Shown: positions 1 to 54,607 of the stretch, one piece after another | How the letters are laid out: each line of letters opens with the position of its first letter | Position numbering within the stretch: the first letter of the stretch is position 1 | Assembly: GCF_000717185.1 (NCBI RefSeq) | Contig: NZ_JNYE01000043.1 | Location: 1-54,607, forward strand | Direction of reading: 5' to 3' | From: Kitasatospora phosalacinea | GTDB taxonomy: Bacteria > Actinomycetota > Actinomycetes > Streptomycetales > Streptomycetaceae | Length of the DNA: 54,607 nt | Notes under the pieces: generated by a model | The model's input: the letters and a program-made list of their open reading frames with translations, nothing else | Databases searched by the model: none | What the model was told of the DNA's origin: nothing | Position numbers and translations under genes: made by a program

Positions 1-95
1 ACATCGCCCGCGGCGCCGCCTCCGGCGACCTGGACGGCTACTTCGCCGAGCTGAACAAGAAGTGGTCCCAGGCACAGAAGACCGTCAACGGCTGA
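1..95 (+). CDS. C-terminal end of a probable sugar ABC transporter substrate-binding protein (partial)
   Basis: The reading frame enters from the left edge (first full codon at base 3) and ends at TGA 93-95, giving 30 residues finishing SQAQKTVNG. The visible part (GDLDGYFAELNKKWSQAQK) resembles the last helix of extracellular sugar-binding lipoproteins of carbohydrate ABC importers, and the next gene is a secreted glycan hydrolase, which fits a saccharide-uptake locus. Only the tail is visible, so the family is an inference. A strong hairpin follows. Confidence 0.5.
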   Translation, partial: IARGAASGDLDGYFAELNKKWSQAQKTVNG

Positions 96-129
96 CCCCG
101 CCGACCCAGTCGGCCGGGCACCGCCCCGC

Positions 130-158
130 GGCGCGGCCGGAGCTCCACCGGCCGCGCC
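130..158 (+). terminator. Terminator-like hairpin after the binding-protein gene
   Basis: A perfect 11-bp inverted repeat (130-140 with 148-158) encloses a 7-nt loop. It lies 35 bases past the stop codon, with no T-tract, as is usual in streptomycetes. It separates the upstream gene from the mannanase gene. Confidence 0.6.
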
Positions 159-222
159 ACGCCCGGGACTTCGCGGCACCCCCGGGCGCCACCCCACCCC
201 ACCCGCACGTCCGGAGGACCGA

Positions 223-1515
223 GTGAACGACCAGCCCCGCACCAGCACCACCAGCCGCCGCACCCTGCTCGGCGCGGCCGCCCTCGGACTCGCCGCCGCC
301 CCGCTGCTCGGCGGCACCGCGTCCGCCGACAACGGCACCGGCGGCCAGGACGCCCCCGGCCGGAAGCGCGGCTCCTTCGTCACCGCCGGCGGCGGCGAAC
401 TGCGCCTGGACGGACGCGCGTTCCGCTTCGGTGGCACCAACTGCTACTACCTGCACCAGCAGTCGCACTACATGATCGACGCGGTGCTGAACGACGCCGC
501 CGCGATGGGCCTGACCGTCGTCCGCGCCTGGGCGTTCGCCGACGGCGCCGGCCGCTCCTACCGGGCCCTGCAGCCCGAGCCGTTCCGCTACGACGAGGCC
601 GCGTTCGACAGCCTCGACTACGCCGTCCAGAAGGCCGGGCAGCTCGGCCTGCGCCTCGTCCTCCCGCTGGTCAACAACTGGCCCGACTACGGCGGCATGC
701 AGCAGTACGTCTCCTGGTTCCTCGGTCTCGCCGACGACTCCTACGGCGACGGCACCCACCACGACAGGTTCTACACCGACGCCAACTGCCGCAAGGCGTA
801 CCGGGCCTGGGCCAAGCACGTGATCCAGCGCCGCAACCGCTACACCGGCCTGCGCTACGCCGACGACCCCACCGTCATGAGCTGGGAGCTCGCCAACGAG
901 CCGCGCTGCCGCAGCGACAAGTCCGGTGCCACGCTCCTGGGTTGGGCCCGCGAGATGAGCACCTACGTCAAGTCGCTGGCCCCGCGCCAGCTGCTCGCGA
1001 TCGGCGACGAGGGCTTCTACGGGCGGACGGACGAGGCCGACTACCCCTACTCGAACTACGAGGGCAGCGACTGGCTGGAGCTGACCGCGCTGCCCGCCGT
1101 CGACTACGGCACCGTGCACGTCTACCCGCAGAACTGGGGCGAGACCAGCGGCAGCAAGCCCGGCACCGACGCCGCCTCCTGGGGCACCCGCTGGATCACC
1201 GACCACGTCGCCGACGGCCGCACGCTCGGCAAGCCCGTCGTCGTCGAGGAGTTCGGCCTCCACATCGACGCGAACCGGGACGTCCCCGACACCGCCGCCC
1301 GCGACGCCGCCTACCGGGCCTGGACCGACGCCGCGCTCGCCTCCGGCGCGGCCGGCGACCAGTTCTGGCTGCTCACCTCCCGGGTCGACGACGGCTCGTT
1401 CTACCCCGACTACGACGGCCACCGCGTCATGTGGAACAGCGACCCGGCCAACCCGACCCGCAGCACCGCCGAGCTGTTCGCCGCCCACGCGAAGGCGATG
1501 GCCGCCGGGCGCTGA
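223..1515 (+). CDS. Secreted GH5-type beta-mannanase
   Basis: 430 residues from a GTG at 223, placed by the GGAGG at 213-217 five bases upstream. The N-terminus has a twin-arginine-type signal (SRRTLLGAAALGLAAAPLLG, cleaved near ASA), so it is exported folded. The rest is a (beta/alpha)8 glycosidase resembling GH5 mannan endo-1,4-beta-mannosidases. The acid/base Glu is E226 in SWELANEP and the nucleophile is E343 in VVVEEFGLH. Aromatic residues that could line the cleft are frequent (NNWPDYGG, VHVYPQNWG, WNSDP). Family knowledge suggests it cuts beta-mannan or glucomannan outside the cell, and the upstream sugar-binding protein could import the products. Its stop codon lies inside a 24-bp tandem repeat. 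Subfamily and exact substrate are not certain. Confidence 0.88.
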   Translation: MNDQPRTSTTSRRTLLGAAALGLAAAPLLGGTASADNGTGGQDAPGRKRGSFVTAGGGELRLDGRAFRFGGTNCYYLHQQSHYMIDAVLNDAAAMGLTVVRAWAFADGAGRSYRALQPEPFRYDEAAFDSLDYAVQKAGQLGLRLVLPLVNNWPDYGGMQQYVSWFLGLADDSYGDGTHHDRFYTDANCRKAYRAWAKHVIQRRNRYTGLRYADDPTVMSWELANEPRCRSDKSGATLLGWAREMSTYVKSLAPRQLLAIGDEGFYGRTDEADYPYSNYEGSDWLELTALPAVDYGTVHVYPQNWGETSGSKPGTDAASWGTRWITDHVADGRTLGKPVVVEEFGLHIDANRDVPDTAARDAAYRAWTDAALASGAAGDQFWLLTSRVDDGSFYPDYDGHRVMWNSDPANPTRSTAELFAAHAKAMAAGR

Positions 1516-1587
1516 CCACCGCTCCTCCCCGGGCGCTGACCACGGCCCCTCCCCGGGCGCTGACCACCGCTCCTCCCCGGGCGCTCC
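1507..1587 (+). repeat. 24-bp tandem repeat containing the stop codon
   Basis: Three consecutive 24-bp units (1507-1530, 1531-1554, 1555-1578; two identical, the middle one differing at two bases) plus a partial fourth. Each carries the GCGCTGA of the mannanase stop, so TGA recurs in the same frame at 1513, 1537 and 1561. Confidence 0.9.
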
Positions 1588-1615
1588 GGGCACGTCCGCT
1601 CCGTGCCCGGAGCGC
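1581..1615 (+). terminator. Terminator hairpin of the mannanase gene
   Basis: Perfect 13-bp stem (1581-1593 with 1603-1615) and a 9-nt loop. Its left arm begins in the last partial copy of the 24-bp tandem repeat. Confidence 0.8.
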
Positions 1616-1900
1616 CCCGCCGTCCGAGTGCTGAGCACTTCGTTCGCCATCATCACGATCTGATTCCTCCTTCCCGGCCCTCCCGCTCCCCGGCCCGGCG
1701 CACCCGGTCAAGAACCGCCCGGTGAACTGCCCTGTTCATGCGGCGGGTTGCCCCTCCGCGGAGCCGGTGGACATGACGAACCGGCCCCCGGCGGTGCCCC
1801 CGGGAGTGACGCCGATCACAAGGGGGTCGATGAAACGTGTGATGAGGTTGGGGCGTCTGAGCAGTGGACAGGGGACGCCCCGCGAGGGATCGGAGTACTG
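1616..1900. other. Leader region of the PBP gene
   Basis: No supported gene. It contains a small inverted repeat TGAAC-N6-GTTCA at 1723-1738 and ends in CGGAG (1891-1895), the probable ribosome-binding site for ATG 1901. The frame is open upstream to 1748, but that extension has no recognisable protein character. Confidence 0.4.
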
Positions 1901-4396
1901 ATGGTGTCTGGCCAGCCGGGACACACGGCCGGGGGAGAGCCACCGGAGCCGGTTCCGGGCCGCGCCGCAGGCGCCGCGGGCCGGGGCCCGGGCCCCGGCA
2001 GCTACGGCCCCCCCGGTGACTTCGGCCCGCCCGGCGGTTACGGCGCGCCCGGCAACTTCGGCCCGCCCAGCGGCTACGACCCGCCCAGCGGCTACGACCC
2101 GCCCGGCGGTCACGGCCCGCGCGGCGATTACGACGCACCCGGCGGCTCCGGATCTTCCGGCGCTTACGGCACTCCTGGCGACTACGGCACCCCCGGCGGT
2201 TACGGCGGGCCCGGCAACTTCGGCCCGCCCAGCGGCTACGACACGTCCGACGCCTTCGCCGCCCCTGCCACCCCTGCTGCCGAGAGCGCCGGTACGGCCG
2301 AGGACGCCGCCACCACCGAGGCCGCCGGTGCCGCAGCCGGCGGTTCCCGGCGGCGGCCGCGGGAGGTGCCGGGGTGGCAGCAGTGGTCGGCGCGGCGGCT
2401 GAACTACCCGCGGGCCGACCGCGCGGGCTGGCGCCGCTGGGTGCCGGACTGGCGGCACCGGATCGACTACCCCCGCAGCGGCCGCAGCGGCGCGCTGCGC
2501 TGGCTGCCGTCCTGGCGGCAGTGGCTGCTGCTGGCGGGCGGCTCGTTCGGGCTGCTCGTCGTGACCGCGGGCACGATGTACGCGACCACCGACATCCCCA
2601 GCGACCTCAACGCGTTCGCGACCCAGCAGAACAACGTCTTCTACTGGGCGGACGGCAGCGAGATGGCCCGCACCGGCCTGGTCAACCGGCAGGACGTGCC
2701 GCTGGAGCAGGTGCCGACCCAGGTGCAGTGGGCGGTGCTGGCCGCCGAGAACGAGACCTTCTACTCCGACCCCGGCATCTCCTTCCAGGGCATCGCCCGG
2801 GCCGTCTACCGGATGGGTTCGGGCGGCGACACCCAGGGCGGCTCGACCATCACCCAGCAGTACGTGAAGAACGCCTACCTCAACCAGCGCCAGGACTTCT
2901 CCCGCAAGCTCGACGAGATGTTCATCGCGCTCAAGCTGGACCAGCAGGTCAGCAAGCAGGAGATCCTCAGCGGTTACCTGAACATCAGCTGGTTCGGCCG
3001 CGGCAGCTACGGCATCGAGCGGGCCGCGCAGGCGTACTACGGCAAGGACGTCTCCGAGCTGAACGTCAGCGAGGGCGCGTTCCTGGCCTCGCTGCTCAAG
3101 GGAGCCTCGCTCTACGACCCGGCGAGCGGCCCGGAGAACCACGCCCGGGCGGTGGAGCGCTGGTCGTGGATCCTGGACCGGATGGTCAAGATCGGCAAGC
3201 TCTCGGCGTCCGAGCGGGCCGAGTACACCGAGTTCCCGGAGCCGCAGGCGGTGCCGCCGCTGGTCGGCCTGAACGGCCAGACCGGCTACCTGGTGGACCT
3301 CGCCAAGAGCTACGCGCAGAGCCACGCCGACATCTCCCCGGCCCAGTTCGACCTCGGCGGCTACCAGATCTACACCACCTTCGAGAAGCCGCGCGAGGAC
3401 GCCCTCACCGAGGCCGTCCAGGCCGAGGAGAAGAAACTCGACTCCGGTCACCGCCCCGCCGACCAGAACGTCCACCTCGGCGCCGCCTCGGTGGCCACCG
3501 ACGGCCGGATCCTGGCCGTCTACGGCGGCCCCGACTACCTGAAGCAGGGCTTCAACAACGCCAACACCGTGAACGTGCCCGCCGGTTCGGCCTTCACCCC
3601 GCTGGTGTACGCGGCGGGCCTGGGCCAGGGCGTCCAGCGCCAGCGCGACGCGCCCCGGACGCCCGTCCTGCCCACCACCACGTACAACGGCGACAACGGG
3701 ATCGAACTGCAGACCCCCGAGGGGCCCTACTGGGGCCGGGACGGCAAGAAGGCCAAGACCACCAACGACGGCGGCAGGAACTGGGGCAGCGTCTCGCTGC
3801 GCACCGCGATCGAGCAGTCCGTCAACGGCCCCGTGCAGCAGCTCGGCATGGACGTCGGCCTGGGCAACGTCCGCAAGACCGCGATCGACCTCGGGCTGCT
3901 GCCCGAGAGCATGGGCGACCTCACCCCCGCCTACGCGCTCGGCAACTCCACCCCGAGCGCGATCCGGCTCGCCGACGCGTACACCGCCTTCGACGCCCGG
4001 GGCAAGCGCACCGACCCCTACTCGGTGACCAGCGTCAGCCGCAACGGCGTCGACATCCCGGTGGAGAAGCCGAAGGCCGCCCAGGCCGTCAGCTCCGAGG
4101 TGGCCTCGCAGGTCGACGCGGCGCTGCGCGGCGCGGTCAAGGACGGCGCCGCCAAGGACGTCCGCCAGGCCGCCCCCGACTCCGCCGGGAAGCCCGGCAC
4201 CACCCAGGACCACCGGGCGGGCTGGTACGTCGGCTACCGGGGCGACGTCGCCACCGCGGTCACCGTCTTCCGGCTCGACCTGAAGACCCTGGAGCTGCTC
4301 CCGCTCACCGGCATCGGCGGCGCCGCCCAGACCGCCCCCGACTCGGCGATCCCGGCCGGGATATGGGCCGCCTACGCGAAGGCCACCGCGCACTGA
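1901..4396 (+). CDS. Class A penicillin-binding protein with degenerate transpeptidase motifs
   Basis: 831 residues. ATG 1901 is preferred because CGGAG lies five bases upstream. Residues about 25-120 are a low-complexity repeat (GPPGDFGPPGGYG-like), followed by a basic stretch and one membrane span (WLLLAGGSFGLLVVTAGTMY). The GT51 glycosyltransferase follows: E283 in AENETFYSDPG, QGGSTITQQYVKN, RKLDEMFIALKLD and KQEILSGYLN, so peptidoglycan glycan-strand polymerisation is plausible. In the transpeptidase domain the Ser-x-x-Lys box reads S563-A-F-T566, the SxN box is intact (S640-V-N), and the KTG box reads K764-P-G-T. The catalytic lysine is therefore absent, and crosslinking may be lost. 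The flanking fold (FTPLVYAAGL, GWYVGYRGD) is retained. It stands alone, with a convergent neighbour. Confidence 0.88.
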   Translation: MVSGQPGHTAGGEPPEPVPGRAAGAAGRGPGPGSYGPPGDFGPPGGYGAPGNFGPPSGYDPPSGYDPPGGHGPRGDYDAPGGSGSSGAYGTPGDYGTPGGYGGPGNFGPPSGYDTSDAFAAPATPAAESAGTAEDAATTEAAGAAAGGSRRRPREVPGWQQWSARRLNYPRADRAGWRRWVPDWRHRIDYPRSGRSGALRWLPSWRQWLLLAGGSFGLLVVTAGTMYATTDIPSDLNAFATQQNNVFYWADGSEMARTGLVNRQDVPLEQVPTQVQWAVLAAENETFYSDPGISFQGIARAVYRMGSGGDTQGGSTITQQYVKNAYLNQRQDFSRKLDEMFIALKLDQQVSKQEILSGYLNISWFGRGSYGIERAAQAYYGKDVSELNVSEGAFLASLLKGASLYDPASGPENHARAVERWSWILDRMVKIGKLSASERAEYTEFPEPQAVPPLVGLNGQTGYLVDLAKSYAQSHADISPAQFDLGGYQIYTTFEKPREDALTEAVQAEEKKLDSGHRPADQNVHLGAASVATDGRILAVYGGPDYLKQGFNNANTVNVPAGSAFTPLVYAAGLGQGVQRQRDAPRTPVLPTTTYNGDNGIELQTPEGPYWGRDGKKAKTTNDGGRNWGSVSLRTAIEQSVNGPVQQLGMDVGLGNVRKTAIDLGLLPESMGDLTPAYALGNSTPSAIRLADAYTAFDARGKRTDPYSVTSVSRNGVDIPVEKPKAAQAVSSEVASQVDAALRGAVKDGAAKDVRQAAPDSAGKPGTTQDHRAGWYVGYRGDVATAVTVFRLDLKTLELLPLTGIGGAAQTAPDSAIPAGIWAAYAKATAH

Positions 4397-4411
4397 CCCG
4401 CCGACGGCCAC

Positions 4412-4457
4412 GGGGGAGGGGCGCCGCATCCGGTCACGGACGCGGTGCCCCTCCCCC
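4412..4457. terminator. Bidirectional terminator between convergent genes
   Basis: A 16-bp stem with one mismatch (4412-4427 with 4442-4457), G-rich on one side and C-rich on the other, lies between the PBP stop (4396) and the stop of the convergent gene (4522). Confidence 0.75.
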
Positions 4458-4521
4458 GGGTGGGTCGGCGGGTCAGTGCGGTCGGTCCGCGCCACGCGGA
4501 CCACGGCTTCGGAGCGGGCCC

Positions 4522-5274
4522 TCAGCCCGCCCGCACCCGGTGCTCGGGCCGTCCGGTCGCCGGGTCGAGGGCCACCACGAACACCTCGCCGCCCTCGGTG
4601 GCCAGCCTGATCCGGTCGGGGCCGTCCCACTGGGCCGAGGCCAGCGCGTCATCGGGGTCGTCGCCGTTGAAGTAGCCGACCGGCCAGCGCCGTGCGGTCA
4701 GGCCGGAGCCGGCGTCCACCGAGACCCACCAGAGCGGATCGATCATCGCGCTGCCCTCGTGGATGACCAGGCTGCGGTCGGAGCGGCCGGGAGCCGGCCG
4801 GTCCGCGGTCTCGTGCGGCAGGTCGCCGAAGACGATCAGTGCGACGGGCGAGGCCAGCAGCGCGCAGCCGAGGACCGGGACCAGCAGCAGCGTCCTGGTC
4901 GCGCGGGACCGGGTCCCGACCAGGACGGCGAGGACGATCAGCACCAGCACGGCGGCGGCGTACGGCAGCGGGTGGTGGAAGACCTCGATGAGCACCACCG
5001 GTTTGCCGTCCCGAGCGGCTCGGGCCGCGGCGCGGACCAGTGCGACGAGCAGCACCACCAGCGCGAGCAGTCCGAGCGCGGCGGCCCGCCGCCTGCGCTC
5101 CGACCAGCCCGGCCGACCGGGCCGACCCGGGGCCACGTGCGCCTGCGGAGGCGGGGGCGGGGGACCCGCTGCCCCCGCTGCCTCCAGTGCCGTACTGCCC
5201 CCGGACGTCGGCGGCCCGGAGACCGGGTCCTCCGTCGCTCGACCGCTCCCGTCCACAGCCCCGCCCCCGGTCAT
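4522..5274 (-). CDS. Multi-pass membrane protein of unknown function
   Basis: 250 residues from ATG (complement of 5272-5274). The N-terminal 45 residues are Gly/Pro-rich and acidic (a PPPPPP run), followed by a basic segment and three hydrophobic helices (GLLALVVLLVALV, YAAAVLVLIVLAVLVG, LLLVPVLGCALLASPVALIVF). The C-terminal 100 residues (HEGSAMIDPLWWVSVDAG..., ending PEHRVRAG) look like a soluble beta-rich domain, probably outside the membrane. No family is recognised. It is 110 bases downstream of the deacetylase gene on the same strand and could be cotranscribed. A much longer frame continues upstream but is a shadow of the deacetylase gene. Confidence 0.6.
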   Translation of the reverse strand: MTGGGAVDGSGRATEDPVSGPPTSGGSTALEAAGAAGPPPPPPQAHVAPGRPGRPGWSERRRRAAALGLLALVVLLVALVRAAARAARDGKPVVLIEVFHHPLPYAAAVLVLIVLAVLVGTRSRATRTLLLVPVLGCALLASPVALIVFGDLPHETADRPAPGRSDRSLVIHEGSAMIDPLWWVSVDAGSGLTARRWPVGYFNGDDPDDALASAQWDGPDRIRLATEGGEVFVVALDPATGRPEHRVRAG

Positions 5275-5384
5275 GACACCCCGTCCGGTCGACCGATCCA
5301 GCGATCCAGGGGGAGAGACTACGGCTCGGCCCCGACGGTTCCCCGGCGAACCGTCGGCCCGCCCGTCCCCGGGCGGGGGAGCGG

Positions 5385-6707
5385 TCACTTCAGGTAGGTC
5401 GGCCAGTCCGGGGACTGGGCCGGGTCCAGTCGGCGGAGCTGGTCCAGCACCTTCGGGTCCTGGGCGTCCATCCAGTCGGAGAGCTCCTTGAAGGAGACGC
5501 AGTGCACGCCGTCCTTCTTGCAGACGGCCTCCATCACGTCCTGGATGGCCTGCATGTAGATGCCGCCGTTCCAGGTCTCGAAGTGGTTCCCGATGAACAG
5601 CGGCGCCCGGCTGCCGTTGTAGACCCGCTCGAAGCCGTCCAGGTAGCCCTCGCGGGTCTGCTTCTCCCAGGCGGCGTACTTCTTCGGGTCGCCCTCGGTG
5701 CTGGCGCCCGACTGGTTGGCCAGGAAGTTGAAGTCCATCGACAGCACCTGGGTGTTGCCGAACGGGAGCAGTTGCAGCGGGAAGTTCCAGATGCCGTCGG
5801 TCTTCGTCGGCCAGACCTGGAACTCGCCCGGGGAGCTGGCGTCGTAGCGCCACCCGTAGGTCTTCGCGGCCTGCAGCAGGTTCTTCTGCCCCTCCAGGCA
5901 GGGGGCCCGGCCGCCGACCAGCTCCTTGGCGTAGTCGAACGGCAGCGGGGCCTCGTCGGTGAAGCCGGTATTCGTCCGCCAGTTGGCGACGAACGAGTAC
6001 GCCTGGTCGATCTCCTTCTTCCAGTCGTCGACGCTCCAGGTGGAGCCGCCCCCGGCGTCGCCCGCGTCGGTGCAGAAGTGGCCGTTGAAGTGGGTGCCGA
6101 TCTCGTTGCCGTCCTGCCAGGCCAGCCGCAGCTGCGCCAGGGTCTCCCGGACGTGCTCGTCGGTGGGGAAGGAGATGGCGGAGTTGCCGGGGGAGTGCCG
6201 GGGGGGCTGGTAGAGGTCGTGCTTCTCCTTCGGGACGAGGTAGATGCCGCTCAGGAAGAACGTCATCGTGGCGTTGTTGGCCTTGGCCAGCTCGCGGAAG
6301 CGGGAGAACAGGTGGTCGTCGTTCTCCAGCGCGCCGTCCCAGGAGAAGACCACGAACTGCGGGGGCTTCTCGCCGGGCTTCAGCTTCTCGATCTTGAGCT
6401 GGTTGGGCTGCGGCCCGGTGTCGGACATCGAGCCGTCGCCCAGGACCTTCACCTTGCCGTCCCAGGCGGACGCCGTCGCCCCGGCCCCGGCCGCCGCGGC
6501 GTCGGACGAGGCCCGGACCGGGTCCGCGCCGTCGTCCAGCACCAGCGTCAGCGCGAGCGCGGTGACCGCGCAGCCCGCGAGCACGCCCCACGCCACCTTG
6601 GCGTTCCGGCTCCGGTTCTCCGGTCTCTCCCTGCGCCTGTGGTTCTTCACTGTCCCGCTGTCCCTCGTCCCGCTCCGCCGCGCGACTGCGCCGGCATGAC
6701 CGGACAT
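5385..6707 (-). CDS. Membrane-anchored polysaccharide-deacetylase-like protein
   Basis: 440 residues from ATG (complement of 6705-6707). A basic N-terminus and one hydrophobic segment (residues about 37-57) act as signal or anchor. The remainder matches the NodB/CE4 fold: beta-1 FVVFSWDG (D124), MTFFLSG, and the metal-binding H206-x3-H210 box in EIGTHFNGH. A late FIGNHFETW segment carries another His. Canonical CE4 proteins read TFDDG at motif 1; here it is SWDG, so the second, metal-binding Asp is missing. It probably acts on a surface polysaccharide or peptidoglycan, but activity is uncertain. An A/T-richer patch at 6711-6745 upstream may hold its promoter. A later in-frame GTG (the V of TVKNHRRR) is an alternative start. 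Confidence 0.75.
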   Translation of the reverse strand: MSGHAGAVARRSGTRDSGTVKNHRRRERPENRSRNAKVAWGVLAGCAVTALALTLVLDDGADPVRASSDAAAAGAGATASAWDGKVKVLGDGSMSDTGPQPNQLKIEKLKPGEKPPQFVVFSWDGALENDDHLFSRFRELAKANNATMTFFLSGIYLVPKEKHDLYQPPRHSPGNSAISFPTDEHVRETLAQLRLAWQDGNEIGTHFNGHFCTDAGDAGGGSTWSVDDWKKEIDQAYSFVANWRTNTGFTDEAPLPFDYAKELVGGRAPCLEGQKNLLQAAKTYGWRYDASSPGEFQVWPTKTDGIWNFPLQLLPFGNTQVLSMDFNFLANQSGASTEGDPKKYAAWEKQTREGYLDGFERVYNGSRAPLFIGNHFETWNGGIYMQAIQDVMEAVCKKDGVHCVSFKELSDWMDAQDPKVLDQLRRLDPAQSPDWPTYLK

Positions 6708-6807
6708 CGCACCATCTTTTTATTGGACGACTGTAAGCGGGTGGTCGGTTGTCACCGCAGGCCGGATCGGTAGTTGCCGGAAGTGGTGACAGTGCGACCA
6801 TGAGTGG

Positions 6808-6918
6808 TCAGAACGGGCCGTGCCGCATCTGCTCGACGACGACGTTCCACCAGGCCGACTCCTTGTGGAAGGCGCCCGGGTCGATCGCCGCCGACTTCCC
6901 CCGCAGCGCCGCCGCCAC
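6808..6918 (-). pseudogene. Orphan C-terminal coding fragment
   Basis: A minus-strand frame ending at TGA (complement of 6808-6810) encodes about 36 residues closing with HKESAWWNVVVEQMRHGPF. Third positions are almost all G/C and the composition is protein-like, unlike the Arg/Pro-rich shadows nearby. Further upstream the frame runs into the hairpin at 6940-6974, so no full gene exists. It is either a remnant of a lost gene or a very short GTG-started gene. Family not recognised. Confidence 0.35.
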
Positions 6919-6939
6919 CGCCCCCGGCCGGGAACGGCG

Positions 6940-6974
6940 GAGGGGAGCCGCCGGTGGGATCGGCGGCTCCCCTC
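6940..6974 (-). terminator. Terminator of the AOC-barrel gene
   Basis: Perfect 14-bp stem (6940-6953 with 6961-6974) and 7-nt loop, 19 bases beyond the stop of the minus-strand gene at 6993. Confidence 0.85.
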
Positions 6975-6992
6975 GCTGCGGGGCGGGGACGG

Positions 6993-7490
6993 TCAGGCGT
7001 CCCAGCTCAGCTCGTAGACCGCGAGGGCGGTGTTGGTGACGTGGACGGCGCCGGCGAGGCCCTTGTAGGCGCCGGTGCCGCCGGTGACGACGCCGTCGAA
7101 CTTCTTCGGGTACTTCGCGGTCAGCGGGTTGTCGATCGGGACGACCGCCGTGAAGGTGACCTGGTCGCCGTCGGTGAAGACCAGGTCGGCGGTGCAGAAG
7201 GCGGTGGCCGAGTCGACCGAGATCGCGTCCTTGGTGCACTGGTCGTACACGGTGGCGACCTGCGCCCCCGTGGCGTCCTTGGCCGTGGCGGTGCCGCCGA
7301 AGCCCGCGCCGATCGCGTTCGCCGCGCCGGACGCCGAGTTGGTGCCGGTGAAGTCGATCGTGACGGTGGGCGGTGCGGCCCGGTGGGAGTCGGTGGTGGC
7401 CGCACCGGCGAGCGCGGGGACACCGGCGACCACGGCGGCGGCGCCGACCGCGAGCGCGACGATCCCCTTGGCCTTGGCAGTTCGGGACAT
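6993..7490 (-). CDS. Exported allene-oxide-cyclase-barrel-like protein
   Basis: 165 residues. The start is fixed by TGGAGGAACC immediately before ATG (complement of 7488-7490). A Sec signal peptide occupies the first 29-31 residues (AVGAAAVVAGVPALAGA). The mature part is a small beta-barrel (TVTIDFTGTNSASGAANAIG, DLVFTDGDQVTFTAVVP, FDGVVTGGTGAYKGLAGAVHV) resembling the AOC-like/dirigent-type barrel proteins common in streptomycetes, whose role is unknown. Two Cys residues (YDQCTKD and FCTADL) could form a disulfide. Single gene with its own terminator. Confidence 0.72.
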   Translation of the reverse strand: MSRTAKAKGIVALAVGAAAVVAGVPALAGAATTDSHRAAPPTVTIDFTGTNSASGAANAIGAGFGGTATAKDATGAQVATVYDQCTKDAISVDSATAFCTADLVFTDGDQVTFTAVVPIDNPLTAKYPKKFDGVVTGGTGAYKGLAGAVHVTNTALAVYELSWDA

Positions 7491-7735
7491 GGTTCCTCCA
7501 GTTCGGTCCGGGCGGGAGTGCCCGGGGGCGGGCCCACCACACCACATTTCGGACACGCAGCGTGGTCAGGCGTCACTCCCCGTGTCGCCCGCCCCGCCCT
7601 GTCGGACACGCCGTCACACCCCTTGCGGGACAAGGCGCCGCCCCGCGGTCCCGGGCCGTCCGGCCCGGCCGGAAATCACCCGTTCGTATCCGCACGACAT
7701 GTGGGGGCGGCGAGGAGGAGGGGGAGGCGGGGTGA

Positions 7736-8407
7736 TCAGGACGTGGAGGTCAGGTGTGCGTACACCACGGTGTTGGAGTCGTAGCCGGTGCGCCGGTCGT
7801 AGTGGCCGCCGCAGGTGATGACGCGCAGTTCGGCGCGGCCGGTGGGGGCGTACACCTCCGCGGCGGGGAAGGCGCTCTTCGGGTAGGAGCGCACCGCGTC
7901 GACGGTGAAGGTGGCGGTGCGGAGGTCCTGCCGGGTGACGGCGATGGTCAGGCCGGGGCGCAGCAGCCCGAGCCGGTACAGCACGCCGGGGCCGTGCTTG
8001 TCGTCGACGTGGCCGACGACCACGGCGGTGCCGTCCGCGCCGGGCGCGGGGGCGTCCCGGTACCAGCCGACCAGGTTCGGGCGGCCGACCGGCGGGGTCT
8101 CCAGGGCCCCGGTGGCGTCCAGGCCGAGCGGGGTGAACGCGGCGTTCACCGCGATGGACGGGATGCGCAGCCGCGCCGGGTCGGACGGGCCCAGTGCCGG
8201 GGCGTCCGGGACGGTCGGCGAGGGGCTGGGGGAGGGCACCGCCCGGGCGGGGGCCGAGGACGGCGGCGGGGCGGACGGCGGCGGGGGCGGCTGGGAGGTG
8301 GTCAGCCCGTCGTCGACCAGCCAGGCGCCGCACAGCAGCGCGACGACCGCGGTGCCGAACCGTAGCCGGTCGGCACCGCGGGAGCGTCGGTGGGTGGTGC
8401 GGGTCAA
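7736..8407 (-). CDS. Class F sortase
   Basis: 223 residues from a TTG (complement of 8405-8407) that overlaps the TGA of the preceding gene as TTGA. There is no ATG or GTG in frame between that point and the catalytic domain. One N-terminal membrane span (FGTAVVALLCGAWLV, about residues 17-31) is followed by a Pro/Ser-rich linker to about residue 72, then the sortase barrel (RLRIPSIAVNAAFTPLG, NLVGWYRDAPAPG). The catalytic triad is H133 in VVVGHVDDKHG, C199 in RVITCGG, and an Arg among R205/R206 in HYDRRTGYDSN. Sortases transpeptidate surface proteins onto cell-wall or pilin nucleophiles. Translational coupling to the anchored protein upstream suggests that protein is its substrate or partner. 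Confidence 0.87.
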   Translation of the reverse strand: MTRTTHRRSRGADRLRFGTAVVALLCGAWLVDDGLTTSQPPPPPSAPPPSSAPARAVPSPSPSPTVPDAPALGPSDPARLRIPSIAVNAAFTPLGLDATGALETPPVGRPNLVGWYRDAPAPGADGTAVVVGHVDDKHGPGVLYRLGLLRPGLTIAVTRQDLRTATFTVDAVRSYPKSAFPAAEVYAPTGRAELRVITCGGHYDRRTGYDSNTVVYAHLTSTS

Positions 8408-9108
8408 CGGCGGGAGCGGCGGCGCCGGCGCACGACCAGGTAGCCCGCCCCGGCGACCAGGGCGGCGCCGACGGTGACCTCCGCCGGGTTCAGGTCGCGC
8501 GAGGAGCCGCCCGCACCGGCCGCGACCCCGCCCTGCGGCCTCCGGCCCGGACCGCCGCCCTGCCCCGGACCGCCCGGCGGGGTCGACGGGGAGGAACTGG
8601 ACGACGGCGACGGGGACCCGCCGCCGCCGTCGTTGCCGACGGGCGAGGGCGAGCCGCTGGGCGGCGGGCTGCCCAGGTCGGGGCAGTCGACCATGAAGGT
8701 CTTGTGCTTGCCGTCGCCGGTCTCGCCCGCGAAGTTCCAGGTCAGCTGGTAGTGGCCGGTCGGCAGCGAGCGGGTCCCGGTCTGGCCGGTGCCGCCGGTC
8801 AGGGTCAGCTGCCCGGCGTCGACCTGGGCGTTGCCGGTCGGCGGCTGCTGGTCGATGTGCCAGGTCACCTGCTGCACGGTGTCGAAGTCGAAGGCGTCCA
8901 GGTAGAAGGTGCAGACCTTCGGCTGGTTCTGGTGGGCGTCGGACAGCGTGCCGACGATGTGGATCTTGACGTCGCCGTTGTCGCCGGGCGCGGCGTGCGC
9001 GGGGGCGGCGAACACGGCCAGCGGCAGGACGGCCGCACCGGCGAGCGCGGCCGCGCGCAGCGGCAGCAGGCGCCGTCCGGTCGGGGTCGGGGACGGGGTC
9101 GGGGTCAT
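8404..9108 (-). CDS. Secreted, C-terminally anchored protein; putative sortase partner
   Basis: 234 residues from ATG (complement of 9106-9108), with GGAG six bases upstream. Signal peptide about residues 1-40 (RRLLPLRAAALAGAAVLPLAVFAAPAHA). A compact domain of about 120 residues follows (VKIHIVGTLSDAHQNQPKVCTFYLDAFDFD, HYQLTWNFAG, FMVDCPD) with two Cys residues that could pair. Then comes a Ser/Pro/Gly-rich stalk, a hydrophobic helix (TVGAALVAGAGYLVV) and a basic tail RRRRRSRR. That layout matches sortase substrates, but there is no LPxTG or LAxTG; the residues before the helix read DLNPAEV. It may be processed at an unusual motif or simply remain membrane-anchored. Confidence 0.7.
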   Translation of the reverse strand: MTPTPSPTPTGRRLLPLRAAALAGAAVLPLAVFAAPAHAAPGDNGDVKIHIVGTLSDAHQNQPKVCTFYLDAFDFDTVQQVTWHIDQQPPTGNAQVDAGQLTLTGGTGQTGTRSLPTGHYQLTWNFAGETGDGKHKTFMVDCPDLGSPPPSGSPSPVGNDGGGGSPSPSSSSSPSTPPGGPGQGGGPGRRPQGGVAAGAGGSSRDLNPAEVTVGAALVAGAGYLVVRRRRRSRR

Positions 9109-9287
9109 GGGGGCTCCGGGGGTGGTGGCGGGGGAGGGACGGGGGCTGCCGGCACGGCGCCGACACCCCCCGAGGGTCCTCGCCACGGCCTGACGGCCCG
9201 TCACAACACACCCGAACCGGTACGACGTTTCCCCCCGACGGCCGATCCCCGGCGTGTCAGGGCGGCAGCCCCGGGCGGTGTGCGCCG

Positions 9288-10535
9288 TCAGGCGGCGGAC
9301 CTGCGGCGGCGGAGGCGGGGCGGGCGCAGGCGTTCGCCGCGGACGAAGCGGCGCAGGCGGGGGAGGCGTGAGAAGCGGGTGCGGTTGGCGACGGAGGCGC
9401 GGTCGAGTTCCTCCATCAGGCGGCGGCCGCGGTGCTCCAGGTCGAGCTCGTCCAGGATGCGGTCGACCTCGGCGAGCAGGGAGCCGTGCAACTGCCAGGC
9501 TTCGGGGGTCTCCTGGACGCGGCGCAGCAGGAGCTGGGCGACGTTCTCGCGGCAGGCCCAGGCGGCGGAGAGCTCGGCGGTCAGGCGCTGCTCGGCCTCC
9601 TCCGCGTTGCGGCTGACCTGGGTGGTGACCAGCACCGCGAAGCTGACCAGCGCGCCGCCGACGTGCTCGAACAGCTCCTCCAGGGCCACCGACACGTCGT
9701 CGGGGAAGAGCCGCTCGCCCGGGCCGCGGCGCTTGGCCAGGTCGGTGAGCGAGCGGGCGATGACCCGGATGACGACCACGCAGATCTCCAGCGTGTCCAG
9801 GCCGGTGCGCAGGACCAGCCGGGAGAGCAGGCCCTCGCTGATCCGCGGGTTCAGCCGCAGGCTGTCCTCGGCCTGCCGCAGTGCCCCGTCCACCTCGGTG
9901 ATCGCCTGGTCCAGCCGCCGGGCCTCGTGCAGCCGCTCGGCGGCCCGCTCGACCGGCACCGGGCGGCCGAGCTCCTCGGCGAGGCCGAGCAGCAGGTGCC
10001 GGGCCCGGCGGGCCAGGTCCTCGATCGACTCGCCCGCCGTGTCGACCCACACCGGGGGCGCTATCACCAGGTTGAACAGCAGGCCGACGCTCGCGCCGAT
10101 CACCGTCTCCAGCACCCGGTCCCAGGCCTGCGTGGAGACCTGCGAGACGCCCAGGATCAGCATCGCGCTGATCGCGACCTCCTGGACGAACTCGTCCACC
10201 CGCACGAAGCGCCCGATCACCAGCGAGGCCAGGATGATCAGTCCCAGGCTCCACCAGGACAGCCCCACCACCGTCGAGAACCCGATCGCGATCAGCACCC
10301 CGACCACGACCGAGTTGACCCGCCGGATGCTGGTGGTCAGCGTCGAGTACACCGTCACCTGCACCACCAGCAGCGCCGTCAGCGGCGCGGTCAGCGGCAC
10401 CGGCTCCCGGCTCAGCCAGGTCGCCACCACGTACGACAGCGTCGCGGCGACCGTGGCCCGCACCGTCTGCACGACGAACGCGTCCTTGGCGCCGCGCCGC
10501 ACCACCGCCGCCACCGGCTCCGGAACGAAACGCAT
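9288..10535 (-). CDS. FUSC-family (aromatic acid exporter-like) membrane protein
   Basis: 415 residues from ATG (complement of 10533-10535). The first about 170 residues hold around five or six membrane helices (TVRATVAATLSYVVATWL, PLTALLVVQVTVYSTL, NSVVVGVLIAIGFSTVVGL, WWSLGLIILASLVIG, VLETVIGASVGLLFNLVIAPPVW). A long helical cytoplasmic part and a very basic tail (RLRRFVRGERLRPPRLRRRR) follow. This is the layout of FUSC/ArAE half-size proteins, thought to export aromatic acids or similar compounds by proton antiport. Substrate unknown. It is divergent from the MFS gene, with a palindrome between them. Confidence 0.82.
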   Translation of the reverse strand: MRFVPEPVAAVVRRGAKDAFVVQTVRATVAATLSYVVATWLSREPVPLTAPLTALLVVQVTVYSTLTTSIRRVNSVVVGVLIAIGFSTVVGLSWWSLGLIILASLVIGRFVRVDEFVQEVAISAMLILGVSQVSTQAWDRVLETVIGASVGLLFNLVIAPPVWVDTAGESIEDLARRARHLLLGLAEELGRPVPVERAAERLHEARRLDQAITEVDGALRQAEDSLRLNPRISEGLLSRLVLRTGLDTLEICVVVIRVIARSLTDLAKRRGPGERLFPDDVSVALEELFEHVGGALVSFAVLVTTQVSRNAEEAEQRLTAELSAAWACRENVAQLLLRRVQETPEAWQLHGSLLAEVDRILDELDLEHRGRRLMEELDRASVANRTRFSRLPRLRRFVRGERLRPPRLRRRRSAA

Positions 10536-10580
10536 GCAGCCCTTCTATCCCCGCCGGGCCCCGTTCACACCGCGTACGCG

Positions 10581-10595
10581 CTGACGCGACGTCAG
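10581..10595. promoter_or_regulatory. Palindromic operator candidate between divergent exporter genes
   Basis: CTGACG-CGA-CGTCAG, perfect 6-bp arms, in the 221-bp gap between the FUSC and MFS genes. It could bind a dimeric repressor controlling both, but no regulator gene is adjacent. Confidence 0.35.
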
Positions 10596-10756
10596 ACGGT
10601 GAGTCCCGGTCACAGGATGATCGCCTGTCTGGCTGCACCCGCGGCCCGCCGCGGACGATGGCGGCATCGGACGCCCAAGCCCCCCGCGCGGCCGAACGCG
10701 TCCGCGGTCCGAGGACGCGCCGCGCGATCCGACGACCGGACGAGGTGGTGGTCGCC

Positions 10757-12535
10757 GTGAGCGACGTCTCCGACCTGACCGAGCGCGGGCGCACCCAGGC
10801 GGCGCCCGCCCCCGAAGCACTGCGGCCACTGCGCTACGCCGGGGTGTTCGCGCTGCTGTTCCTGTTCGGCACCGAGACCTTCCTGGTCTCCCCGCTGCTG
10901 CCGACCATCGCCGAGTCGATCGGCACCACCGAGGCCGCCGCCGCCTCCACCGTCACCGCGTACGTGCTGGTGTACGCGGTCTTCGCCCCGTTCCTCGGCC
11001 TGCTCAGCGACCGGTTCGGCCGCCGCCGCACCCTGCTCGCGGGCGGGCTGCTGTTCGTGCTGTCCAACGCGGCGGCCGCGCTCTCCACCGACCTCACCCT
11101 GCTGGTGCTCTCCCGCGCCCTGGCCGGGCTGGCCGCCGCGGCCGCCGGACCGGCGATCTGGGCGCACATCGCCGAGACCGCCCCCGAGGCGGTGCGCGGC
11201 CGCGCCCTCGGGCTCGGCATGGCGCTGTTCTCCACCGGCCAGGTCGTCGGCGTGCCGCTGGGCGGGGTGCTGGCCGGGGCGGCGGGCTGGCGGGCCGCGT
11301 TCTGGGCGCTCGCGATCGGCACCCTCGCCGCGCTCGCGCTGCTCACCCGGCAGGTCGCCCCCGCGAAGGGCAGCGCGGCGCCGGGCGGGGCCGTCCGGGC
11401 GGTCCTGGGCGGCTGGCGCGACCCGGTGCTGCGGCGCGCGCTGCTGGTCAACACCGTCTTCAACGCGGCCAACCTGGGCGCGTACACCTTCCTCGGCGCC
11501 GTGCTCGACCGCCGCTTCGACCTGTCGGTGCAGGCGCTCGGCCTGGTCGGCGTGCTGGTCGGCGCGGGCAGCGTGGCCGGTTCGCTGGTCGGCGGGCGCC
11601 TCGGCGACCGGGCCCGCGGCGCGGGCCGCACCGACCTGCCGCTGCTCGCCCTGTGGGCCCTGCTGCTCGCCGCGGGCATCGCCCTCGCCACCAGCGCCCC
11701 CGGCCTGCCGCTGTCCCTGCTGGGCGTGCTGGTCTGGTTCACCGCCAGCGGCGCCTTCGTCACCGACCAGCAGACCCTGGCCGGCAGCGTCGCCCCCGCC
11801 CACCGCGCCACCTCCAGCGCCTGGCTGACCTCCACCATGTACGCGGGCACCGGCCTGGGCGCGTGGGCGGTCGGCGCGTTCGCCGACGTCACCCGCGGCG
11901 CGCTGCTGGTCGGCACCGGCCTGGCGCTGGTCGCCGCGGCGGGCGCGTGGGCGGTCTCGCGCGGCCTGAAGCAGAACGCACAGGGCTTGTCCGACGGTCC
12001 GCGCGCTGATGCGACGCGGACCGTCGGACAAGCCCTGGACAGCCGGGACCGGGGACGGTCACCAGCGGTACCAGCGGTGGCGGCCGCCGGACGGGTGCGC
12101 GCCGCGGGCCGCGAAACCGATCAGCCAGAACACCAGGACGACCACGGCGGCCAACCAGAGGATCTTCACCGCGAAACCGGCACCGAACAGCAGCAGGGCG
12201 AGGAGCAGGACCAGCAGCAGGGGAACCACGACGACCTCCCGGGACTCGAATTGTCACGGCCTCTGCTGCCCGGGGCCGCGGCGGATATTCGGGGGAATCT
12301 TCCGGCGGATCCGGGGCACCAGACCGTCCGTCAGCGAGGAACCGACAGCCGGGAGGCGGACATGACGACGGGTGACAAGGCCGGGAACACCGGCGAGAAG
12401 ATCAAGGGCGCCGTCAAGGAGAAGGCCGGCAAGGCCGTCGGCAACGAGCGCCTGGAGGCGGAGGGCCGGGCCGAGCAGGCCAAGGCCGACCTCAAGCAGG
12501 CCGGGGAGAACGTCAAGGACGCCTTCCGGCGCTGA
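10757..12535 (+). CDS. MFS drug-efflux-type transporter whose frame has no stop before CsbD
   Basis: GTG 10757 is chosen because GAGGTGG lies just upstream; ATG 10658 is an alternative. About 405 residues form a 12-helix major facilitator: SPLLPTIAESIG, the motif-A loop LLSDRFGRRRTLL, LALSRALAG-type helix 4, and a last helix near GTGLALVAAAGAWAV. It resembles arabinose/chloramphenicol-type proton antiporters of the DHA1 group. After AVSRGLKQ the frame simply continues: through the perfect hairpin at 11981-12037, then antisense to the small hydrophobic protein gene as a Gln/Glu/Asp-rich stretch, and finally in frame into CsbD, ending at 12535 (592 residues). A TGA at 11967 in another frame suggests the natural end was lost by a frameshift, real or technical. 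Confidence 0.75.
   Translation: MSDVSDLTERGRTQAAPAPEALRPLRYAGVFALLFLFGTETFLVSPLLPTIAESIGTTEAAAASTVTAYVLVYAVFAPFLGLLSDRFGRRRTLLAGGLLFVLSNAAAALSTDLTLLVLSRALAGLAAAAAGPAIWAHIAETAPEAVRGRALGLGMALFSTGQVVGVPLGGVLAGAAGWRAAFWALAIGTLAALALLTRQVAPAKGSAAPGGAVRAVLGGWRDPVLRRALLVNTVFNAANLGAYTFLGAVLDRRFDLSVQALGLVGVLVGAGSVAGSLVGGRLGDRARGAGRTDLPLLALWALLLAAGIALATSAPGLPLSLLGVLVWFTASGAFVTDQQTLAGSVAPAHRATSSAWLTSTMYAGTGLGAWAVGAFADVTRGALLVGTGLALVAAAGAWAVSRGLKQNAQGLSDGPRADATRTVGQALDSRDRGRSPAVPAVAAAGRVRAAGRETDQPEHQDDHGGQPEDLHRETGTEQQQGEEQDQQQGNHDDLPGLELSRPLLPGAAADIRGNLPADPGHQTVRQRGTDSREADMTTGDKAGNTGEKIKGAVKEKAGKAVGNERLEAEGRAEQAKADLKQAGENVKDAFRR
11981..12037. terminator. Very strong bidirectional terminator hairpin
   Basis: Perfect 23-bp stem (11981-12003 with 12015-12037) and an 11-nt loop, between the MFS region and the convergent hydrophobic-protein gene ending at 12059. 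It lies inside the open MFS frame. Confidence 0.85.
12059..12229 (-). CDS. Small hydrophobic membrane protein
   Basis: 56 residues from GTG (complement of 12227-12229), with GGGAGG seven bases upstream. It reads VVPLLLVLLLALLLFGAGF, then AVKILWLAAVVVLVFWLIGF, then a polar tail GAHPSGGRHRWYRW. This is the pattern of the short two-hairpin hydrophobic proteins very common in streptomycetes, whose function is unknown. It is hidden because it lies opposite a long open frame. Codon use is G/C-saturated at third positions. It is convergent with the MFS gene and divergent from csbD, and such proteins often sit beside stress genes. Confidence 0.82.
   Translation of the reverse strand: MVPLLLVLLLALLLFGAGFAVKILWLAAVVVLVFWLIGFAARGAHPSGGRHRWYRW
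12362..12535 (+). CDS. CsbD-family stress protein
   Basis: 57 residues from ATG 12362, with GGGAGG at 12351-12356 five bases upstream. Sequence pattern DKAGNTGEKIKGAVKEKAGKAVGNERLEAEG is the CsbD signature: a small, charged, helical protein induced in general stress responses in Gram-positives and actinobacteria, with unknown biochemistry. Although it lies in frame with the upstream MFS frame, its own ribosome-binding site and family-typical length argue it is translated independently. A hairpin terminator follows. Confidence 0.85.
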   Translation: MTTGDKAGNTGEKIKGAVKEKAGKAVGNERLEAEGRAEQAKADLKQAGENVKDAFRR

Positions 12536-12556
12536 GCCGCCGACCTCCTCCGGGCC

Positions 12557-12582
12557 CCCGCTGCGCCGCAGGCGGCAGCGGG
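12557..12582 (+). terminator. Terminator-like hairpin after csbD
   Basis: Perfect 8-bp stem (12557-12564 with 12575-12582) and a 10-nt loop, 21 bases past the CsbD stop. Confidence 0.55.
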
Positions 12583-12846
12583 CACCGACGCCGTCCCGGC
12601 GTGATCCCACACCTCCGCCGCGGCGGTGCGGCCGGTGCAGCCCACCCGGCCGGGCAGGCCCCGGACACCGCACACCCTTCACCGGTGACGTTTCCGGGGC
12701 CGTGCCGCGCCCACGCCACGCCCCGCGCCGCGCCGCCCCGCCACGCCCCGCCCCCGCACGGAGCGTCCCCTGAGTGCTTCGACCCGGTACGAGGGGGCAA
12801 CCGGACGGTGCCCACAGGCCCGCGAGCGGAACGGACCGACGAGACC
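12583..12846. other. Intergenic region before the AI-2E family permease gene
   Basis: G/C-rich sequence. The AI-2E frame is open through it from 12601 but shows only Pro/Ala/His-rich low-complexity translation, so it is more likely promoter and leader than coding. No clear promoter hexamers were seen. Confidence 0.35.
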
Positions 12847-14016
12847 ATGAAGATGCCACCGGGACTGCGCGTCGTCAGCACCGCCGCCGCCGACGGGATC
12901 CGCCGACGGCTGCTGGTGCCCCCCGGCGCCGCCCCGACCGCGCCCGAGGCCGACCCCCCGCCGCCCGCGGCGCCCGGCCGGCGCTCCGCCCCGACCAGGC
13001 TGCCCGGGTTCTCCACCGGCCTGCGGCTGGCGCTCGGCGCACTCACCGGCTGGTTCCTCTTCCGCCAACTGCTGCGCCTGGAGGAGTTCCTGACCCTGCT
13101 GCTGCTCTCCGCCTTCCTCGCGGTGAGCATGGAGCCGGTGGTCGCCGCGCTGTGCCGGCGCCGACTGCGGCGCGGCTGGGCGGTGGCCGCCGTGCTCGGG
13201 GTCTTCCTGCTCCTGGCCGCGGGCTTCCTGCTGCTGGTGGTCCCCCCGGTGGGCCAGGAGGCCGGCGTGCTCGCCCGGCGCATCCCGCTCTGGCTCGATC
13301 AGGTGCACGACCACCACTCGGCGCTCGGCCGGATCGAGGACCGCTTCCACCTCGCCGAACAGGCCAAGAACGCCCTCGGCGGCAGCGGAGGCCCCGGTCT
13401 GATGGGCGGTGTGCTGGGCGCCGGGCGCCTGCTGCTGGACACCGTCACCTCGCTCACCGTGGTCGCCACCGTGACCCTGTACCTGATGGCCGGGATGCCC
13501 GACATCAAGGAGTTCTGCTACCGCTTCGTGAAGGGCAGCCGCCGCGGCCGGGCCCGCGAGCTCACCGAGGAGATCCTCACCCGCACCGGACGCTACATGC
13601 TCGGCAACCTGGTCACCTCCGCGATCGCGGGCCTGGCCACCGCGGTGTGGTGCGCCGCCGTCGGCGTGCCCTACGCCGCCGCCCTCGGCGTGTTCGTGGC
13701 CCTGATGGACCTGGTGCCGATCGTCGGCTCCACCATCGGCGGCATCGTCGTCAGCCTGGTCGCCCTCGCGGTCTCCTGGCCGGTGGCCCTGGCCACGGCC
13801 GGCTTCTACATCGGCTTCCGGCTGCTGGAGGACTACCTGATCATGCCGCGGACGATGAAGTTCGCCGTCGACGTCCACCCCTTCGTCACCATCGTGGCCG
13901 TTCTGGTCGGCGGCGCACTGCTGGGCATCGTCGGCGCCCTGGTCGCCGTCCCCGCCGCGGTCGCCCTCGGCCTGCTGCTGGACGAGTTCGTCTTCCCCCA
14001 CCTCGACCACCGCTGA
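12847..14016 (+). CDS. AI-2E transporter (PerM) family membrane protein
   Basis: 389 residues from ATG 12847. A Pro/Ala-rich cytosolic N-terminus of about 55 residues precedes the hydrophobic core: paired N-terminal helices (LALGALTGWFLFRQLL, FLTLLLLSAFLAVSMEPVV), AVAAVLGVFLLLAAGFLLLVVPPVG, a periplasmic helical segment, and the C-terminal bundle (LVTSAIAGLATAVWCAAVGVPYAAALGVFVALMDLVPIVGSTIGG). The PxxGxxxGG segment DLVPIVGSTIGG and the LVEDYLIMPR-like LLEDYLIMPRTM are family hallmarks. Family members have been linked to autoinducer or ion export; no substrate can be assigned here. Convergent with the GlxA-type regulator. Confidence 0.85.
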   Translation: MKMPPGLRVVSTAAADGIRRRLLVPPGAAPTAPEADPPPPAAPGRRSAPTRLPGFSTGLRLALGALTGWFLFRQLLRLEEFLTLLLLSAFLAVSMEPVVAALCRRRLRRGWAVAAVLGVFLLLAAGFLLLVVPPVGQEAGVLARRIPLWLDQVHDHHSALGRIEDRFHLAEQAKNALGGSGGPGLMGGVLGAGRLLLDTVTSLTVVATVTLYLMAGMPDIKEFCYRFVKGSRRGRARELTEEILTRTGRYMLGNLVTSAIAGLATAVWCAAVGVPYAAALGVFVALMDLVPIVGSTIGGIVVSLVALAVSWPVALATAGFYIGFRLLEDYLIMPRTMKFAVDVHPFVTIVAVLVGGALLGIVGALVAVPAAVALGLLLDEFVFPHLDHR

Positions 14017-14063
14017 CCGGCCCGGCCCGGCGGCGGGCGCCCGGGAGGATCCGAAAGGGGGGC

Positions 14064-15014
14064 TCAGGCGCGGTCGGGGCGGCGGAAGGCGTTGCGGTAG
14101 GCGGCCGGGGTCGTGCCGAGGTGGCGGCCCAGGTGCTGGCGGAGGGACTCGCCGGAGCCCAGGCCGCTGCGGTCGGCGACCTGGTCGACGGTGAGGTCGG
14201 TGGTCTCCAGGAGTTCGCGGGCCCGCAGCAGGCGCTGCTGGAGCAGCCACTGGAAGGGGGTGGTGCCGGTCTCGGCGGCGAAGCGGCGGGTCAGGGTCCG
14301 CACGCTGGTGCGGGCCCGGGCGGCGAGCTCGGCGAGGGAGATCGGCCGGTCGAGGTGCTGCAGGGCCCAGACGCGGGCGGCGTCGAGCGGGGAGTCGGTG
14401 CGGGCGGGCAGCGGGGTGCTGACGAACTGGGCCTGGCCGCCCCGGCGGACGGGGGTGACGACGGCGGCGCGGGCGGCCGCGTTGGCGACGGCCGCGCCGT
14501 GGTCGGAGGCGATCAGGTGCAGGCACAGGTCGAGGCCGGCGGCGGATCCCGCGCCGGTGACCACCGGGCCGTCCACGGCGAACAGCCGGTCGGCGTCCAC
14601 CCGGACGGCGGGGAAGGCGCGTTGCAGTTCGTCGGCGAGGCCCCAGTGGGTGGTGGCGGTGCGGCCGTCGAGCAGTCCGGCCTGGGCGAGGACGAAGGCG
14701 CCGGTGCAGATCGAGGCGATCCGCTTGCCCGCGGCGGCGGCCTGCCGCAGGGCGTCGAGCGCGGCCGGGTCGGCGTCGTGGCGGCTGGCGGTGGAGGGGA
14801 CGACCACGGTGTCCGCGGCGGCGACGGCCTCCAAGCCGTGCCGGACGACGACGTCGATGCCGCCGTGCCCGGGCAGCACCCCGGGCACGGGCGTGCAGAC
14901 CGTGACGGTGTAGCAGGGGCGCCCGTCCGAGACCGCGGCGTCGAACAGCACCGAGGGCATGGACAGGTCGAAGGGCTTGACGGGCGGGACGGCCAGGACG
15001 GCGACGCGGTGCAT
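14064..15014 (-). CDS. GlxA-type AraC-family transcriptional regulator
   Basis: 316 residues from ATG (complement of 15012-15014), with AAGGA seven bases upstream. The N-terminal half is a DJ-1/PfpI class I amidotransferase-like domain (HRVAVLAVPPVKPFDLSMP, nucleophile-elbow Cys in ASICTGAFVLAQAGLL). The C-terminal half is an AraC double helix-turn-helix (ISLAELAARARTSVRTLTRRFAAETGTTPFQWL, LTVDQVADRSGLGSGESLRQHLGRHLGTTPAAYRNAF). These proteins are cytosolic DNA-binding regulators sensing small molecules. It is transcribed divergently from the reductase gene with 122 bases between starts, so it probably regulates that gene. Confidence 0.9.
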   Translation of the reverse strand: MHRVAVLAVPPVKPFDLSMPSVLFDAAVSDGRPCYTVTVCTPVPGVLPGHGGIDVVVRHGLEAVAAADTVVVPSTASRHDADPAALDALRQAAAAGKRIASICTGAFVLAQAGLLDGRTATTHWGLADELQRAFPAVRVDADRLFAVDGPVVTGAGSAAGLDLCLHLIASDHGAAVANAAARAAVVTPVRRGGQAQFVSTPLPARTDSPLDAARVWALQHLDRPISLAELAARARTSVRTLTRRFAAETGTTPFQWLLQQRLLRARELLETTDLTVDQVADRSGLGSGESLRQHLGRHLGTTPAAYRNAFRRPDRA

Positions 15015-15033
15015 GGCTGGATCCTTGGACTCC

Positions 15034-15049
15034 GTGGCTATCGGGCCAC
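15034..15049. promoter_or_regulatory. Inverted repeat in the GlxA/epimerase divergent promoter
   Basis: GTGGC-TATCGG-GCCAC, perfect 5-bp arms, 20 bases before the regulator start. Plausible autoregulatory operator. Confidence 0.3.
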
Positions 15050-15136
15050 TGACCCTACTCCCCTCCCGCACGGCAGAGTTGGCCGGGCGGAGGGTCCCCG
15101 CGACCACGATCCCCACCTGAGCGAGGAGGCACCACC

Positions 15137-16033
15137 ATGGCCGGAGCAGTCGTCATCGGAGCGGGCGCGACCGGGGCCGCGACCGCCAGGCAGCTGGCCG
15201 AACGCGGCGAGCAGGTCCGCCTGGTGACCCGCGGGGGCGGCGGACCGGAGCACCCGGGCATCGAGCGGATCGCCCTGGACGCGGGCCGCACCGGGGAGTT
15301 GGCCGAGGTGCTGGCCGGGGCGGACACCGTCTTCAACGCCGCCATGACCGCGTACCACACCTGGCCGCAGACCATGCCGCCGCTGTTCGACTCGATCCTC
15401 GCGGCGACCGAGCGGGCCGGGGCCGACTACGTGATGCTCGGCAACCTGTACGGCTACGGGCCGACCGCGGGCCCGGTGACCGAGCGGACCCCGCTGCTGG
15501 CCCGCACCCGCAAGGGGCGGGTGCGCGCCGAGCTGTGGCGGCGGGCCGAGCGGGCGCACGCCGAGGGGCGGCTGCGGGTCACCGAGGTGCGGGCCGGGCA
15601 GTACCTGGGCGCGGGCGCGCTCTCGCCGTTCACGCTGCTGGTGGCGCCCCGGGTCCTGGACGGCGAACTCGCCCTGGTGCACGGCGACCCCGACGCGGCG
15701 CACTCCTTCTCGTACACCGAGGACGTCGCCGCGGCGCTGGTCGCGGTCGCCCGCGACGACCGGGCCTGGGGGCGGCCCTGGCACGCCCCGGTGATCACCA
15801 CCACGGTGCGGGCCGCCGCGACCGAACTGGCCGCGCTGCACGGGGCGCCCGAGCCGCGCCTGGAGCAGCTCGGCGAACGGGAGTTGGCGCTGCTGGCGTT
15901 CGGCGACCCGCTGTGGCGGGAGTTCGCGGAGATGGGCTACATGGCGGAGCGGCCGTTCGTGGTGGACGACGGCGAGCTGCGCGCGGCCTTCGGGCTGGAG
16001 GCCGCGCCGCTGCGCACGGCACTGGCGGGCTGA
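15137..16033 (+). CDS. NAD(P)-dependent epimerase/reductase-like protein
   Basis: 298 residues from ATG 15137, with GAGGAGG upstream. N-terminal Rossmann motif GAVVIGAGATGAATARQLAERG (GxGxxG), LVTRGGGG after beta-2, and DTVFNAAMTAYHTWPQ in the position of the SDR cofactor loop. YGYGP replaces the usual YxxxK region, so this is an atypical/extended SDR of the NAD-dependent epimerase/dehydratase group. The C-terminal half (SPFTLLVAPRVLDG, HSFSYTEDVAAALVAVA) fits family members that reduce carbonyls or act as NmrA-like sensors. Substrate unknown. Divergent regulator and convergent MmyB-like gene; the stops of the latter two are three bases apart. Confidence 0.8.
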   Translation: MAGAVVIGAGATGAATARQLAERGEQVRLVTRGGGGPEHPGIERIALDAGRTGELAEVLAGADTVFNAAMTAYHTWPQTMPPLFDSILAATERAGADYVMLGNLYGYGPTAGPVTERTPLLARTRKGRVRAELWRRAERAHAEGRLRVTEVRAGQYLGAGALSPFTLLVAPRVLDGELALVHGDPDAAHSFSYTEDVAAALVAVARDDRAWGRPWHAPVITTTVRAAATELAALHGAPEPRLEQLGERELALLAFGDPLWREFAEMGYMAERPFVVDDGELRAAFGLEAAPLRTALAG

Positions 16034-16036
16034 GGC

Positions 16037-16915
16037 TCAGCGGCCCGCCCCGGCCGCCAGCAGCTCGGGGCCGCCCGCCTCCTGCGCCGCCGTCAGCTCG
16101 GCCATCCGGGCGGCGTCGGCGGGGGTGGCCGGGGTGAACAGGACGACCAGCGCGGACGGGTCGTCGACGGGGTGGAAGGAGCTGAGGGTGAGCCGGACCG
16201 GGCCGAGGCCGGGCGGGTCCGCCAGGACGGTGCGGGCGGTGAGCTCGGCCACCGAGTGGCAGCCCCACCAGTGGCGCAGCTCGGGCGCGTCGGTGTCGAG
16301 GCGGCGGTAGAGCTCGCCGGTGCGCGGGTCGGCGAGGGCGGGACCGGCCTGGGCGCGGAAGTGCTGGAAGACGTTCATCGCGAGCGGCTCCCAGTCGTGC
16401 AGGACCTCGCGCAGCCGGTGGTCGACGGCCAGCAGCCACATCAGGTTGCGGCGGTCGGCGGGGACGTGCTCGGGGGAGCCCCACAGCGCGCTCCAGGCGG
16501 CGTTCCAGGCCAGCAGGTCGAAGTGCCGGTCGAGCAGGGCGGCGGGGCTGGCGGGCCAGGAGTCGAGGACCGGGCGGACGGACGCGGCCAGCCGCCCGGC
16601 GGCGCTGCGGTCGGCGTCGGCGGGCACCGGCTCGTGGTACCCGGCCAGCCGCATCGCGTGCCGCAGGCCCGCCGCGTCCAGCCGCAGGGCGCGCGCCACC
16701 GCCTCCAGGACCTGCCGGGAGGCGGTGACGCGGCCCTGTTCGAGCCAGGTGTACCAGGCGAGGCCGACGCCGGACAGCGAGGCGACCTCCTCACGGCGCA
16801 GCCCGGGGGTGCGCCGCCGGGCGGTAGCGGTCAGGCCGACGTCGGCGGGCTGGAGGAGTTCGCGGTGGGCGCGCAGGAACGCGCCGAGTTCCTGGCCGGT
16901 GGCGGGGGTGGACAC
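16037..16915 (-). CDS. Helix-turn-helix regulator with MmyB-type ligand domain
   Basis: 292 residues from GTG (complement of 16913-16915). N-terminal xenobiotic-response-type HTH (LGAFLRAHRELLQPADVGL, TPGLRREEVASLSGVGLAWYTWLEQGR) is followed by a PAS-like MmyB ligand-binding domain (LDSWPASPAALLDRHFDLLAWNAAWSALWG, NVFQHFRAQAG). These regulators are abundant in actinobacteria, often near redox enzymes they control, and may bind fatty-acid-like ligands. Its stop lies three bases from the stop of the convergent epimerase-like gene, and its product could regulate that gene or the downstream cluster. Confidence 0.9.
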   Translation of the reverse strand: MSTPATGQELGAFLRAHRELLQPADVGLTATARRRTPGLRREEVASLSGVGLAWYTWLEQGRVTASRQVLEAVARALRLDAAGLRHAMRLAGYHEPVPADADRSAAGRLAASVRPVLDSWPASPAALLDRHFDLLAWNAAWSALWGSPEHVPADRRNLMWLLAVDHRLREVLHDWEPLAMNVFQHFRAQAGPALADPRTGELYRRLDTDAPELRHWWGCHSVAELTARTVLADPPGLGPVRLTLSSFHPVDDPSALVVLFTPATPADAARMAELTAAQEAGGPELLAAGAGR

Positions 16916-16962
16916 GGTGCTCGCTCCTCGTCGCGGTGGTGCTCGGGTACGTCGGTTCCAGG

Positions 16963-17847
16963 TTAGGCCGGGAGCGGGCCGGTTCCGGATCCTGCAACAA
17001 ACTCCTCACGTTGCGCCAACTCCCAGAGCCGAACGGGCATGTGGCTCACGTGCCCGCGTTCGGCCTGCCGCCGCCAGGCGGCCGCGCCGACGGCCCGGTA
17101 GAAGTCGGCCCGGCGCTCCTCGGGCAGCACCTGCGCGTAGTAGTCGCCGAAGGTCGCCGCGTGGAAGCGCTCGTACTGCTCGGCGGAGTCGACGGTGACC
17201 ACCGCGTCCCGCTCGGCGTGCCCGGCGACGGCCAGGTGCGGGGCGAGGACGGCGAGCAGGTCGTCGACGGTGCGGGTGCGGGTGCCGATCGGCAGGACGC
17301 CGTGCGCGGCGAGCAGCGCGGGCACCTCCGCGGCCGGGGTGCCCAGCGCGTCGAGCGCCTCGCGCACCAACTCGTCCTCGCCGCCCAGGCCGTGGGCGTC
17401 GCGGGCCGGGTGGTAGGTGGTGAGCAGGAAGCGCCCGCCGGGGGCGAGGTGGGCGGCGACCCAGGCGAACACCCGGTCCTCGACCGGGTACAGCCAGTGC
17501 AGCACCGAGGTCTGGGTGATCACCTGGGCGCGGTGCGGCAGCGGCTCGGGCGCGGTCAGGTCGGCCCGGTGCAGCTCGGCCCGCTCCCCGTACGGGGCCA
17601 GGCGCAGGCCCGCCTCGGCGATCCGGTGCTCGGAGCGCTCCAGGCCGACGGCCAGCCGCAGCGAGGGGAAGCGCTCCAGGGCGCTCTCCAGCAGCTGGCC
17701 GATGCCGCTGCCGAGGTCGACCAGCACCTCGGGGGCGCCGGTGACGCGGTCCAGCACCCAGTCGCGGTCCTGGACCTGGCGCAGGCGGCTGGCGTCGGCG
17801 TACCCGGCGAGGGTGCGGGCCTGGATCTCGACGGTGGACGGGCTCAC
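16963..17847 (-). CDS. Class I SAM-dependent methyltransferase
   Basis: 294 residues from GTG (complement of 17845-17847), which overlaps the TGA of the monooxygenase gene as GTGA. Rossmann motif I is EVLVDLGSGIGQLLESALERFP; motif II-like LAVGLERSE; motif IV region AQVITQTSVLHWL; post-motif LAPGGRFLLTTYHPARD. It resembles small-molecule O/N/C-methyltransferases. As the last gene of a tightly coupled operon after a flavin-dependent hydroxylase, it most likely methylates the hydroxylated product, for example a newly formed phenolic or N-hydroxyl group; this is inference. No terminator is obvious downstream before 16915. Confidence 0.85.
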   Translation of the reverse strand: MSPSTVEIQARTLAGYADASRLRQVQDRDWVLDRVTGAPEVLVDLGSGIGQLLESALERFPSLRLAVGLERSEHRIAEAGLRLAPYGERAELHRADLTAPEPLPHRAQVITQTSVLHWLYPVEDRVFAWVAAHLAPGGRFLLTTYHPARDAHGLGGEDELVREALDALGTPAAEVPALLAAHGVLPIGTRTRTVDDLLAVLAPHLAVAGHAERDAVVTVDSAEQYERFHAATFGDYYAQVLPEERRADFYRAVGAAAWRRQAERGHVSHMPVRLWELAQREEFVAGSGTGPLPA

Positions 17848-19352
17848 GCGCGGGCCTCCTGGTCTTCGGTGCTGGCGGTGCTGGCGGTGCTGGCGGGGGT
17901 GTCGGGGGTGTCGAGCAGGGCGAGCAGCCGGGCCCGGGCCTCGGACTGGTCGTGGCGGTGGTAGACGGTGATCCGGTTGCGGGCCAGGTCGCCGCGGTGG
18001 ACGTACTCGTACAGGTCCTGGCGCTGGCCGAAGCCGTCGCCGGTCAGCTCCCAGGCGAGGCGGAACAGCCGGGACTTGCGCTCCACGTCGGTGCCGCGGC
18101 CGCGCATGTAGCGCTCCAGGTGCGGGCGCAGCCTCGGGTGGGCGAGGTCGCCGGGGGAGGGCTGCATCAGCAGGCCGGAGGCGCCGATCCGGCGGACGAT
18201 GTCGACCGCATCGCCCGCGACCTCGGCCGACCACACCCGGGAGGCGAAGGTGTCGCCGGGCGCGAACAGGCCGGAGTCGGTGGGCGCGCCGCGGTTCTCG
18301 GCCGCGTCCAGGAAGTAGCCGGTCAGTTCGGCGTACCCGGCGAGCCGGCCCAGGTCCTCCTGGACGTTGCGAAACCCGTCGACGCCGATCGACTCGGCGA
18401 GCAGCGTCGCGGTGGCCAGCAGGGTGCGCAGCCGCTCCCGGTAGCGGATGTGGCCGACGTACGCACTCCAGGCGTTGATCCGGCCCAGGCCCTCGCGGGC
18501 CAGTGCGGCGTCGCGCAGCAGGAACACCCGCTCCCACGGCACCAGCACGTCGTCGAAGAACAGCATCGCGTCCTGCTCGTCGTACCGGGCGCCGACCGGG
18601 TGCCGGTGGCCCCAGGGCGCGGCGCCGAGCGGTTCGCGGGCCAGCGTGACCAGGCCGGGGGCGTTCAGCGGCAGCGCGAACCAGACCACGAACTTCTCGG
18701 CCCGGTCGTCGGTGAACGACGCCGACAGGTACACGAGCACCTCGTGGGCCAGCGGCGCCAGCGTGGTCAGCTGCTTGGCGCCGCGCACCACGATGCCGCG
18801 CTCGTTCTCCTCCAGCACCCGCAGCGCCAGGTCCGGGTCGTCCAGCGGGCTCGCCGAACGGTCGATCTGCGGGTCGCCCAGCGCGTGCGACAGCACCAGG
18901 TCGTTCTGCGCGCAGTACCGGTACCAGGCCTCGGCGTTGGCGCCGAACCGCGGGTCGGCGGTGGCCAGCCGGTGCCGGAAGTCGTGCACGCCCACCGCGA
19001 TCGAGGCCATGAACGCGGGCGAGCGGCCCTGCTGGCCGAGCGCCTGGGCGTGCCAGAACTCGGCGCTGCGCCGCTGGACGCGCAACTCCTCCAGGGAGGT
19101 GGGCGGTTGGTAGGCGCGGGCCAGCCGCAGGCCGGTGTCCGGGTCCTTCCAGGTCAGCAGCTCGCGGTGCTCGGGCTCGTGCTGGAGGTCCAGCAGCCGG
19201 GCCAACTCGTCGGCGGCGGGCCGGAACGCGGGGTGCGAGGCCGGGTCGGCGACGCGCTGCCCGTCCAGGTACAGCTCGCGGCCGTCGTCGAGTTCGGCCC
19301 GGTAGCGGTCGCCGGTGAGCAGGCCGCGGGGCTCCGTGGACAGCAGGGTCAT
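17844..19352 (-). CDS. HpaB-type two-component flavin-dependent monooxygenase
   Basis: 502 residues from ATG (complement of 19350-19352), which overlaps the TGA of the reductase gene as ATGA. The length and acyl-CoA-dehydrogenase-like layout match the 4-hydroxyphenylacetate 3-hydroxylase oxygenase family: N-terminal LLTGDRYRAELDDGRELYLDGQRV, middle GVHDFRHRLATADPRF, ALGDPQIDRSAS, EENERGIVVRGAKQLTTLAPLAHEVLVY, FFDDVLVPWERVFLL, and a helical C-terminus (SPGDLAHPRLRPHLERYMRGRG). These enzymes use FADH2 supplied by a partner reductase, here the next gene upstream, to hydroxylate phenols or oxidise nitrogen. The C-terminus ends in a repetitive Thr/Ala/Ser tail from a 9-bp tandem repeat. Confidence 0.88.
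   Translation of the reverse strand: MTLLSTEPRGLLTGDRYRAELDDGRELYLDGQRVADPASHPAFRPAADELARLLDLQHEPEHRELLTWKDPDTGLRLARAYQPPTSLEELRVQRRSAEFWHAQALGQQGRSPAFMASIAVGVHDFRHRLATADPRFGANAEAWYRYCAQNDLVLSHALGDPQIDRSASPLDDPDLALRVLEENERGIVVRGAKQLTTLAPLAHEVLVYLSASFTDDRAEKFVVWFALPLNAPGLVTLAREPLGAAPWGHRHPVGARYDEQDAMLFFDDVLVPWERVFLLRDAALAREGLGRINAWSAYVGHIRYRERLRTLLATATLLAESIGVDGFRNVQEDLGRLAGYAELTGYFLDAAENRGAPTDSGLFAPGDTFASRVWSAEVAGDAVDIVRRIGASGLLMQPSPGDLAHPRLRPHLERYMRGRGTDVERKSRLFRLAWELTGDGFGQRQDLYEYVHRGDLARNRITVYHRHDQSEARARLLALLDTPDTPASTASTASTEDQEARA
17868..17912 (-). repeat. 9-bp tandem repeat at the 3' end of the monooxygenase gene
   Basis: Three copies of GGTGCTGGC (17868-17894) followed by two copies of GGGGGTGTC (17895-17912). 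It encodes the low-complexity TPASTASTAST-like tail just before the stop. Confidence 0.8.
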
Positions 19353-19912
19353 GCGCCGACTCCTCTGGTAGGGAGGGAAGTTGAGGTAGCGGACGGGGTC
19401 TCGGGGCCGAGCAGCCGGTAGCGGGCGGCGTGGTGCAGCAGCGGGCGGCCGCCGTCCGCGCCGTCCGCGCCGACCGCGGTGACCCGGCCGACCAGCAGCA
19501 CGTGGTCGCCGACCGGCAGTTCGGCGTGCAGCTCGGCCGCGAACCAGGCCGCCGCCCCGGCCGGGACGGGCCCGCAGGCGGGGTCGGGGCGTACCGGCAG
19601 GTCGGTGAACGCCCCGGCCGCCCGGCCCGCGCCCGGGGTCGCGAAGCGCCGGGCCAGCGGTTCCTGACGGTCCGTCAGGACGCTGACGGCGAAGCGCCCG
19701 GAGGCGTGCACGGCCGCCGCCAGCGGGCTGCGCGGGGAGAGCGCGACGCCGATCAGCGGCGGGTCGAGGGAGAGCGTGGTGAACGAGGACACCGTCTTGG
19801 CGTGCTCCTCGCCGCCCCACCGGGCGGTCAGCACCGCGACCCCGGTCGGCCAGTGCCGGGCGGCGGCCCGCAGCGCGTCCGCGGTGACCGCGCTCTGCAC
19901 GGGCGCGCTCAC
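19349..19912 (-). CDS. Flavin reductase, partner of the HpaB-type monooxygenase
   Basis: 187 residues from GTG (complement of 19910-19912), overlapping the previous stop as GTGA. It shows the FMN-binding split barrel of the HpaC-type reductase family: WPTGVAVLTARW, HAKTVSSFTTLSLDPPLIGVALSPRSPLAAAV, GRFAVSVLTDRQEPLARRFA, and HVLLVGRVTAVG. It uses NAD(P)H to make free reduced flavin for the oxygenase encoded next in the operon. Expression is translationally coupled on both sides, which supports fixed stoichiometry. Confidence 0.9.
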   Translation of the reverse strand: MSAPVQSAVTADALRAAARHWPTGVAVLTARWGGEEHAKTVSSFTTLSLDPPLIGVALSPRSPLAAAVHASGRFAVSVLTDRQEPLARRFATPGAGRAAGAFTDLPVRPDPACGPVPAGAAAWFAAELHAELPVGDHVLLVGRVTAVGADGADGGRPLLHHAARYRLLGPETPSATSTSLPTRGVGA

Positions 19913-21750
19913 CGCAGCGCCACCCGGTAGGCGCGCAGCCACTCGTCGACCTGCACCAGGTGGTCCAGACCGCCGACCGGGTTGGGCGCGGTGCGCGGGC
20001 CGGGCAGCGGGCGGCCCTCGGCGAGGTGGGCGCGCACCAGCTCGCGGTCGACCAGGTCGAAGACCGGGGCGGCCGGGTCGGCGAGCAGCTCGTGGGCGCG
20101 GGCGGTGAGGACCTCGGTGTAGCGGACGGCGGGCGTGGACGGGTAGCCCGACTTGGGGCGGTCGGCGACCTGCGGCGGCAGCAGGTCGCGCACCGCGTCG
20201 CGCAGCAGGCCCTTGGCGCGCCCGCCGGGCGACTTGAGGGCCCACGGCACGTTCCACAGGTACTCCACCAGGCGGTGGTCGCAGAACGGGACGCGCACCT
20301 CCAGGCCGACCGACATCGACACCCGGTCGACCCGGTCCAGCAGCGGCGGCAGCCAGCGGGTCAGCGCCAGGTGGAAGGTCTCGCGGACCTTCGCCTCCGC
20401 CGCGCCCTCCCCGTCCAGCCGGGGCACCGAGGCCAGCGAGGCCCGGTACGCGGCCTCGGTGTACTCGGCGGGCCGGGCCGCGGCGCGCACCTCCGGGCGC
20501 AGCAGCGCGGCCGGCGTGGTGCGGCCGTGCAGCCAGGGGAAGGTGCCGGAGGCGAGCGCCGGGGCGTCGTGGAAGTAGGGGTAGCCGCCGAAGACCTCGT
20601 CGGCGGCCTCGCCGGACAGCGCGACGGTGGAGCGGCGGCGCACCTCGCGGAAGAGCAGGTGCAGCGAGGCGTCCATCTCGCCCCAGCCGGGCCGGTCGCG
20701 GGCCCGCAGCACGGCGTCGCGGGCCTCCAGCAGGTCGTCGTCGGGGATCAGCACGCTGGTGTGCAGGGTGCCGATGTGCTCGGCGGCGGCGCGCACGAAC
20801 GGGGCGTCCTGGCTGGTGCGCCAGGCGTCGGGGGCGCGGTCGGCGCTGCCGGGGAAGTCCACCGAGAAGCTGGTGATCTTGCCCTGGCCCCGGCGCTCCC
20901 GGGCGGCGGCGGCCAGCGCGGTGATCGCGGAGGAGTCGACGCCGCCGGACAGCAGGGTGCACAGCGGCACGTCGCTGACCAGTTGGCGCTCCACCGCGTC
21001 GGCGAGCAGCTCCCGCACGTGCGCCCGGGTGGTGGCCTCGTCGTCGGGGTGCGGGGCCGACTCCAGCTGCCAGTACCGCAGTTCGCGCACCGCGTGCCGG
21101 GTGGCGAGCACCAGGTGGCCGGGGCGGACCTCGTGCAGGCCGCGGAACAGGCCGTGCCCGGCGCTGGGCGCGGCGGGCAGCGCGAACAGCTCGGCGACGC
21201 CCTCGGCGTCCAACTCGGCGGGCAGCAGCGGGTTCGCCAGCACCGCCTTCGGCTCGGAGCCGAACAGCACCCCGTTGGCGTGCCGGTGCCAGTACAGCGG
21301 CTTGATGCCCAAGTGGTCTCGCACCAGCAGGAGTTCCTCCCGCCGGGCGTCCCACAGCGCGTAAGCGAAGATCCCGTTGAACCGGGCCGGGGCCCGGTGC
21401 CCCCACTGCAGGTGGGCGCGGAGCACCACCTCGGTGTCGGAGCGGGTCCGGAACACGTGCCCGTGCGCCTCCAGTTCGGCGCGCAGCTCGCGGTGGTTGT
21501 ACAGCTCGCCGTTGTAGGCCAGCACCGCCCGGACGGCCTCCGCCCCGGCCCCGGCGTCGGCGAACGGCTGCACGCCGCCGTCCAGGTCGATCACCGCGAG
21601 CCGGGTGTGGCCGAGCGCCGCGTGCCGCGACAGCCACACCCCGTCCGCGTCCGGGCCGCGGCAGGCGAGCGTCCCGGTCATCCGGCGGACCGCCTCGGCG
21701 CGCAGCCGCAGGTCGTCCGCCCAGTCCAGCCATCCGGTCACTCCGCACAT
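19909..21750 (-). CDS. asnB: Glutamine-hydrolysing asparagine-synthetase-like amidotransferase
   Basis: 613 residues from ATG (complement of 21748-21750), overlapping the upstream TGA as TGATG. The N-terminal Ntn glutaminase domain starts MCGVTGW, with Cys2 the nucleophile, and has RLAVIDL and YNGELYNHRELR. The C-terminal ATP pyrophosphatase domain has the P-loop SGGVDSS (268-274), ALSGEAADEVFGGYPYF and DRVSMSVGLEVRVPFCDHRLVEY. The enzyme adenylates a carboxylate and transfers glutamine-derived ammonia. All signatures for asparagine synthetase are intact, but it sits inside a monooxygenase/methyltransferase operon, so a pathway-specific amide-forming role is likely. Lasso cyclases are related, but no protease or RRE genes are present here. 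Confidence 0.9.
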   Translation of the reverse strand: MCGVTGWLDWADDLRLRAEAVRRMTGTLACRGPDADGVWLSRHAALGHTRLAVIDLDGGVQPFADAGAGAEAVRAVLAYNGELYNHRELRAELEAHGHVFRTRSDTEVVLRAHLQWGHRAPARFNGIFAYALWDARREELLLVRDHLGIKPLYWHRHANGVLFGSEPKAVLANPLLPAELDAEGVAELFALPAAPSAGHGLFRGLHEVRPGHLVLATRHAVRELRYWQLESAPHPDDEATTRAHVRELLADAVERQLVSDVPLCTLLSGGVDSSAITALAAAARERRGQGKITSFSVDFPGSADRAPDAWRTSQDAPFVRAAAEHIGTLHTSVLIPDDDLLEARDAVLRARDRPGWGEMDASLHLLFREVRRRSTVALSGEAADEVFGGYPYFHDAPALASGTFPWLHGRTTPAALLRPEVRAAARPAEYTEAAYRASLASVPRLDGEGAAEAKVRETFHLALTRWLPPLLDRVDRVSMSVGLEVRVPFCDHRLVEYLWNVPWALKSPGGRAKGLLRDAVRDLLPPQVADRPKSGYPSTPAVRYTEVLTARAHELLADPAAPVFDLVDRELVRAHLAEGRPLPGPRTAPNPVGGLDHLVQVDEWLRAYRVALR

Positions 21751-22490
21751 CAGCGCGTCCCCGTCCCTTCCTCGGTGCCTTCGGTCGCGGCGCTCGCCTC
21801 CCAGTGGCAGCCGTGACCGGTCGGACCGGACTGCAGCCGGTACGCCGGACGGAAGCCCTTGGCGCGGATGTTCGCCGACAGCGCGTGGGTGCAGTACGTG
21901 CACGGCGAGGCCAGCGTGATGGTCACGCCGCTGCGCCGGGCCTGCTCCCGGTAGTCCCAGATCGCGCAGTGCGTGATCGTCAGCTCGGCCCGCTCCCGGC
22001 CGGGCGGCCGGTCGTCGTCGAACTCGTACTCGGAGCCGTACAGTTCGGCCTGCCGGGCGATCCGGTGGATCGGGTCCGCCGCGCCCCGGCCGTGGTCCGG
22101 CTCGACGGTGCGGTGCACCTCGGCGTTGGACGCCGCCCACGCCGCCAGCACCTGCTCGCCGTAGCGGCGCACCAGGAAGCGCTCCATCAGCGCCTGGCCG
22201 CGGAAGAACAGCCGCTGCCACTGCGCGGACGGCGCGGACTCCTCCGGCAGGTCGGCGAAGATCTCGCCCTGCAGGGCGAACCACTCCGCCAGCTGCGGCT
22301 GGTCGTCCAGCGACACCAGGTACCGGGTCAGCCCGGCCTCGGCCTCGTGCAGGCGCTGGCGCCACAGGGCGGAGCGCTCGGCCTCCGACATCGACCGGTA
22401 CGGCGAACGCCCCCACTCGGGGCCGCCCTCCGCCACCCCCACCGGCAGCACCACCACCGGCCGACCCGGCCCCGTTCCGTCGACGCCCAT
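21750..22490 (-). CDS. Cys-rich protein, possibly ATC-hydrolase-like; first gene of the operon
   Basis: 246 residues from ATG (complement of 22488-22490), with a GGAGGGAGA ribosome-binding site. No family is assigned with confidence. The mostly helical N-terminal half (SEAERSALWRQRLHEAEAGLTRYLV, LFFRGQALMERFLVRRYGEQVLAAW) precedes a conserved-looking C-terminal part with C175 (TITHCAIWDY), C197-x2-C200 (SPCTYCTHAL) and C228 (GHGCHW), spacing that suggests a metal- or thiol-based site. The arrangement recalls L-2-amino-thiazoline-4-carboxylate hydrolase-like proteins, an inference from pattern only. Its stop overlaps the asnB-like start, so it belongs to the same pathway. The Met at residue 34 is an alternative start. 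Confidence 0.6.
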   Translation of the reverse strand: MGVDGTGPGRPVVVLPVGVAEGGPEWGRSPYRSMSEAERSALWRQRLHEAEAGLTRYLVSLDDQPQLAEWFALQGEIFADLPEESAPSAQWQRLFFRGQALMERFLVRRYGEQVLAAWAASNAEVHRTVEPDHGRGAADPIHRIARQAELYGSEYEFDDDRPPGRERAELTITHCAIWDYREQARRSGVTITLASPCTYCTHALSANIRAKGFRPAYRLQSGPTGHGCHWEASAATEGTEEGTGTR

Positions 22491-22648
22491 CAGGTGCTCT
22501 CCCTCCGCAACGGTCCGCAGGTGCTTGTCGTTGCCACGCTAAGGACCGCCCCACCACCCCCAGAAGCCCCGAACGGCTACGCGCAGGGCGACCTTCGTCG
22601 CCCCCGGAGGGCGACCCGGGGACCCGCGCGGGCACCCGGGAACGCCGG

Positions 22649-22679
22649 GAGCCCGCCCACCGCGGGGGTGGACGGGCTC
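22649..22679 (-). terminator. Terminator of the LuxR-type regulator gene
   Basis: 13-bp stem with one mismatch (22649-22661 with 22667-22679) and a 5-nt loop, 23 bases past the regulator stop. It separates the regulator from the five-gene operon, which must therefore have its own promoter within 22491-22648. Confidence 0.75.
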
Positions 22680-22702
22680 CTCGGGGACGGCGGGGCGGCG
22701 GC

Positions 22703-23542
22703 TCAGCCGGCCAGGCCGTGGCGGACGGCGTAGAGGGCGGCGCGCAGGCGGTCGGACTGGCCGGTCTTGCGCATCGCCTGGGTGAGGTGCTTCTTGACGG
22801 TGGCCTCGGCCAGGGCGAGGCGGCGGCCGATCTCGGCGTTGCTCAGGCCGAGGGCCAGCTGGGCCAGGACTTCGCGTTCGCGGTCGGTCAACCCGGTCTG
22901 GTCCAGCGGGAGTTCGACCGGGGCGACGGGCTGCGGGCGGACCGGGACGGGGGCGGGCAGGAACAGCGTGCCCCCGGCCGCGACCAGCCGGACGGCGTCC
23001 ACGATCCGCTCCGGCGGCAGGTCCAGCGGGAAGCAGCCGCTGCCGCCCGCCATCAGGATCCGGCTGGCCTCGGTGGTGGTCTCGGCCCGGCGCAGCAGCA
23101 GCACCCGGGCGTCCGGCGCCCCGTCCGGGCGGCGCAGGGCCGCGACGGCGGCCAGGTCGCCGTCCAGGGTCGTGCCGCGGCCCAGCAGCACCACGTCCGG
23201 CCCGGTGCGGTGGACCGAGCGGACGGCGTGCGCCGGGTCGGCGGAGGAGCCGACCACGGCGAGGTCGGCGACGCCCGCCAGGACGCTGCGCAGCCCGGCG
23301 CTGACCACCGGGTGCCGTTCGACCAGGAAGACCCGGGTGGCGACCGTCCGGTGCGCGGCGCCGGTCGGGCACAGCGGGTGGTGGCAGGTGCAGGCCGCCT
23401 CGGGGGCGGTGCGGGCCGCGTCGGCGAGCAGCTGGTGCCCGGCGAGCAGGTCCAGCGGGTTGTCGATCTCGGTGTGCAGGGCGTCCTGCGGGTGCGCGCG
23501 GTGGCGCAGCACCCGGGCGGGGCCGCTGGTCAGCGCGGCCAC
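22703..23542 (-). CDS. Atypical NarL/LuxR-type response regulator
   Basis: 279 residues from GTG (complement of 23540-23542), chosen for GGGAGG five bases upstream. An unusual N-terminal 65 residues contain a Cys/His cluster (C51-T-C53-H-H-P-L-C58). The receiver domain (residues about 70-190) lacks canonical phosphorylation residues: the acidic pair is E75-R76 (VERHPVV) and the phospho-acceptor position is G121 (VVLLGRG). The LuxR HTH is intact (LTDREREVLAQLALGLSNAEIGRRLALAEATVKKHL). Such atypical receivers often respond to ligands rather than kinases and control neighbouring antibiotic genes; no histidine kinase is nearby. Likely cluster-situated regulator of the operon just downstream. Confidence 0.87.
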   Translation of the reverse strand: MAALTSGPARVLRHRAHPQDALHTEIDNPLDLLAGHQLLADAARTAPEAACTCHHPLCPTGAAHRTVATRVFLVERHPVVSAGLRSVLAGVADLAVVGSSADPAHAVRSVHRTGPDVVLLGRGTTLDGDLAAVAALRRPDGAPDARVLLLRRAETTTEASRILMAGGSGCFPLDLPPERIVDAVRLVAAGGTLFLPAPVPVRPQPVAPVELPLDQTGLTDREREVLAQLALGLSNAEIGRRLALAEATVKKHLTQAMRKTGQSDRLRAALYAVRHGLAG

Positions 23543-23696
23543 GGGACCTCCCGGCGGGAGGGCGCGGCGGGGTACGGGAGCGGGTGCATGGCGGGTCGGT
23601 CCCCTCGGAGGCGGCGAAGGCGCGGGACGGGGGATCGGCGCCCGGTTCGGCACCGACCCCGCGGAGGACGGGCGGTGACGCCGCGGGCCGGCCGGG

Positions 23697-23807
23697 TCAG
23701 GGCAGGGGGCGGCGCACCGTGCCGGGGCGACAGGTCTCGTCGAAGCACCTGCGGTGCCACGAGCCGCCGATCCCCCAGAGGGTGAAGTCGGTCCGCCGAT
23801 AAGCCAT
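23697..23807 (-). CDS. Probable leaderless 36-residue peptide gene
   Basis: ATG is the complement of 23805-23807 and TGA of 23697-23699. The peptide begins MAYRRTDFTLWGIGGSW, continues HRRCFDETC (two Cys four residues apart) and ends PGTVRRPLP. It is too short for standard calling, but a near-consensus promoter ends seven bases before the ATG, which would put the transcription start at the A of the start codon. It is basic, with no transmembrane segment. It sits at the head of the regulator/operon block, 154 bases upstream of the LuxR gene. It could be a leader, a toxin-like peptide or a RiPP precursor; function unknown. Confidence 0.55.
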   Translation of the reverse strand: MAYRRTDFTLWGIGGSWHRRCFDETCRPGTVRRPLP

Positions 23808-23813
23808 GGGGAA

Positions 23814-23843
23814 ATCCTATTTGCGCCGATGAGGGACGGTCAA
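23814..23843 (-). promoter_or_regulatory. HrdB-type promoter, probably leaderless
   Basis: On the minus strand, TTGACC (complement of 23838-23843), an 18-nt spacer and TAGGAT (complement of 23814-23819) closely match the streptomycete vegetative consensus. The expected start point falls on the A of ATG at 23807. Confidence 0.65.
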
Positions 23844-23913
23844 GGACGGTCCGGAGTCCGGAAGTTGCCCCCACCGCCCTGCCCGCACCGCGCTACCCGC
23901 CCCGCCCGCTCCT

Positions 23914-24075
23914 ATGACCACGGGTAACAGCACGAACGCCTGGCTGGCTGACGCCGCGCACCGTCCGCGAGCCTCGGTCCGAACGACCCCGACGGCGCCG
24001 GCCCCGCCCCGCCGTCCGAACCGGAGGACCCACCGCGCCATGCCCGCCGCCACCGCCGACCCGGCCGCCCCGTGA
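23914..24075 (+). CDS. Possible 53-residue upstream ORF coupled to the ABC operon
   Basis: ATG 23914 (MTTGNSTNAWLADAAHR) runs to a TGA at 24073-24075 that overlaps the GTG of the permease gene as GTGA. An internal ATG at 24041 follows a GGAGG (24021-24025) and would give an 11-residue leader. The second half is Arg/Pro-rich and third-position G/C is weaker than in neighbours, so this may be leader RNA rather than protein. If translated, it would couple to permease translation. Confidence 0.3.
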   Translation: MTTGNSTNAWLADAAHRPRASVRTTPTAPAPPRRPNRRTHRAMPAATADPAAP

Positions 24076-25016
24076 CCCGCTTCCTGCTGCGCCGCCTGCT
24101 GCTCGCCGTCCCCACGCTGCTCGGCGTGAGCGCCGTCGTGTTCGCCACCGTCGCACTCGTCCCCGGCGACCCCGTCACCGCGTTCCTCGGCCCCGGCGCA
24201 CCCGCCGAGGCCCGGCAGGCCCTCGCCGAACGCATCGGCCTCGACCGCCCGCTGCCCGTCCGCTACCTCGACTGGCTCGGCCACGCCCTCACCGGCGACC
24301 TCGGCACCTCCACCTCCACCCAGCGCCCCGTCGCCGCCCTGCTGCTGCCCGCCCTCGGCCAGACCCTCACCCTCACCGCCGCCGCCTTCGCCCTCGTCCT
24401 GCTCGGCGGCGTCCTGCTCGGCACCCTCGGCGCGCTGCGCCCGCACGGCTGGACCAGGCGCCTCAGCGGAGCCGCCGCCACCCTCGCCGTCTCCGCCCCC
24501 CAGTACTCCGTCGCCCTGCTGCTCACCGCCGTCCTCGCCGTCCACTGGCGCCTGCTGCCCGCCGGCGGCACCCACGACGCCTTCGGCCCCGGCGGCACCG
24601 GCGACCTGCTGCGCCACCTCGTGCTGCCCGCCACCGCCGCCGCGCTCGTCCCGCTCGGCCTCACCGCCAAGGTCCACCGCGCCGCGCTCTCCGGCGTCCT
24701 CGCCTCCGACCTCGCCGACGGCCTGCGCGCCCGCGGCCTCGGCCGCGCCGCCGTGCTGCGGCACTGCGCCCACAACGCCTCGCCCGCCCTGCTCACCATC
24801 GGCGGCCTGCAACTCGCCTACCTGCTCGAAGGCGTCGTCTTCGTCGAGACCCTGTACGCCTGGCCCGGCCTCGGCCGCCTCCTCTACGACGCGCTCACCG
24901 CCCGCGACCTGCCGCTCGTCCAGGGCGGCGTGCTGCTCGTCGCCACCGCCTTCGTCGGCGTCAACCTGCTCGTCGACGCCGCCCACGCCGCCATCGACCC
25001 CCGGGTGCGGAGCTGA
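24072..25016 (+). CDS. Dipeptide/oligopeptide-type ABC importer permease (DppB-like)
   Basis: 314 residues from GTG 24072. The N-terminus FLLRRLLLAVPTLLGVSAVVFATVALVPGDP is the signature of DppB/OppB-type permeases. About six membrane helices follow (LGQTLTLTAAAFALVLLGGVLLG, YSVALLLTAVLAVHW, LVLPATAAALVPLGL). The EAA-type ATPase-docking loop is DLADGLRARGLGRAAVLRHCAHN, with the typical YLLEGVVFVETLYAWPGLGRLLYDA beyond it. It is the first gene of a five-gene importer operon with GTGA, ATGA or four-base spacing throughout. The substrate is not defined by the permease. Confidence 0.9.
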   Translation: MTRFLLRRLLLAVPTLLGVSAVVFATVALVPGDPVTAFLGPGAPAEARQALAERIGLDRPLPVRYLDWLGHALTGDLGTSTSTQRPVAALLLPALGQTLTLTAAAFALVLLGGVLLGTLGALRPHGWTRRLSGAAATLAVSAPQYSVALLLTAVLAVHWRLLPAGGTHDAFGPGGTGDLLRHLVLPATAAALVPLGLTAKVHRAALSGVLASDLADGLRARGLGRAAVLRHCAHNASPALLTIGGLQLAYLLEGVVFVETLYAWPGLGRLLYDALTARDLPLVQGGVLLVATAFVGVNLLVDAAHAAIDPRVRS

Positions 25017-25019
25017 ACC

Positions 25020-25844
25020 ATGGTCACGATCCGCCACCCCCGCACCGCGCTCGCCGCCACCGCGGCCCTGCTGCCCGTCCTGCTCGCCCTCGCCGCACCC
25101 CTGCTCGCCCCCGCCGACCCCGACACCGGGCACCTCGCCGACCGGCTCCTCGACCCCGGCGCCCCCGGCCACCCGCTCGGCACCGACGGCCAGGGACGCG
25201 ACCTGCTCAGCCGCCTGCTCTGGGCCGCCCGCCCCTCCCTCACCGCGGGCCTGCTCCCCGTCGCCGTCGCCGCCCTGGCCGGCGCCCTCATCGGCATCAC
25301 CGCCGCCCTCACCGGCCGCGCCACCGAACAGGCCCTGCTGCGCACCCTCGACGTCCTCTACGCCTTCCCCGGCGTCCTGCTCGCCATCGCCGTCGCCACC
25401 CTGCTCACCCCCGGCCTCGGCGCCACCGTCCTCGCCCTGTCCGTCGTCCTCACCCCCGCCGTCGCCCGGGTCGCCTTCACCGAGACCCGGCGCATCCGCA
25501 CCGCCGAGTACCTCGAAGCCGCCACCGTCAGCGGCGCCACCCGCACCACCCTGATCCTGCGCCAGGTCCTGCCCGTCGTCGCCCCCGTCGTCCTGGTCTA
25601 CGCCAGCTCCCTGGTCGGCCTCGCCGTCGTCTACGCCGCCGGACTCTCCTTCCTCGGCCTCGGCGTCCCCCCGCCCACCCCCGAATGGGGCGCCATGCTC
25701 GACGAACTCCGCCCCGCCCTGTTCACCCACCCCTGGCTCGCCGCCCTCCCCGCCCTCGTCATCCTCGCCGTCTCGGTCGCCTTCAACGCCCTCGGCGAAA
25801 CCCTGCGCGGACGGCTCGGCGAAGGAACGGAGGCGACCCGGTGA
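25020..25844 (+). CDS. Dipeptide/oligopeptide-type ABC importer permease (DppC-like)
   Basis: 274 residues from ATG 25020, three bases after the previous stop. N-terminal helix and LDPGAPGHPLGTDGQGRDLLSRLLWAARPSL match the DppC/OppC signature. Six hydrophobic segments and an EAA loop (TAEYLEAATVSGATRTTLILRQVLP) follow, then FLGLGVPPPTPEWGAMLDE, the standard C-terminal family motif. It forms the transmembrane channel with the DppB-like subunit. TGA 25842-25844 overlaps the next GTG. Confidence 0.92.
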   Translation: MVTIRHPRTALAATAALLPVLLALAAPLLAPADPDTGHLADRLLDPGAPGHPLGTDGQGRDLLSRLLWAARPSLTAGLLPVAVAALAGALIGITAALTGRATEQALLRTLDVLYAFPGVLLAIAVATLLTPGLGATVLALSVVLTPAVARVAFTETRRIRTAEYLEAATVSGATRTTLILRQVLPVVAPVVLVYASSLVGLAVVYAAGLSFLGLGVPPPTPEWGAMLDELRPALFTHPWLAALPALVILAVSVAFNALGETLRGRLGEGTEATR

Positions 25845-26773
25845 GCCTGCTCGCCATCGACCACCTCACCGTCCACCACCCCGGCGGCACCCGGGCCGTC
25901 GACGACGTCTCGCTCACCCTCGACGCCGGACGGGCCCTCGTCCTGCTCGGCGCCTCCGGCAGCGGCAAGACCACCCTCGCCCGCACCGTCCTCGGCCTCC
26001 CCGGACGCGGCACCACCGTCCGCGGCAGCATCCGCCTCGGCGGCACCGAACTGCTCGGCCTGCCCGAACGCGCCCTCACCCGCGTCCGCGGCCGCCGCAT
26101 CGGCTACGTCCCCCAGGACCCCTCCGCCACCCTCGACCCGCTGCGCCGCATCGGCACCCAGCTCGCCGAGGTCCTGCGCACCCACCGCCTCGCCGACACC
26201 CGCCGCGCCGCCCGCGCCGCCGCCCTCCCGCTGCTCGCCGCCGCCGGACTGCCCGACCCCGAACGCGCCGCGAGCGCGTACCCGCACGAACTCTCCGGCG
26301 GCCTGCGCCAGCGCGCCGCCATCGCCCTCGCCATCGCCGCCGACCCCGAACTCCTCATCGCCGACGAACCCACCACCGCCCTCGACACCCTCGTCCGCGC
26401 CCGCATCCTCGACCTCTTCAGCACCCTCCGCACCCGGTGCAACCTCGCCCTCCTCCTCGTCACCCACGACCTCTCCGCCGCCGCCCGCATCGGCGACACC
26501 GTCGCCGTCCTCGACGGCGGCCGCCTCACGGCCACCGGCCCGGCGGAGGAGCTGTTGGTTCCGGCAGAGGAAGCGGGAGGGAACAGGGGCTCGGGGAACG
26601 GCGGGTCCGAGCTGCTGGTGGCCGGAGCCCACCGGGACGTCCGTGCTGCTTCGGGCAAGGAACAGAACCCGAAGCCAATGGCACGCCCCGGCAGTGAACC
26701 GTCAGCAGCCCCGGGCCCGCCGTTCCCCGGGCCCCTGAGTGCGTCCTCGTCTGCCGAAGAGGTTTCCAAGTGA
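25841..26773 (+). CDS. ABC importer ATPase (DppD-like) with an unusual C-terminal tail
   Basis: 310 residues from GTG 25841 (GTGA overlap). Walker A GASGSGKTTLA, Q-loop YVPQDP, signature LSGGLRQRAAIALAIAADP, Walker B LLIADEPTTALD and H-switch VTHDL are all intact. After about residue 235 the usual oligopeptide-binding zinc/FeS tail is replaced by a Gly/Ser/Pro-rich region (PAEEAGGNRGSGNGG...) of about 75 residues whose codon use is visibly less G/C-biased than the rest, suggesting added or drifting sequence. It hydrolyses ATP to drive uptake, pairing with the DppF-like subunit. Confidence 0.9.
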   Translation: MSLLAIDHLTVHHPGGTRAVDDVSLTLDAGRALVLLGASGSGKTTLARTVLGLPGRGTTVRGSIRLGGTELLGLPERALTRVRGRRIGYVPQDPSATLDPLRRIGTQLAEVLRTHRLADTRRAARAAALPLLAAAGLPDPERAASAYPHELSGGLRQRAAIALAIAADPELLIADEPTTALDTLVRARILDLFSTLRTRCNLALLLVTHDLSAAARIGDTVAVLDGGRLTATGPAEELLVPAEEAGGNRGSGNGGSELLVAGAHRDVRAASGKEQNPKPMARPGSEPSAAPGPPFPGPLSASSSAEEVSK

Positions 26774-27615
26774 CCGCCCTGCTGCGGCTCGACGCCGTCT
26801 CCAAGAGCTACGCCCACCGCCCCGCCGTCGCCGACGTCACCCTGGAGGTGCGCGCGGGCGAGAGCGTCGCGCTGGTCGGCGAGTCCGGCTCCGGGAAGTC
26901 GACGCTGGCGCGGCTCGCGCTCGGGCTGGTGCGCCCCGACGCGGGGAGCGTCACGTTCGAGGGCCGCGACCCCGCGCGCCTGCGGGCCCGCGCCGACCGG
27001 GACGTCCGGGCCCGGCTGCAGTTCGTGCCGCAGCACCCCCGCGGCTCGCTGAACCCGGCGCTGCGCTCCGGCGAGGCCGTCGCCTTCGCGCTGCGCGCCC
27101 ACCGCGTGCCGCGGCGCGAACGCGCCGACCGCACCGCCGAGTTGTTCCGCCAGGTGGGCCTCGCACCGGAGCTGGCCCGCCGCTTCCCGCGGGAGCTCTC
27201 CGGCGGGCAGCTGCAACGCGTCGCGGTGGCACGGGCGTTGGCGACCGGCCCGGCGCTGGTGGTGTGCGACGAGCCGACCTCCGCACTGGACCGCGACACC
27301 CAGGAACGGCTGCTCGACCTGCTGGCCGAACTGCGCGAACGCACCGGCACCGCCTACCTGTTCGTCTCCCACGACCTCGCCGCGGTGGCCCGCTTCGCCC
27401 ACCGCACGCTGGTGCTGCGCACCGGCCGCGTGGTCGAGCAGGGCCGCACCGAGCACCTGTGGACCGCCCCGGCGCACCCGTACACCCGCGCCCTGCTGGA
27501 CGCCTCGGGCCCGCACGTCACCCTCCGCCTTCCCGAACGCCTTCCCGAACGCCGTACCGAACGCGGTGCCGAACGCGGTGCCGAACCGAACCACAAGACC
27601 GAGGAACCGACATGA
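26770..27615 (+). CDS. ABC importer ATPase (DppF-like)
   Basis: 281 residues from GTG 26770 (GTGA overlap). Walker A GESGSGKSTLA, Q-loop FVPQHPRGSLNP, signature LSGGQLQRVAVARAL, Walker B LVVCDEPTSALD, H-loop VSHDL and the family tail HPYTRALLDA are present. The last 20 residues (LPERLPERRTERGAERGAE) derive from a 12-bp tandem repeat. Stop overlaps the next ATG as ATGA. Confidence 0.92.
   Translation: MTALLRLDAVSKSYAHRPAVADVTLEVRAGESVALVGESGSGKSTLARLALGLVRPDAGSVTFEGRDPARLRARADRDVRARLQFVPQHPRGSLNPALRSGEAVAFALRAHRVPRRERADRTAELFRQVGLAPELARRFPRELSGGQLQRVAVARALATGPALVVCDEPTSALDRDTQERLLDLLAELRERTGTAYLFVSHDLAAVARFAHRTLVLRTGRVVEQGRTEHLWTAPAHPYTRALLDASGPHVTLRLPERLPERRTERGAERGAEPNHKTEEPT
27529..27588 (+). 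repeat. 12-bp tandem repeat at the 3' end of the DppF-like gene
   Basis: Five 12-bp units, the first two identical (CTTCCCGAACGC) and later ones diverged (CGTACCGAACGC, GGTGCCGAACGC, GGTGCCGAACCG), in frame and ending 27 bases before the stop. Confidence 0.85.
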
Positions 27616-29231
27616 CCCAGCACCTCCGCATCCGCTCCAGAGCCGCCGCCGCCCTGGCCACCGCCGCCCTGCTGGCGGCCACCGGCTGCGCCTCCACCTC
27701 CGCGGGCGGCGACGCCGCGGGCGGTGGCGGTGGCGGTGGCGGCGGGACGCTGGTGATCGGCGCGACCGGCAAGCTGCCGAACCTGGACACCGTGATCGGC
27801 GGCGCCGGGTTCGAGGGCAAGCGCCTGCTGAGCTTCCAGATCTACGAGGGCCTGACCCGCTACGAGCTGCTCAAGGACACCGACAAGCCGCCGCAGGTGA
27901 CGGGCGCGCTCGCCGAGTCCTGGCAGGTCGCCCCCGACAAGGTCACCTGGACGTTCGCCCTGCGCAAGGGCGTCACGTTCCAGGACGGCACGGCGTTCGA
28001 CGCCGACGCGGTGCTGTTCAACCTGCACCGCTACCTCGACAAGGCCAGCCCCGAGTACACCGACGCGCTCGGAGCCGCCGCCAAGGAGTACGCGGGCGAC
28101 ATCGCCTCGTACCGCAAGACCGACGACACCCACGTCGAACTGGTCACCTCCAGCCCGAACGGGCACTTCCCGGAGGACCTCGCGCACGTGCTGATCGCCA
28201 GCCCCACCGCCGTCCGCAAGTCCGGCAGCGCGAACTTCTCCCAGCACCCGGTCGGCACCGGCCCGTTCGCCTTCGCCTCGCAGACCGAGGGCCAGCAGGT
28301 CGACCTGGTCGCCAACAAGGACTACTGGCGCGGCGCTCCCCGGCTGGAACGCCTCGTCGTCAAGGCGCTGCCCGACCCGGCGGCCCGCACCGCCGCGCTG
28401 CGCTCCGGCGGCGCCAACTGGATCGAGTACCCGAACCCGGACGACCTGGAGAGCCTGAAGGCGGACGGCGCGCAGGTCCTCTCCAACAGCTACGACCACC
28501 TCTGGTACTGGATCCTGGACACCACCAAGGGCCCGTGGGCGGACGTCCGGGTCCGGCAGGCCGCCAACTACGCCATCGACCGGCAGGCCATCGCGGACAA
28601 CCTGCTGCACGGCACCGCCGACCCCGCCTACCAGGCGGCACCGCGGGCCACCGCCGCGTACGACCAGGGCGACGACCGGTACGCCCACGACCCGGCGAAG
28701 GCACGGCAGTTGCTCGCCGAGGCGGGCTACCCGAACGGCTTCGCCACCTCCGTGACGGTGCCCACCGGCGGCTCCGGCAACCTGCTGCCGGTGCCGATCA
28801 CCGAGGCCCTGCAGCGCGACCTGGCCGCCGTCGGCATCAAGGTCGACATCCGCACCACCGACTGGACCACCCTGATCGGCGCCGAGGCCAAGGGCGAGGT
28901 CGCGCTCGGCTCCGACGCGATCGCCCAGTCCACCACGCTGTTCCAGTCCGAGGCGCTGCTGCCGCTGTTCATCGGCTCCAAGAGCCCGTTCTGGACCGGC
29001 CACTACGCCAACGCCAAGGTCGACGAGCTGATCGCCACCGCCGCCGCCAACCCCGACCAGTCCGCCCGGCAGGCCGCCTACCGCACCGCGCTGCGCCAGG
29101 TCACCGAGGACGCGCCCTGGCTGTTCGTGGTCAACGACCGCAACCCGCGCGCCCTCGCACCCAGCGTGCACGGACTCGTCCAGCCGCAGTCCTGGTTCCT
29201 CGACCTCACCACCGTGTCGGTCACCAAGTGA
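27612..29231 (+). CDS. Family 5 extracellular solute-binding lipoprotein (DppA-like)
   Basis: 539 residues from ATG 27612. Lipoprotein signal with lipobox LLAATGCAS (Cys about residue 27) and a Gly-rich spacer. The body matches peptide/nickel/opine-type binding proteins: LIGATGKLPNLDTVIGG, SFQIYEGLTRYE, PQVTGALAESWQVAPDKVTWTFALRKGVTFQDGTAFDADAV, GTGPFAFASQTEGQQVDLVANKDYWRGAP, VRQAANYAIDRQAIADNLLHGTA. It captures the substrate outside the membrane and sets import specificity. With two luciferase-like monooxygenases directly downstream, the cargo is probably a small compound to be oxidised rather than a nutritional peptide; this is inference. Confidence 0.9.
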   Translation: MTQHLRIRSRAAAALATAALLAATGCASTSAGGDAAGGGGGGGGGTLVIGATGKLPNLDTVIGGAGFEGKRLLSFQIYEGLTRYELLKDTDKPPQVTGALAESWQVAPDKVTWTFALRKGVTFQDGTAFDADAVLFNLHRYLDKASPEYTDALGAAAKEYAGDIASYRKTDDTHVELVTSSPNGHFPEDLAHVLIASPTAVRKSGSANFSQHPVGTGPFAFASQTEGQQVDLVANKDYWRGAPRLERLVVKALPDPAARTAALRSGGANWIEYPNPDDLESLKADGAQVLSNSYDHLWYWILDTTKGPWADVRVRQAANYAIDRQAIADNLLHGTADPAYQAAPRATAAYDQGDDRYAHDPAKARQLLAEAGYPNGFATSVTVPTGGSGNLLPVPITEALQRDLAAVGIKVDIRTTDWTTLIGAEAKGEVALGSDAIAQSTTLFQSEALLPLFIGSKSPFWTGHYANAKVDELIATAAANPDQSARQAAYRTALRQVTEDAPWLFVVNDRNPRALAPSVHGLVQPQSWFLDLTTVSVTK

Positions 29232-29268
29232 CGCCCCGCCCCCGACCAGCAGCGCAGAAAGGCCCCCG

Positions 29269-30279
29269 ATGACCACCGCCCACCCCGCCGTGCCCCCGCC
29301 CGCCTGGGGCATCACCCTGCCGCTGCCCGGACTGACCATCGACCGGCACCGCTTCCTGGTCGAACGCCTCCCCGACCTCGGCTACGGCGACGTGTGGAGC
29401 GCCGAGGGCGGCGGCACCGACGCCTTCACCCCGCTGGCCGCCACCGCCGCCTGGGCCCCGCACCTGCGGATCGCCACCGGCATCGTCCCGGTCCACACCC
29501 GCGGACCCGCCGTGCTCGCCCAGACCGCCGCCACCCTCGCCCAACTCTCCACCGGGGGGCTCCTGCTGGGCATCGGCGCGTCCGTGCCCGCGCACGTCAC
29601 CGACATCAACGGCATCCCGTTCGACGAGCCCTTCAAGCGCACCCGCGACGTGCTGCGCTTCCTCACCGCCGCGCTGCGCGGCGAACACGTCGCCGGGGAC
29701 TTCGACACCTTCTCCATCACCGGCTACCGCCTGCCCCACCCGCCCGCCGACCCGGTCAAGGTCATCCTCGGCGCGCTGCGCCCCGGCATGCTGCGGCTCG
29801 GCTTCACCGAGGGCGACGGCGCCATCACCAACCTGCTGCGCGCCCAGGACCTGCCCAAGGTGCTGGACGCGGTCGGCCCGCAGCCGCCCGGCAAGGAACT
29901 CGTCGTCAAGGTGTTCGTCTGCCCCACCGAGGACACCGCGTACGCGCACCGCGCCAGCCGGCCCTTCCTCGCCTGGATCCTCAACCGCGAGCCCTACCGC
30001 AAGTTCCACCAGTGGCTCGGCAACGGCGAGTTGCTCGCCGAGACGCACAAGCGCTGGGCCGACGGAGACCACGAGGGCGCCCAGCGCGCCCTGCCCGACG
30101 AGGTCGTCGACGCCCTGTTCCTGCACGGCTCCCCCGAGGAGTGCCGCGAACAGATCCTGCGCTACCAGCAGCCCGGCGTCACCGCCATCCAGCTGTACGT
30201 CTCGCTGCCGCCCGAGGTGTTCACCAGCCGCACCCGGCTGCTCGACACCCTCGCCCGGCTCGGGCCCGCCGCCCGATGA
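29269..30279 (+). CDS. Luciferase-like (LLM) F420- or FMN-dependent oxidoreductase
   Basis: 336 residues from ATG 29269, with AAAGG upstream, 37 bases after the binding-protein gene and probably in its operon. TIM-barrel LLM features: WGITLPLPGLTIDRHRFLVERLPDLGYGDVWSAEGGGTDAFTPLAATAAW, LRIATGIVPVHTRGPAVLAQTAATLAQLSTGGLLLGIGASVP, and KVILGALRPGMLRLGFTEGDGAITNLL. The TDAFTPLA and TGI.P...R.P segments resemble F420-dependent members of the superfamily, but the cofactor cannot be fixed by eye. It probably oxidises the imported compound in the cytoplasm. Confidence 0.85.
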   Translation: MTTAHPAVPPPAWGITLPLPGLTIDRHRFLVERLPDLGYGDVWSAEGGGTDAFTPLAATAAWAPHLRIATGIVPVHTRGPAVLAQTAATLAQLSTGGLLLGIGASVPAHVTDINGIPFDEPFKRTRDVLRFLTAALRGEHVAGDFDTFSITGYRLPHPPADPVKVILGALRPGMLRLGFTEGDGAITNLLRAQDLPKVLDAVGPQPPGKELVVKVFVCPTEDTAYAHRASRPFLAWILNREPYRKFHQWLGNGELLAETHKRWADGDHEGAQRALPDEVVDALFLHGSPEECREQILRYQQPGVTAIQLYVSLPPEVFTSRTRLLDTLARLGPAAR

Positions 30280-30313
30280 GCTGTCCGGCCGACTGTCCGG
30301 CCAACTGTTCAGC

Positions 30314-30342
30314 GGCGGGCCGCCGTTCACCGGCGGCCCGCC
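30314..30342 (+). terminator. Hairpin between the two LLM genes
   Basis: Perfect 12-bp stem (30314-30325 with 30331-30342), 5-nt loop, 34 bases past the first LLM stop and 32 before the second LLM start. It is either a terminator or an attenuator/mRNA-processing element that lowers expression of the second gene. Confidence 0.65.
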
Positions 30343-30374
30343 CACCACCCCCTGCCACCAACGGAGTTGAACCG

Positions 30375-31475
30375 ATGGAGCTCGAACTGCGCGGCGGCGT
30401 CCGCGCCGCCCCCGTGGCCGGCCGCACCCCCGCCGAACGCCAGGCCCTGCGCTGGGCCCCCGACCCGCGCGAACGCACCGCCGACCCCGCCCACATCGCC
30501 CGCACCGCAAGGGAGTTGGAAGAGGACGGGCTCGACTCCGCGCTCGTCGTCCAGTCCTCCTCCTGGCCCGACCCGTGGGCCGTCGCCGGCTGGGCCCTGG
30601 CCGCCACCACCCGGCTGCGGATCGCCGCCGCCCACCGCATCGGCACCACCTCGCCCACCGCCGCCGCCCGCACCCTCGCCACCCTCGACCGGCTCTCCGG
30701 CGGACGCATCAGCGCCCACCTGGTCATCGGCTCCAGCGACGCCGACGTCGCCCGCGACGGCGACACCCTCCCCAAGGCCGAGCGCTACCGCCGCGCCGAC
30801 GAGTACCTCTCCCTGCTCACCCGCTACCTCGCCGCCGAGGACGACCTCGACCACCACGGCGAGTACTACACCGTCCGCGCCGCCCGCAGCGGCCTGCGCC
30901 CCCACCCTGGCAGCGAACTGCTCTCCTTCGGCGGCTCCTCCCCGGCCGGCGTCGACCTCGCCGCCCGCTACGCCCAGGTCTACGCCGTCCCGCCCCGCCC
31001 GCTCCCCGACACCCGGCTGCGGATCGCCGCCGCCCGCGCCGCCGCCACCCGGCACGGCCGCACCCTGCGGATCTGGCGGCACGTCACCGTCGTCCTCGCC
31101 GACACCGACACCGCCGCCCAGCAGCACCTGCGCCGCCTGCGCCGCGACGCCCTGCGCCTGGCCACCGGCCCCGACGCCGCCCGCTACCACGACGCCGTCG
31201 CCCTCGACCGCGACCGCGAACGCGGCACCGCCGACACCGCTGCCGTCGACCCCGACACCGCCCCCACCCAGGTCGCCGCCTACATCCGCCGCTCCCTCGC
31301 GGGCGCCTACACCGGCTCGCCCGCCACCGTCGCCGCCCGGATCAACCTGCTCCGCTCCGCGGGCGTCGACATCGTCCAACTCGACCTCCCGGTCGAGACC
31401 GACCACGACCGCGCCCTGCGCCGCGCCCTGGTCGCCCAACTCCGCGCCCCCGCCCCGCTGCGCCGCGCCTGGTAG
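30375..31475 (+). CDS. FMN-dependent LLM monooxygenase (SsuD-like)
   Basis: 366 residues from ATG 30375, with GGAG eight bases upstream. LLM barrel with the alkanesulfonate-monooxygenase-like pattern: DGLDSALVVQSSSWPDPWAVAGWALAATTRLRIAAAHRIGTTSPTAAARTLATLDRLSGGRISAHLVIGSS, AERYRRADEYLSLLTRYL, GEYYTVRAARSGLRP and LLSFGGSSPAGVDLAARYAQVYAVPP. SsuD-type enzymes use FMNH2 from a separate reductase to cleave C-S or oxidise C-N and C=O substrates. No NADPH:FMN reductase is adjacent, so it would rely on another one, perhaps the 19.3-kb reductase. Last gene of the importer/oxidase block. Confidence 0.85.
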   Translation: MELELRGGVRAAPVAGRTPAERQALRWAPDPRERTADPAHIARTARELEEDGLDSALVVQSSSWPDPWAVAGWALAATTRLRIAAAHRIGTTSPTAAARTLATLDRLSGGRISAHLVIGSSDADVARDGDTLPKAERYRRADEYLSLLTRYLAAEDDLDHHGEYYTVRAARSGLRPHPGSELLSFGGSSPAGVDLAARYAQVYAVPPRPLPDTRLRIAAARAAATRHGRTLRIWRHVTVVLADTDTAAQQHLRRLRRDALRLATGPDAARYHDAVALDRDRERGTADTAAVDPDTAPTQVAAYIRRSLAGAYTGSPATVAARINLLRSAGVDIVQLDLPVETDHDRALRRALVAQLRAPAPLRRAW

Positions 31476-31588
31476 CCCGCCGGCCCGCACCACCAACTGC
31501 CAACTGCTGTCCGGTTCTTCGCCCTGGACGCCTGGGTGTCGATCGCATCGGCCAACTGGCCTTCCTCCAGACCCAGTTCGGTCATCCC

Positions 31589-31888
31589 TTACTCGGAAGC
31601 CCGGTGGGACGGTCGGGTAGACGGCGCGGCGGGCCAGTCCTCCGCCAACGAGGTGTGCCCCAGTGGGAACCACGGGCTCTCCAGCGCCCCGACGCCGTCG
31701 AGCGCCCACCCCACCGTCGGGGCGAACGACGCAGGCAGTAGCCGTTCCCGGGTCTCGATCAGCGAGACGTGCGCACCGGTGTACCCGATCAGGGCCCCCA
31801 GCTCGTCCTGGCCAAGATGGGTCCGGAGTGCCCGGAGCTGCCGGTCGAAGGTTGCGGTCGGACTTGACGAAGGGTCAAGTTCATTGAC
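31589..31888 (-). pseudogene. Truncated Scr1-type HTH regulator lacking a start codon
   Basis: A minus-strand frame of 99 codons, following a TGA at 31889-31891 and ending at TAA (complement of 31589-31591), reads NELDPSSSPTATFDRQLRAL, then RTHLGQDELGALIGYTGAHV, SLIETRERLLP and SFAPTVGWALDGVGALE. That is the N-terminal HTH of Scr1/DUF5753-type regulators. It contains no ATG, GTG or TTG at the expected start: the codon in that place is GTC. The roughly 180-residue DUF5753 ligand part is missing. The rest of 31476-31588 shows no gene. Confidence 0.6.
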
Positions 31889-31991
31889 TCACAATCGGGC
31901 CGGTTTCCAGTTCCGGAAACTGAGGGACCTTGACCGCACGGCCGCCGGCTCGGAAGCATCGAGTGCGGCATCCGTCGACGAGGGGGCAACC

Positions 31992-32183
31992 GTGGAACTG
32001 GAAACGTTGTCGAGTTCGTGCGACGAGGGCGAGTGCCCCACGCTCTACCGTACGGACCGGGGCACGCTGGCCGTGCAGGGCGAGCGGATCACCGACCACG
32101 GTCGTGAAATTCCCGAGCACGAGACCGTGGTGGAGATCCCGGTGGAGTTGATCCGGAAGGCGGTCCGCGATGGGCTTCTCTGA
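31992..32183 (+). CDS. Small conserved-looking protein of the DUF6879/Scr1 module
   Basis: 63 residues from GTG 31992, with GAGGGG five to six bases upstream. Acidic protein: VELETLSSSCDEGECPTLYR, then TDRGTLAVQGERI and EIPVELIRKAVRDGLL. A C-x4-C pair is visible. No enzyme fold is recognisable. It overlaps the DUF6879 gene by 14 bases in a different frame, indicating coupling, and this gene order (small acidic protein, DUF6879, HTH) recurs in streptomycetes; function unknown. Confidence 0.65.
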   Translation: MELETLSSSCDEGECPTLYRTDRGTLAVQGERITDHGREIPEHETVVEIPVELIRKAVRDGLL

Positions 32184-32694
32184 GAACCTCGGCAGCATGT
32201 TCTCCGAGTTCAGGCGTGAAGCGTTCAGGCTGGAAAGCCTGGACGACTACAGCCGGTCCGGTGGCGTGGAGGCATACCACGCGTTCCTGGCGGGCGAGGA
32301 GCAGCCCGAGGAGTACCGGAACTCCTCCTGGGTGACCACTGTCGGAGAAGCCGTGCGGTCCGGCAGGAGGATGTACCGGGTGCACGTGCTGTCGCGGCCG
32401 CTGACCGACTACCTGCGGTTCGAGCTGTCATGGGGGTACCGCCGCAACATGACGGCCGGGGAGGAGTTCTTCATCCTCGACGTCACCGAACGGGAGAATC
32501 CGCTCCAGGGCGTTCCCGACTTCTGGCTCTTCGACGACGAGGCCGTCGCGGTCATGAACTACGACGACTCCGGCGGGTACCTGGGTGCCGATTTTCACGG
32601 GGGAGACCGCGTCCCGGAATTCGCGGCGCACCGGGACGCGGCACTCGCGCACGCTGTGCCGTTCGCCGATTGGTGGGCCGAGTACGGCGAGTGA
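32170..32694 (+). CDS. DUF6879-family protein
   Basis: 174 residues from ATG 32170. Pattern FRREAFRLESLDDYSRSGGVEAYHAFLAGE, RMYRVHVLSRPLTDYLRFELSWGYRRNMTAGEEFFILDV, DFWLFDDEAVAVMNYDDSGGYLGAD and the final WWAEY is that of DUF6879 proteins, which nearly always neighbour a Scr1-type HTH gene in actinobacteria. Soluble and acidic; no catalytic motif is evident. A role as a partner or sensor for the regulator is inferred from gene order. Ends with a GTGA overlap with the regulator gene. Confidence 0.8.
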   Translation: MGFSENLGSMFSEFRREAFRLESLDDYSRSGGVEAYHAFLAGEEQPEEYRNSSWVTTVGEAVRSGRRMYRVHVLSRPLTDYLRFELSWGYRRNMTAGEEFFILDVTERENPLQGVPDFWLFDDEAVAVMNYDDSGGYLGADFHGGDRVPEFAAHRDAALAHAVPFADWWAEYGE

Positions 32695-33545
32695 ACAGGT
32701 CGGAGCTGGGACCGGCGCTACGGGCACTGCGAGAGGCCTCCGGGAAGGAGGCCAGGACGGTGGCCCGCAGCGCCGTCATGTCGACGAGCAAGCTCAGCAA
32801 GATCGAGAACGGGCGGGCGGCGGTGTCCGTCGTCGACGCGGACCGCATCCTCACCGCGATCGGCGTGTCGGAGGCGGTGAAGGCCGAGTACATGGCCGCT
32901 GCCCGCGCGGAGGCGACCGAGGCGACGGCCTGGCGGCTGTACCGGAGGCTGGGGTACCACCGCAAGCAGCAGCAGATCAAGGCGATGGACGACACCACGA
33001 CGCTGCTGCGGATCTTCCAGACGTCCCTGATCCCCGGGCTCCTGCAGACCCCCGAGTTCGCGCGGGCGGTGTTCGCGAGGAAGGAGATCGGGGAGGAGCA
33101 GTTGTCCCGTGCGGTCGGCGGCCGCCTGGCCAGGCAGGCGGTTCTCTACGACCCGGCCAAGGAACTGCAGTTCGTGATCCTGGAATCCGTTCTCCGGTGG
33201 GGCCTGGTGCCGCCCGCGGTGATGGTCGAACAACTGGACAGGATCGTTTCCGTTTCCAGGCTTTCCGGGGTCGACGTGCGAGTGATGCCGCTCGCCGGTT
33301 TCCACGCGGACGTGCCGGGCCACTCGTTCGCGGTTCGGGACGACAGAACGGTGACCGTGGAAACCGTTCACGCGGAACTGGTGGTGACCGATCCCAGGGA
33401 CGTGGACCTCTACGTTCGGAAGTTCGAGAGGTTCTCATCCGCTGCTCTGGCCGGGGACGACATGCGCAGCCTGCTGGAAGGCATTCGGGACGAGTTCTTG
33501 CGGAAACAGGAAACCGGTCTTGAACGCCCTCCCGGCTGCCCCTAG
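32691..33545 (+). CDS. Scr1-type (HTH-DUF5753) transcriptional regulator
   Basis: 284 residues from GTG 32691 (GTGA overlap). N-terminal HTH (GPALRALREASGKEARTVARSAVMSTSKLSKIENGRAAVSVVDADRIL) is followed by the DUF5753 domain: LRIFQTSLIPGLLQTPEFARAVF, RLARQAVLYDPAKELQFVILESVLRWGL, VMVEQLDRIVSVSRLSGVDVRVMPL, VTVETVHAELVVTDPRDVDLYVRKFERFSSAAL. This matches regulators that in some Streptomyces stimulate antibiotic production. Codon use is somewhat less G/C-biased than the flanks, hinting at horizontal acquisition. It lies 57 bases upstream of the peptide/methyltransferase pair and may control it. Confidence 0.9.
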   Translation: MNRSELGPALRALREASGKEARTVARSAVMSTSKLSKIENGRAAVSVVDADRILTAIGVSEAVKAEYMAAARAEATEATAWRLYRRLGYHRKQQQIKAMDDTTTLLRIFQTSLIPGLLQTPEFARAVFARKEIGEEQLSRAVGGRLARQAVLYDPAKELQFVILESVLRWGLVPPAVMVEQLDRIVSVSRLSGVDVRVMPLAGFHADVPGHSFAVRDDRTVTVETVHAELVVTDPRDVDLYVRKFERFSSAALAGDDMRSLLEGIRDEFLRKQETGLERPPGCP

Positions 33546-33602
33546 CGTGATTTCCGGTGGCCGTCCGGCCGCCGTTTCCGCTGATGCAGGGAGGTCGCTC
33601 TC

Positions 33603-33722
33603 ATGCTCGACGCCGATGGCGGGCACGGGGGAAGTCCCGCGCCGATCCAACCGCCGCCGCCTCCGGCTCCGCCGTCACCCGACGGCAGCGCGCCGCCCGG
33701 GGGCGGGGAGCACCGCAAGTGA
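33603..33722 (+). CDS. 39-residue Pro/Gly-rich peptide; candidate RiPP precursor
   Basis: ATG 33603 follows a strong AGGGAGG (33588-33594) by eight bases; TGA 33720-33722 overlaps the methyltransferase GTG as GTGA. The peptide starts MLDADGGHGGSPAPIQ, then a Pro-rich stretch, SPDGSAPPGGG and EHRK. It has two Asp-Gly steps (D5-G6 and D27-G28), the sequence context most prone to aspartimide formation and a preferred target of isoaspartyl methyltransferases. A peptide translationally coupled to a dedicated PIMT-like enzyme matches the imiditide arrangement. It could also be a simple leader ORF; processing is unproven. Confidence 0.55.
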   Translation: MLDADGGHGGSPAPIQPPPPPAPPSPDGSAPPGGGEHRK

Positions 33723-34906
33723 CCGACGGTCTCCGGGCGGAGGGGGTGGGCCGTCCCGGCTTCGGGTCGGGGCGGTCCCTGCTCTCCACCGGCAGTCTGT
33801 CCCCGGATTGGGCGGGCACGTTCGGTGCGGTGCCGCGTTCGCTGTTCGCGCCGCCGCGGGTCTGGGCGTACGACATGGCCACCGGCCGCAGCGTGCTGGT
33901 GGACCGGGACGAGGACCCGGTCGCCTGGTGGGCCGCGACGGAGGCGGACGTCCCGTTGGTGACGCAGTGGGACGACGGCGGGCACGGCGGGGTGGAGCCG
34001 GGGCGGGTGCCGACCAGCAGTCTCAGCATGCCGAGCGTCGTCGCGTCGATGCTCCGCGACCTCGACGTGCGGCCGGGCCAGCGGGTGCTCGACGTGGGGA
34101 CCGGGTGCGGTTGGAACGCCGGGCTGCTGGCGCACCGGCTCGGGGCGGGACGGGTCGTCAGCGTCGAGTGCGACCGGGAGGTCGCGGCGCTGGCCGCCGC
34201 GCACCTGAAACGGGCGGGCCTGGAGGCGGAGTTGGTCGTCGGTGACGGCGGGGTCGGCCGGCCCGGCGGCAGCCCGTACGACCGGGTCGTCGTGACGTAC
34301 GGCGTCCGGGAGGTTTCGCGGGCGTGGATCGCGCAGTCCCGGCCGGGCGGTGTCGTACTGGTGCCCTGGGGGACGGACTTCAGCCCGTTGGACGCCGTGG
34401 CCAGGCTGGAGGTGCGGCCCGACGGGACGGCGGAAGGACGGTTCACCGGGCTGGTGGAGTTCATGAAGTCGCGGGATCAGCGGCTCGCGTTCCCCGAACA
34501 CGCCGCGTACGTACCGGAGTTCCCGGACGGTGCGGACACCCGGCACCGGACGGTGCTCGCCGCGGACGCCCTGGGCGGCCGCTGGGGCGTGCAGCGCTTC
34601 GTCGTGGGGCTGGCGGTGCCGGACGTGACGCACCTGGTGCACCGGCAGGAGGACGGGACGACCGTGGTGTGGTGCTACGGGCTGTCGGACCGGTCCTGGG
34701 CGGCGGTGGCGTGGCGCGCGGGGCAGCAGGGGGCGACGGTGTACCAGGCCGGGCCCCGGCGGCTCTGGCAGTTGGTGGAGCGGGCCCTCGCCTGGTGGGA
34801 CGGCCGGGGCTGCCCGGAGCTGACCCGGTTCGGTCTCGCGGTCGGGCCGGACGGCACCGTGCCGTGGCTGGACGGACCGGCGTGCCCCGTCCCGCAGTAC
34901 CGGTGA
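33719..34906 (+). CDS. Protein-L-isoaspartate O-methyltransferase-like enzyme (RiPP-associated type)
   Basis: 395 residues from GTG 33719, chosen for its overlap with the peptide stop; an ATG at 33584 would add an Arg-rich, shadow-like extension. Residues about 20-110 (SPDWAGTFGAVPRSLFAPPRVWAYD, PLVTQWDDGGHGGVEPGRVPTSSLSMPSVVASMLRDL) and the SAM site QRVLDVGTGCGWNAGLLAHRLG, VVSVECDREV match the PIMT fold. SSLSMPS matches the conserved TSSxSxPS-type loop. The C-terminal 200 residues are the extra domain found in PIMT homologs working with ATP-grasp, lanthipeptide or imiditide precursors rather than in repair enzymes. It would methylate Asp in its partner peptide, leading to aspartimide; no ATP-grasp or lanthionine synthetase gene is nearby. 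Confidence 0.8.
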   Translation: MTDGLRAEGVGRPGFGSGRSLLSTGSLSPDWAGTFGAVPRSLFAPPRVWAYDMATGRSVLVDRDEDPVAWWAATEADVPLVTQWDDGGHGGVEPGRVPTSSLSMPSVVASMLRDLDVRPGQRVLDVGTGCGWNAGLLAHRLGAGRVVSVECDREVAALAAAHLKRAGLEAELVVGDGGVGRPGGSPYDRVVVTYGVREVSRAWIAQSRPGGVVLVPWGTDFSPLDAVARLEVRPDGTAEGRFTGLVEFMKSRDQRLAFPEHAAYVPEFPDGADTRHRTVLAADALGGRWGVQRFVVGLAVPDVTHLVHRQEDGTTVVWCYGLSDRSWAAVAWRAGQQGATVYQAGPRRLWQLVERALAWWDGRGCPELTRFGLAVGPDGTVPWLDGPACPVPQYR

Positions 34907-35021
34907 TCCGGCAACCCGGGGCCGGGGCCGGGGGAGGTGCGGGTGCGGGTGCGGGTGCTGGCGGCGGTCAGCGGTTCACCGTCGCCATCGATCTGTGCGG
35001 CACAGTGCGGCAACGCGGCCT

Positions 35022-35123
35022 GCGGTGCGCCGAGTTCGGGTCCTCCCGCTGGCGGCCGCGGCCGGGGCGCACGCCCTGGGCGAGACGGACCGGGGGACGG
35101 TCAAGCTCGTCCTCGCCCCCTGA
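35022..35123 (+). pseudogene. C-terminal remnant of a zinc-type quinone oxidoreductase
   Basis: The frame ending at TGA 35121-35123 reads AVRRVRVLPLAAAAGAHALG followed by ETDRGTVKLVLAP. This is the standard end of MDR/quinone oxidoreductases (RVLPL..A..AH...E.G...GK.VL.P), with the Gly-Lys turned to Val-Lys. Nothing upstream in 34907-35021 continues the Rossmann domain, so only about the last 33 residues survive. The rest of 34907-35160 holds short G/C repeats and no gene. Confidence 0.45.
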
Positions 35124-35160
35124 CCCGCGCCGTGCGCCGCCGACCGCGCGGCAGGCGGGG

Positions 35161-36132
35161 TCACGCCACCCCGCGCAGCTTGTCGGGGTTGGAGACCGCG
35201 TGGATGCCGCGGACCAGGTCGCCCTCCGGCGCCAGGTCCAGGACGAGGACCGCGAACGGGCGGCCGAAGGCGGAGAAGGCGGCGGCGGGGGCGCCGTTGA
35301 CGCTGCGCCAGGTCACCTCCAGGCCGCGGTCGCCGGACTTCCCGGCCAGCGCGGCGAGCAGGCGGGCGACCTTGGTGCGGCCGGTGAGCGGGCGCCGTCC
35401 GCCGGGGGCCTTGCCGCCGCCGTCGCCGATCAGGGTGACGTCCGGGGCGAGCAGTTCCAGCAGGGCCTTCAGGTCGCCGCCGAGGGCCGCGGCGAGGAAG
35501 CGCTCGGTGACCTGCCGCCGCACGGCGGGCTCGGCCTCGTAGCGGGGACGGCGCTCCTGGACGTGGGCGCGGGCCCGTTTGACCAGCTGCCGCACCGCCG
35601 CCGGGCTGCGGCCCAGCACCGCGGCGACCTCGGCCCCGCTGTACCCGAACACCTCGTGCAGCACGAACGCGGTGCGCTCCAGCGGCGACAGCGTCTCCAG
35701 CACCACCAGCAGCGCCAGCGACACCGACTCGGCCCGCTCGGCGGCCAGCGCGACGTCCCCCGTGCCGCCGTCCGTCCCGCCGTCCGCGCCCAGCAGCGGG
35801 CCCACCAGCGGCTCCGGCAGCCACGGGCCGACGTACGTCTCGCGCCGCCGGACGGCCGCGGCCTGCTGGGCGAGGGCCCGGTTGACCGCGATCCGCACCA
35901 GGTACGCCTTGGGGTGCTCGATCCCGGGGGCGGCCGGGTCGGTCGCGCGGGCGGTCCAGGCCAGCCAGGTGTCCTGCAGGACGTCCTCGGTGTCGGCGAC
36001 GCTGCCGAGCAGGTTGTAGACGAGGGAGAACAGCAGCTCCCGGTGCTCCGCGTACGCCCGGGTGGCCCGTTCCCCCGCCGCCTCCGCCTCCGCCGCTCCC
36101 GCGACCCCGGCCGCCCCCGTCGCCCGTTCCAT
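35161..36132 (-). CDS. ECF41-type sigma factor (SigJ family)
   Basis: 323 residues from ATG (complement of 36130-36132), with GGGAG six bases upstream. Sigma region 2 (HRELLFSLVYNLLGSVADTEDVLQDTWLAW) and region 4 (LSPLERTAFVLHEVFGYSGAEVAAVLGRSPAAVRQLVKRARAHV) are joined by the ECF41 linker motif WLPEP (104-108). A SnoaL-like C-terminal domain ends in the diagnostic NPDKL (315-319). In this group the fused C-terminal domain, rather than an anti-sigma factor, modulates activity. The usual ECF41 target, a carboxymuconolactone decarboxylase or oxidoreductase gene, is not adjacent. It is divergent from the NTPase/WD40 gene, with a CRP-like site in between. Confidence 0.92.
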   Translation of the reverse strand: MERATGAAGVAGAAEAEAAGERATRAYAEHRELLFSLVYNLLGSVADTEDVLQDTWLAWTARATDPAAPGIEHPKAYLVRIAVNRALAQQAAAVRRRETYVGPWLPEPLVGPLLGADGGTDGGTGDVALAAERAESVSLALLVVLETLSPLERTAFVLHEVFGYSGAEVAAVLGRSPAAVRQLVKRARAHVQERRPRYEAEPAVRRQVTERFLAAALGGDLKALLELLAPDVTLIGDGGGKAPGGRRPLTGRTKVARLLAALAGKSGDRGLEVTWRSVNGAPAAAFSAFGRPFAVLVLDLAPEGDLVRGIHAVSNPDKLRGVA

Positions 36133-36211
36133 GCCCGCTCCCTCGCTCCGTCGGTCGTGTCCGGAACAGGGAACCGGACCGGCCCGCGGAAGGTGCCGCG
36201 GCACCGGGCGC

Positions 36212-36227
36212 TGTGACCCACCTCACA
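36212..36227. promoter_or_regulatory. Perfect CRP-type operator
   Basis: TGTGA-CCCACC-TCACA matches the classical CRP half-sites exactly. It lies 80 bases before the ECF41 start and 170 before the divergent gene's start, in the right region to control either promoter. Confidence 0.5.
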
Positions 36228-36396
36228 CCCGCGCCCGGGCCCGACGGGCCGGACCCGAACAGTCGTCCGTGCACCTCAAGTAGGCTGACCGCGGCCGGAA
36301 ATGACGGTGCCACGGCGAGCGGGGAGCGCCCGGCCCCTTCCGGGCGCCCGCCGAGGGGACCGGCCGACGGGGACGGACACGAAGGACAGGCGACAA

Positions 36397-38739
36397 GTGG
36401 ACAGCGACAACCGCGCCGGCGTTCGACTCGCGGACCGGGCGGAGGGCGGGCCGACCGCCCCCGAGGCAACACCCGGCGCGGTGGGGAACGGGGCACCCGG
36501 TGGACGGCCCGGGTGCTGGCAGTACCTGCTGGACGACGGCCTCGACCCCGCCGGACGGATCCCCGTGCACGCCGTGCGCGCCAGCGTCCCGCCCGCCGAC
36601 CGCACCGGCACCCCCGGCGCCCGCCGCCCCAACCCGCGCCACGGCCGCCCGCTGCCCGCCCCCGCGCCCGCCGACGCCCCGGCCCCCGGCCTGCCGCCGC
36701 TCGGCGCCGGACGCCGCCCCGCCGGGCGCGCCCTGCTCTCCTGGCTGGAGGACACCCGCGCGCCCCGGCTGTGCCGGATCACCGGCTCCTCCGGCAGCGG
36801 CCGCACCCACCTGCTGACCTGGCTCGCCGCCGCCTGCCCGCCCGACCACCCGCGCCCCGGCCGCCGCGTCCACGCGCTGCTGGACGCCGAGGGCCTGACG
36901 GTCCGCTCCGCCACCGCCCGGCTCGCCGACCTGCTCGGCCTCAGCGCGGGCGAACCCGCCGAACTCCTCGAAGCGCTGCAGGACGGCACCCCCCGCACCG
37001 TCGTGGTCACCGACCTCGACCGGGCCGGCGGCCCCCGGCTGCCCGACCTGCCCGAACGCCTCGCCCGCGAGCTCCTCGTCCCGCTGCTGTCCGTCCCCTG
37101 GCTGCTGCTGGTCGTCGAGGCCGCCGACGGCCCCGCCGCCGAGGCGCTCACCGCCGCCGCCCCGACCGGCGCCGTCCTCGACCTCGACCAGCCGCAGTGG
37201 ACCGACCCCGCGAAGTACGCCGCCTGGTGCGCGGGGCTGCCCGGCCACCCCGTCGACCCGGCCGCCACCCACCCCAGCCCGGGCCTGGCCCAGCTCGCCG
37301 CCCGCACCCCCGGCGCCGCCCCCGACCCGGCCCGGCCGCCCGCCGAACGCGCCGCCGCGCTCGCCGGGGCCTGGTGGGCGGCCGTCCCGCCCGCCGAACG
37401 CGCCGCCCTCGCCGCCCTGGCCGGGGCCGAGGGCCCGATCAGCACCGCCCTGTGGGCCACCCTGCCCGGCGCCGACGCCCGCTCCGTCGCGGCCGCCGCC
37501 GACCTGCTGCCCCCGCCCCCGATGGCCGACCGCTGGCGGCTGCGCCCCGAGCAGCTCGCCGACCTGGTCACCGCCGACAGCCCGCCGGTCGACCACGCCG
37601 CCACGATGTGGGAGGTGGCGGGCGGCATACCCGTGCGCGCCGACGGCGGCCCCGACCTCGCCGCCAGCGACCCCGAGCGCCTCGCCCTGCTGCTCCGGCA
37701 CGCCTCCGCGGGCGACCCCGCCAGCCCGATGCTCGACGAGGTCGACCTGCTGCTGCACGCCGAACCCGCCGCCGTCACCGCCGCGTTCCAGTACGCCGAG
37801 GACAGCGGACGGCCGGCCACCCCGCTCGCCGAGGCCTGGCGCCGCGCCGCCCCCGACCGGGCCGCCACCGCCCGCCCCGCCGACCGGGCCGCCGTCCTGC
37901 ACGCCCACCTCACCGGCCGCCACGACGCCGCTGCCGCACACTGCGCCGAACTCGCCCGGCAGGCCGACACCCGCTGGCGCGCCGTCTGGCAGCACACCCC
38001 CGCCGACGGCCCCTGCGCCGCCACCCCGGGCCTCGGCCCGTCCGCCGGGCACCTGCTGCTCGCCGACGGCGACGGCCTGCACCTGGCCGACCCCGCCACC
38101 GGCCGCCTCCACGACGACCGGCCCGAGCCGCTGCACGCACCCCACCCGCGCGCCCTGACCGCCACCCCGTTCGGCGGCGCCCTGCTGCTCGACGCCTCGG
38201 GCACGCTGCGCTCGCTCACCGTGCGCGGCGCCGAGGGCGTCCCGGACGGCGCGCTGGCCGCCCTGGACGCCTGCACCGCCGTCGCCGCGCACGAGGACGT
38301 CATGGTGTTCGGCCGCCCCGACGGCCTCACCACCTACAGCGAGGTCTCCACCGGCACCGCCCACCGGCCCGAGCACCCCCTGCACGAGGGCCCGGTCACC
38401 GCCCTCGACGTGGCTCCCGCCGACGGCGGCGTCCTGGTCGCCAGCGGCGGCGAGGACGGCCGGGTGTGGACCTGGATGCCCGGCCGCCCGCCGCTGCCCG
38501 CCCCCGTCGACCAGCGCCCCTGGCCGGTCACCGCCGTCGCCCTCGGCAGCACCCCCGCCGGACTGCTGCTCGCCGCGGCCTGGTCCGACGGCCTGCTGCG
38601 GCTGCGCCGCTGGGGCGAGCGCCACCACGGCGCCGACATCCGGCTCGGCGCGGCCGTCCGCACCCTCTCGGTCACCCCCGACGGCCTGGTGGTCGTCGCG
38701 CTGCCCGGGTCGGTGCTCGCCCTCACCCTGGTCGGCTGA
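36397..38739 (+). CDS. Large NTPase-like protein with WD40-like C-terminus
   Basis: 780 residues from GTG 36397 (AAGGA upstream; ATG 36301 is an alternative). A Pro-rich N-terminus precedes a STAND/AAA-like P-loop segment LCRITGSSGSGRTHLLTWLAAACP, in which the Walker A lysine is arginine (G130 to T137, R136), and a Walker B-like TVVVTDLDRAGG. An Ala/Pro-rich helical region (about residues 280-520) follows. The last 250 residues form repeated beta strands (GHLLLADGDGLHLADPATGR, PVTALDVAPADGGVLVASGGEDGRVWTWMPG, AGLLLAAAWSDGLLRLRRW), that is, a WD40/beta-propeller. Actinobacterial homologs combine P-loop and propeller as signalling or scaffold proteins; nucleotide hydrolysis is doubtful here. 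The stop is within a tandem repeat. Confidence 0.75.
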   Translation: MDSDNRAGVRLADRAEGGPTAPEATPGAVGNGAPGGRPGCWQYLLDDGLDPAGRIPVHAVRASVPPADRTGTPGARRPNPRHGRPLPAPAPADAPAPGLPPLGAGRRPAGRALLSWLEDTRAPRLCRITGSSGSGRTHLLTWLAAACPPDHPRPGRRVHALLDAEGLTVRSATARLADLLGLSAGEPAELLEALQDGTPRTVVVTDLDRAGGPRLPDLPERLARELLVPLLSVPWLLLVVEAADGPAAEALTAAAPTGAVLDLDQPQWTDPAKYAAWCAGLPGHPVDPAATHPSPGLAQLAARTPGAAPDPARPPAERAAALAGAWWAAVPPAERAALAALAGAEGPISTALWATLPGADARSVAAAADLLPPPPMADRWRLRPEQLADLVTADSPPVDHAATMWEVAGGIPVRADGGPDLAASDPERLALLLRHASAGDPASPMLDEVDLLLHAEPAAVTAAFQYAEDSGRPATPLAEAWRRAAPDRAATARPADRAAVLHAHLTGRHDAAAAHCAELARQADTRWRAVWQHTPADGPCAATPGLGPSAGHLLLADGDGLHLADPATGRLHDDRPEPLHAPHPRALTATPFGGALLLDASGTLRSLTVRGAEGVPDGALAALDACTAVAAHEDVMVFGRPDGLTTYSEVSTGTAHRPEHPLHEGPVTALDVAPADGGVLVASGGEDGRVWTWMPGRPPLPAPVDQRPWPVTAVALGSTPAGLLLAAAWSDGLLRLRRWGERHHGADIRLGAAVRTLSVTPDGLVVVALPGSVLALTLVG

Positions 38740-38810
38740 GCCCGGCCCGGCCCGGCCCGGCTCGGCTGAGCCCGGCCCGGCCCGGCTCGGCTGAGCCCGG
38801 CCCGGCCCGG
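38737..38810 (+). repeat. 25-30-bp tandem repeat containing the stop codon
   Basis: Three units beginning TGAGCCCGGCCCGG at 38737 (30 bp), 38767 (25 bp) and 38792 (19 bp, partial). Unit one starts with the WD40 gene's TGA; the first two units differ by one CCGGC step. Confidence 0.9.
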
Positions 38811-39017
38811 TGTTGAAAGTTGACGGCGAGTCGGCGATCTTCAACGAAAGACCGCGCAATTCACCATTTCCGGTTGGTTCCTGATCGAGTTTGACCAGCG
38901 GAAGGATATTCGGCGTCAACGGAGCCGCCGCCCCTTCCCCACGACGGATGAAACCCACAGCTGAACCCCATTCCTGAATCCTCACGCGATACAAGTCCGA
39001 CCGGAAACGAGGAATCG
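38811..39017. other. Lower-GC promoter region
   Basis: Markedly A/T-richer than its surroundings. Contains the inverted repeat GTTGAA-N22-TTCAAC (38812-38817 with 38840-38845) and a TTGACC at about 38891. No gene. Likely promoter/operator region for the downstream thioesterase genes. Confidence 0.4.
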
Positions 39018-39275
39018 ATGTCTGAACACCGTGACGGGGTCGACCACGTGGAGCGGGAGTGCGCCGCCCTCGCCGGACTGCCCGCCGCCCAGCGGCTGGT
39101 CGAACTCGAGAAGCTCTGCCACCGCACCGAACGGATCCTCGGCCGCGCCGTCCTGGACACCGCCGCCGAGGTCTACGAGCAGGGCCACGACACCGCCCTG
39201 CACCGCTCCCCGTACGCCTACGGGTACCTGCGCCGCAGCCTCGGCTACCGCGCCGAACACCGAACGGACGGCTGA
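39018..39275 (+). CDS. Small helical protein of unknown function
   Basis: 85 residues from ATG 39018, with CGAGGAA five bases upstream. Mostly helical and charged: HVERECAALAGLPAAQRLVE, CHRTERILGRAVLDTAAEVYEQGHDTALHRSPYAYGYLRRSLGYR. No family recognised. Three bases separate its stop from the TTG of the thioesterase gene, so the two are probably cotranscribed. Confidence 0.65.
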   Translation: MSEHRDGVDHVERECAALAGLPAAQRLVELEKLCHRTERILGRAVLDTAAEVYEQGHDTALHRSPYAYGYLRRSLGYRAEHRTDG

Positions 39276-39278
39276 CCG

Positions 39279-39761
39279 TTGTACACCTACTTGTGCCGCA
39301 CCCGCTGGGGCGACATGGACGCCTTCGGGCACGTCAACAACCTCAAGGTCCTCCAGTACGTCCAGGAGGCGGTCTACTGCCTGCTGTACGACGACACCGA
39401 GGGCCAGGACCTCTTCGAGGACGGGTTCATGATCGCCCGTCACGAGATCGACTACCGCTCCCCGCTCTACCACTGCCCCACCCCGCTGCCCGTGCAGATC
39501 TGGGTGGAGCGCCTCGGCCGGTCCTCGATCAGCACCACCTGCGAGGCCCGCCGCCGCGGGCAGATGGTGTTCCAGGCCCGGACGGTCACCGTGCCGACCG
39601 ACGCCGCGACCCGGCGCAGCCGCCCGCTGCGCGAGGCCGAACGCCGCCACCTCAACCGCTACCGGGTCCGCCCCACCGGCCCCGTCGCCCCCGTCGGCCG
39701 CGTCCCCGTGCGCTCCACCGGCCGGATCAGGGTCCCCGCCCTCAACGAACGCGCCTCCTGA
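39279..39761 (+). CDS. Hotdog-fold acyl-CoA thioesterase (4HBT/FadM-like)
   Basis: 160 residues from TTG 39279, which directly begins the domain; no better start is in frame. Signature YLCRTRWGDMDAFGHVNNLKVLQYVQEAV contains the catalytic Asp of the 4HBT family (D in RWGDMD..GHVNN). Further strands are FMIARHEIDYRSPLYHCPTPLPVQIWVERLGRSSISTTCEA. It hydrolyses acyl-CoA or acyl-carrier thioesters in the cytosol; chain specificity is unknown. The C-terminal 35 residues are a Pro/Arg-rich extension beyond the usual fold. Confidence 0.85.
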   Translation: MYTYLCRTRWGDMDAFGHVNNLKVLQYVQEAVYCLLYDDTEGQDLFEDGFMIARHEIDYRSPLYHCPTPLPVQIWVERLGRSSISTTCEARRRGQMVFQARTVTVPTDAATRRSRPLREAERRHLNRYRVRPTGPVAPVGRVPVRSTGRIRVPALNERAS

Positions 39762-40121
39762 CGCACGGGGCGCGGCCAGGGAACAGCACTCCCCGCCCCG
39801 GGGAGGAGGACGGACGGCCCCGGCCCGGGCACCCCACCCGGCCCCGGGGCCGGCCCCGTCCCCGCGCCACCCCCCGCGCGGCCGCCCGGCCGACCCCGGC
39901 ACGGGCCCACCGCACCGCGCCGACCAGGGATTTCAACACCGCGACGACTTCAACCGGACCGCCCCGCCCGCTCCCGCCCGCCGGGCCGCGCCACCCCCCA
40001 TACTGCTGCCGGGAGACCGGGAAACCCGGCGGCGCGACGGCACCGCGCCCACCGGGACGGTCACCCGCGACCCGGTACGTCGTTCGGGCGGCGCAGCACG
40101 CCCGCGAGCGGAAAGAACCCC
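39762..40121. other. Intergenic region between the thioesterase genes
   Basis: 360 bases of G/C-rich sequence with several short inverted repeats, for example CTCCCC-GCCCC-GGGGAG near 39790 and C/G blocks around 39810-39860, which may terminate the upstream gene. No convincing ORF on either strand. Confidence 0.4.
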
Positions 40122-40802
40122 ATGCCCAACCCCTGCCGAACCGGCCCGACCCCGCCCGGTTCGACCCCGCCCGGCCCCTCCCCCCGGCCCGCCCCCTCGC
40201 CGTCCGGCCCGTCGCTGTCCGGCCTCGCTCCGTCCGGCCCCGTTCCGTCCGGTCCGAAAGCCGCGTCCGCCGACGGCTCCCTGTACGGCTCCCTGTACGG
40301 GCGGCTGGAGCGGATGAACGGCCTCGACGCCGTCCGGGCGGCCCGCGGCGTCGCGCGGGCGCTGTTCCCGTTCAGCGACCTCCTCGACATGAGGGTGGTG
40401 GCCGTCGCGCCCGGCGAGGTGCTGCTCTCCGTCACCACCGCGGCCGACCACCAGGGCTGGCCGGGCCACACCCACGGCGGGTACCTCGCCGCGCTGTGCG
40501 ACACCGCGTGCGGCCTCGCGGTGGCCTCCCTCGTCCCGCCCCGGCACACCGTGGTCACCGCCAACCTGAGCCTCCAGTACCTGCGGCCCGTCCCCGCGCC
40601 CGGCGGAGAGGTCGGCTGCCTGGGCGCCGTCACCCACCGGCAGGGCAGCCGCATCCTCACCCGGGCCGACGTCACCGGCGGCGACGGCGAGGTGCTCGCC
40701 GCCGCCACCGCGCTGATGCTGGTCCGCCCCGTCGACCCGCAGGCGGCGGACGTGGCAGGCGCGGCGGACGCGGCGGCCCCCGCCCCCGCCCCCGTCAGCT
40801 GA
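40122..40802 (+). CDS. PaaI-family hotdog thioesterase with Pro-rich N-terminus
   Basis: 226 residues from ATG 40122. Residues 1-50 are Pro/Ser/Gly repeats (SGPSLSGLAPSGPVPSGP). The hotdog domain follows: FPFSDLLDMRVVAVAPGEVLLSVTTAADHQGWPGHTHGGYLAALCDTACGLAVASL, with the PaaI HGGY..ALCDTA active-site motif, then VTANLSLQYLRPVPAPGGEVGCLGAVTHRQGSRILTRADV. Family members hydrolyse aryl- or acyl-CoA thioesters. A later start within the Pro-rich region cannot be excluded. It overlaps the small minus-strand gene at its 3' end by eight bases. Confidence 0.82.
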   Translation: MPNPCRTGPTPPGSTPPGPSPRPAPSPSGPSLSGLAPSGPVPSGPKAASADGSLYGSLYGRLERMNGLDAVRAARGVARALFPFSDLLDMRVVAVAPGEVLLSVTTAADHQGWPGHTHGGYLAALCDTACGLAVASLVPPRHTVVTANLSLQYLRPVPAPGGEVGCLGAVTHRQGSRILTRADVTGGDGEVLAAATALMLVRPVDPQAADVAGAADAAAPAPAPVS

Positions 40803-40959
40803 ACCGCCCGGTGCCGGGCCCGGCCCGGTCCGGCACCTCCGGGGGCGGGGCGCCGCCGCCCGCGGGAACGACGTCAACTGCCGGGCGTTCCACGGCCTCC
40901 CGGCCGATCGTCCACGAAGGGGCGGGCCGCAGCAGCGGGTAGTACGAGGGATCGTTCAT
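40795..40959 (-). CDS. Small 54-residue protein of unknown function
   Basis: ATG is the complement of 40957-40959, TGA of 40795-40797. It begins MNDPSYYPLLRPAPSWTIGR, continues EAVERPAVDVVPAGGG and ends in a Pro/Gly-rich tail. Third positions are nearly all G/C and the N-terminal half is protein-like, which argues for a real gene. No Shine-Dalgarno is obvious; TTGACG lies just before the ATG. It is downstream of the NsdA-like gene on the same strand but separated by a 21-bp terminator stem, so it is transcribed separately. Precursor peptide or small regulator are both possible. Confidence 0.5.
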   Translation of the reverse strand: MNDPSYYPLLRPAPSWTIGREAVERPAVDVVPAGGGAPPPEVPDRAGPGTGRFS

Positions 40960-41009
40960 GACGTCAATTGATCACCGCCGCCCCCGCCCGCCAACCACCG
41001 CGCCCGCAC

Positions 41010-41063
41010 GGCTCACCCCGCCGCCGGGGCGCGCCCCGGCATGCCCCGGCGGCGGGGTGAGCC
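41010..41063 (-). terminator. Very strong terminator of the NsdA-like gene
   Basis: Perfect 21-bp stem (41010-41030 with 41043-41063), 12-nt loop, 30 bases past the regulator stop. Confidence 0.88.
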
Positions 41064-41093
41064 GCGCCCCGGTCCGCTCCGCCGTCCGCCGGG

Positions 41094-42428
41094 CTACCCG
41101 CCCAGTCGGGCGAACCGGCCCTCCAGGCGCGACAGTTGGAGGGCCGTCGCCGGGGAGCGCAGCGCGTCCTGCCGCTCCCGGAAGCTCGCGTACGCCCGCC
41201 GGGCCTGGTGGATGTTGCCCGCGTCCAGCTCCAGGTGCGCGAGCTGCAACAGGGACACCCCGATCGTCCGGTGCTCGCCCGGGGGCCGGGCCCGCAGCGA
41301 GGCCCGCAGGTACGACAGCGACAACTCGGTGGCCCGCAGCGAGCGGTGCACCTGCGCGGCCTGGTACAGCAGGGCGGGCTCCGGGTACCGGTGCGGGCCG
41401 CCCTCCGCGGCCGCCCGCCCCGCCCAGTGCTGCGCGCCCTCCAGGTGCTTGAGCGCCTGCGCGGACTGCCGCAGCCGGGCCGCCGCCACCGCCTGCTGGG
41501 CCAGCACGAAGGCCCGCACGCCCAGGGCCGCGTCCGGCGGCAGGTGCTCGGCCGCCGCGTCCGCCAGCCGGGCCGCGTACGCCTGGTGCCCGAGGGCCCC
41601 GGCCTGGGTGCTCTGGTCGCGCAGTGCCATCGCCTGGGCCGGTCCGTCCTGTGCCTCGGCCGCGAGCTGGTACGCCAGCCGGTAGTGCCGCTGGGCCTCG
41701 CCGTGCCGGTTGTCGTCGGTGTACGTCCGCCCGACCAGGCGGACCAACTGGGAGGCGGCGACCAGCAGTTCGGCGTGCCGCGGGCCCCCGGCGGGGGACT
41801 TCGCCCAGGGCAGTACCTGGTCGCGCAGGTAGCCCAGCAGCAGGCCGCGGGCGATCGCCCCGCCGTACCCGTCGTAGTGCCGGGCGCCGAACGCCGTCAT
41901 CTCCCGCACCGCCTCCACCTGCCGGGCCCCGACCCGCTCCGGGCCGGAGCGGCGGACGGACGGCACCAGCGGCGGACGGGGCGCGGCGTTCCCGGCGGAG
42001 GGTCCGGGCCCCGCCGCCGGGCGCGGGGCGGGCACCAGCCGGATCTGGAACAGCGGAGGCTGAAACGTTTCGTCCTGCGGCTCGCCGGAATTCGGCCAGG
42101 AATGCAGTCGACGCAGCCCCGTCAGGGCGTCCGCCGACTCCGGGCCGGACTCCTCCGCGAGCGCCGGATCGGCCGACTGCAGGCCGAGCTCGCCCCGCGA
42201 GACCGGGCGGCCCAGCCGCCGGGCGAACGCCTCCTCCAGCAACTGCGGCCCGGGCGGCCGCGGCTGGGTGCCGGACAGCCAGTGCGCCACCGTCGTCCGG
42301 TCGTAGCCCACGCTGAAGCCGCTCTCCCGGGCCACCTTCTGCAACGCGGCCGCCAGCGCCGGGCCGTTCCACCCGGCCTCCGCCATGCAACCGCGCAATG
42401 CGGCATTCGGACCACGGGTGTGCGGCAT
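41094..42428 (-). CDS. NsdA-like HTH/TPR regulator
   Basis: 444 residues from ATG (complement of 42426-42428), fixed by AAGGAG seven bases upstream. N-terminal HTH-like region (NAALRGCMAEAGWNGPALAAALQKVARESGFSVGYDRTTVAHWLSGTQPRPPGPQLLEEAFARRLG), a variable linker, then TPR-like helices from about residue 190 to the end (HAELLVAASQLVRLVGRTYTDDNRHGEAQRHYRLAYQLAAEA, LLYQAAQVHRSLRATELSLSYLRASL, LLQLAHLELDAGNIHQARRAYASF). This matches the NsdA/NsdB-type regulators of Streptomyces, known as negative controllers of differentiation and antibiotic production. It lies near an SsgA-like sporulation gene on the same strand. Confidence 0.82.
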   Translation of the reverse strand: MPHTRGPNAALRGCMAEAGWNGPALAAALQKVARESGFSVGYDRTTVAHWLSGTQPRPPGPQLLEEAFARRLGRPVSRGELGLQSADPALAEESGPESADALTGLRRLHSWPNSGEPQDETFQPPLFQIRLVPAPRPAAGPGPSAGNAAPRPPLVPSVRRSGPERVGARQVEAVREMTAFGARHYDGYGGAIARGLLLGYLRDQVLPWAKSPAGGPRHAELLVAASQLVRLVGRTYTDDNRHGEAQRHYRLAYQLAAEAQDGPAQAMALRDQSTQAGALGHQAYAARLADAAAEHLPPDAALGVRAFVLAQQAVAAARLRQSAQALKHLEGAQHWAGRAAAEGGPHRYPEPALLYQAAQVHRSLRATELSLSYLRASLRARPPGEHRTIGVSLLQLAHLELDAGNIHQARRAYASFRERQDALRSPATALQLSRLEGRFARLGG

Positions 42429-42608
42429 CGACAACTCCTTGTGCGGACCACCTAAGGGGTTGGCCCCAGAATAACGGGCGGCGCCGACGGCGAATACCGA
42501 TTTCCGCCGAGCGTCGACCGTTCGACACCGGGGTATCGGAAATGGCCGAATGTGATGACCCGGCGGGAATACGATCATCTTGTCCGCTCTTATTCAATTC
42601 TGCCGGCG

Positions 42609-43082
42609 CTATTCGAACCGCTCCGCGCCCCCGGCCTCCTCCAGCATCCGGCGCATCATCCCCTCCGCGTCCAGGTACCGGTGCTCGGCGCCGACCGGCA
42701 CCAGCCGGCGGGTCAGCTCCAGGAAGCCGCGCACCGGCTCGGCCGGGGTGTGCAGCACCGCGGTCTGGCCCGGCGTGCTCAGCGCGATCGCCAGCAGGTC
42801 CCCGTCCGCGGTCGACCGCCGGATCGTCACGTCCCCGATCCCCGCCCACCCCTCCAGCCCCTCCACCAGCAGCTCGCGGGCGAACAGCCAGGTGATCGGC
42901 TCCTCCAGGTCGACGTGGCAGTCCAGGTGCACGGCGTACGGATCGGCCCGGTGGTAGCGCAGCCGGGCCGGCACCGAGACCCGCAGCCCCGGGCACGGCG
43001 AGACCGTCACGTCCAGCAGCAGCACGCAGTCCGGCTCGCCGTTGCGCCGCAGCCACGCGCGCGGGGTGTTGCGGTGGCTCAC
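42609..43082 (-). CDS. SsgA-like sporulation/cell-division protein (SALP)
   Basis: 157 residues from GTG (complement of 43080-43082), with GGGAGG upstream and a GTGA overlap with the preceding gene. SALP signature: VSVPARLRYHRADPYAVHLDCHVDLEEPITWLFARELLVEGLEGWAGIGDVTIRRS, then LLAIALSTPGQTAVLHTPAEPVRGFLELTRRLVPVGAEHRYLD. SALPs occur only in sporulating actinomycetes and guide septum placement, peptidoglycan remodelling and spore separation. Which paralogue this is cannot be settled by eye. Confidence 0.88.
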   Translation of the reverse strand: MSHRNTPRAWLRRNGEPDCVLLLDVTVSPCPGLRVSVPARLRYHRADPYAVHLDCHVDLEEPITWLFARELLVEGLEGWAGIGDVTIRRSTADGDLLAIALSTPGQTAVLHTPAEPVRGFLELTRRLVPVGAEHRYLDAEGMMRRMLEEAGGAERFE

Positions 43083-43465
43083 GACGCCTCCCTCGGACGG
43101 ACGACGGACGGGACGGGGGAGGGGGAGGGGGCCTGTGTGGCGGGGGCAGGGGCCTGCGCTGCGGGGGGTGTGCCCGGCGGTTCGGGGACCGGCGCTGCGG
43201 GGGCCTGCGCTGCGGGGACGGCGGCCCCCGTTGCCGCGCCGTCCGCCCCGGGATCGGGCGGGGGCGGCGGGGAGCAGTGCTCCCGTACGGGGGCCGGGTG
43301 GGCGGAGAACCGGGGCGGGGTGACCAGCCGGGACCACTCGTGGTCCCGGCGGCCGGGCACGGTACGGCCGGACTGGTGCCACAGCGTCACCAGTCTTGCG
43401 TAGATGGGGGCTTGCTGAATCGTTTCGTCACGGACGCCCATCGGGGCCCAGGGGTCGGCACTCAC
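43079..43465 (-). CDS. Conserved-looking partner protein of the SALP
   Basis: 128 residues from GTG (complement of 43463-43465); the Met at residue 9 is an alternative start. The first 60 residues look structured (VRDETIQQAPIYARLVTLWHQSGRTVPGRRDHEWSRLVTPP); the rest is a Pro/Ala-rich tail made of imperfect repeats (APAAPVPEPPGTPPAAQAPAPATQAPSPSP). The gene overlaps the SALP start by GTGA, so the two proteins are made together and may act in the same sporulation step. Function unknown. Confidence 0.65.
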   Translation of the reverse strand: MSADPWAPMGVRDETIQQAPIYARLVTLWHQSGRTVPGRRDHEWSRLVTPPRFSAHPAPVREHCSPPPPPDPGADGAATGAAVPAAQAPAAPVPEPPGTPPAAQAPAPATQAPSPSPVPSVVRPREAS

Positions 43466-43625
43466 GTCCGGGGATAACGACCGAACCCGGGGGCGGTCAC
43501 GCCACTCGTCCGCCTGCCGCGCCGGACGGGTGGGATCCCGCCGCGGAAGCGGCCCGGCGGCGGCCCGGAAGCGGCCCGGCGGCCCCCGGCGGGCCGTCCG
43601 ACTCGTCCGGACAACAGCCGGAATG

Positions 43626-44792
43626 TCAGGCGCCGGAGACCGTCCGGCCGCCCTCCGTCCCGTTCGCGCCCTCCGTCCCGTTCCCGCCCCCGTTTCCGAT
43701 CCCGTTCCCGGTCAGGGGCGCGGCCAGGGTCGCGGCCAGCGCCCGGGCCTGGTCGAAGGCCCGGACCGGGTTCGGCGCCGCGGACCACGGGTGGGCGCCG
43801 CACCACGGTCCGATCAGCCGGAACTGCTCCAGCGCCAGCGCGGGTTGCCGGGACAGCAGGGCGAAGTGCGCCAGCAGGTGCCGCAGCAGCGGCACCTGGT
43901 CGTTGGCGGCGGGGGTCCCGTCCAGCGCCGCCGCGACCCTGGGCAGCAGCTCCCGGTACCGGCGGCCGCCGGGCAGCCCGCCCGGGCCGTGCCGCAGCTC
44001 CAGTTCGGTGAGCGCCTGCAGGTACAGCCCGGGCAGCGGCGACCCGGCCGGGGCCCCGTGCACCGCGCGCACCGCGAAGCGCAGCATCAGGGCGTCACTG
44101 CCGTGCCACTTGGCGCACCAGTACTGCATCGCCTGCCAGTGCCCCCCGACGTGGTGCGGCGCCCGGGCCACCACCTCGCCCCACAGCTCCCGGAACCTCC
44201 GCCGCGGCAGCCGCATCCCGCGTGCCGCGGCGACCATCACCACCCAGGGGCCGGGGTCGCGCCGGTCCGACTCGGCGGCGCGGCACGCCAGTTCGTGCGC
44301 CACGGCCAGCTGCGCCCGGAACGCGGCCGCCCGCTCCGGCGCGACCTGCGCGGGCAAGCCGCCGCCGCGCGCCTCCCAGGCCCGCTGCACCACCAGCCGG
44401 GCCCGGACCGTCGCGGCGGCGCACCGGTCCGTCCCCGCCTCCTCCCAGGCGGTCAGCCACTCGTCGCGCTCGGCCGCGATCCGGGTCAGGAAGTCCAGCC
44501 GGGACCAGCGCTCGTCCCAGTCCTCGCCCGCCGCCGCCACGTGCGCCTCGGCGGCCCGCCAGCCGCCCGCCAGGCAGGAGTCCGCCAGCGCCTCCAGCTC
44601 CTTGCGCCGCAGCAGCCGCATCGGCGGCCCGCCCCGCCCCGGGTCCAACTCCGCCGAGGGCACCAGCCCGTACGCCCCCGGGTCGAACCCGGCCACCTCC
44701 GCCGCCCCGGGCACCGGCCGCCCGCCGGGGGTCCGCCGCCGCGTCAACAGCACGAACAACGCGGCCAGGCCGAACAGCAGAACGGGGGTCAT
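43626..44792 (-). CDS. Membrane-anchored TPR-like protein of unknown function
   Basis: 388 residues from ATG (complement of 44790-44792). One N-terminal membrane span (MTPVLLFGLAALFVLLTRRR), then a helical solenoid (LADSCLAGGWRAAEAHVAAAGEDWDERWSRLDFLTRIAAERDEWLTAWEEAG, WVVMVAAARGMRLPRRRFRELWGEVVARAPHHVGGHWQAMQYWCAKWHGS, LRHLLAHFALLSRQPALALEQFRLIGPW). The C-terminal tail is Gly/Asn-rich (GNGIGNGGGNGTEGANGTEGG). It recalls DUF4034-like actinobacterial proteins but the family is not certain. Downstream (43540-43590) lies a duplicated G/C-rich 16-mer. Confidence 0.6.
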   Translation of the reverse strand: MTPVLLFGLAALFVLLTRRRTPGGRPVPGAAEVAGFDPGAYGLVPSAELDPGRGGPPMRLLRRKELEALADSCLAGGWRAAEAHVAAAGEDWDERWSRLDFLTRIAAERDEWLTAWEEAGTDRCAAATVRARLVVQRAWEARGGGLPAQVAPERAAAFRAQLAVAHELACRAAESDRRDPGPWVVMVAAARGMRLPRRRFRELWGEVVARAPHHVGGHWQAMQYWCAKWHGSDALMLRFAVRAVHGAPAGSPLPGLYLQALTELELRHGPGGLPGGRRYRELLPRVAAALDGTPAANDQVPLLRHLLAHFALLSRQPALALEQFRLIGPWCGAHPWSAAPNPVRAFDQARALAATLAAPLTGNGIGNGGGNGTEGANGTEGGRTVSGA

Positions 44793-44890
44793 GCCGAGAA
44801 TGATCCCCCACCCCCGCCCCGCCCCGGCACGCCGGTCCCGGACGGGCCGACGGCCCGCCCGCGGGGACGGACGGCGGGAGCGAGGCCCAG

Positions 44891-44936
44891 CCGCGCACCC
44901 GCCGACGGCGCTCCGCGGCCGCCAGCGGGTGCGCGG
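44891..44936 (-). terminator. Terminator of the VOC-protein gene
   Basis: Perfect 12-bp stem (44891-44902 with 44925-44936) with a 22-nt loop, eight bases past the stop of the minus-strand VOC gene. Confidence 0.65.
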
Positions 44937-44943
44937 CGCCGGA

Positions 44944-45327
44944 TCAGGACGGGTCGTGGCAGAGGCAGAACGGGTGCCCGGCCGGGTCGAACAGGACCCG
45001 GACGTGCTCCTGCGGCTGGTGCTCGGCGAGCACCGCGCCCAGTGCCACCGCCTCGGCCACCGCGGCGTCCAGGTCGGCGACCTGGAAGTCGAAGTGCATC
45101 ATCGGGCGCTGCTGCCCCTCCTGCGGCGGCCACACCGGCCGTCGGTACCCGTCGGCCTGCTGGAAGACCAGGAACGGCCCCTGCGGGGAGGCTGCGACCA
45201 CCGCGGTGCCGGGTTCCTCGTGGCCCAGGTGCCAGTCGAGCAGCGCCACGTAGAAGCGGGCCAGCGCACCGGGGTCGGGTGCTTCGACGGTGGTGCCCCA
45301 CCACATGCCGGGTCTGCGTGCGTCCAT
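44944..45327 (-). CDS. VOC (glyoxalase/bleomycin-resistance) family protein
   Basis: 127 residues from ATG (complement of 45325-45327); the frame is open to a GTG at 45345. Two beta-alpha-beta-beta-beta modules: WWGTTVEAPDPGALARFYVALLDWHLGHEEPGTAVVAASPQGPFLVFQQADGYRRP and MMHFDFQVADLDAAVAEAVALGAVLAEHQPQEHVRVLFDPAGHPFCLC. H in MHFDF and the final DPAGHPFCLC fit the usual VOC strand pattern. Members are metal-dependent lyases, dioxygenases or drug-binding proteins; this one cannot be assigned further. Confidence 0.82.
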   Translation of the reverse strand: MDARRPGMWWGTTVEAPDPGALARFYVALLDWHLGHEEPGTAVVAASPQGPFLVFQQADGYRRPVWPPQEGQQRPMMHFDFQVADLDAAVAEAVALGAVLAEHQPQEHVRVLFDPAGHPFCLCHDPS

Positions 45328-45409
45328 CCCCGCAGGATGCACCACCGCACCGACGGACGAGCGGCGGGATGGGCGTACGGCGGGACGGACGGGCGGCGGG
45401 CCGGGGTGT

Positions 45410-46228
45410 TCAGGCTCCGTGGCTGTCGCCGGAGCTGAGGACGGAGGTGGGGACGGTGCCGAAACCGAACGCGTCGCCCTCGGAGCGGGCCACGGTCTCC
45501 CGGGCCGTCCGGCGGCCCAGCAGGCCCGCCGGGGCGGCGAAGCCGGGGGCCAGCAGGCGCAGTGCCCGGCGCCCGTGCAGTGCGGTCAGCAGCCCGGCCT
45601 CCGCCGGGTCGGTGTCCGCTGCGGCGTTCGCTGCGGCGTCCGCCTCCGGCAGGGGGTGCAGGCGGCGCAGGTCGCGCAGCAGCCGGTGCCCGGCCGGCGT
45701 CCGGGCCGGGGTGAACGGGACGGCGAGCGCGAGTGCCGCCAGCGGCAGGCCCGTTGCGAGGTCGCCCCGGACGGCGAGGGCCACGGCCGTTCCGGCGGAG
45801 GCCAGGGCGAGCAGGGCCGACGCGGCCAGCCGGGCCCGCCCGCAGCGCAGGCCGCGCCCGGCCATCTCGGCCAGCAGCTCCGCCCGGGCCCGTCGCACGG
45901 CCGGGGCGACGGCGGCGTCGGCCAGCGACAGCTCCCGGCCGAGCGCGCTTCGCAGCGCCCGGTGCAGCGGGGCCGTGCCGCGGCCCGGGGCGCTGTGCAC
46001 CAGCCGCCGCAGCCGCCCGGACCGCCCGACCTCGATCGCCCCCGCCCGCCACAGCTCCACGGCGACCACCGCCAGCGCCGCCCGGCCCCCGCCCCGCACC
46101 GCCGCGACCCCGGCCGCCGACAGGCCCTCCGTCCGCCCCCGGACGGGCAGTCGGCGCAGCAGCCACGCCCCGAGCAGCCCGACCACCGCGTACACCACAC
46201 CGACCGTTCCCACGACGACCCCCGTCAT
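45410..46228 (-). CDS. TIGR04222-domain membrane protein
   Basis: 272 residues from ATG (complement of 46226-46228). Helix 1 is MTGVVVGTVGVVYAVVGLLGAWLL. A domain with VRGGGRAALAVVAVELWRAGAIEVGRSGRLRRLVHSAPGRGTAPLHRALRSAL is typical of the TIGR04222 family, followed by two more hydrophobic helices (ASALLALASAGTAVALAV, GLPLAALALAVPF). These actinobacterial proteins are of unknown function. The C-terminus has an Ala/Asp-rich stretch. No clear ribosome-binding site, so the start is tentative. Confidence 0.7.
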   Translation of the reverse strand: MTGVVVGTVGVVYAVVGLLGAWLLRRLPVRGRTEGLSAAGVAAVRGGGRAALAVVAVELWRAGAIEVGRSGRLRRLVHSAPGRGTAPLHRALRSALGRELSLADAAVAPAVRRARAELLAEMAGRGLRCGRARLAASALLALASAGTAVALAVRGDLATGLPLAALALAVPFTPARTPAGHRLLRDLRRLHPLPEADAAANAAADTDPAEAGLLTALHGRRALRLLAPGFAAPAGLLGRRTARETVARSEGDAFGFGTVPTSVLSSGDSHGA

Positions 46229-46318
46229 CGGGCAGCGGGCCCACCCCGATGGCACGGCCCCCACCGCCACGGCACGGGTGTACCCGCGGGAGCCCCCGCC
46301 GTCACCCGCCGCCCCCGT

Positions 46319-46324
46319 TAGACT
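46319..46324 (+). promoter_or_regulatory. -10 element suggesting a leaderless grpB-family transcript
   Basis: TAGACT ends seven bases before ATG 46332, matching the streptomycete -10 consensus, and there is no Shine-Dalgarno sequence. No good -35 is visible. Confidence 0.4.
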
Positions 46325-46331
46325 CGGCCGG

Positions 46332-46925
46332 ATGTCCACCGCACCGCAGCCCGCCGTCCTCGTCCGCCCCTACGACCCCGCCTGGCCCGTACGGGCGGCC
46401 GAACTCACCGCCGGGCTGCGGGCCGCGCTCGGCCCGGCGGCGGTGCGGGTCGAGCACATCGGGAGCACCGCCGTCCCCGGGATGGCCGCCAAGCCGGTGT
46501 ACGACGTGCAGATCGGCGTCGCCGACCTGGCCGCCGCCGAGCGGGACTTCGACGGGCCGCTCGGCGCGCTCGGCTTCCGCCGCTCGCCGCACCGGCACGA
46601 CCACGTCCCGGCCGGGTCGGACGACGACCCGCAGCGCTGGGTGAAGCGGCTGTGGGTGCGCCGCGACCCGGCCGCCGGGCCGGACTGCAACCTGCACGTG
46701 CGGCTGCTCGGCTCGCCCAACGAGCGGCTGGCGCTGCTGTTCCGCGACTGGTTCCGCGCCCACCCCGAGGCGGTGCCGGGCTACGCCGCGTTCAAGCGGG
46801 CGCTGGCCGGGGCGGTCGCCGACCACGACACCTACGCCGACGTCAAGGACCCGGTGGTCGACCTGGTCGTCGCCCTCGCCGAACCCTGGGCCACCGCCAC
46901 CGGATGGTCCCCGTACGGGAGTTGA
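46332..46925 (+). CDS. GrpB-family (UPF0157) protein, nucleotidyltransferase-like
   Basis: 197 residues from ATG 46332. Family signature: VLVRPYDPAWPVRAAELTAGLRAALGPAAVRVEHIGSTAVPGMAAKPVYDVQIGVADL, in which HIGSTAVPGMAAKPVxD holds the nucleotidyltransferase-like GS and Asp residues, then NLHVRLLGSPNERLALLFRDWFRAHPEAVPGYAAFKRAL. The biochemical role of GrpB proteins is not established. The start is supported by a -10 element placed for a leaderless mRNA. Confidence 0.9.
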   Translation: MSTAPQPAVLVRPYDPAWPVRAAELTAGLRAALGPAAVRVEHIGSTAVPGMAAKPVYDVQIGVADLAAAERDFDGPLGALGFRRSPHRHDHVPAGSDDDPQRWVKRLWVRRDPAAGPDCNLHVRLLGSPNERLALLFRDWFRAHPEAVPGYAAFKRALAGAVADHDTYADVKDPVVDLVVALAEPWATATGWSPYGS

Positions 46926-46983
46926 ACCGGACGGCCGGAAAACCGTTCGCGTCCGGCCGGGGCGTCGGGCACCCTCGTCGCCC

Positions 46984-48219
46984 GTGACCGACACCGAAGA
47001 CGCCGCCTGGTCCTACTCCCCGCCCGACACCCTGCTCGGCGCGCTCGAACGCGGCCGCGGCCTGGGCTGGGCGTACGCCCTGTCCGATCGCCCGGCCGGG
47101 GCCGAGGCGGTGCTCGACTGCCTGCACCGGGACACCCGCTGGGACCGGAGCGTCGACCAGCGGGCCGACTACCAGGCCTACCTGGTACGGGAGTTGGGGC
47201 TGCCGATCGAACCGCTGCTGGCGCAGCTCGACAACCCCGACGAGAACGGCTCCGAGTGGGCCCGGGAGACGCTGGCCCGACTCGCCCTGCTGGGTTCGGC
47301 ACCGGCCCGGGAGGCGCTGCGCCGCTACGTGCGGGAGGGCGAGTGGTGGCAGAAGGCGCTGTCCGTCCTGGCGGACAACTGGCCGACGGACTGGTGGGAG
47401 GACCTGGGGCCGGACGCGGTGCGCCGCCTCGGCGGGGAGCGGCCGGAACTCTGGGGGTTCGAACCCTGGCTGACCTGGCGGGAGTTGCTGCCCGTGCGGG
47501 AGCCCGCGCCGCGGGCCCGGCGCCCGGTGCGGAGCACGCCCCGCACCGACCGGCTGCTCGCCGTGCTGACGGACCCGGAATCCTCTTCCAGGGAGCGCGG
47601 CGAAGCCCTGCGGACCCTGGCCGAGCGCCCCACCGTTCCGGTCGAACTCCTAGCCCTGGTACCTGACTTGTCGACCGATGGGGGTGACGGCTCCGGCGGG
47701 CGGGCGCTGGGCGGCGTGCACCGTGCGGTGCGGCGGCTCGGTCCGCTCGCGGTCGGACCGGCCCGGGAGTGGGCCGACGACGACCGCCACTGGCTGCAGT
47801 GGCTGGGCGTGCAGGTGCTCGCCGAGCACGGCGGCACCGGCGACGTCCCGCGACTGGTGGCCGAGTTGGCGAGCCAGTGGGAGGAGCGCGCGTGGTGCGG
47901 GCCGAAGCTCGTCTCCGACGGCCTGGCCCGGCTCGGCCCCGCCGCCGCGGAGGCCGGGCCGCTGCTGCGCCGGTTCTGGCAGCTCACCCCGCACAGCTAC
48001 GAACGCCCGTCCTACCTGCGGGCGTTGCACGCGATCGACCCGGACGCGGCGGCGCCGCTGCTGAGCGAGTCGCTCTGGGACTGCGAGCCCGACGCCCGGC
48101 TGTACGCGGTGCGGCACGTCCCCGTGGGTGGGGAACTGGAGTTCCGGCTGGCCGAGTTGAGGGACAGCCCGGTGGAGGACGACGAGCTGCGGGAGGCTGC
48201 GGCCGGGCGGTTGGGCTGA
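46984..48219 (+). CDS. HEAT-repeat-like protein of unknown function
   Basis: 411 residues from GTG 46984. All-helical repeated pattern: TLLGALERGRGLGWAYALSD, RELGLPIEPLLAQLDNPDENGSEWARETLARLALLGSAPAREALRRYVREG, DRLLAVLTDPESSSRERGEALRTLAER, DVPRLVAELASQWEERAWCGPKLVSDGLARLGPAAAEAGPLL, YLRALHAIDPDAAAPLLSESLWDCEPDARLYAVRHV. This resembles HEAT/armadillo-type scaffolds; streptomycetes carry many, often in pairs with toxin- or phage-defence-like genes, but nothing specific is near. The final GRLG-stop lies within a 20-bp tandem repeat. Confidence 0.65.
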   Translation: MTDTEDAAWSYSPPDTLLGALERGRGLGWAYALSDRPAGAEAVLDCLHRDTRWDRSVDQRADYQAYLVRELGLPIEPLLAQLDNPDENGSEWARETLARLALLGSAPAREALRRYVREGEWWQKALSVLADNWPTDWWEDLGPDAVRRLGGERPELWGFEPWLTWRELLPVREPAPRARRPVRSTPRTDRLLAVLTDPESSSRERGEALRTLAERPTVPVELLALVPDLSTDGGDGSGGRALGGVHRAVRRLGPLAVGPAREWADDDRHWLQWLGVQVLAEHGGTGDVPRLVAELASQWEERAWCGPKLVSDGLARLGPAAAEAGPLLRRFWQLTPHSYERPSYLRALHAIDPDAAAPLLSESLWDCEPDARLYAVRHVPVGGELEFRLAELRDSPVEDDELREAAAGRLG

Positions 48220-48268
48220 GGGGCGGACGGTTGGGCTGAGGGCCGGGCGGTTGGGCTGAGGGCCGGGG
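48200..48268 (+). repeat. 20-bp tandem repeat containing the stop codon
   Basis: Three 20-bp units (48200-48219, 48220-48239, 48240-48259), each ending GGTTGGGCTGA, plus a partial fourth. The gene's TGA (48217-48219) recurs at 48237 and 48257 in the other two frames. Confidence 0.9.
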
Positions 48269-48277
48269 AACGCCGGA

Positions 48278-48307
48278 GGCAGCCGCGGCGCGGGGGCCGC
48301 GGCTGCC
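48278..48307. terminator. Bidirectional terminator between convergent genes
   Basis: Perfect 12-bp stem (48278-48289 with 48296-48307) and 6-nt loop between the HEAT-like gene (stop 48219) and the collagenase gene (stop 48326). Confidence 0.82.
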
Positions 48308-48325
48308 CGGGTGGGGGTCAGCAGG

Positions 48326-50998
48326 TCAGAACTGGGTGCTGATGGTGACGTCGGAGAAGTCGGTGACCGCGTACAGGCTCAGGTAGCGGTAGCCGGCGGT
48401 GGGGGTGGTGACGGTGATGCTCTGGGTGGTGCCCGGGTTGGTGGAGGAGGCGGTGAAGGCGTTCGGGGAGGCCCAGGTGGTGTCGTTGTAGTACAGGTAC
48501 GCGGTGCCGGTGCCGCCGCTCGCGGTGACCTTCAGGGTGGTGGTTCCGGCTGGCAGGTAGACGTACAGGTAGTCGGTGCTGCCCGCGGTGCGGGCGCGGC
48601 CGGTGCGGCGGCAGTTCTGGCCCATCGCGTCGGTGCGCTGGTCGGTGCAGAGCGGCAGGACGGGGGCGCCGCCGTCGACGGTGGTGGTGACCGAGGCCGG
48701 GGTGGCGGTGGTGCGGCCGTTGGCGTCGGTGACGGTCAGGGCGACGGTGTAGGTGCCCGCCTTGGCGTAGGTGTGCGCGGGGTTGCGCTCGTCGGAGGAG
48801 CTGCCGTCGCCGAAGGTCCAGTGCCAACCGGTGATCTGCGCCGGGGAGTTGGTGACGACGGAGCGGTCGGTGAGGGTGACGGTGGCGCCGTTGACGGACT
48901 GGTCGAACAGCGCGGTCGGGCCGGTGGCGAAGCAGGCGCCGCTCGCGCACGCGCTCAGCCAGGCGTCGAAGTCGGCGTCGTAGGAGGTGCCGAGGCCGTT
49001 GTAGACCGCGTAGCCGCCCTGGTAGTCGCCGGTGCGGAAGTGGCCGAGCATGCCGTGCACGTCCGCCGGGTGCTTCTCGAACATGTAGCGGACGGCCAGG
49101 TAGCCCCACGGGTAGACCCGGGTGGAGTCCGAATTGCCGTACGTGTTCTGGAAGATCGTCGACAGCTTGTAGGTGTGCTTGGCCGCCTCGGCCATCGCCT
49201 GGGTGTCGGTGACGCCGCGGTAGGCGTACGACTGGTACTCGGCGACGCCCTCGATCCACCAGATGTCCGGGACGGAGGTCTCGGCGGCGAAGTCGCCCTT
49301 CATGTCGTAGACGTTGTCGAGGTAGTGGGTGTACTCGTGGTTGAGGTTCCACACGTTGCCCGCGAAGTCGTCGTTCCACGACTTCTGGTACATCACGCAC
49401 ACCGGCTGGTTGTTCGGGTCGGTGACGTCCATGACGGTCTGGCCGCCGTTGTCGGTCGAGTTGCCGTAGATCGCCCACGAGTAGGTCTGGTAGTCGGCGG
49501 CGCTGGCGAACACCGGCATGACGACCGTCTTGCCGTACTGGTTCGGCACCGGGCCGCTGTCCTTGACCAGGCCGTGGAAGAAGGCGTCCTCGCCGCGCAG
49601 GCTGTCGCAGACCGGCTGCAGCTGGGCCACCGTCAGGGCCTGGGCGCGCAGCGTCTTGTTGTCGCAGACCAGGACGTTGGGCAGGACGGCGTCGGCGAGC
49701 TTGTTCGGTAGGTCGCAGGTGCCGTAGTACGAGCACTGGCCGTGGTCGTAGGTGTTGGCGTTGAACGCCACGTGCACGTACAGCGGGCCGGTCGCGCCGA
49801 GGATCTGGGTGGTGTCCAGGATCTGCTTGACCAGCGGCTTGGCGGCGCTCTCCACGGCGGTGGACGTCCCGGCCATCCGGGCGAGGTCGTTGCCCGCGTT
49901 GACGTCCAGGAAGGCGTTCGAGGTGCCCAGCAGGTCGCGGTGGTCGAGCGCGAAGTTGCCGAGCGAGGTGACCAGGGAGGTGTCCGCGCCGATCGCGTTC
50001 ACGAAGTCGGTGTTCCAGTTGCCGCGCCACAGCGGGGCGAACAGCACCGAGTTGACCGCGTTGACCATCTTCGGCGTCGCGTTGTAGCTGTTGTCGTAGC
50101 CGTCCAGCACCTGCCGGTAGACCTTCAGGTACTCGGCCTGGACGTTGGCGCTGTCGGTCAGCACCAGCACGTCGTACAGCACGAGGCCGTTGGCGTCGGT
50201 GACGTCCTTCCAGCGGGTGCCCGCGAAGAAGGCGTCCAGGCCGGCCCGGGTGGCGCCGGTCAGGGTGGCGCCGTAGCCGCCGACCTGGGACGGGTAGTAG
50301 GACTGCACGTAGTACCCGGCCCGCAGGAACTGCACCAGTTGCAGGATGCCGGAGCTGTTGGTGCCGTCGTAGGCCGCCGCCAGGTCCTTGAAGGCGCCCG
50401 CGACGGTGAGCATGTTGGCCTGCTTGAAGATCGCGCCCGCGTCGGTGCCGGTCACGTTGTACAGGGTGTTGACGCAGGTGTTCGTCGAGGACTTGACGAA
50501 GTTCACCAGGTCCGTACCGGAGCGGCTGCCGAAGTCGGCGTACGTGCAGCTCGGCGCGGCAGCGGCAGCGGCAGCGGCGGAGACGGAGGCGGCGGAGACG
50601 GAGGCGGCGGCCTGGGTGCCGTGCGGGGCCTTCCCGGCGCCCTGTTCCGCCGGGCGCGGGGCGGTCTGGACGGCGGTGCCCTTCGGCTGCCCCAGCTGGA
50701 CCTGACCGAGCAGGGCGGGCGGCAGCGGCGCCGCCACCGGCGTCAGGCTCTCGGGGGCGGCGTCGACGATCGGGCCGAGCGGCTTGGGGACGGCCCCGCC
50801 GGGGGCGTTCGCGTCCTCGGCGGAGGCGGAGGCGGAGACCGGGGCGGCGGCCGGGGCGGAGAGCGCCGTACCGGCGGCCTTCGCGGACTGCCCGCCGGGG
50901 GCGGCCGCGGCGGGGGAGGCCGGCAGCAGGGTGGCCGCGACGGTGCAGCCGGCCAGCAGGCCGGCCGCCAGGGTGGGGAGGGGTATGCGCAGACGCAC
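48326..50998 (-). CDS. Secreted M9 microbial collagenase
   Basis: 890 residues from GTG (complement of 50996-50998), with AGGAGA six bases upstream. Signal peptide about residues 1-33 (LAAGLLAGCTVAATLLPASPAAAA), a Pro/Ala/Ser-rich propeptide to about 150, then the M9 activator and catalytic regions. The zinc motif H554-E-Y-T-H558 (WNLNHEYTHYLDN) and the third-ligand segment WWIEGVAEYQSY are intact. A PKD domain (SPAQITGWHWTFGDGSSSDERNPAHTYAKAGTYTVALTVTDANG) and a C-terminal prepeptidase/collagen-binding-like beta domain (YLYVYLPAGTTTLKVTASGGTGTAYLYYND) follow. It degrades collagen or gelatin outside the cell. A LysR gene is upstream on the same strand, and both upstream regions carry a shared 11-mer. 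Confidence 0.93.
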   Translation of the reverse strand: MRLRIPLPTLAAGLLAGCTVAATLLPASPAAAAPGGQSAKAAGTALSAPAAAPVSASASAEDANAPGGAVPKPLGPIVDAAPESLTPVAAPLPPALLGQVQLGQPKGTAVQTAPRPAEQGAGKAPHGTQAAASVSAASVSAAAAAAAAPSCTYADFGSRSGTDLVNFVKSSTNTCVNTLYNVTGTDAGAIFKQANMLTVAGAFKDLAAAYDGTNSSGILQLVQFLRAGYYVQSYYPSQVGGYGATLTGATRAGLDAFFAGTRWKDVTDANGLVLYDVLVLTDSANVQAEYLKVYRQVLDGYDNSYNATPKMVNAVNSVLFAPLWRGNWNTDFVNAIGADTSLVTSLGNFALDHRDLLGTSNAFLDVNAGNDLARMAGTSTAVESAAKPLVKQILDTTQILGATGPLYVHVAFNANTYDHGQCSYYGTCDLPNKLADAVLPNVLVCDNKTLRAQALTVAQLQPVCDSLRGEDAFFHGLVKDSGPVPNQYGKTVVMPVFASAADYQTYSWAIYGNSTDNGGQTVMDVTDPNNQPVCVMYQKSWNDDFAGNVWNLNHEYTHYLDNVYDMKGDFAAETSVPDIWWIEGVAEYQSYAYRGVTDTQAMAEAAKHTYKLSTIFQNTYGNSDSTRVYPWGYLAVRYMFEKHPADVHGMLGHFRTGDYQGGYAVYNGLGTSYDADFDAWLSACASGACFATGPTALFDQSVNGATVTLTDRSVVTNSPAQITGWHWTFGDGSSSDERNPAHTYAKAGTYTVALTVTDANGRTTATPASVTTTVDGGAPVLPLCTDQRTDAMGQNCRRTGRARTAGSTDYLYVYLPAGTTTLKVTASGGTGTAYLYYNDTTWASPNAFTASSTNPGTTQSITVTTPTAGYRYLSLYAVTDFSDVTISTQF

Positions 50999-51087
50999 TG
51001 CTTCTCCTGGGGGAGGGAGCTCACTGAGCACATCAGTTGGGGGAGGGTGACGCGGTGAGCATCCTGGCACCGGAAGCAGCGTCAGAA

Positions 51088-51115
51088 CAATGTCACAGGT
51101 CATATGACATTGCAT
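51088..51115 (-). promoter_or_regulatory. Inverted-repeat operator upstream of the collagenase gene
   Basis: CAATGTCA (51088-51095), 9-nt spacer with an internal TCATATGA, and TGACATTG (51105-51112): perfect 8-bp arms, about 90-117 bases before the start. On the minus strand it contains ATGCAATGTCA (51105-51115), repeated upstream of the LysR gene. Confidence 0.6.
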
Positions 51116-51149
51116 GAACGCGGCATAACACGGCCGGGAAAGGCTTGGC

Positions 51150-51219
51150 GCGGACTGCGGACTGCGGACTGCGGACTGCGGACTGCGGACCGCGGACCGC
51201 GGACCGCGGGCTGCGGGGG
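51150..51219. repeat. 7-bp tandem repeat (10 units)
   Basis: Five GCGGACT, three GCGGACC, then GCGGGCT and GCGGGGG, in perfect 7-base register. It begins seven bases beyond the stop of the minus-strand LysR gene and lies between it and the collagenase promoter. Confidence 0.9.
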
Positions 51220-51226
51220 CGCGGCC

Positions 51227-52225
51227 TCAGGTGCGTGGCGGGCGGAAGGTGCGACCGGCCCAGCTGTGCAGGTGGGGAGCCTCGGCGGCGAGTTCCCGGT
51301 ACGCGGCCGCGGCCGCCCCGAACAGGGTGTCGGCCAGGCCCGGGCCGATCGTGGCGCGCTGCCACAGCAGCACGTACCGCAGCCACAGCGGCGTTCCCAG
51401 CAGCGGCTTCACGGAGACGCCCGGCACCGGCGCCGTGCTGCCCGGCACCAGGGCTGCCCCCAGGCCCGCGGCCACCAAGTCGAGCACCTCCCGCCGCCCG
51501 CACGGCAGTTCCCGCACCCCGGCGGGGGCGAACGAGGCGGCCTCGCAGGCCGCCCGGAGCAGTGCGGGCCAGGAGGCGCCGTCGGCGGCGGGCAGCAGCC
51601 AGTGCTCGCCCGCCAGGTCGGCCAGTGCCGGTTCGGCGTGGTGGCGCAGCGGGTGTCCGGTGGGCAGGGCGACGAACACCGGCTCGGTGGCGACGGCCCG
51701 CGCCGCCAGGGCGGGCGTGGCGCGCAGGCCGGAGCCGGGGTGGTCGAGCAGCAGGGCGAGGTCGGCGAACTCGTCGCCCCGGGCCCGGTCCGCGCCGTCG
51801 TGGTGGTCGAGCGGCGGGGCGAGGTCGACGGGGGGTTCGGCGTCCCGGCCGCGGGCCAGGGTGAAGCGCAGCTCCGGTCTGAGCTGTCTGGCCCGGGCCA
51901 GGGTGCCGGGCAGCAGGGCGGGGCAGTCGGTGGTCAGGCGCAGTTCGCGGTGCGGGCGCTCGCCGTCCGGGGCGGCCGCCCGGCCCAGCCGGTCGACCCG
52001 GGAGAGCACCTCGCGGGCCGCGGCCAGTACCTCCGCGCCGAAGGTGGTGGGCACCACTCCGGCCGCCGTCCGGTCGAACACCACCGCGCCCAAGTAGCGT
52101 TCGATGCGCCGTAGTTGGGTGCTGGTGGCGGGCTGGGAGGCGCCGATCGCCGCCGCGGCCCGGCCCACGCTGCCGCTGTCGGCGATCGCGCAGAGCACCC
52201 GCAGGTGTCGCAGTTCCAGATCCAC
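51227..52225 (-). CDS. LysR-family transcriptional regulator
   Basis: 332 residues from GTG (complement of 52223-52225), with GAGGAGG about eight bases upstream. N-terminal winged HTH (LELRHLRVLCAIADSGSVGRAAAAIGASQPATSTQLRRIERYLGAVVFDRTAAGVVPTTFGAEVL) and a periplasmic-binding-protein-like effector domain (LRLTTDCPALLPGTLARARQLRPELRFTL, EPVFVALPTGHPLRHHAEPALADLAGEHWLLPA, VLDLVAAGLGAALVPG). Probably autoregulates and controls the collagenase gene, because both upstream regions share ATGCAATGTCA; this is inference. Effector unknown. Confidence 0.9.
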   Translation of the reverse strand: MDLELRHLRVLCAIADSGSVGRAAAAIGASQPATSTQLRRIERYLGAVVFDRTAAGVVPTTFGAEVLAAAREVLSRVDRLGRAAAPDGERPHRELRLTTDCPALLPGTLARARQLRPELRFTLARGRDAEPPVDLAPPLDHHDGADRARGDEFADLALLLDHPGSGLRATPALAARAVATEPVFVALPTGHPLRHHAEPALADLAGEHWLLPAADGASWPALLRAACEAASFAPAGVRELPCGRREVLDLVAAGLGAALVPGSTAPVPGVSVKPLLGTPLWLRYVLLWQRATIGPGLADTLFGAAAAAYRELAAEAPHLHSWAGRTFRPPRT

Positions 52226-52278
52226 GGCCGGGCCTCCTCGCGTGCGGGCGGCCCCGCCTCGGCGGTGGCATCGGGGCT

Positions 52279-52303
52279 ATGCAATGTCACACGCAACATG
52301 TCA
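52279..52303. promoter_or_regulatory. Candidate LysR operator upstream of the LysR gene
   Basis: ATGCAATGTCA at 52279-52289 matches, on the opposite strand, the 11-mer in the collagenase operator. A second ATGTCA follows at 52298-52303. Located 54-78 bases before the regulator start. Confidence 0.55.
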
Positions 52304-53119
52304 GATGGTTTTGCTCACCTTCGCTCCCCGGCAGTGCCGCGTCAAGTCCTCCGACGGTGGGAGATCCCCGGACAGCGGCCGGTCCGCCCCGGTGTCCGGC
52401 AGCGGGAGGAGCTGGTACCACTCGGTGCCCGCCATCCGGACCCGGTCCGCCGGGGTCGCGGCCGCCAGCCGCCCCGGCAGCGCGCCGCGCTCCACCTCCG
52501 AGCGGTGCGCGAACACCGCCGCCAGCTTGCGCTCCAGCCACGGCGAGACGTCCAGCGCCCACGCCTCCCCGTCCGGCACGGTGTGCGCCGTCCGCCCCGG
52601 CCGCAGCAGCAGCGGGGCCAGCTCGCGGGCCGCCCCCGCCGGGTGCGTCGCCAGCAGCAGCCGCCGCACCCGGACGGGCCCGCCCAGCTCCGGGTACCGG
52701 TCCGGCAGGGCGGCCGCCCGCACCGCTAGCACCGTCAGCCGGTGGGTCCGCCGGTGGTCCGGGTGCCCGGTCATGCCGCCGTGCGCGTCGTGCGTCACCA
52801 CCCAGCTCGGCCGGAACTCGCGCAACTGGGCGACCAGTTGCCGCACCGCCCCCGCCACCGGCGCGTCCAGCAGCCGCACCGCGCCGGGCGCCGACTCCGG
52901 GACCTTCGCGTCCGCGTACCCCAGCAGCCGCGGCGCACCGGCCCCCAACTCCGCCAGCGCCCGCGCCAGTTCCGGCACCCGGTGGGTCCCCTCCGCCCAC
53001 GTCGCGGTCACCACGGCCGTCCGCGCCCCGGCCTCCGCGTGCCGGGCCAGCAGCCCGCCCGCCGCCAGCGACTCGTCGTCCGGGTGCGCGAACACGCCCA
53101 GCACGTCCGGCAGTTCCAT
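52301..53119 (-). CDS. PIG-L-family deacetylase
   Basis: 272 residues from ATG (complement of 53117-53119). Zinc motif AHPDDES (residues 11-17) with the catalytic Asp, the third His ligand in MTGHPDHRRTHRLT, and VTHDAHGG upstream of it: the LmbE/PIG-L pattern. Family members deacetylate N-acetylglucosaminyl conjugates (mycothiol biosynthesis MshB, mycothiol conjugate amidase Mca, glycolipids, antibiotics). Length and lack of MshB/Mca-specific context leave the substrate open. The last codon touches the LysR promoter motif. Confidence 0.88.
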   Translation of the reverse strand: MELPDVLGVFAHPDDESLAAGGLLARHAEAGARTAVVTATWAEGTHRVPELARALAELGAGAPRLLGYADAKVPESAPGAVRLLDAPVAGAVRQLVAQLREFRPSWVVTHDAHGGMTGHPDHRRTHRLTVLAVRAAALPDRYPELGGPVRVRRLLLATHPAGAARELAPLLLRPGRTAHTVPDGEAWALDVSPWLERKLAAVFAHRSEVERGALPGRLAAATPADRVRMAGTEWYQLLPLPDTGADRPLSGDLPPSEDLTRHCRGAKVSKTI

Positions 53120-53238
53120 CCCGCCACCACCTCTCCCGGACGCGGCTCGGGGGCGCGCCCGCCGTCCCACGCTAGGCCCTCCGGGCGGGGTGGGACCGAT
53201 GGCTGCGGTGAGGCCACCGTGGTGGTGTTCCTCGGCTG

Positions 53239-53979
53239 TCACCGGCCGAGCGGCTGCTGTCCGGACATGATGACGGGGTCGGCCGGATCTGTGGTGGACA
53301 CGGGCAACGGGCCGTCGGTGTCGTAGACGCGGGGTTCGCTCATGACGGCGACGAGTTGGTAGTCCGCCGGTGAGGCCCAGATCTGCGTCCAGTCGACGTT
53401 CGGGCAACGCGTTCGGGCGTCGGGGGCGACCTGTTCGACGTGAAGGGCCGTCGGGGAGACCTGCCATTGGCGGCCGATGGCAGGAACCGCGGCATCGGAG
53501 GGGGCGCCCTGCGGCAATGACGTGCCGCCGATCCTGTCCACCACCTTTCCGTCGTGCAGGACCAGGACCTGCATCTCGATCACTCCGGTGGGAACGACCT
53601 TGACCTCGCGGTCGGTGCTGACGGACACCTCCACCGAAGGCGGTTCCTGGGCAGTGCGCTTGTGAACGCCGCTGATGCCCAGAGCCACCGCGGCGGGCGG
53701 CCGCAGGTCCACGTCGGCAGGCAGGGGAGCCCCGCAGGAGGAGGCGGGCCCGAGCGCACCGGGAGCGGCGGACACGGGCCCGTCGTGTCCGGGCAGCGAG
53801 CTCAGGACGCCTGCGACGGCTGCAGCCGCCAAGGCTGCCGTCGATCCGAGGAGGAACGCCCGGTTGCGCCGGCGACGGCGCACGAGAGCGATCGTCCGCT
53901 GTGGATCGGTGCGCGGCGGCGGTGCGTCGGCGGCGGCGTGCCGGAGGATTCGGCTCAGGTCGTCGGGGTTCTCCGTCAC
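53239..53979 (-). CDS. Anti-sigma-like single-span membrane protein
   Basis: 246 residues from GTG (complement of 53977-53979), overlapping the sigma gene's TGA as GTGA. A short cytosolic N-terminus with ENPDDLSRILRHAAADAPPPRTDPQRTI, a basic stretch RRRRRNRAF, one membrane helix (LLGSTAALAAAAVAGVLSSL), and a 180-residue outer domain rich in beta strands (SVEVSVSTDREVKVVPTGVIEMQVLVLHDGKVVDRIGG) with two Cys residues (SSCGAP, TRCPNVDW). No zinc anti-sigma motif. By position it is the cognate membrane regulator of the sigma factor. Confidence 0.7.
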   Translation of the reverse strand: MTENPDDLSRILRHAAADAPPPRTDPQRTIALVRRRRRNRAFLLGSTAALAAAAVAGVLSSLPGHDGPVSAAPGALGPASSCGAPLPADVDLRPPAAVALGISGVHKRTAQEPPSVEVSVSTDREVKVVPTGVIEMQVLVLHDGKVVDRIGGTSLPQGAPSDAAVPAIGRQWQVSPTALHVEQVAPDARTRCPNVDWTQIWASPADYQLVAVMSEPRVYDTDGPLPVSTTDPADPVIMSGQQPLGR

Positions 53980-54482
53980 GTGCTCTCTCCTCCGTCGGTG
54001 GACTGCAGCAGTGGTTGCAGGCGGGCCGTGGCATCGGCGAGGTAGCGCTTGATCGATCCTTGGGAGATTCCGAGCCTGGTCGCGATCTCCGGTACCGTCA
54101 GGTCCTCGTAGTAGCGGAGTACGACGCAGGCGCGCTGGCGGTCCGAGAGCGCGGCCAGGGCGGCGCTGGCGTCATGGAAGTCGGACACCGCCGTGCTGTG
54201 GTCCGGTACGGAGGTGCGCGGGCTCAGCGCGGGCAGGATGCGCAGCCATCGCTGGTGGCGGCGGACGGTGTCGAGGAAGGTGTTGAGCATCGCCGTGCGC
54301 AAGTAGGCTTCGACGGCTCCGGGGACTCCTCGGCGGCGTCCGCTGGTGAAGACCTTGAGCAGCGCTTCCTGGAGCAGGTCCTCGGCAGCCTCGTCGGAGG
54401 CGGTGAGCAAGTAGGCGTACCGTTTGAGCGCCGGGCCGCGGGTGCTCACCAGGTCGGTGAGTGTGTCTTCCCATCGGGTCAC
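53976..54482 (-). CDS. SigE-type ECF RNA polymerase sigma factor
   Basis: 168 residues from GTG (complement of 54480-54482), with GGGAGG about ten bases upstream. Region 2 (GPALKRYAYLLTASDEAAEDLLQEALLKVFT) and region 4 (LSDRQRACVVLRYYEDLTVPEIATRLGISQGSIKRYLADATARLQPLL) are complete and match the small SigE-family ECF group of Streptomyces. It probably directs a stress or envelope regulon and its own operon with the downstream membrane protein. Base composition here and beyond 54483 is visibly less G/C-biased than most of the window. Confidence 0.9.
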   Translation of the reverse strand: MTRWEDTLTDLVSTRGPALKRYAYLLTASDEAAEDLLQEALLKVFTSGRRRGVPGAVEAYLRTAMLNTFLDTVRRHQRWLRILPALSPRTSVPDHSTAVSDFHDASAALAALSDRQRACVVLRYYEDLTVPEIATRLGISQGSIKRYLADATARLQPLLQSTDGGEST

Positions 54483-54555
54483 AGGTGCTTTCCCTCCCTT
54501 ACGTCGTTCACTAGATGATTGATGCCAAGGGCTAGACGAGTAGTTCCGAAGTGGG

Positions 54556-54607
54556 TCAGTGGTCGTAGGCGATGAGTGATCGGGTGACGGGTTGGCCGGT
54601 GGTGCGG
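54556..54607 (-). CDS. C-terminal end of an unidentified protein (partial)
   Basis: A frame enters from the right edge on the minus strand and ends at TGA (complement of 54556-54558), giving RTTGQPVTRSLIAYDH. Sixteen residues are too few for assignment. The reduced GC content between 54483 and 54560 would suit a mobile-element boundary, but no terminal repeat is visible. Confidence 0.3.
   Translation of the reverse strand, partial: RTTGQPVTRSLIAYDH

Follow-up and report, generated by a model that had tools for sequence, protein, structure and literature searches.

At positions 33603–34906 of the analysed window (a stretch of 54,607 nt from Kitasatospora phosalacinea), an ORF of 39 codons overlaps the start of a gene for a methyltransferase homologue. 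Is this small ORF a gene, to which class of peptides would its product belong, which residue would be modified, and what part does the transcriptional regulator encoded just upstream play?

The small ORF and the methyltransferase gene

The ATG of the small ORF is at 33603 and its stop codon at 33720–33722 (33603–33722, + strand). A ribosome-binding site, AGGGAGG, is read at 33588–33594 (+), 8 nt 5′ of the ATG, and the GTG of the methyltransferase ORF is found at 33719. Direct reading thus bears out what the initial annotation had described: a 39-residue ORF with a strong AGGGAGG, joined through GTGA (33719–33722, +) to a 395-residue methyltransferase homologue. By this arrangement of stop and start, the two genes are a translationally coupled pair. 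The 39-aa peptide contains 12 Pro, 8 Gly, 3 Asp and no Cys; with four acidic and two basic residues (counted by hand) it is slightly acidic.

The pair was compared with loci from 394 genomes of the family, 147 of which hold a homologue at E ≤ 1e-60. The set was made of 60 loci (59 places from the top of the ranking plus one other), the window itself and 80 named loci, the latter collected in a contig search with an alignment as query (a single-protein query matched nothing); removal of duplicates reduced these 141 loci to 124 distinct ones. A separate precursor is present at the enzyme start in 112 of the 124 loci, while in one (L066) the precursor is fused to a regulator. No precursor was seen at 11 loci (L055, L059, L103, L106, L120, L135, L138, L152, L158, L160 and L172), with L120 situated at a contig edge. 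A looser screen of 60 further loci, partly picked for nearby regulators, found a precursor beside the enzyme gene in 50.

By the tails of their precursors, 67 of the 124 loci are of HRK type, 36 of PPK type (‘PDGGPGVPNPPK’) and eight of PKG type; 13 are untyped, with a real precursor among them at L068. The window precursor belongs to the HRK subtype. The core sequence is conserved across genera, and in a tree built from 108 of the 124 enzymes the tail type changes only five times. A small CxxC...DCxVLxRRHP domain is fused N-terminally to the precursor at two loci of PPK type, L136 (S. monomycini) and L159 (S. rimosus). Elsewhere the same domain occurs as a separate small ORF upstream of several PPK-type precursors, and the only Pfam match of this ORF, RYYR-CCHC, is below threshold (E 0.12).

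High-GC DNA commonly holds short Pro/Gly-rich ORFs, and a recognisable precursor is absent at 11 of the 124 related loci; one could therefore ask whether the small ORF arose by chance or is untranslated, with the methyltransferase acting on other proteins. We find this scarcely credible. In 112 of the 124 loci the ORF is conserved in frame, the distance between the site Asp and the stop codon being fixed, and its changes are biased to the third position: differences between the window and three congeners are distributed over the first, second and third codon positions as 1/3/7, 2/4/5 and 3/3/14. A chance ORF is ruled out by this conservation together with the third-position bias, and, as judged from the same two observations, the 39-aa ORF is genuinely a gene. 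Were the precursor region read in either of the other frames, most changes relative to the congeners would be nonsynonymous, which disfavours an upstream start of the methyltransferase at the in-frame GTG at 33557.

The enzyme, a putative peptide L-aspartyl O-methyltransferase (PAMT; 33719–34906, +, 395 aa), matches PF01135 (PCMT) with E 3.1e-25. Its best NCBIfam model is TIGR04188 (graspetide methyltransferase), scoring 278.9 bits where the cut-off is 380. In the predicted structure (mean pLDDT 86) the best fold match is Thermotoga maritima PIMT, 1DL5, which has been described with a RiPP-type C-terminal extension. The extended C-terminal domain pointed out in the initial annotation is indeed present, and at 395 aa the protein exceeds the 300 aa required of type I pamtide enzymes. 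Residues W360-DGR-G364-C-P366 fit the motif WxxxGxP, with W360 and P366 invariant across 26 aligned enzymes. The closest named relatives are Kitasatospora proteins.

The same genome encodes a second PAMT paralogue (G000:C11:58906-59994, L185) with 40% identity; a screen for a pamtide-like precursor upstream of it found none. A Gly/Asp-rich type of precursor (‘HGGGGSDEGGN...DG’) was observed at L176, L182, L187, L217, L223, L227, L229, L230 and L233, and the PAMTs beside it have 40–50% identity to the window PAMT.

The predicted site and the class of the peptide

Two Asp-Gly steps, at residues 5–6 and 27–28, had drawn attention to the peptide, and a search for homologous pairs in which these positions are conserved had been suggested. 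Both steps are present and homologous pairs exist, yet only the second step is conserved. The dipeptide at the site is Asp-Gly in 105 of 111 typed precursors, Asp-Ser in five and Gly-Gly in one. Among 66 HRK-type precursors, the site is preceded by Pro in all 66 and occupied by Asp in 65, the next residue is Gly in 61 and Ser in five, and exactly 12 residues follow the site in 59. An Asp-Gly within the first ten residues is seen in 23 precursors only. Conservation of the one and rarity of the other indicate that one Asp-Gly step, not two, is constrained. Asp5 was rejected as a target, as Asp5-Gly6 is not conserved, and is probably not modified; the predicted target in the window precursor is Asp27, within the codons for Asp27-Gly28 (33681–33686, +), a candidate methylation and aspartimide site.

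The HRK-type motif can be written P-x-P-D-G-x(2)-P-x-G-x-G-x-H-R-K. Its last three positions are His in 61 of 65, Arg in 55 of 64 and Lys in 55 of 63 precursors. In the window, the codons for His37-Arg38-Lys39 (33711–33719, +) encode this basic C-terminus, which is likely to serve in recognition by the enzyme, considering its conservation and the report that replacement of C-terminal residues by Ala in the precursor SpaA abolished modification (PMC10787088, PMC13001092). At L045 (Wenjunlia-type locus; also L101) Gly-Gly occupies the site and the start of the precursor is weak, as would suit a substrate that has decayed next to an intact PAMT.

The published type I pamtides, termed imiditides, number 1,414 in a 2026 review (PMC13001092). 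Their precursors are of ∼45 aa with 17.3% Gly, 16.8% Pro and 10.2% Asp; they have acidic/basic ends and a conserved Asp with Pro or Gly close by, and are encoded in two-gene clusters with the PAMT as the sole modifying enzyme (PMC10787088). The window shows each type I feature that was checked: a two-gene cluster, a precursor of fitting size and composition, a conserved Asp and a basic C-terminus. On this ground the locus is assigned to the published class. The pair is very probably a type I pamtide (imiditide) locus, and the imiditide-like reading of the initial annotation gains support from the homologous peptide/PIMT pairs with one conserved Asp-Gly. The remark that the Pro-rich body departs from known precursors has to be withdrawn: with the mean Pro and Gly contents just given, the class is Gly/Pro/Asp-rich and such a body is not unusual.

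Against the pamtide reading one may set the 11 of 124 loci without a precursor, the Gly that replaces the site Asp at L045, and the slight acidity of the window precursor as compared with type I peptides of strongly cationic character, for which PMC13001092 offers a membrane-active reading. The net charges of 110 precursors of the present set run from −9 to +3 around a median of −2, so the membrane-active reading does not fit these precursors.

Other classes were also considered. A Pfam scan of 28 window proteins (41 ORFs were called) matched no ATP-grasp or lanthionine-synthetase family, nor any other class-defining RiPP family, which agrees with the earlier proposal that the methyltransferase is the only class-defining enzyme. 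A graspetide was rejected on the lack of an ATP-grasp family among the scanned proteins and on the TIGR04188 score below cut-off, and a lanthipeptide on the lack of a lanthipeptide enzyme family among them. A type II pamtide (cysimiditide) was rejected on the lack of Cys: the two CxxCxGxG motifs that define this type are absent from the 39 residues, and without cysteines there is no zinc-ribbon motif. The earlier statement that no ATP-grasp, lanthionine synthetase or protease gene is nearby holds for the first two in the scanned proteins; a protease is encoded in the window, an M9 collagenase with PKD and PPC domains (48326–51115, −), ∼13 kb away. Four further ORFs of the window have no Pfam family: one of 812 aa (36301–38739, +) with strong codon bias and no family at E 0.001, and three of 388–494 aa (41094–42578, −; 43626–44792, −; 46984–48219, +).

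If the window pair behaves as its tested relatives do, PAMT would bind the precursor via its basic His-Arg-Lys end and use SAM to methylate Asp27. Methanol would next be displaced by the Gly28 amide, giving an aspartimide that would hydrolyse in part to isoaspartate. The function of pamtides (imiditides) and of their aspartimide is described as largely unknown (PMC10787088, PMC13001092).

Regulatory genes upstream of the pair

The Scr1-type regulator had been placed 57 bases upstream, and the end of its ORF at 33545 relative to the ATG at 33603 confirms this. The gene (32691–33545, +) encodes a 284-aa XRE-DUF5753 transcriptional regulator (PF13560, HTH_31, and PF19054), for which a sequence search matched no solved structure, and it overlaps through GTGA with a gene for a 174-aa DUF6879 protein (32170–32694, +; PF21806). 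In a consensus scan of 31400–35200, of limited value in this group, no promoter- or terminator-like sites were found. Given the same strand, the GTGA overlap, the 57-base gap and the lack of a terminator-like site, the regulator and DUF6879 genes most likely belong to a single operon together with the precursor/PAMT pair and would control it.

The regulator recurs. DUF5753 was counted with an HMM derived from sequences of these loci, 121 of the 124 loci having 2.6 kb of upstream sequence. A DUF5753 regulator is found within this distance in 62 of the 121 (28 codirectional and 34 divergent) and in 59 there is none. Eight genomes (∼68 Mb) contain 192 DUF5753 domains, from which ∼0.9 loci would be expected, an excess of ∼70-fold. 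When the set was joined with the 60 further loci, some of them chosen for nearby regulators, and duplicates were removed (181 loci), DUF5753 was found upstream in 91 of 177 flanks, compared with 8 of 171 downstream, a difference of ∼11-fold in this partly selected set. A RsbW-like ATPase stretch (assigned by eye) lies within 2.6 kb upstream in 20 of 177. On the tree of 108 enzymes the regulator's presence or absence switches at least 27 times, thus the link is labile.

Orientation and partner genes differ with the subtype: the regulator is for the most part codirectional in HRK-type loci and divergent in PPK-type ones. DUF6879 is directly upstream, and DUF397 is missing, in 21 of 23 HRK-type loci with a codirectional regulator, while DUF397 is directly downstream of the regulator in 23 of 24 PPK-type loci with a divergent one. 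From the side of DUF6879, 14 of 43 places in eight genomes (46 rows less three weak ones) are followed within 3.5 kb by a PAMT gene on the same strand. Tail type and regulator orientation are associated with Fisher p = 1.2e-10; this value is not used as independent evidence since the tree leaves one independent pair, the two traits being confounded by descent. At L174 and L175 the XRE-DUF5753 gene overlaps the PAMT start directly, no precursor being found between the two or near them; DUF6879 precedes the regulator at L174 and not at L175.

A regulator and a precursor end are joined in Actinacidiphila reveromycinica (L066, protein P0121). Here the XRE-DUF5753 frame (DUF5753 at residues 97–269) continues into ANAPWTPPEPSPDGQSPEGDGQHRK, the conserved C-terminal end of the precursor, then runs into an AAGTGA junction as in the window and the PAMT gene; no separate precursor was seen at this locus. 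The fusion was seen in a single protein of a single genome. With the fused tail as query, a protein search gave no second tailed regulator, the other hits being only P0122 and P0123, where the tail is absent. Regulators matching the fused one at E 1e-70 are held by 15 of 35 Actinacidiphila genomes, and at all six inspected places whose match reached far into the tail the tail is absent. A recent in-frame deletion could have created the fusion without selection.

To look for export genes near the pairs, 1057 ORFs taken from 61 loci (8 kb on each side where available) were called and clustered by crude methods (single linkage), the families being named by eye. Twelve families occur in at least four of the 61 loci: PAMT in 59, DUF5753 in 34, DUF6879 in 19 and others in at most 10. 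Families that look transporter-like occur in seven and five of the 61 loci at scattered positions, and no peptidase was recognised among the 12 families. We saw no widely conserved exporter or protease near the pairs.

How, then, should the regulator setting be understood? Since graspetide clusters also carry DUF397 and DUF5753 (PMC8939145, PMC13097080), the regulators seen here may be of the ordinary, cluster-controlling kind. This is the simpler view: the regulator would only control a conventional pamtide cluster, the product of which would leave the cell through housekeeping export systems and act externally. Such a role is in line with the pleiotropic control of antibiotic production by XRE/DUF397 pairs (PMC10364602). 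Sitting less easily with it are the lack of a widely conserved exporter or peptidase among the 12 families and a core that is conserved rather than diversified. We consider this account reasonably probable, and simple cluster regulation explains most of the regulator setting.

The second account makes the pamtide a regulatory peptide of its XRE-DUF5753 neighbour, with the PAMT-made aspartimide or isoaspartate altering the action of the peptide (or, in a fusion, of the regulator's own tail) on the regulator, an intracellular switch and not an exported product. The excess of DUF5753 upstream, the DUF6879 and DUF397 genes that accompany the two subtypes, the conservation of the core across genera and the low count of even the commonest transporter-like family all point this way, as do the fusion at L066 and locus L174, where DUF6879, regulator and PAMT occur with no precursor found. 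Against it stand the 59 loci with no DUF5753 within 2.6 kb, the confounding by descent, the confinement of the fusion to one genome with six far-matching relatives lacking the tail, and the presence of DUF397/DUF5753 in graspetide clusters. On balance we hold this account to be unlikely, and are similarly doubtful of its bolder form, in which many pamtides would be modifiable partner peptides of XRE-DUF5753 regulators, acting in trans or, in the Actinacidiphila fusion, in cis. A regulatory role for the pamtide is at most plausible.

Still, the recurrent regulator and one natural fusion raise a direct question: does modification by PAMT change the activity of the neighbouring XRE-DUF5753 regulator? 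The bolder form, if true, would mean that bacteria control genes through a covalent aspartimide switch that hydrolyses by itself. In the literature covered, which included portions of PMC10787088, PMC13001092, PMC8939145, PMC13097080 and PMC10364602, a link of pamtides to DUF5753 or DUF6879 was not found stated, and the terms ‘regulator’, ‘helix-turn’ and ‘transcription’ have 0 occurrences in the portions covered of PMC10787088 and PMC13001092.

Relation to known systems

With the XRE-DUF397 pairs (Scr1/Scr2) the window shares the XRE-DUF5753 regulator; in contrast to these pairs, DUF397 is not next to the window regulator, which is preceded by the DUF6879 gene and followed by the precursor. 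Group 13 graspetides (graspimiditides) likewise have a PAMT of the TIGR04188-like family, and DUF397/DUF5753 may co-occur with them, whereas an ATP-grasp gene was not found beside the window PAMT. Type II pamtides (cysimiditides) also consist of a PAMT and a precursor only and differ from the window in the cysteines that its precursor lacks.

The likeness is closest to the type I pamtides SpaA/SpaM of Streptomyces sparsogenes, the case tested in vitro, where +14 and −18 Da species were obtained (PMC10787088), and NmaA/NmaM of Nonomuraea maritima. A S. sparsogenes pair in our set (L144), which may or may not be SpaA/SpaM, is of the other, PPK-tailed subtype. The window precursor differs from these known cases by its ...HRK end and slightly acidic character, and has in common with SpaA/SpaM and NmaA/NmaM the pairing of precursor and PAMT genes, a short Gly/Pro/Asp-rich precursor with one conserved Asp and a basic C-terminus, and an enzyme extension with WxxxGxP.
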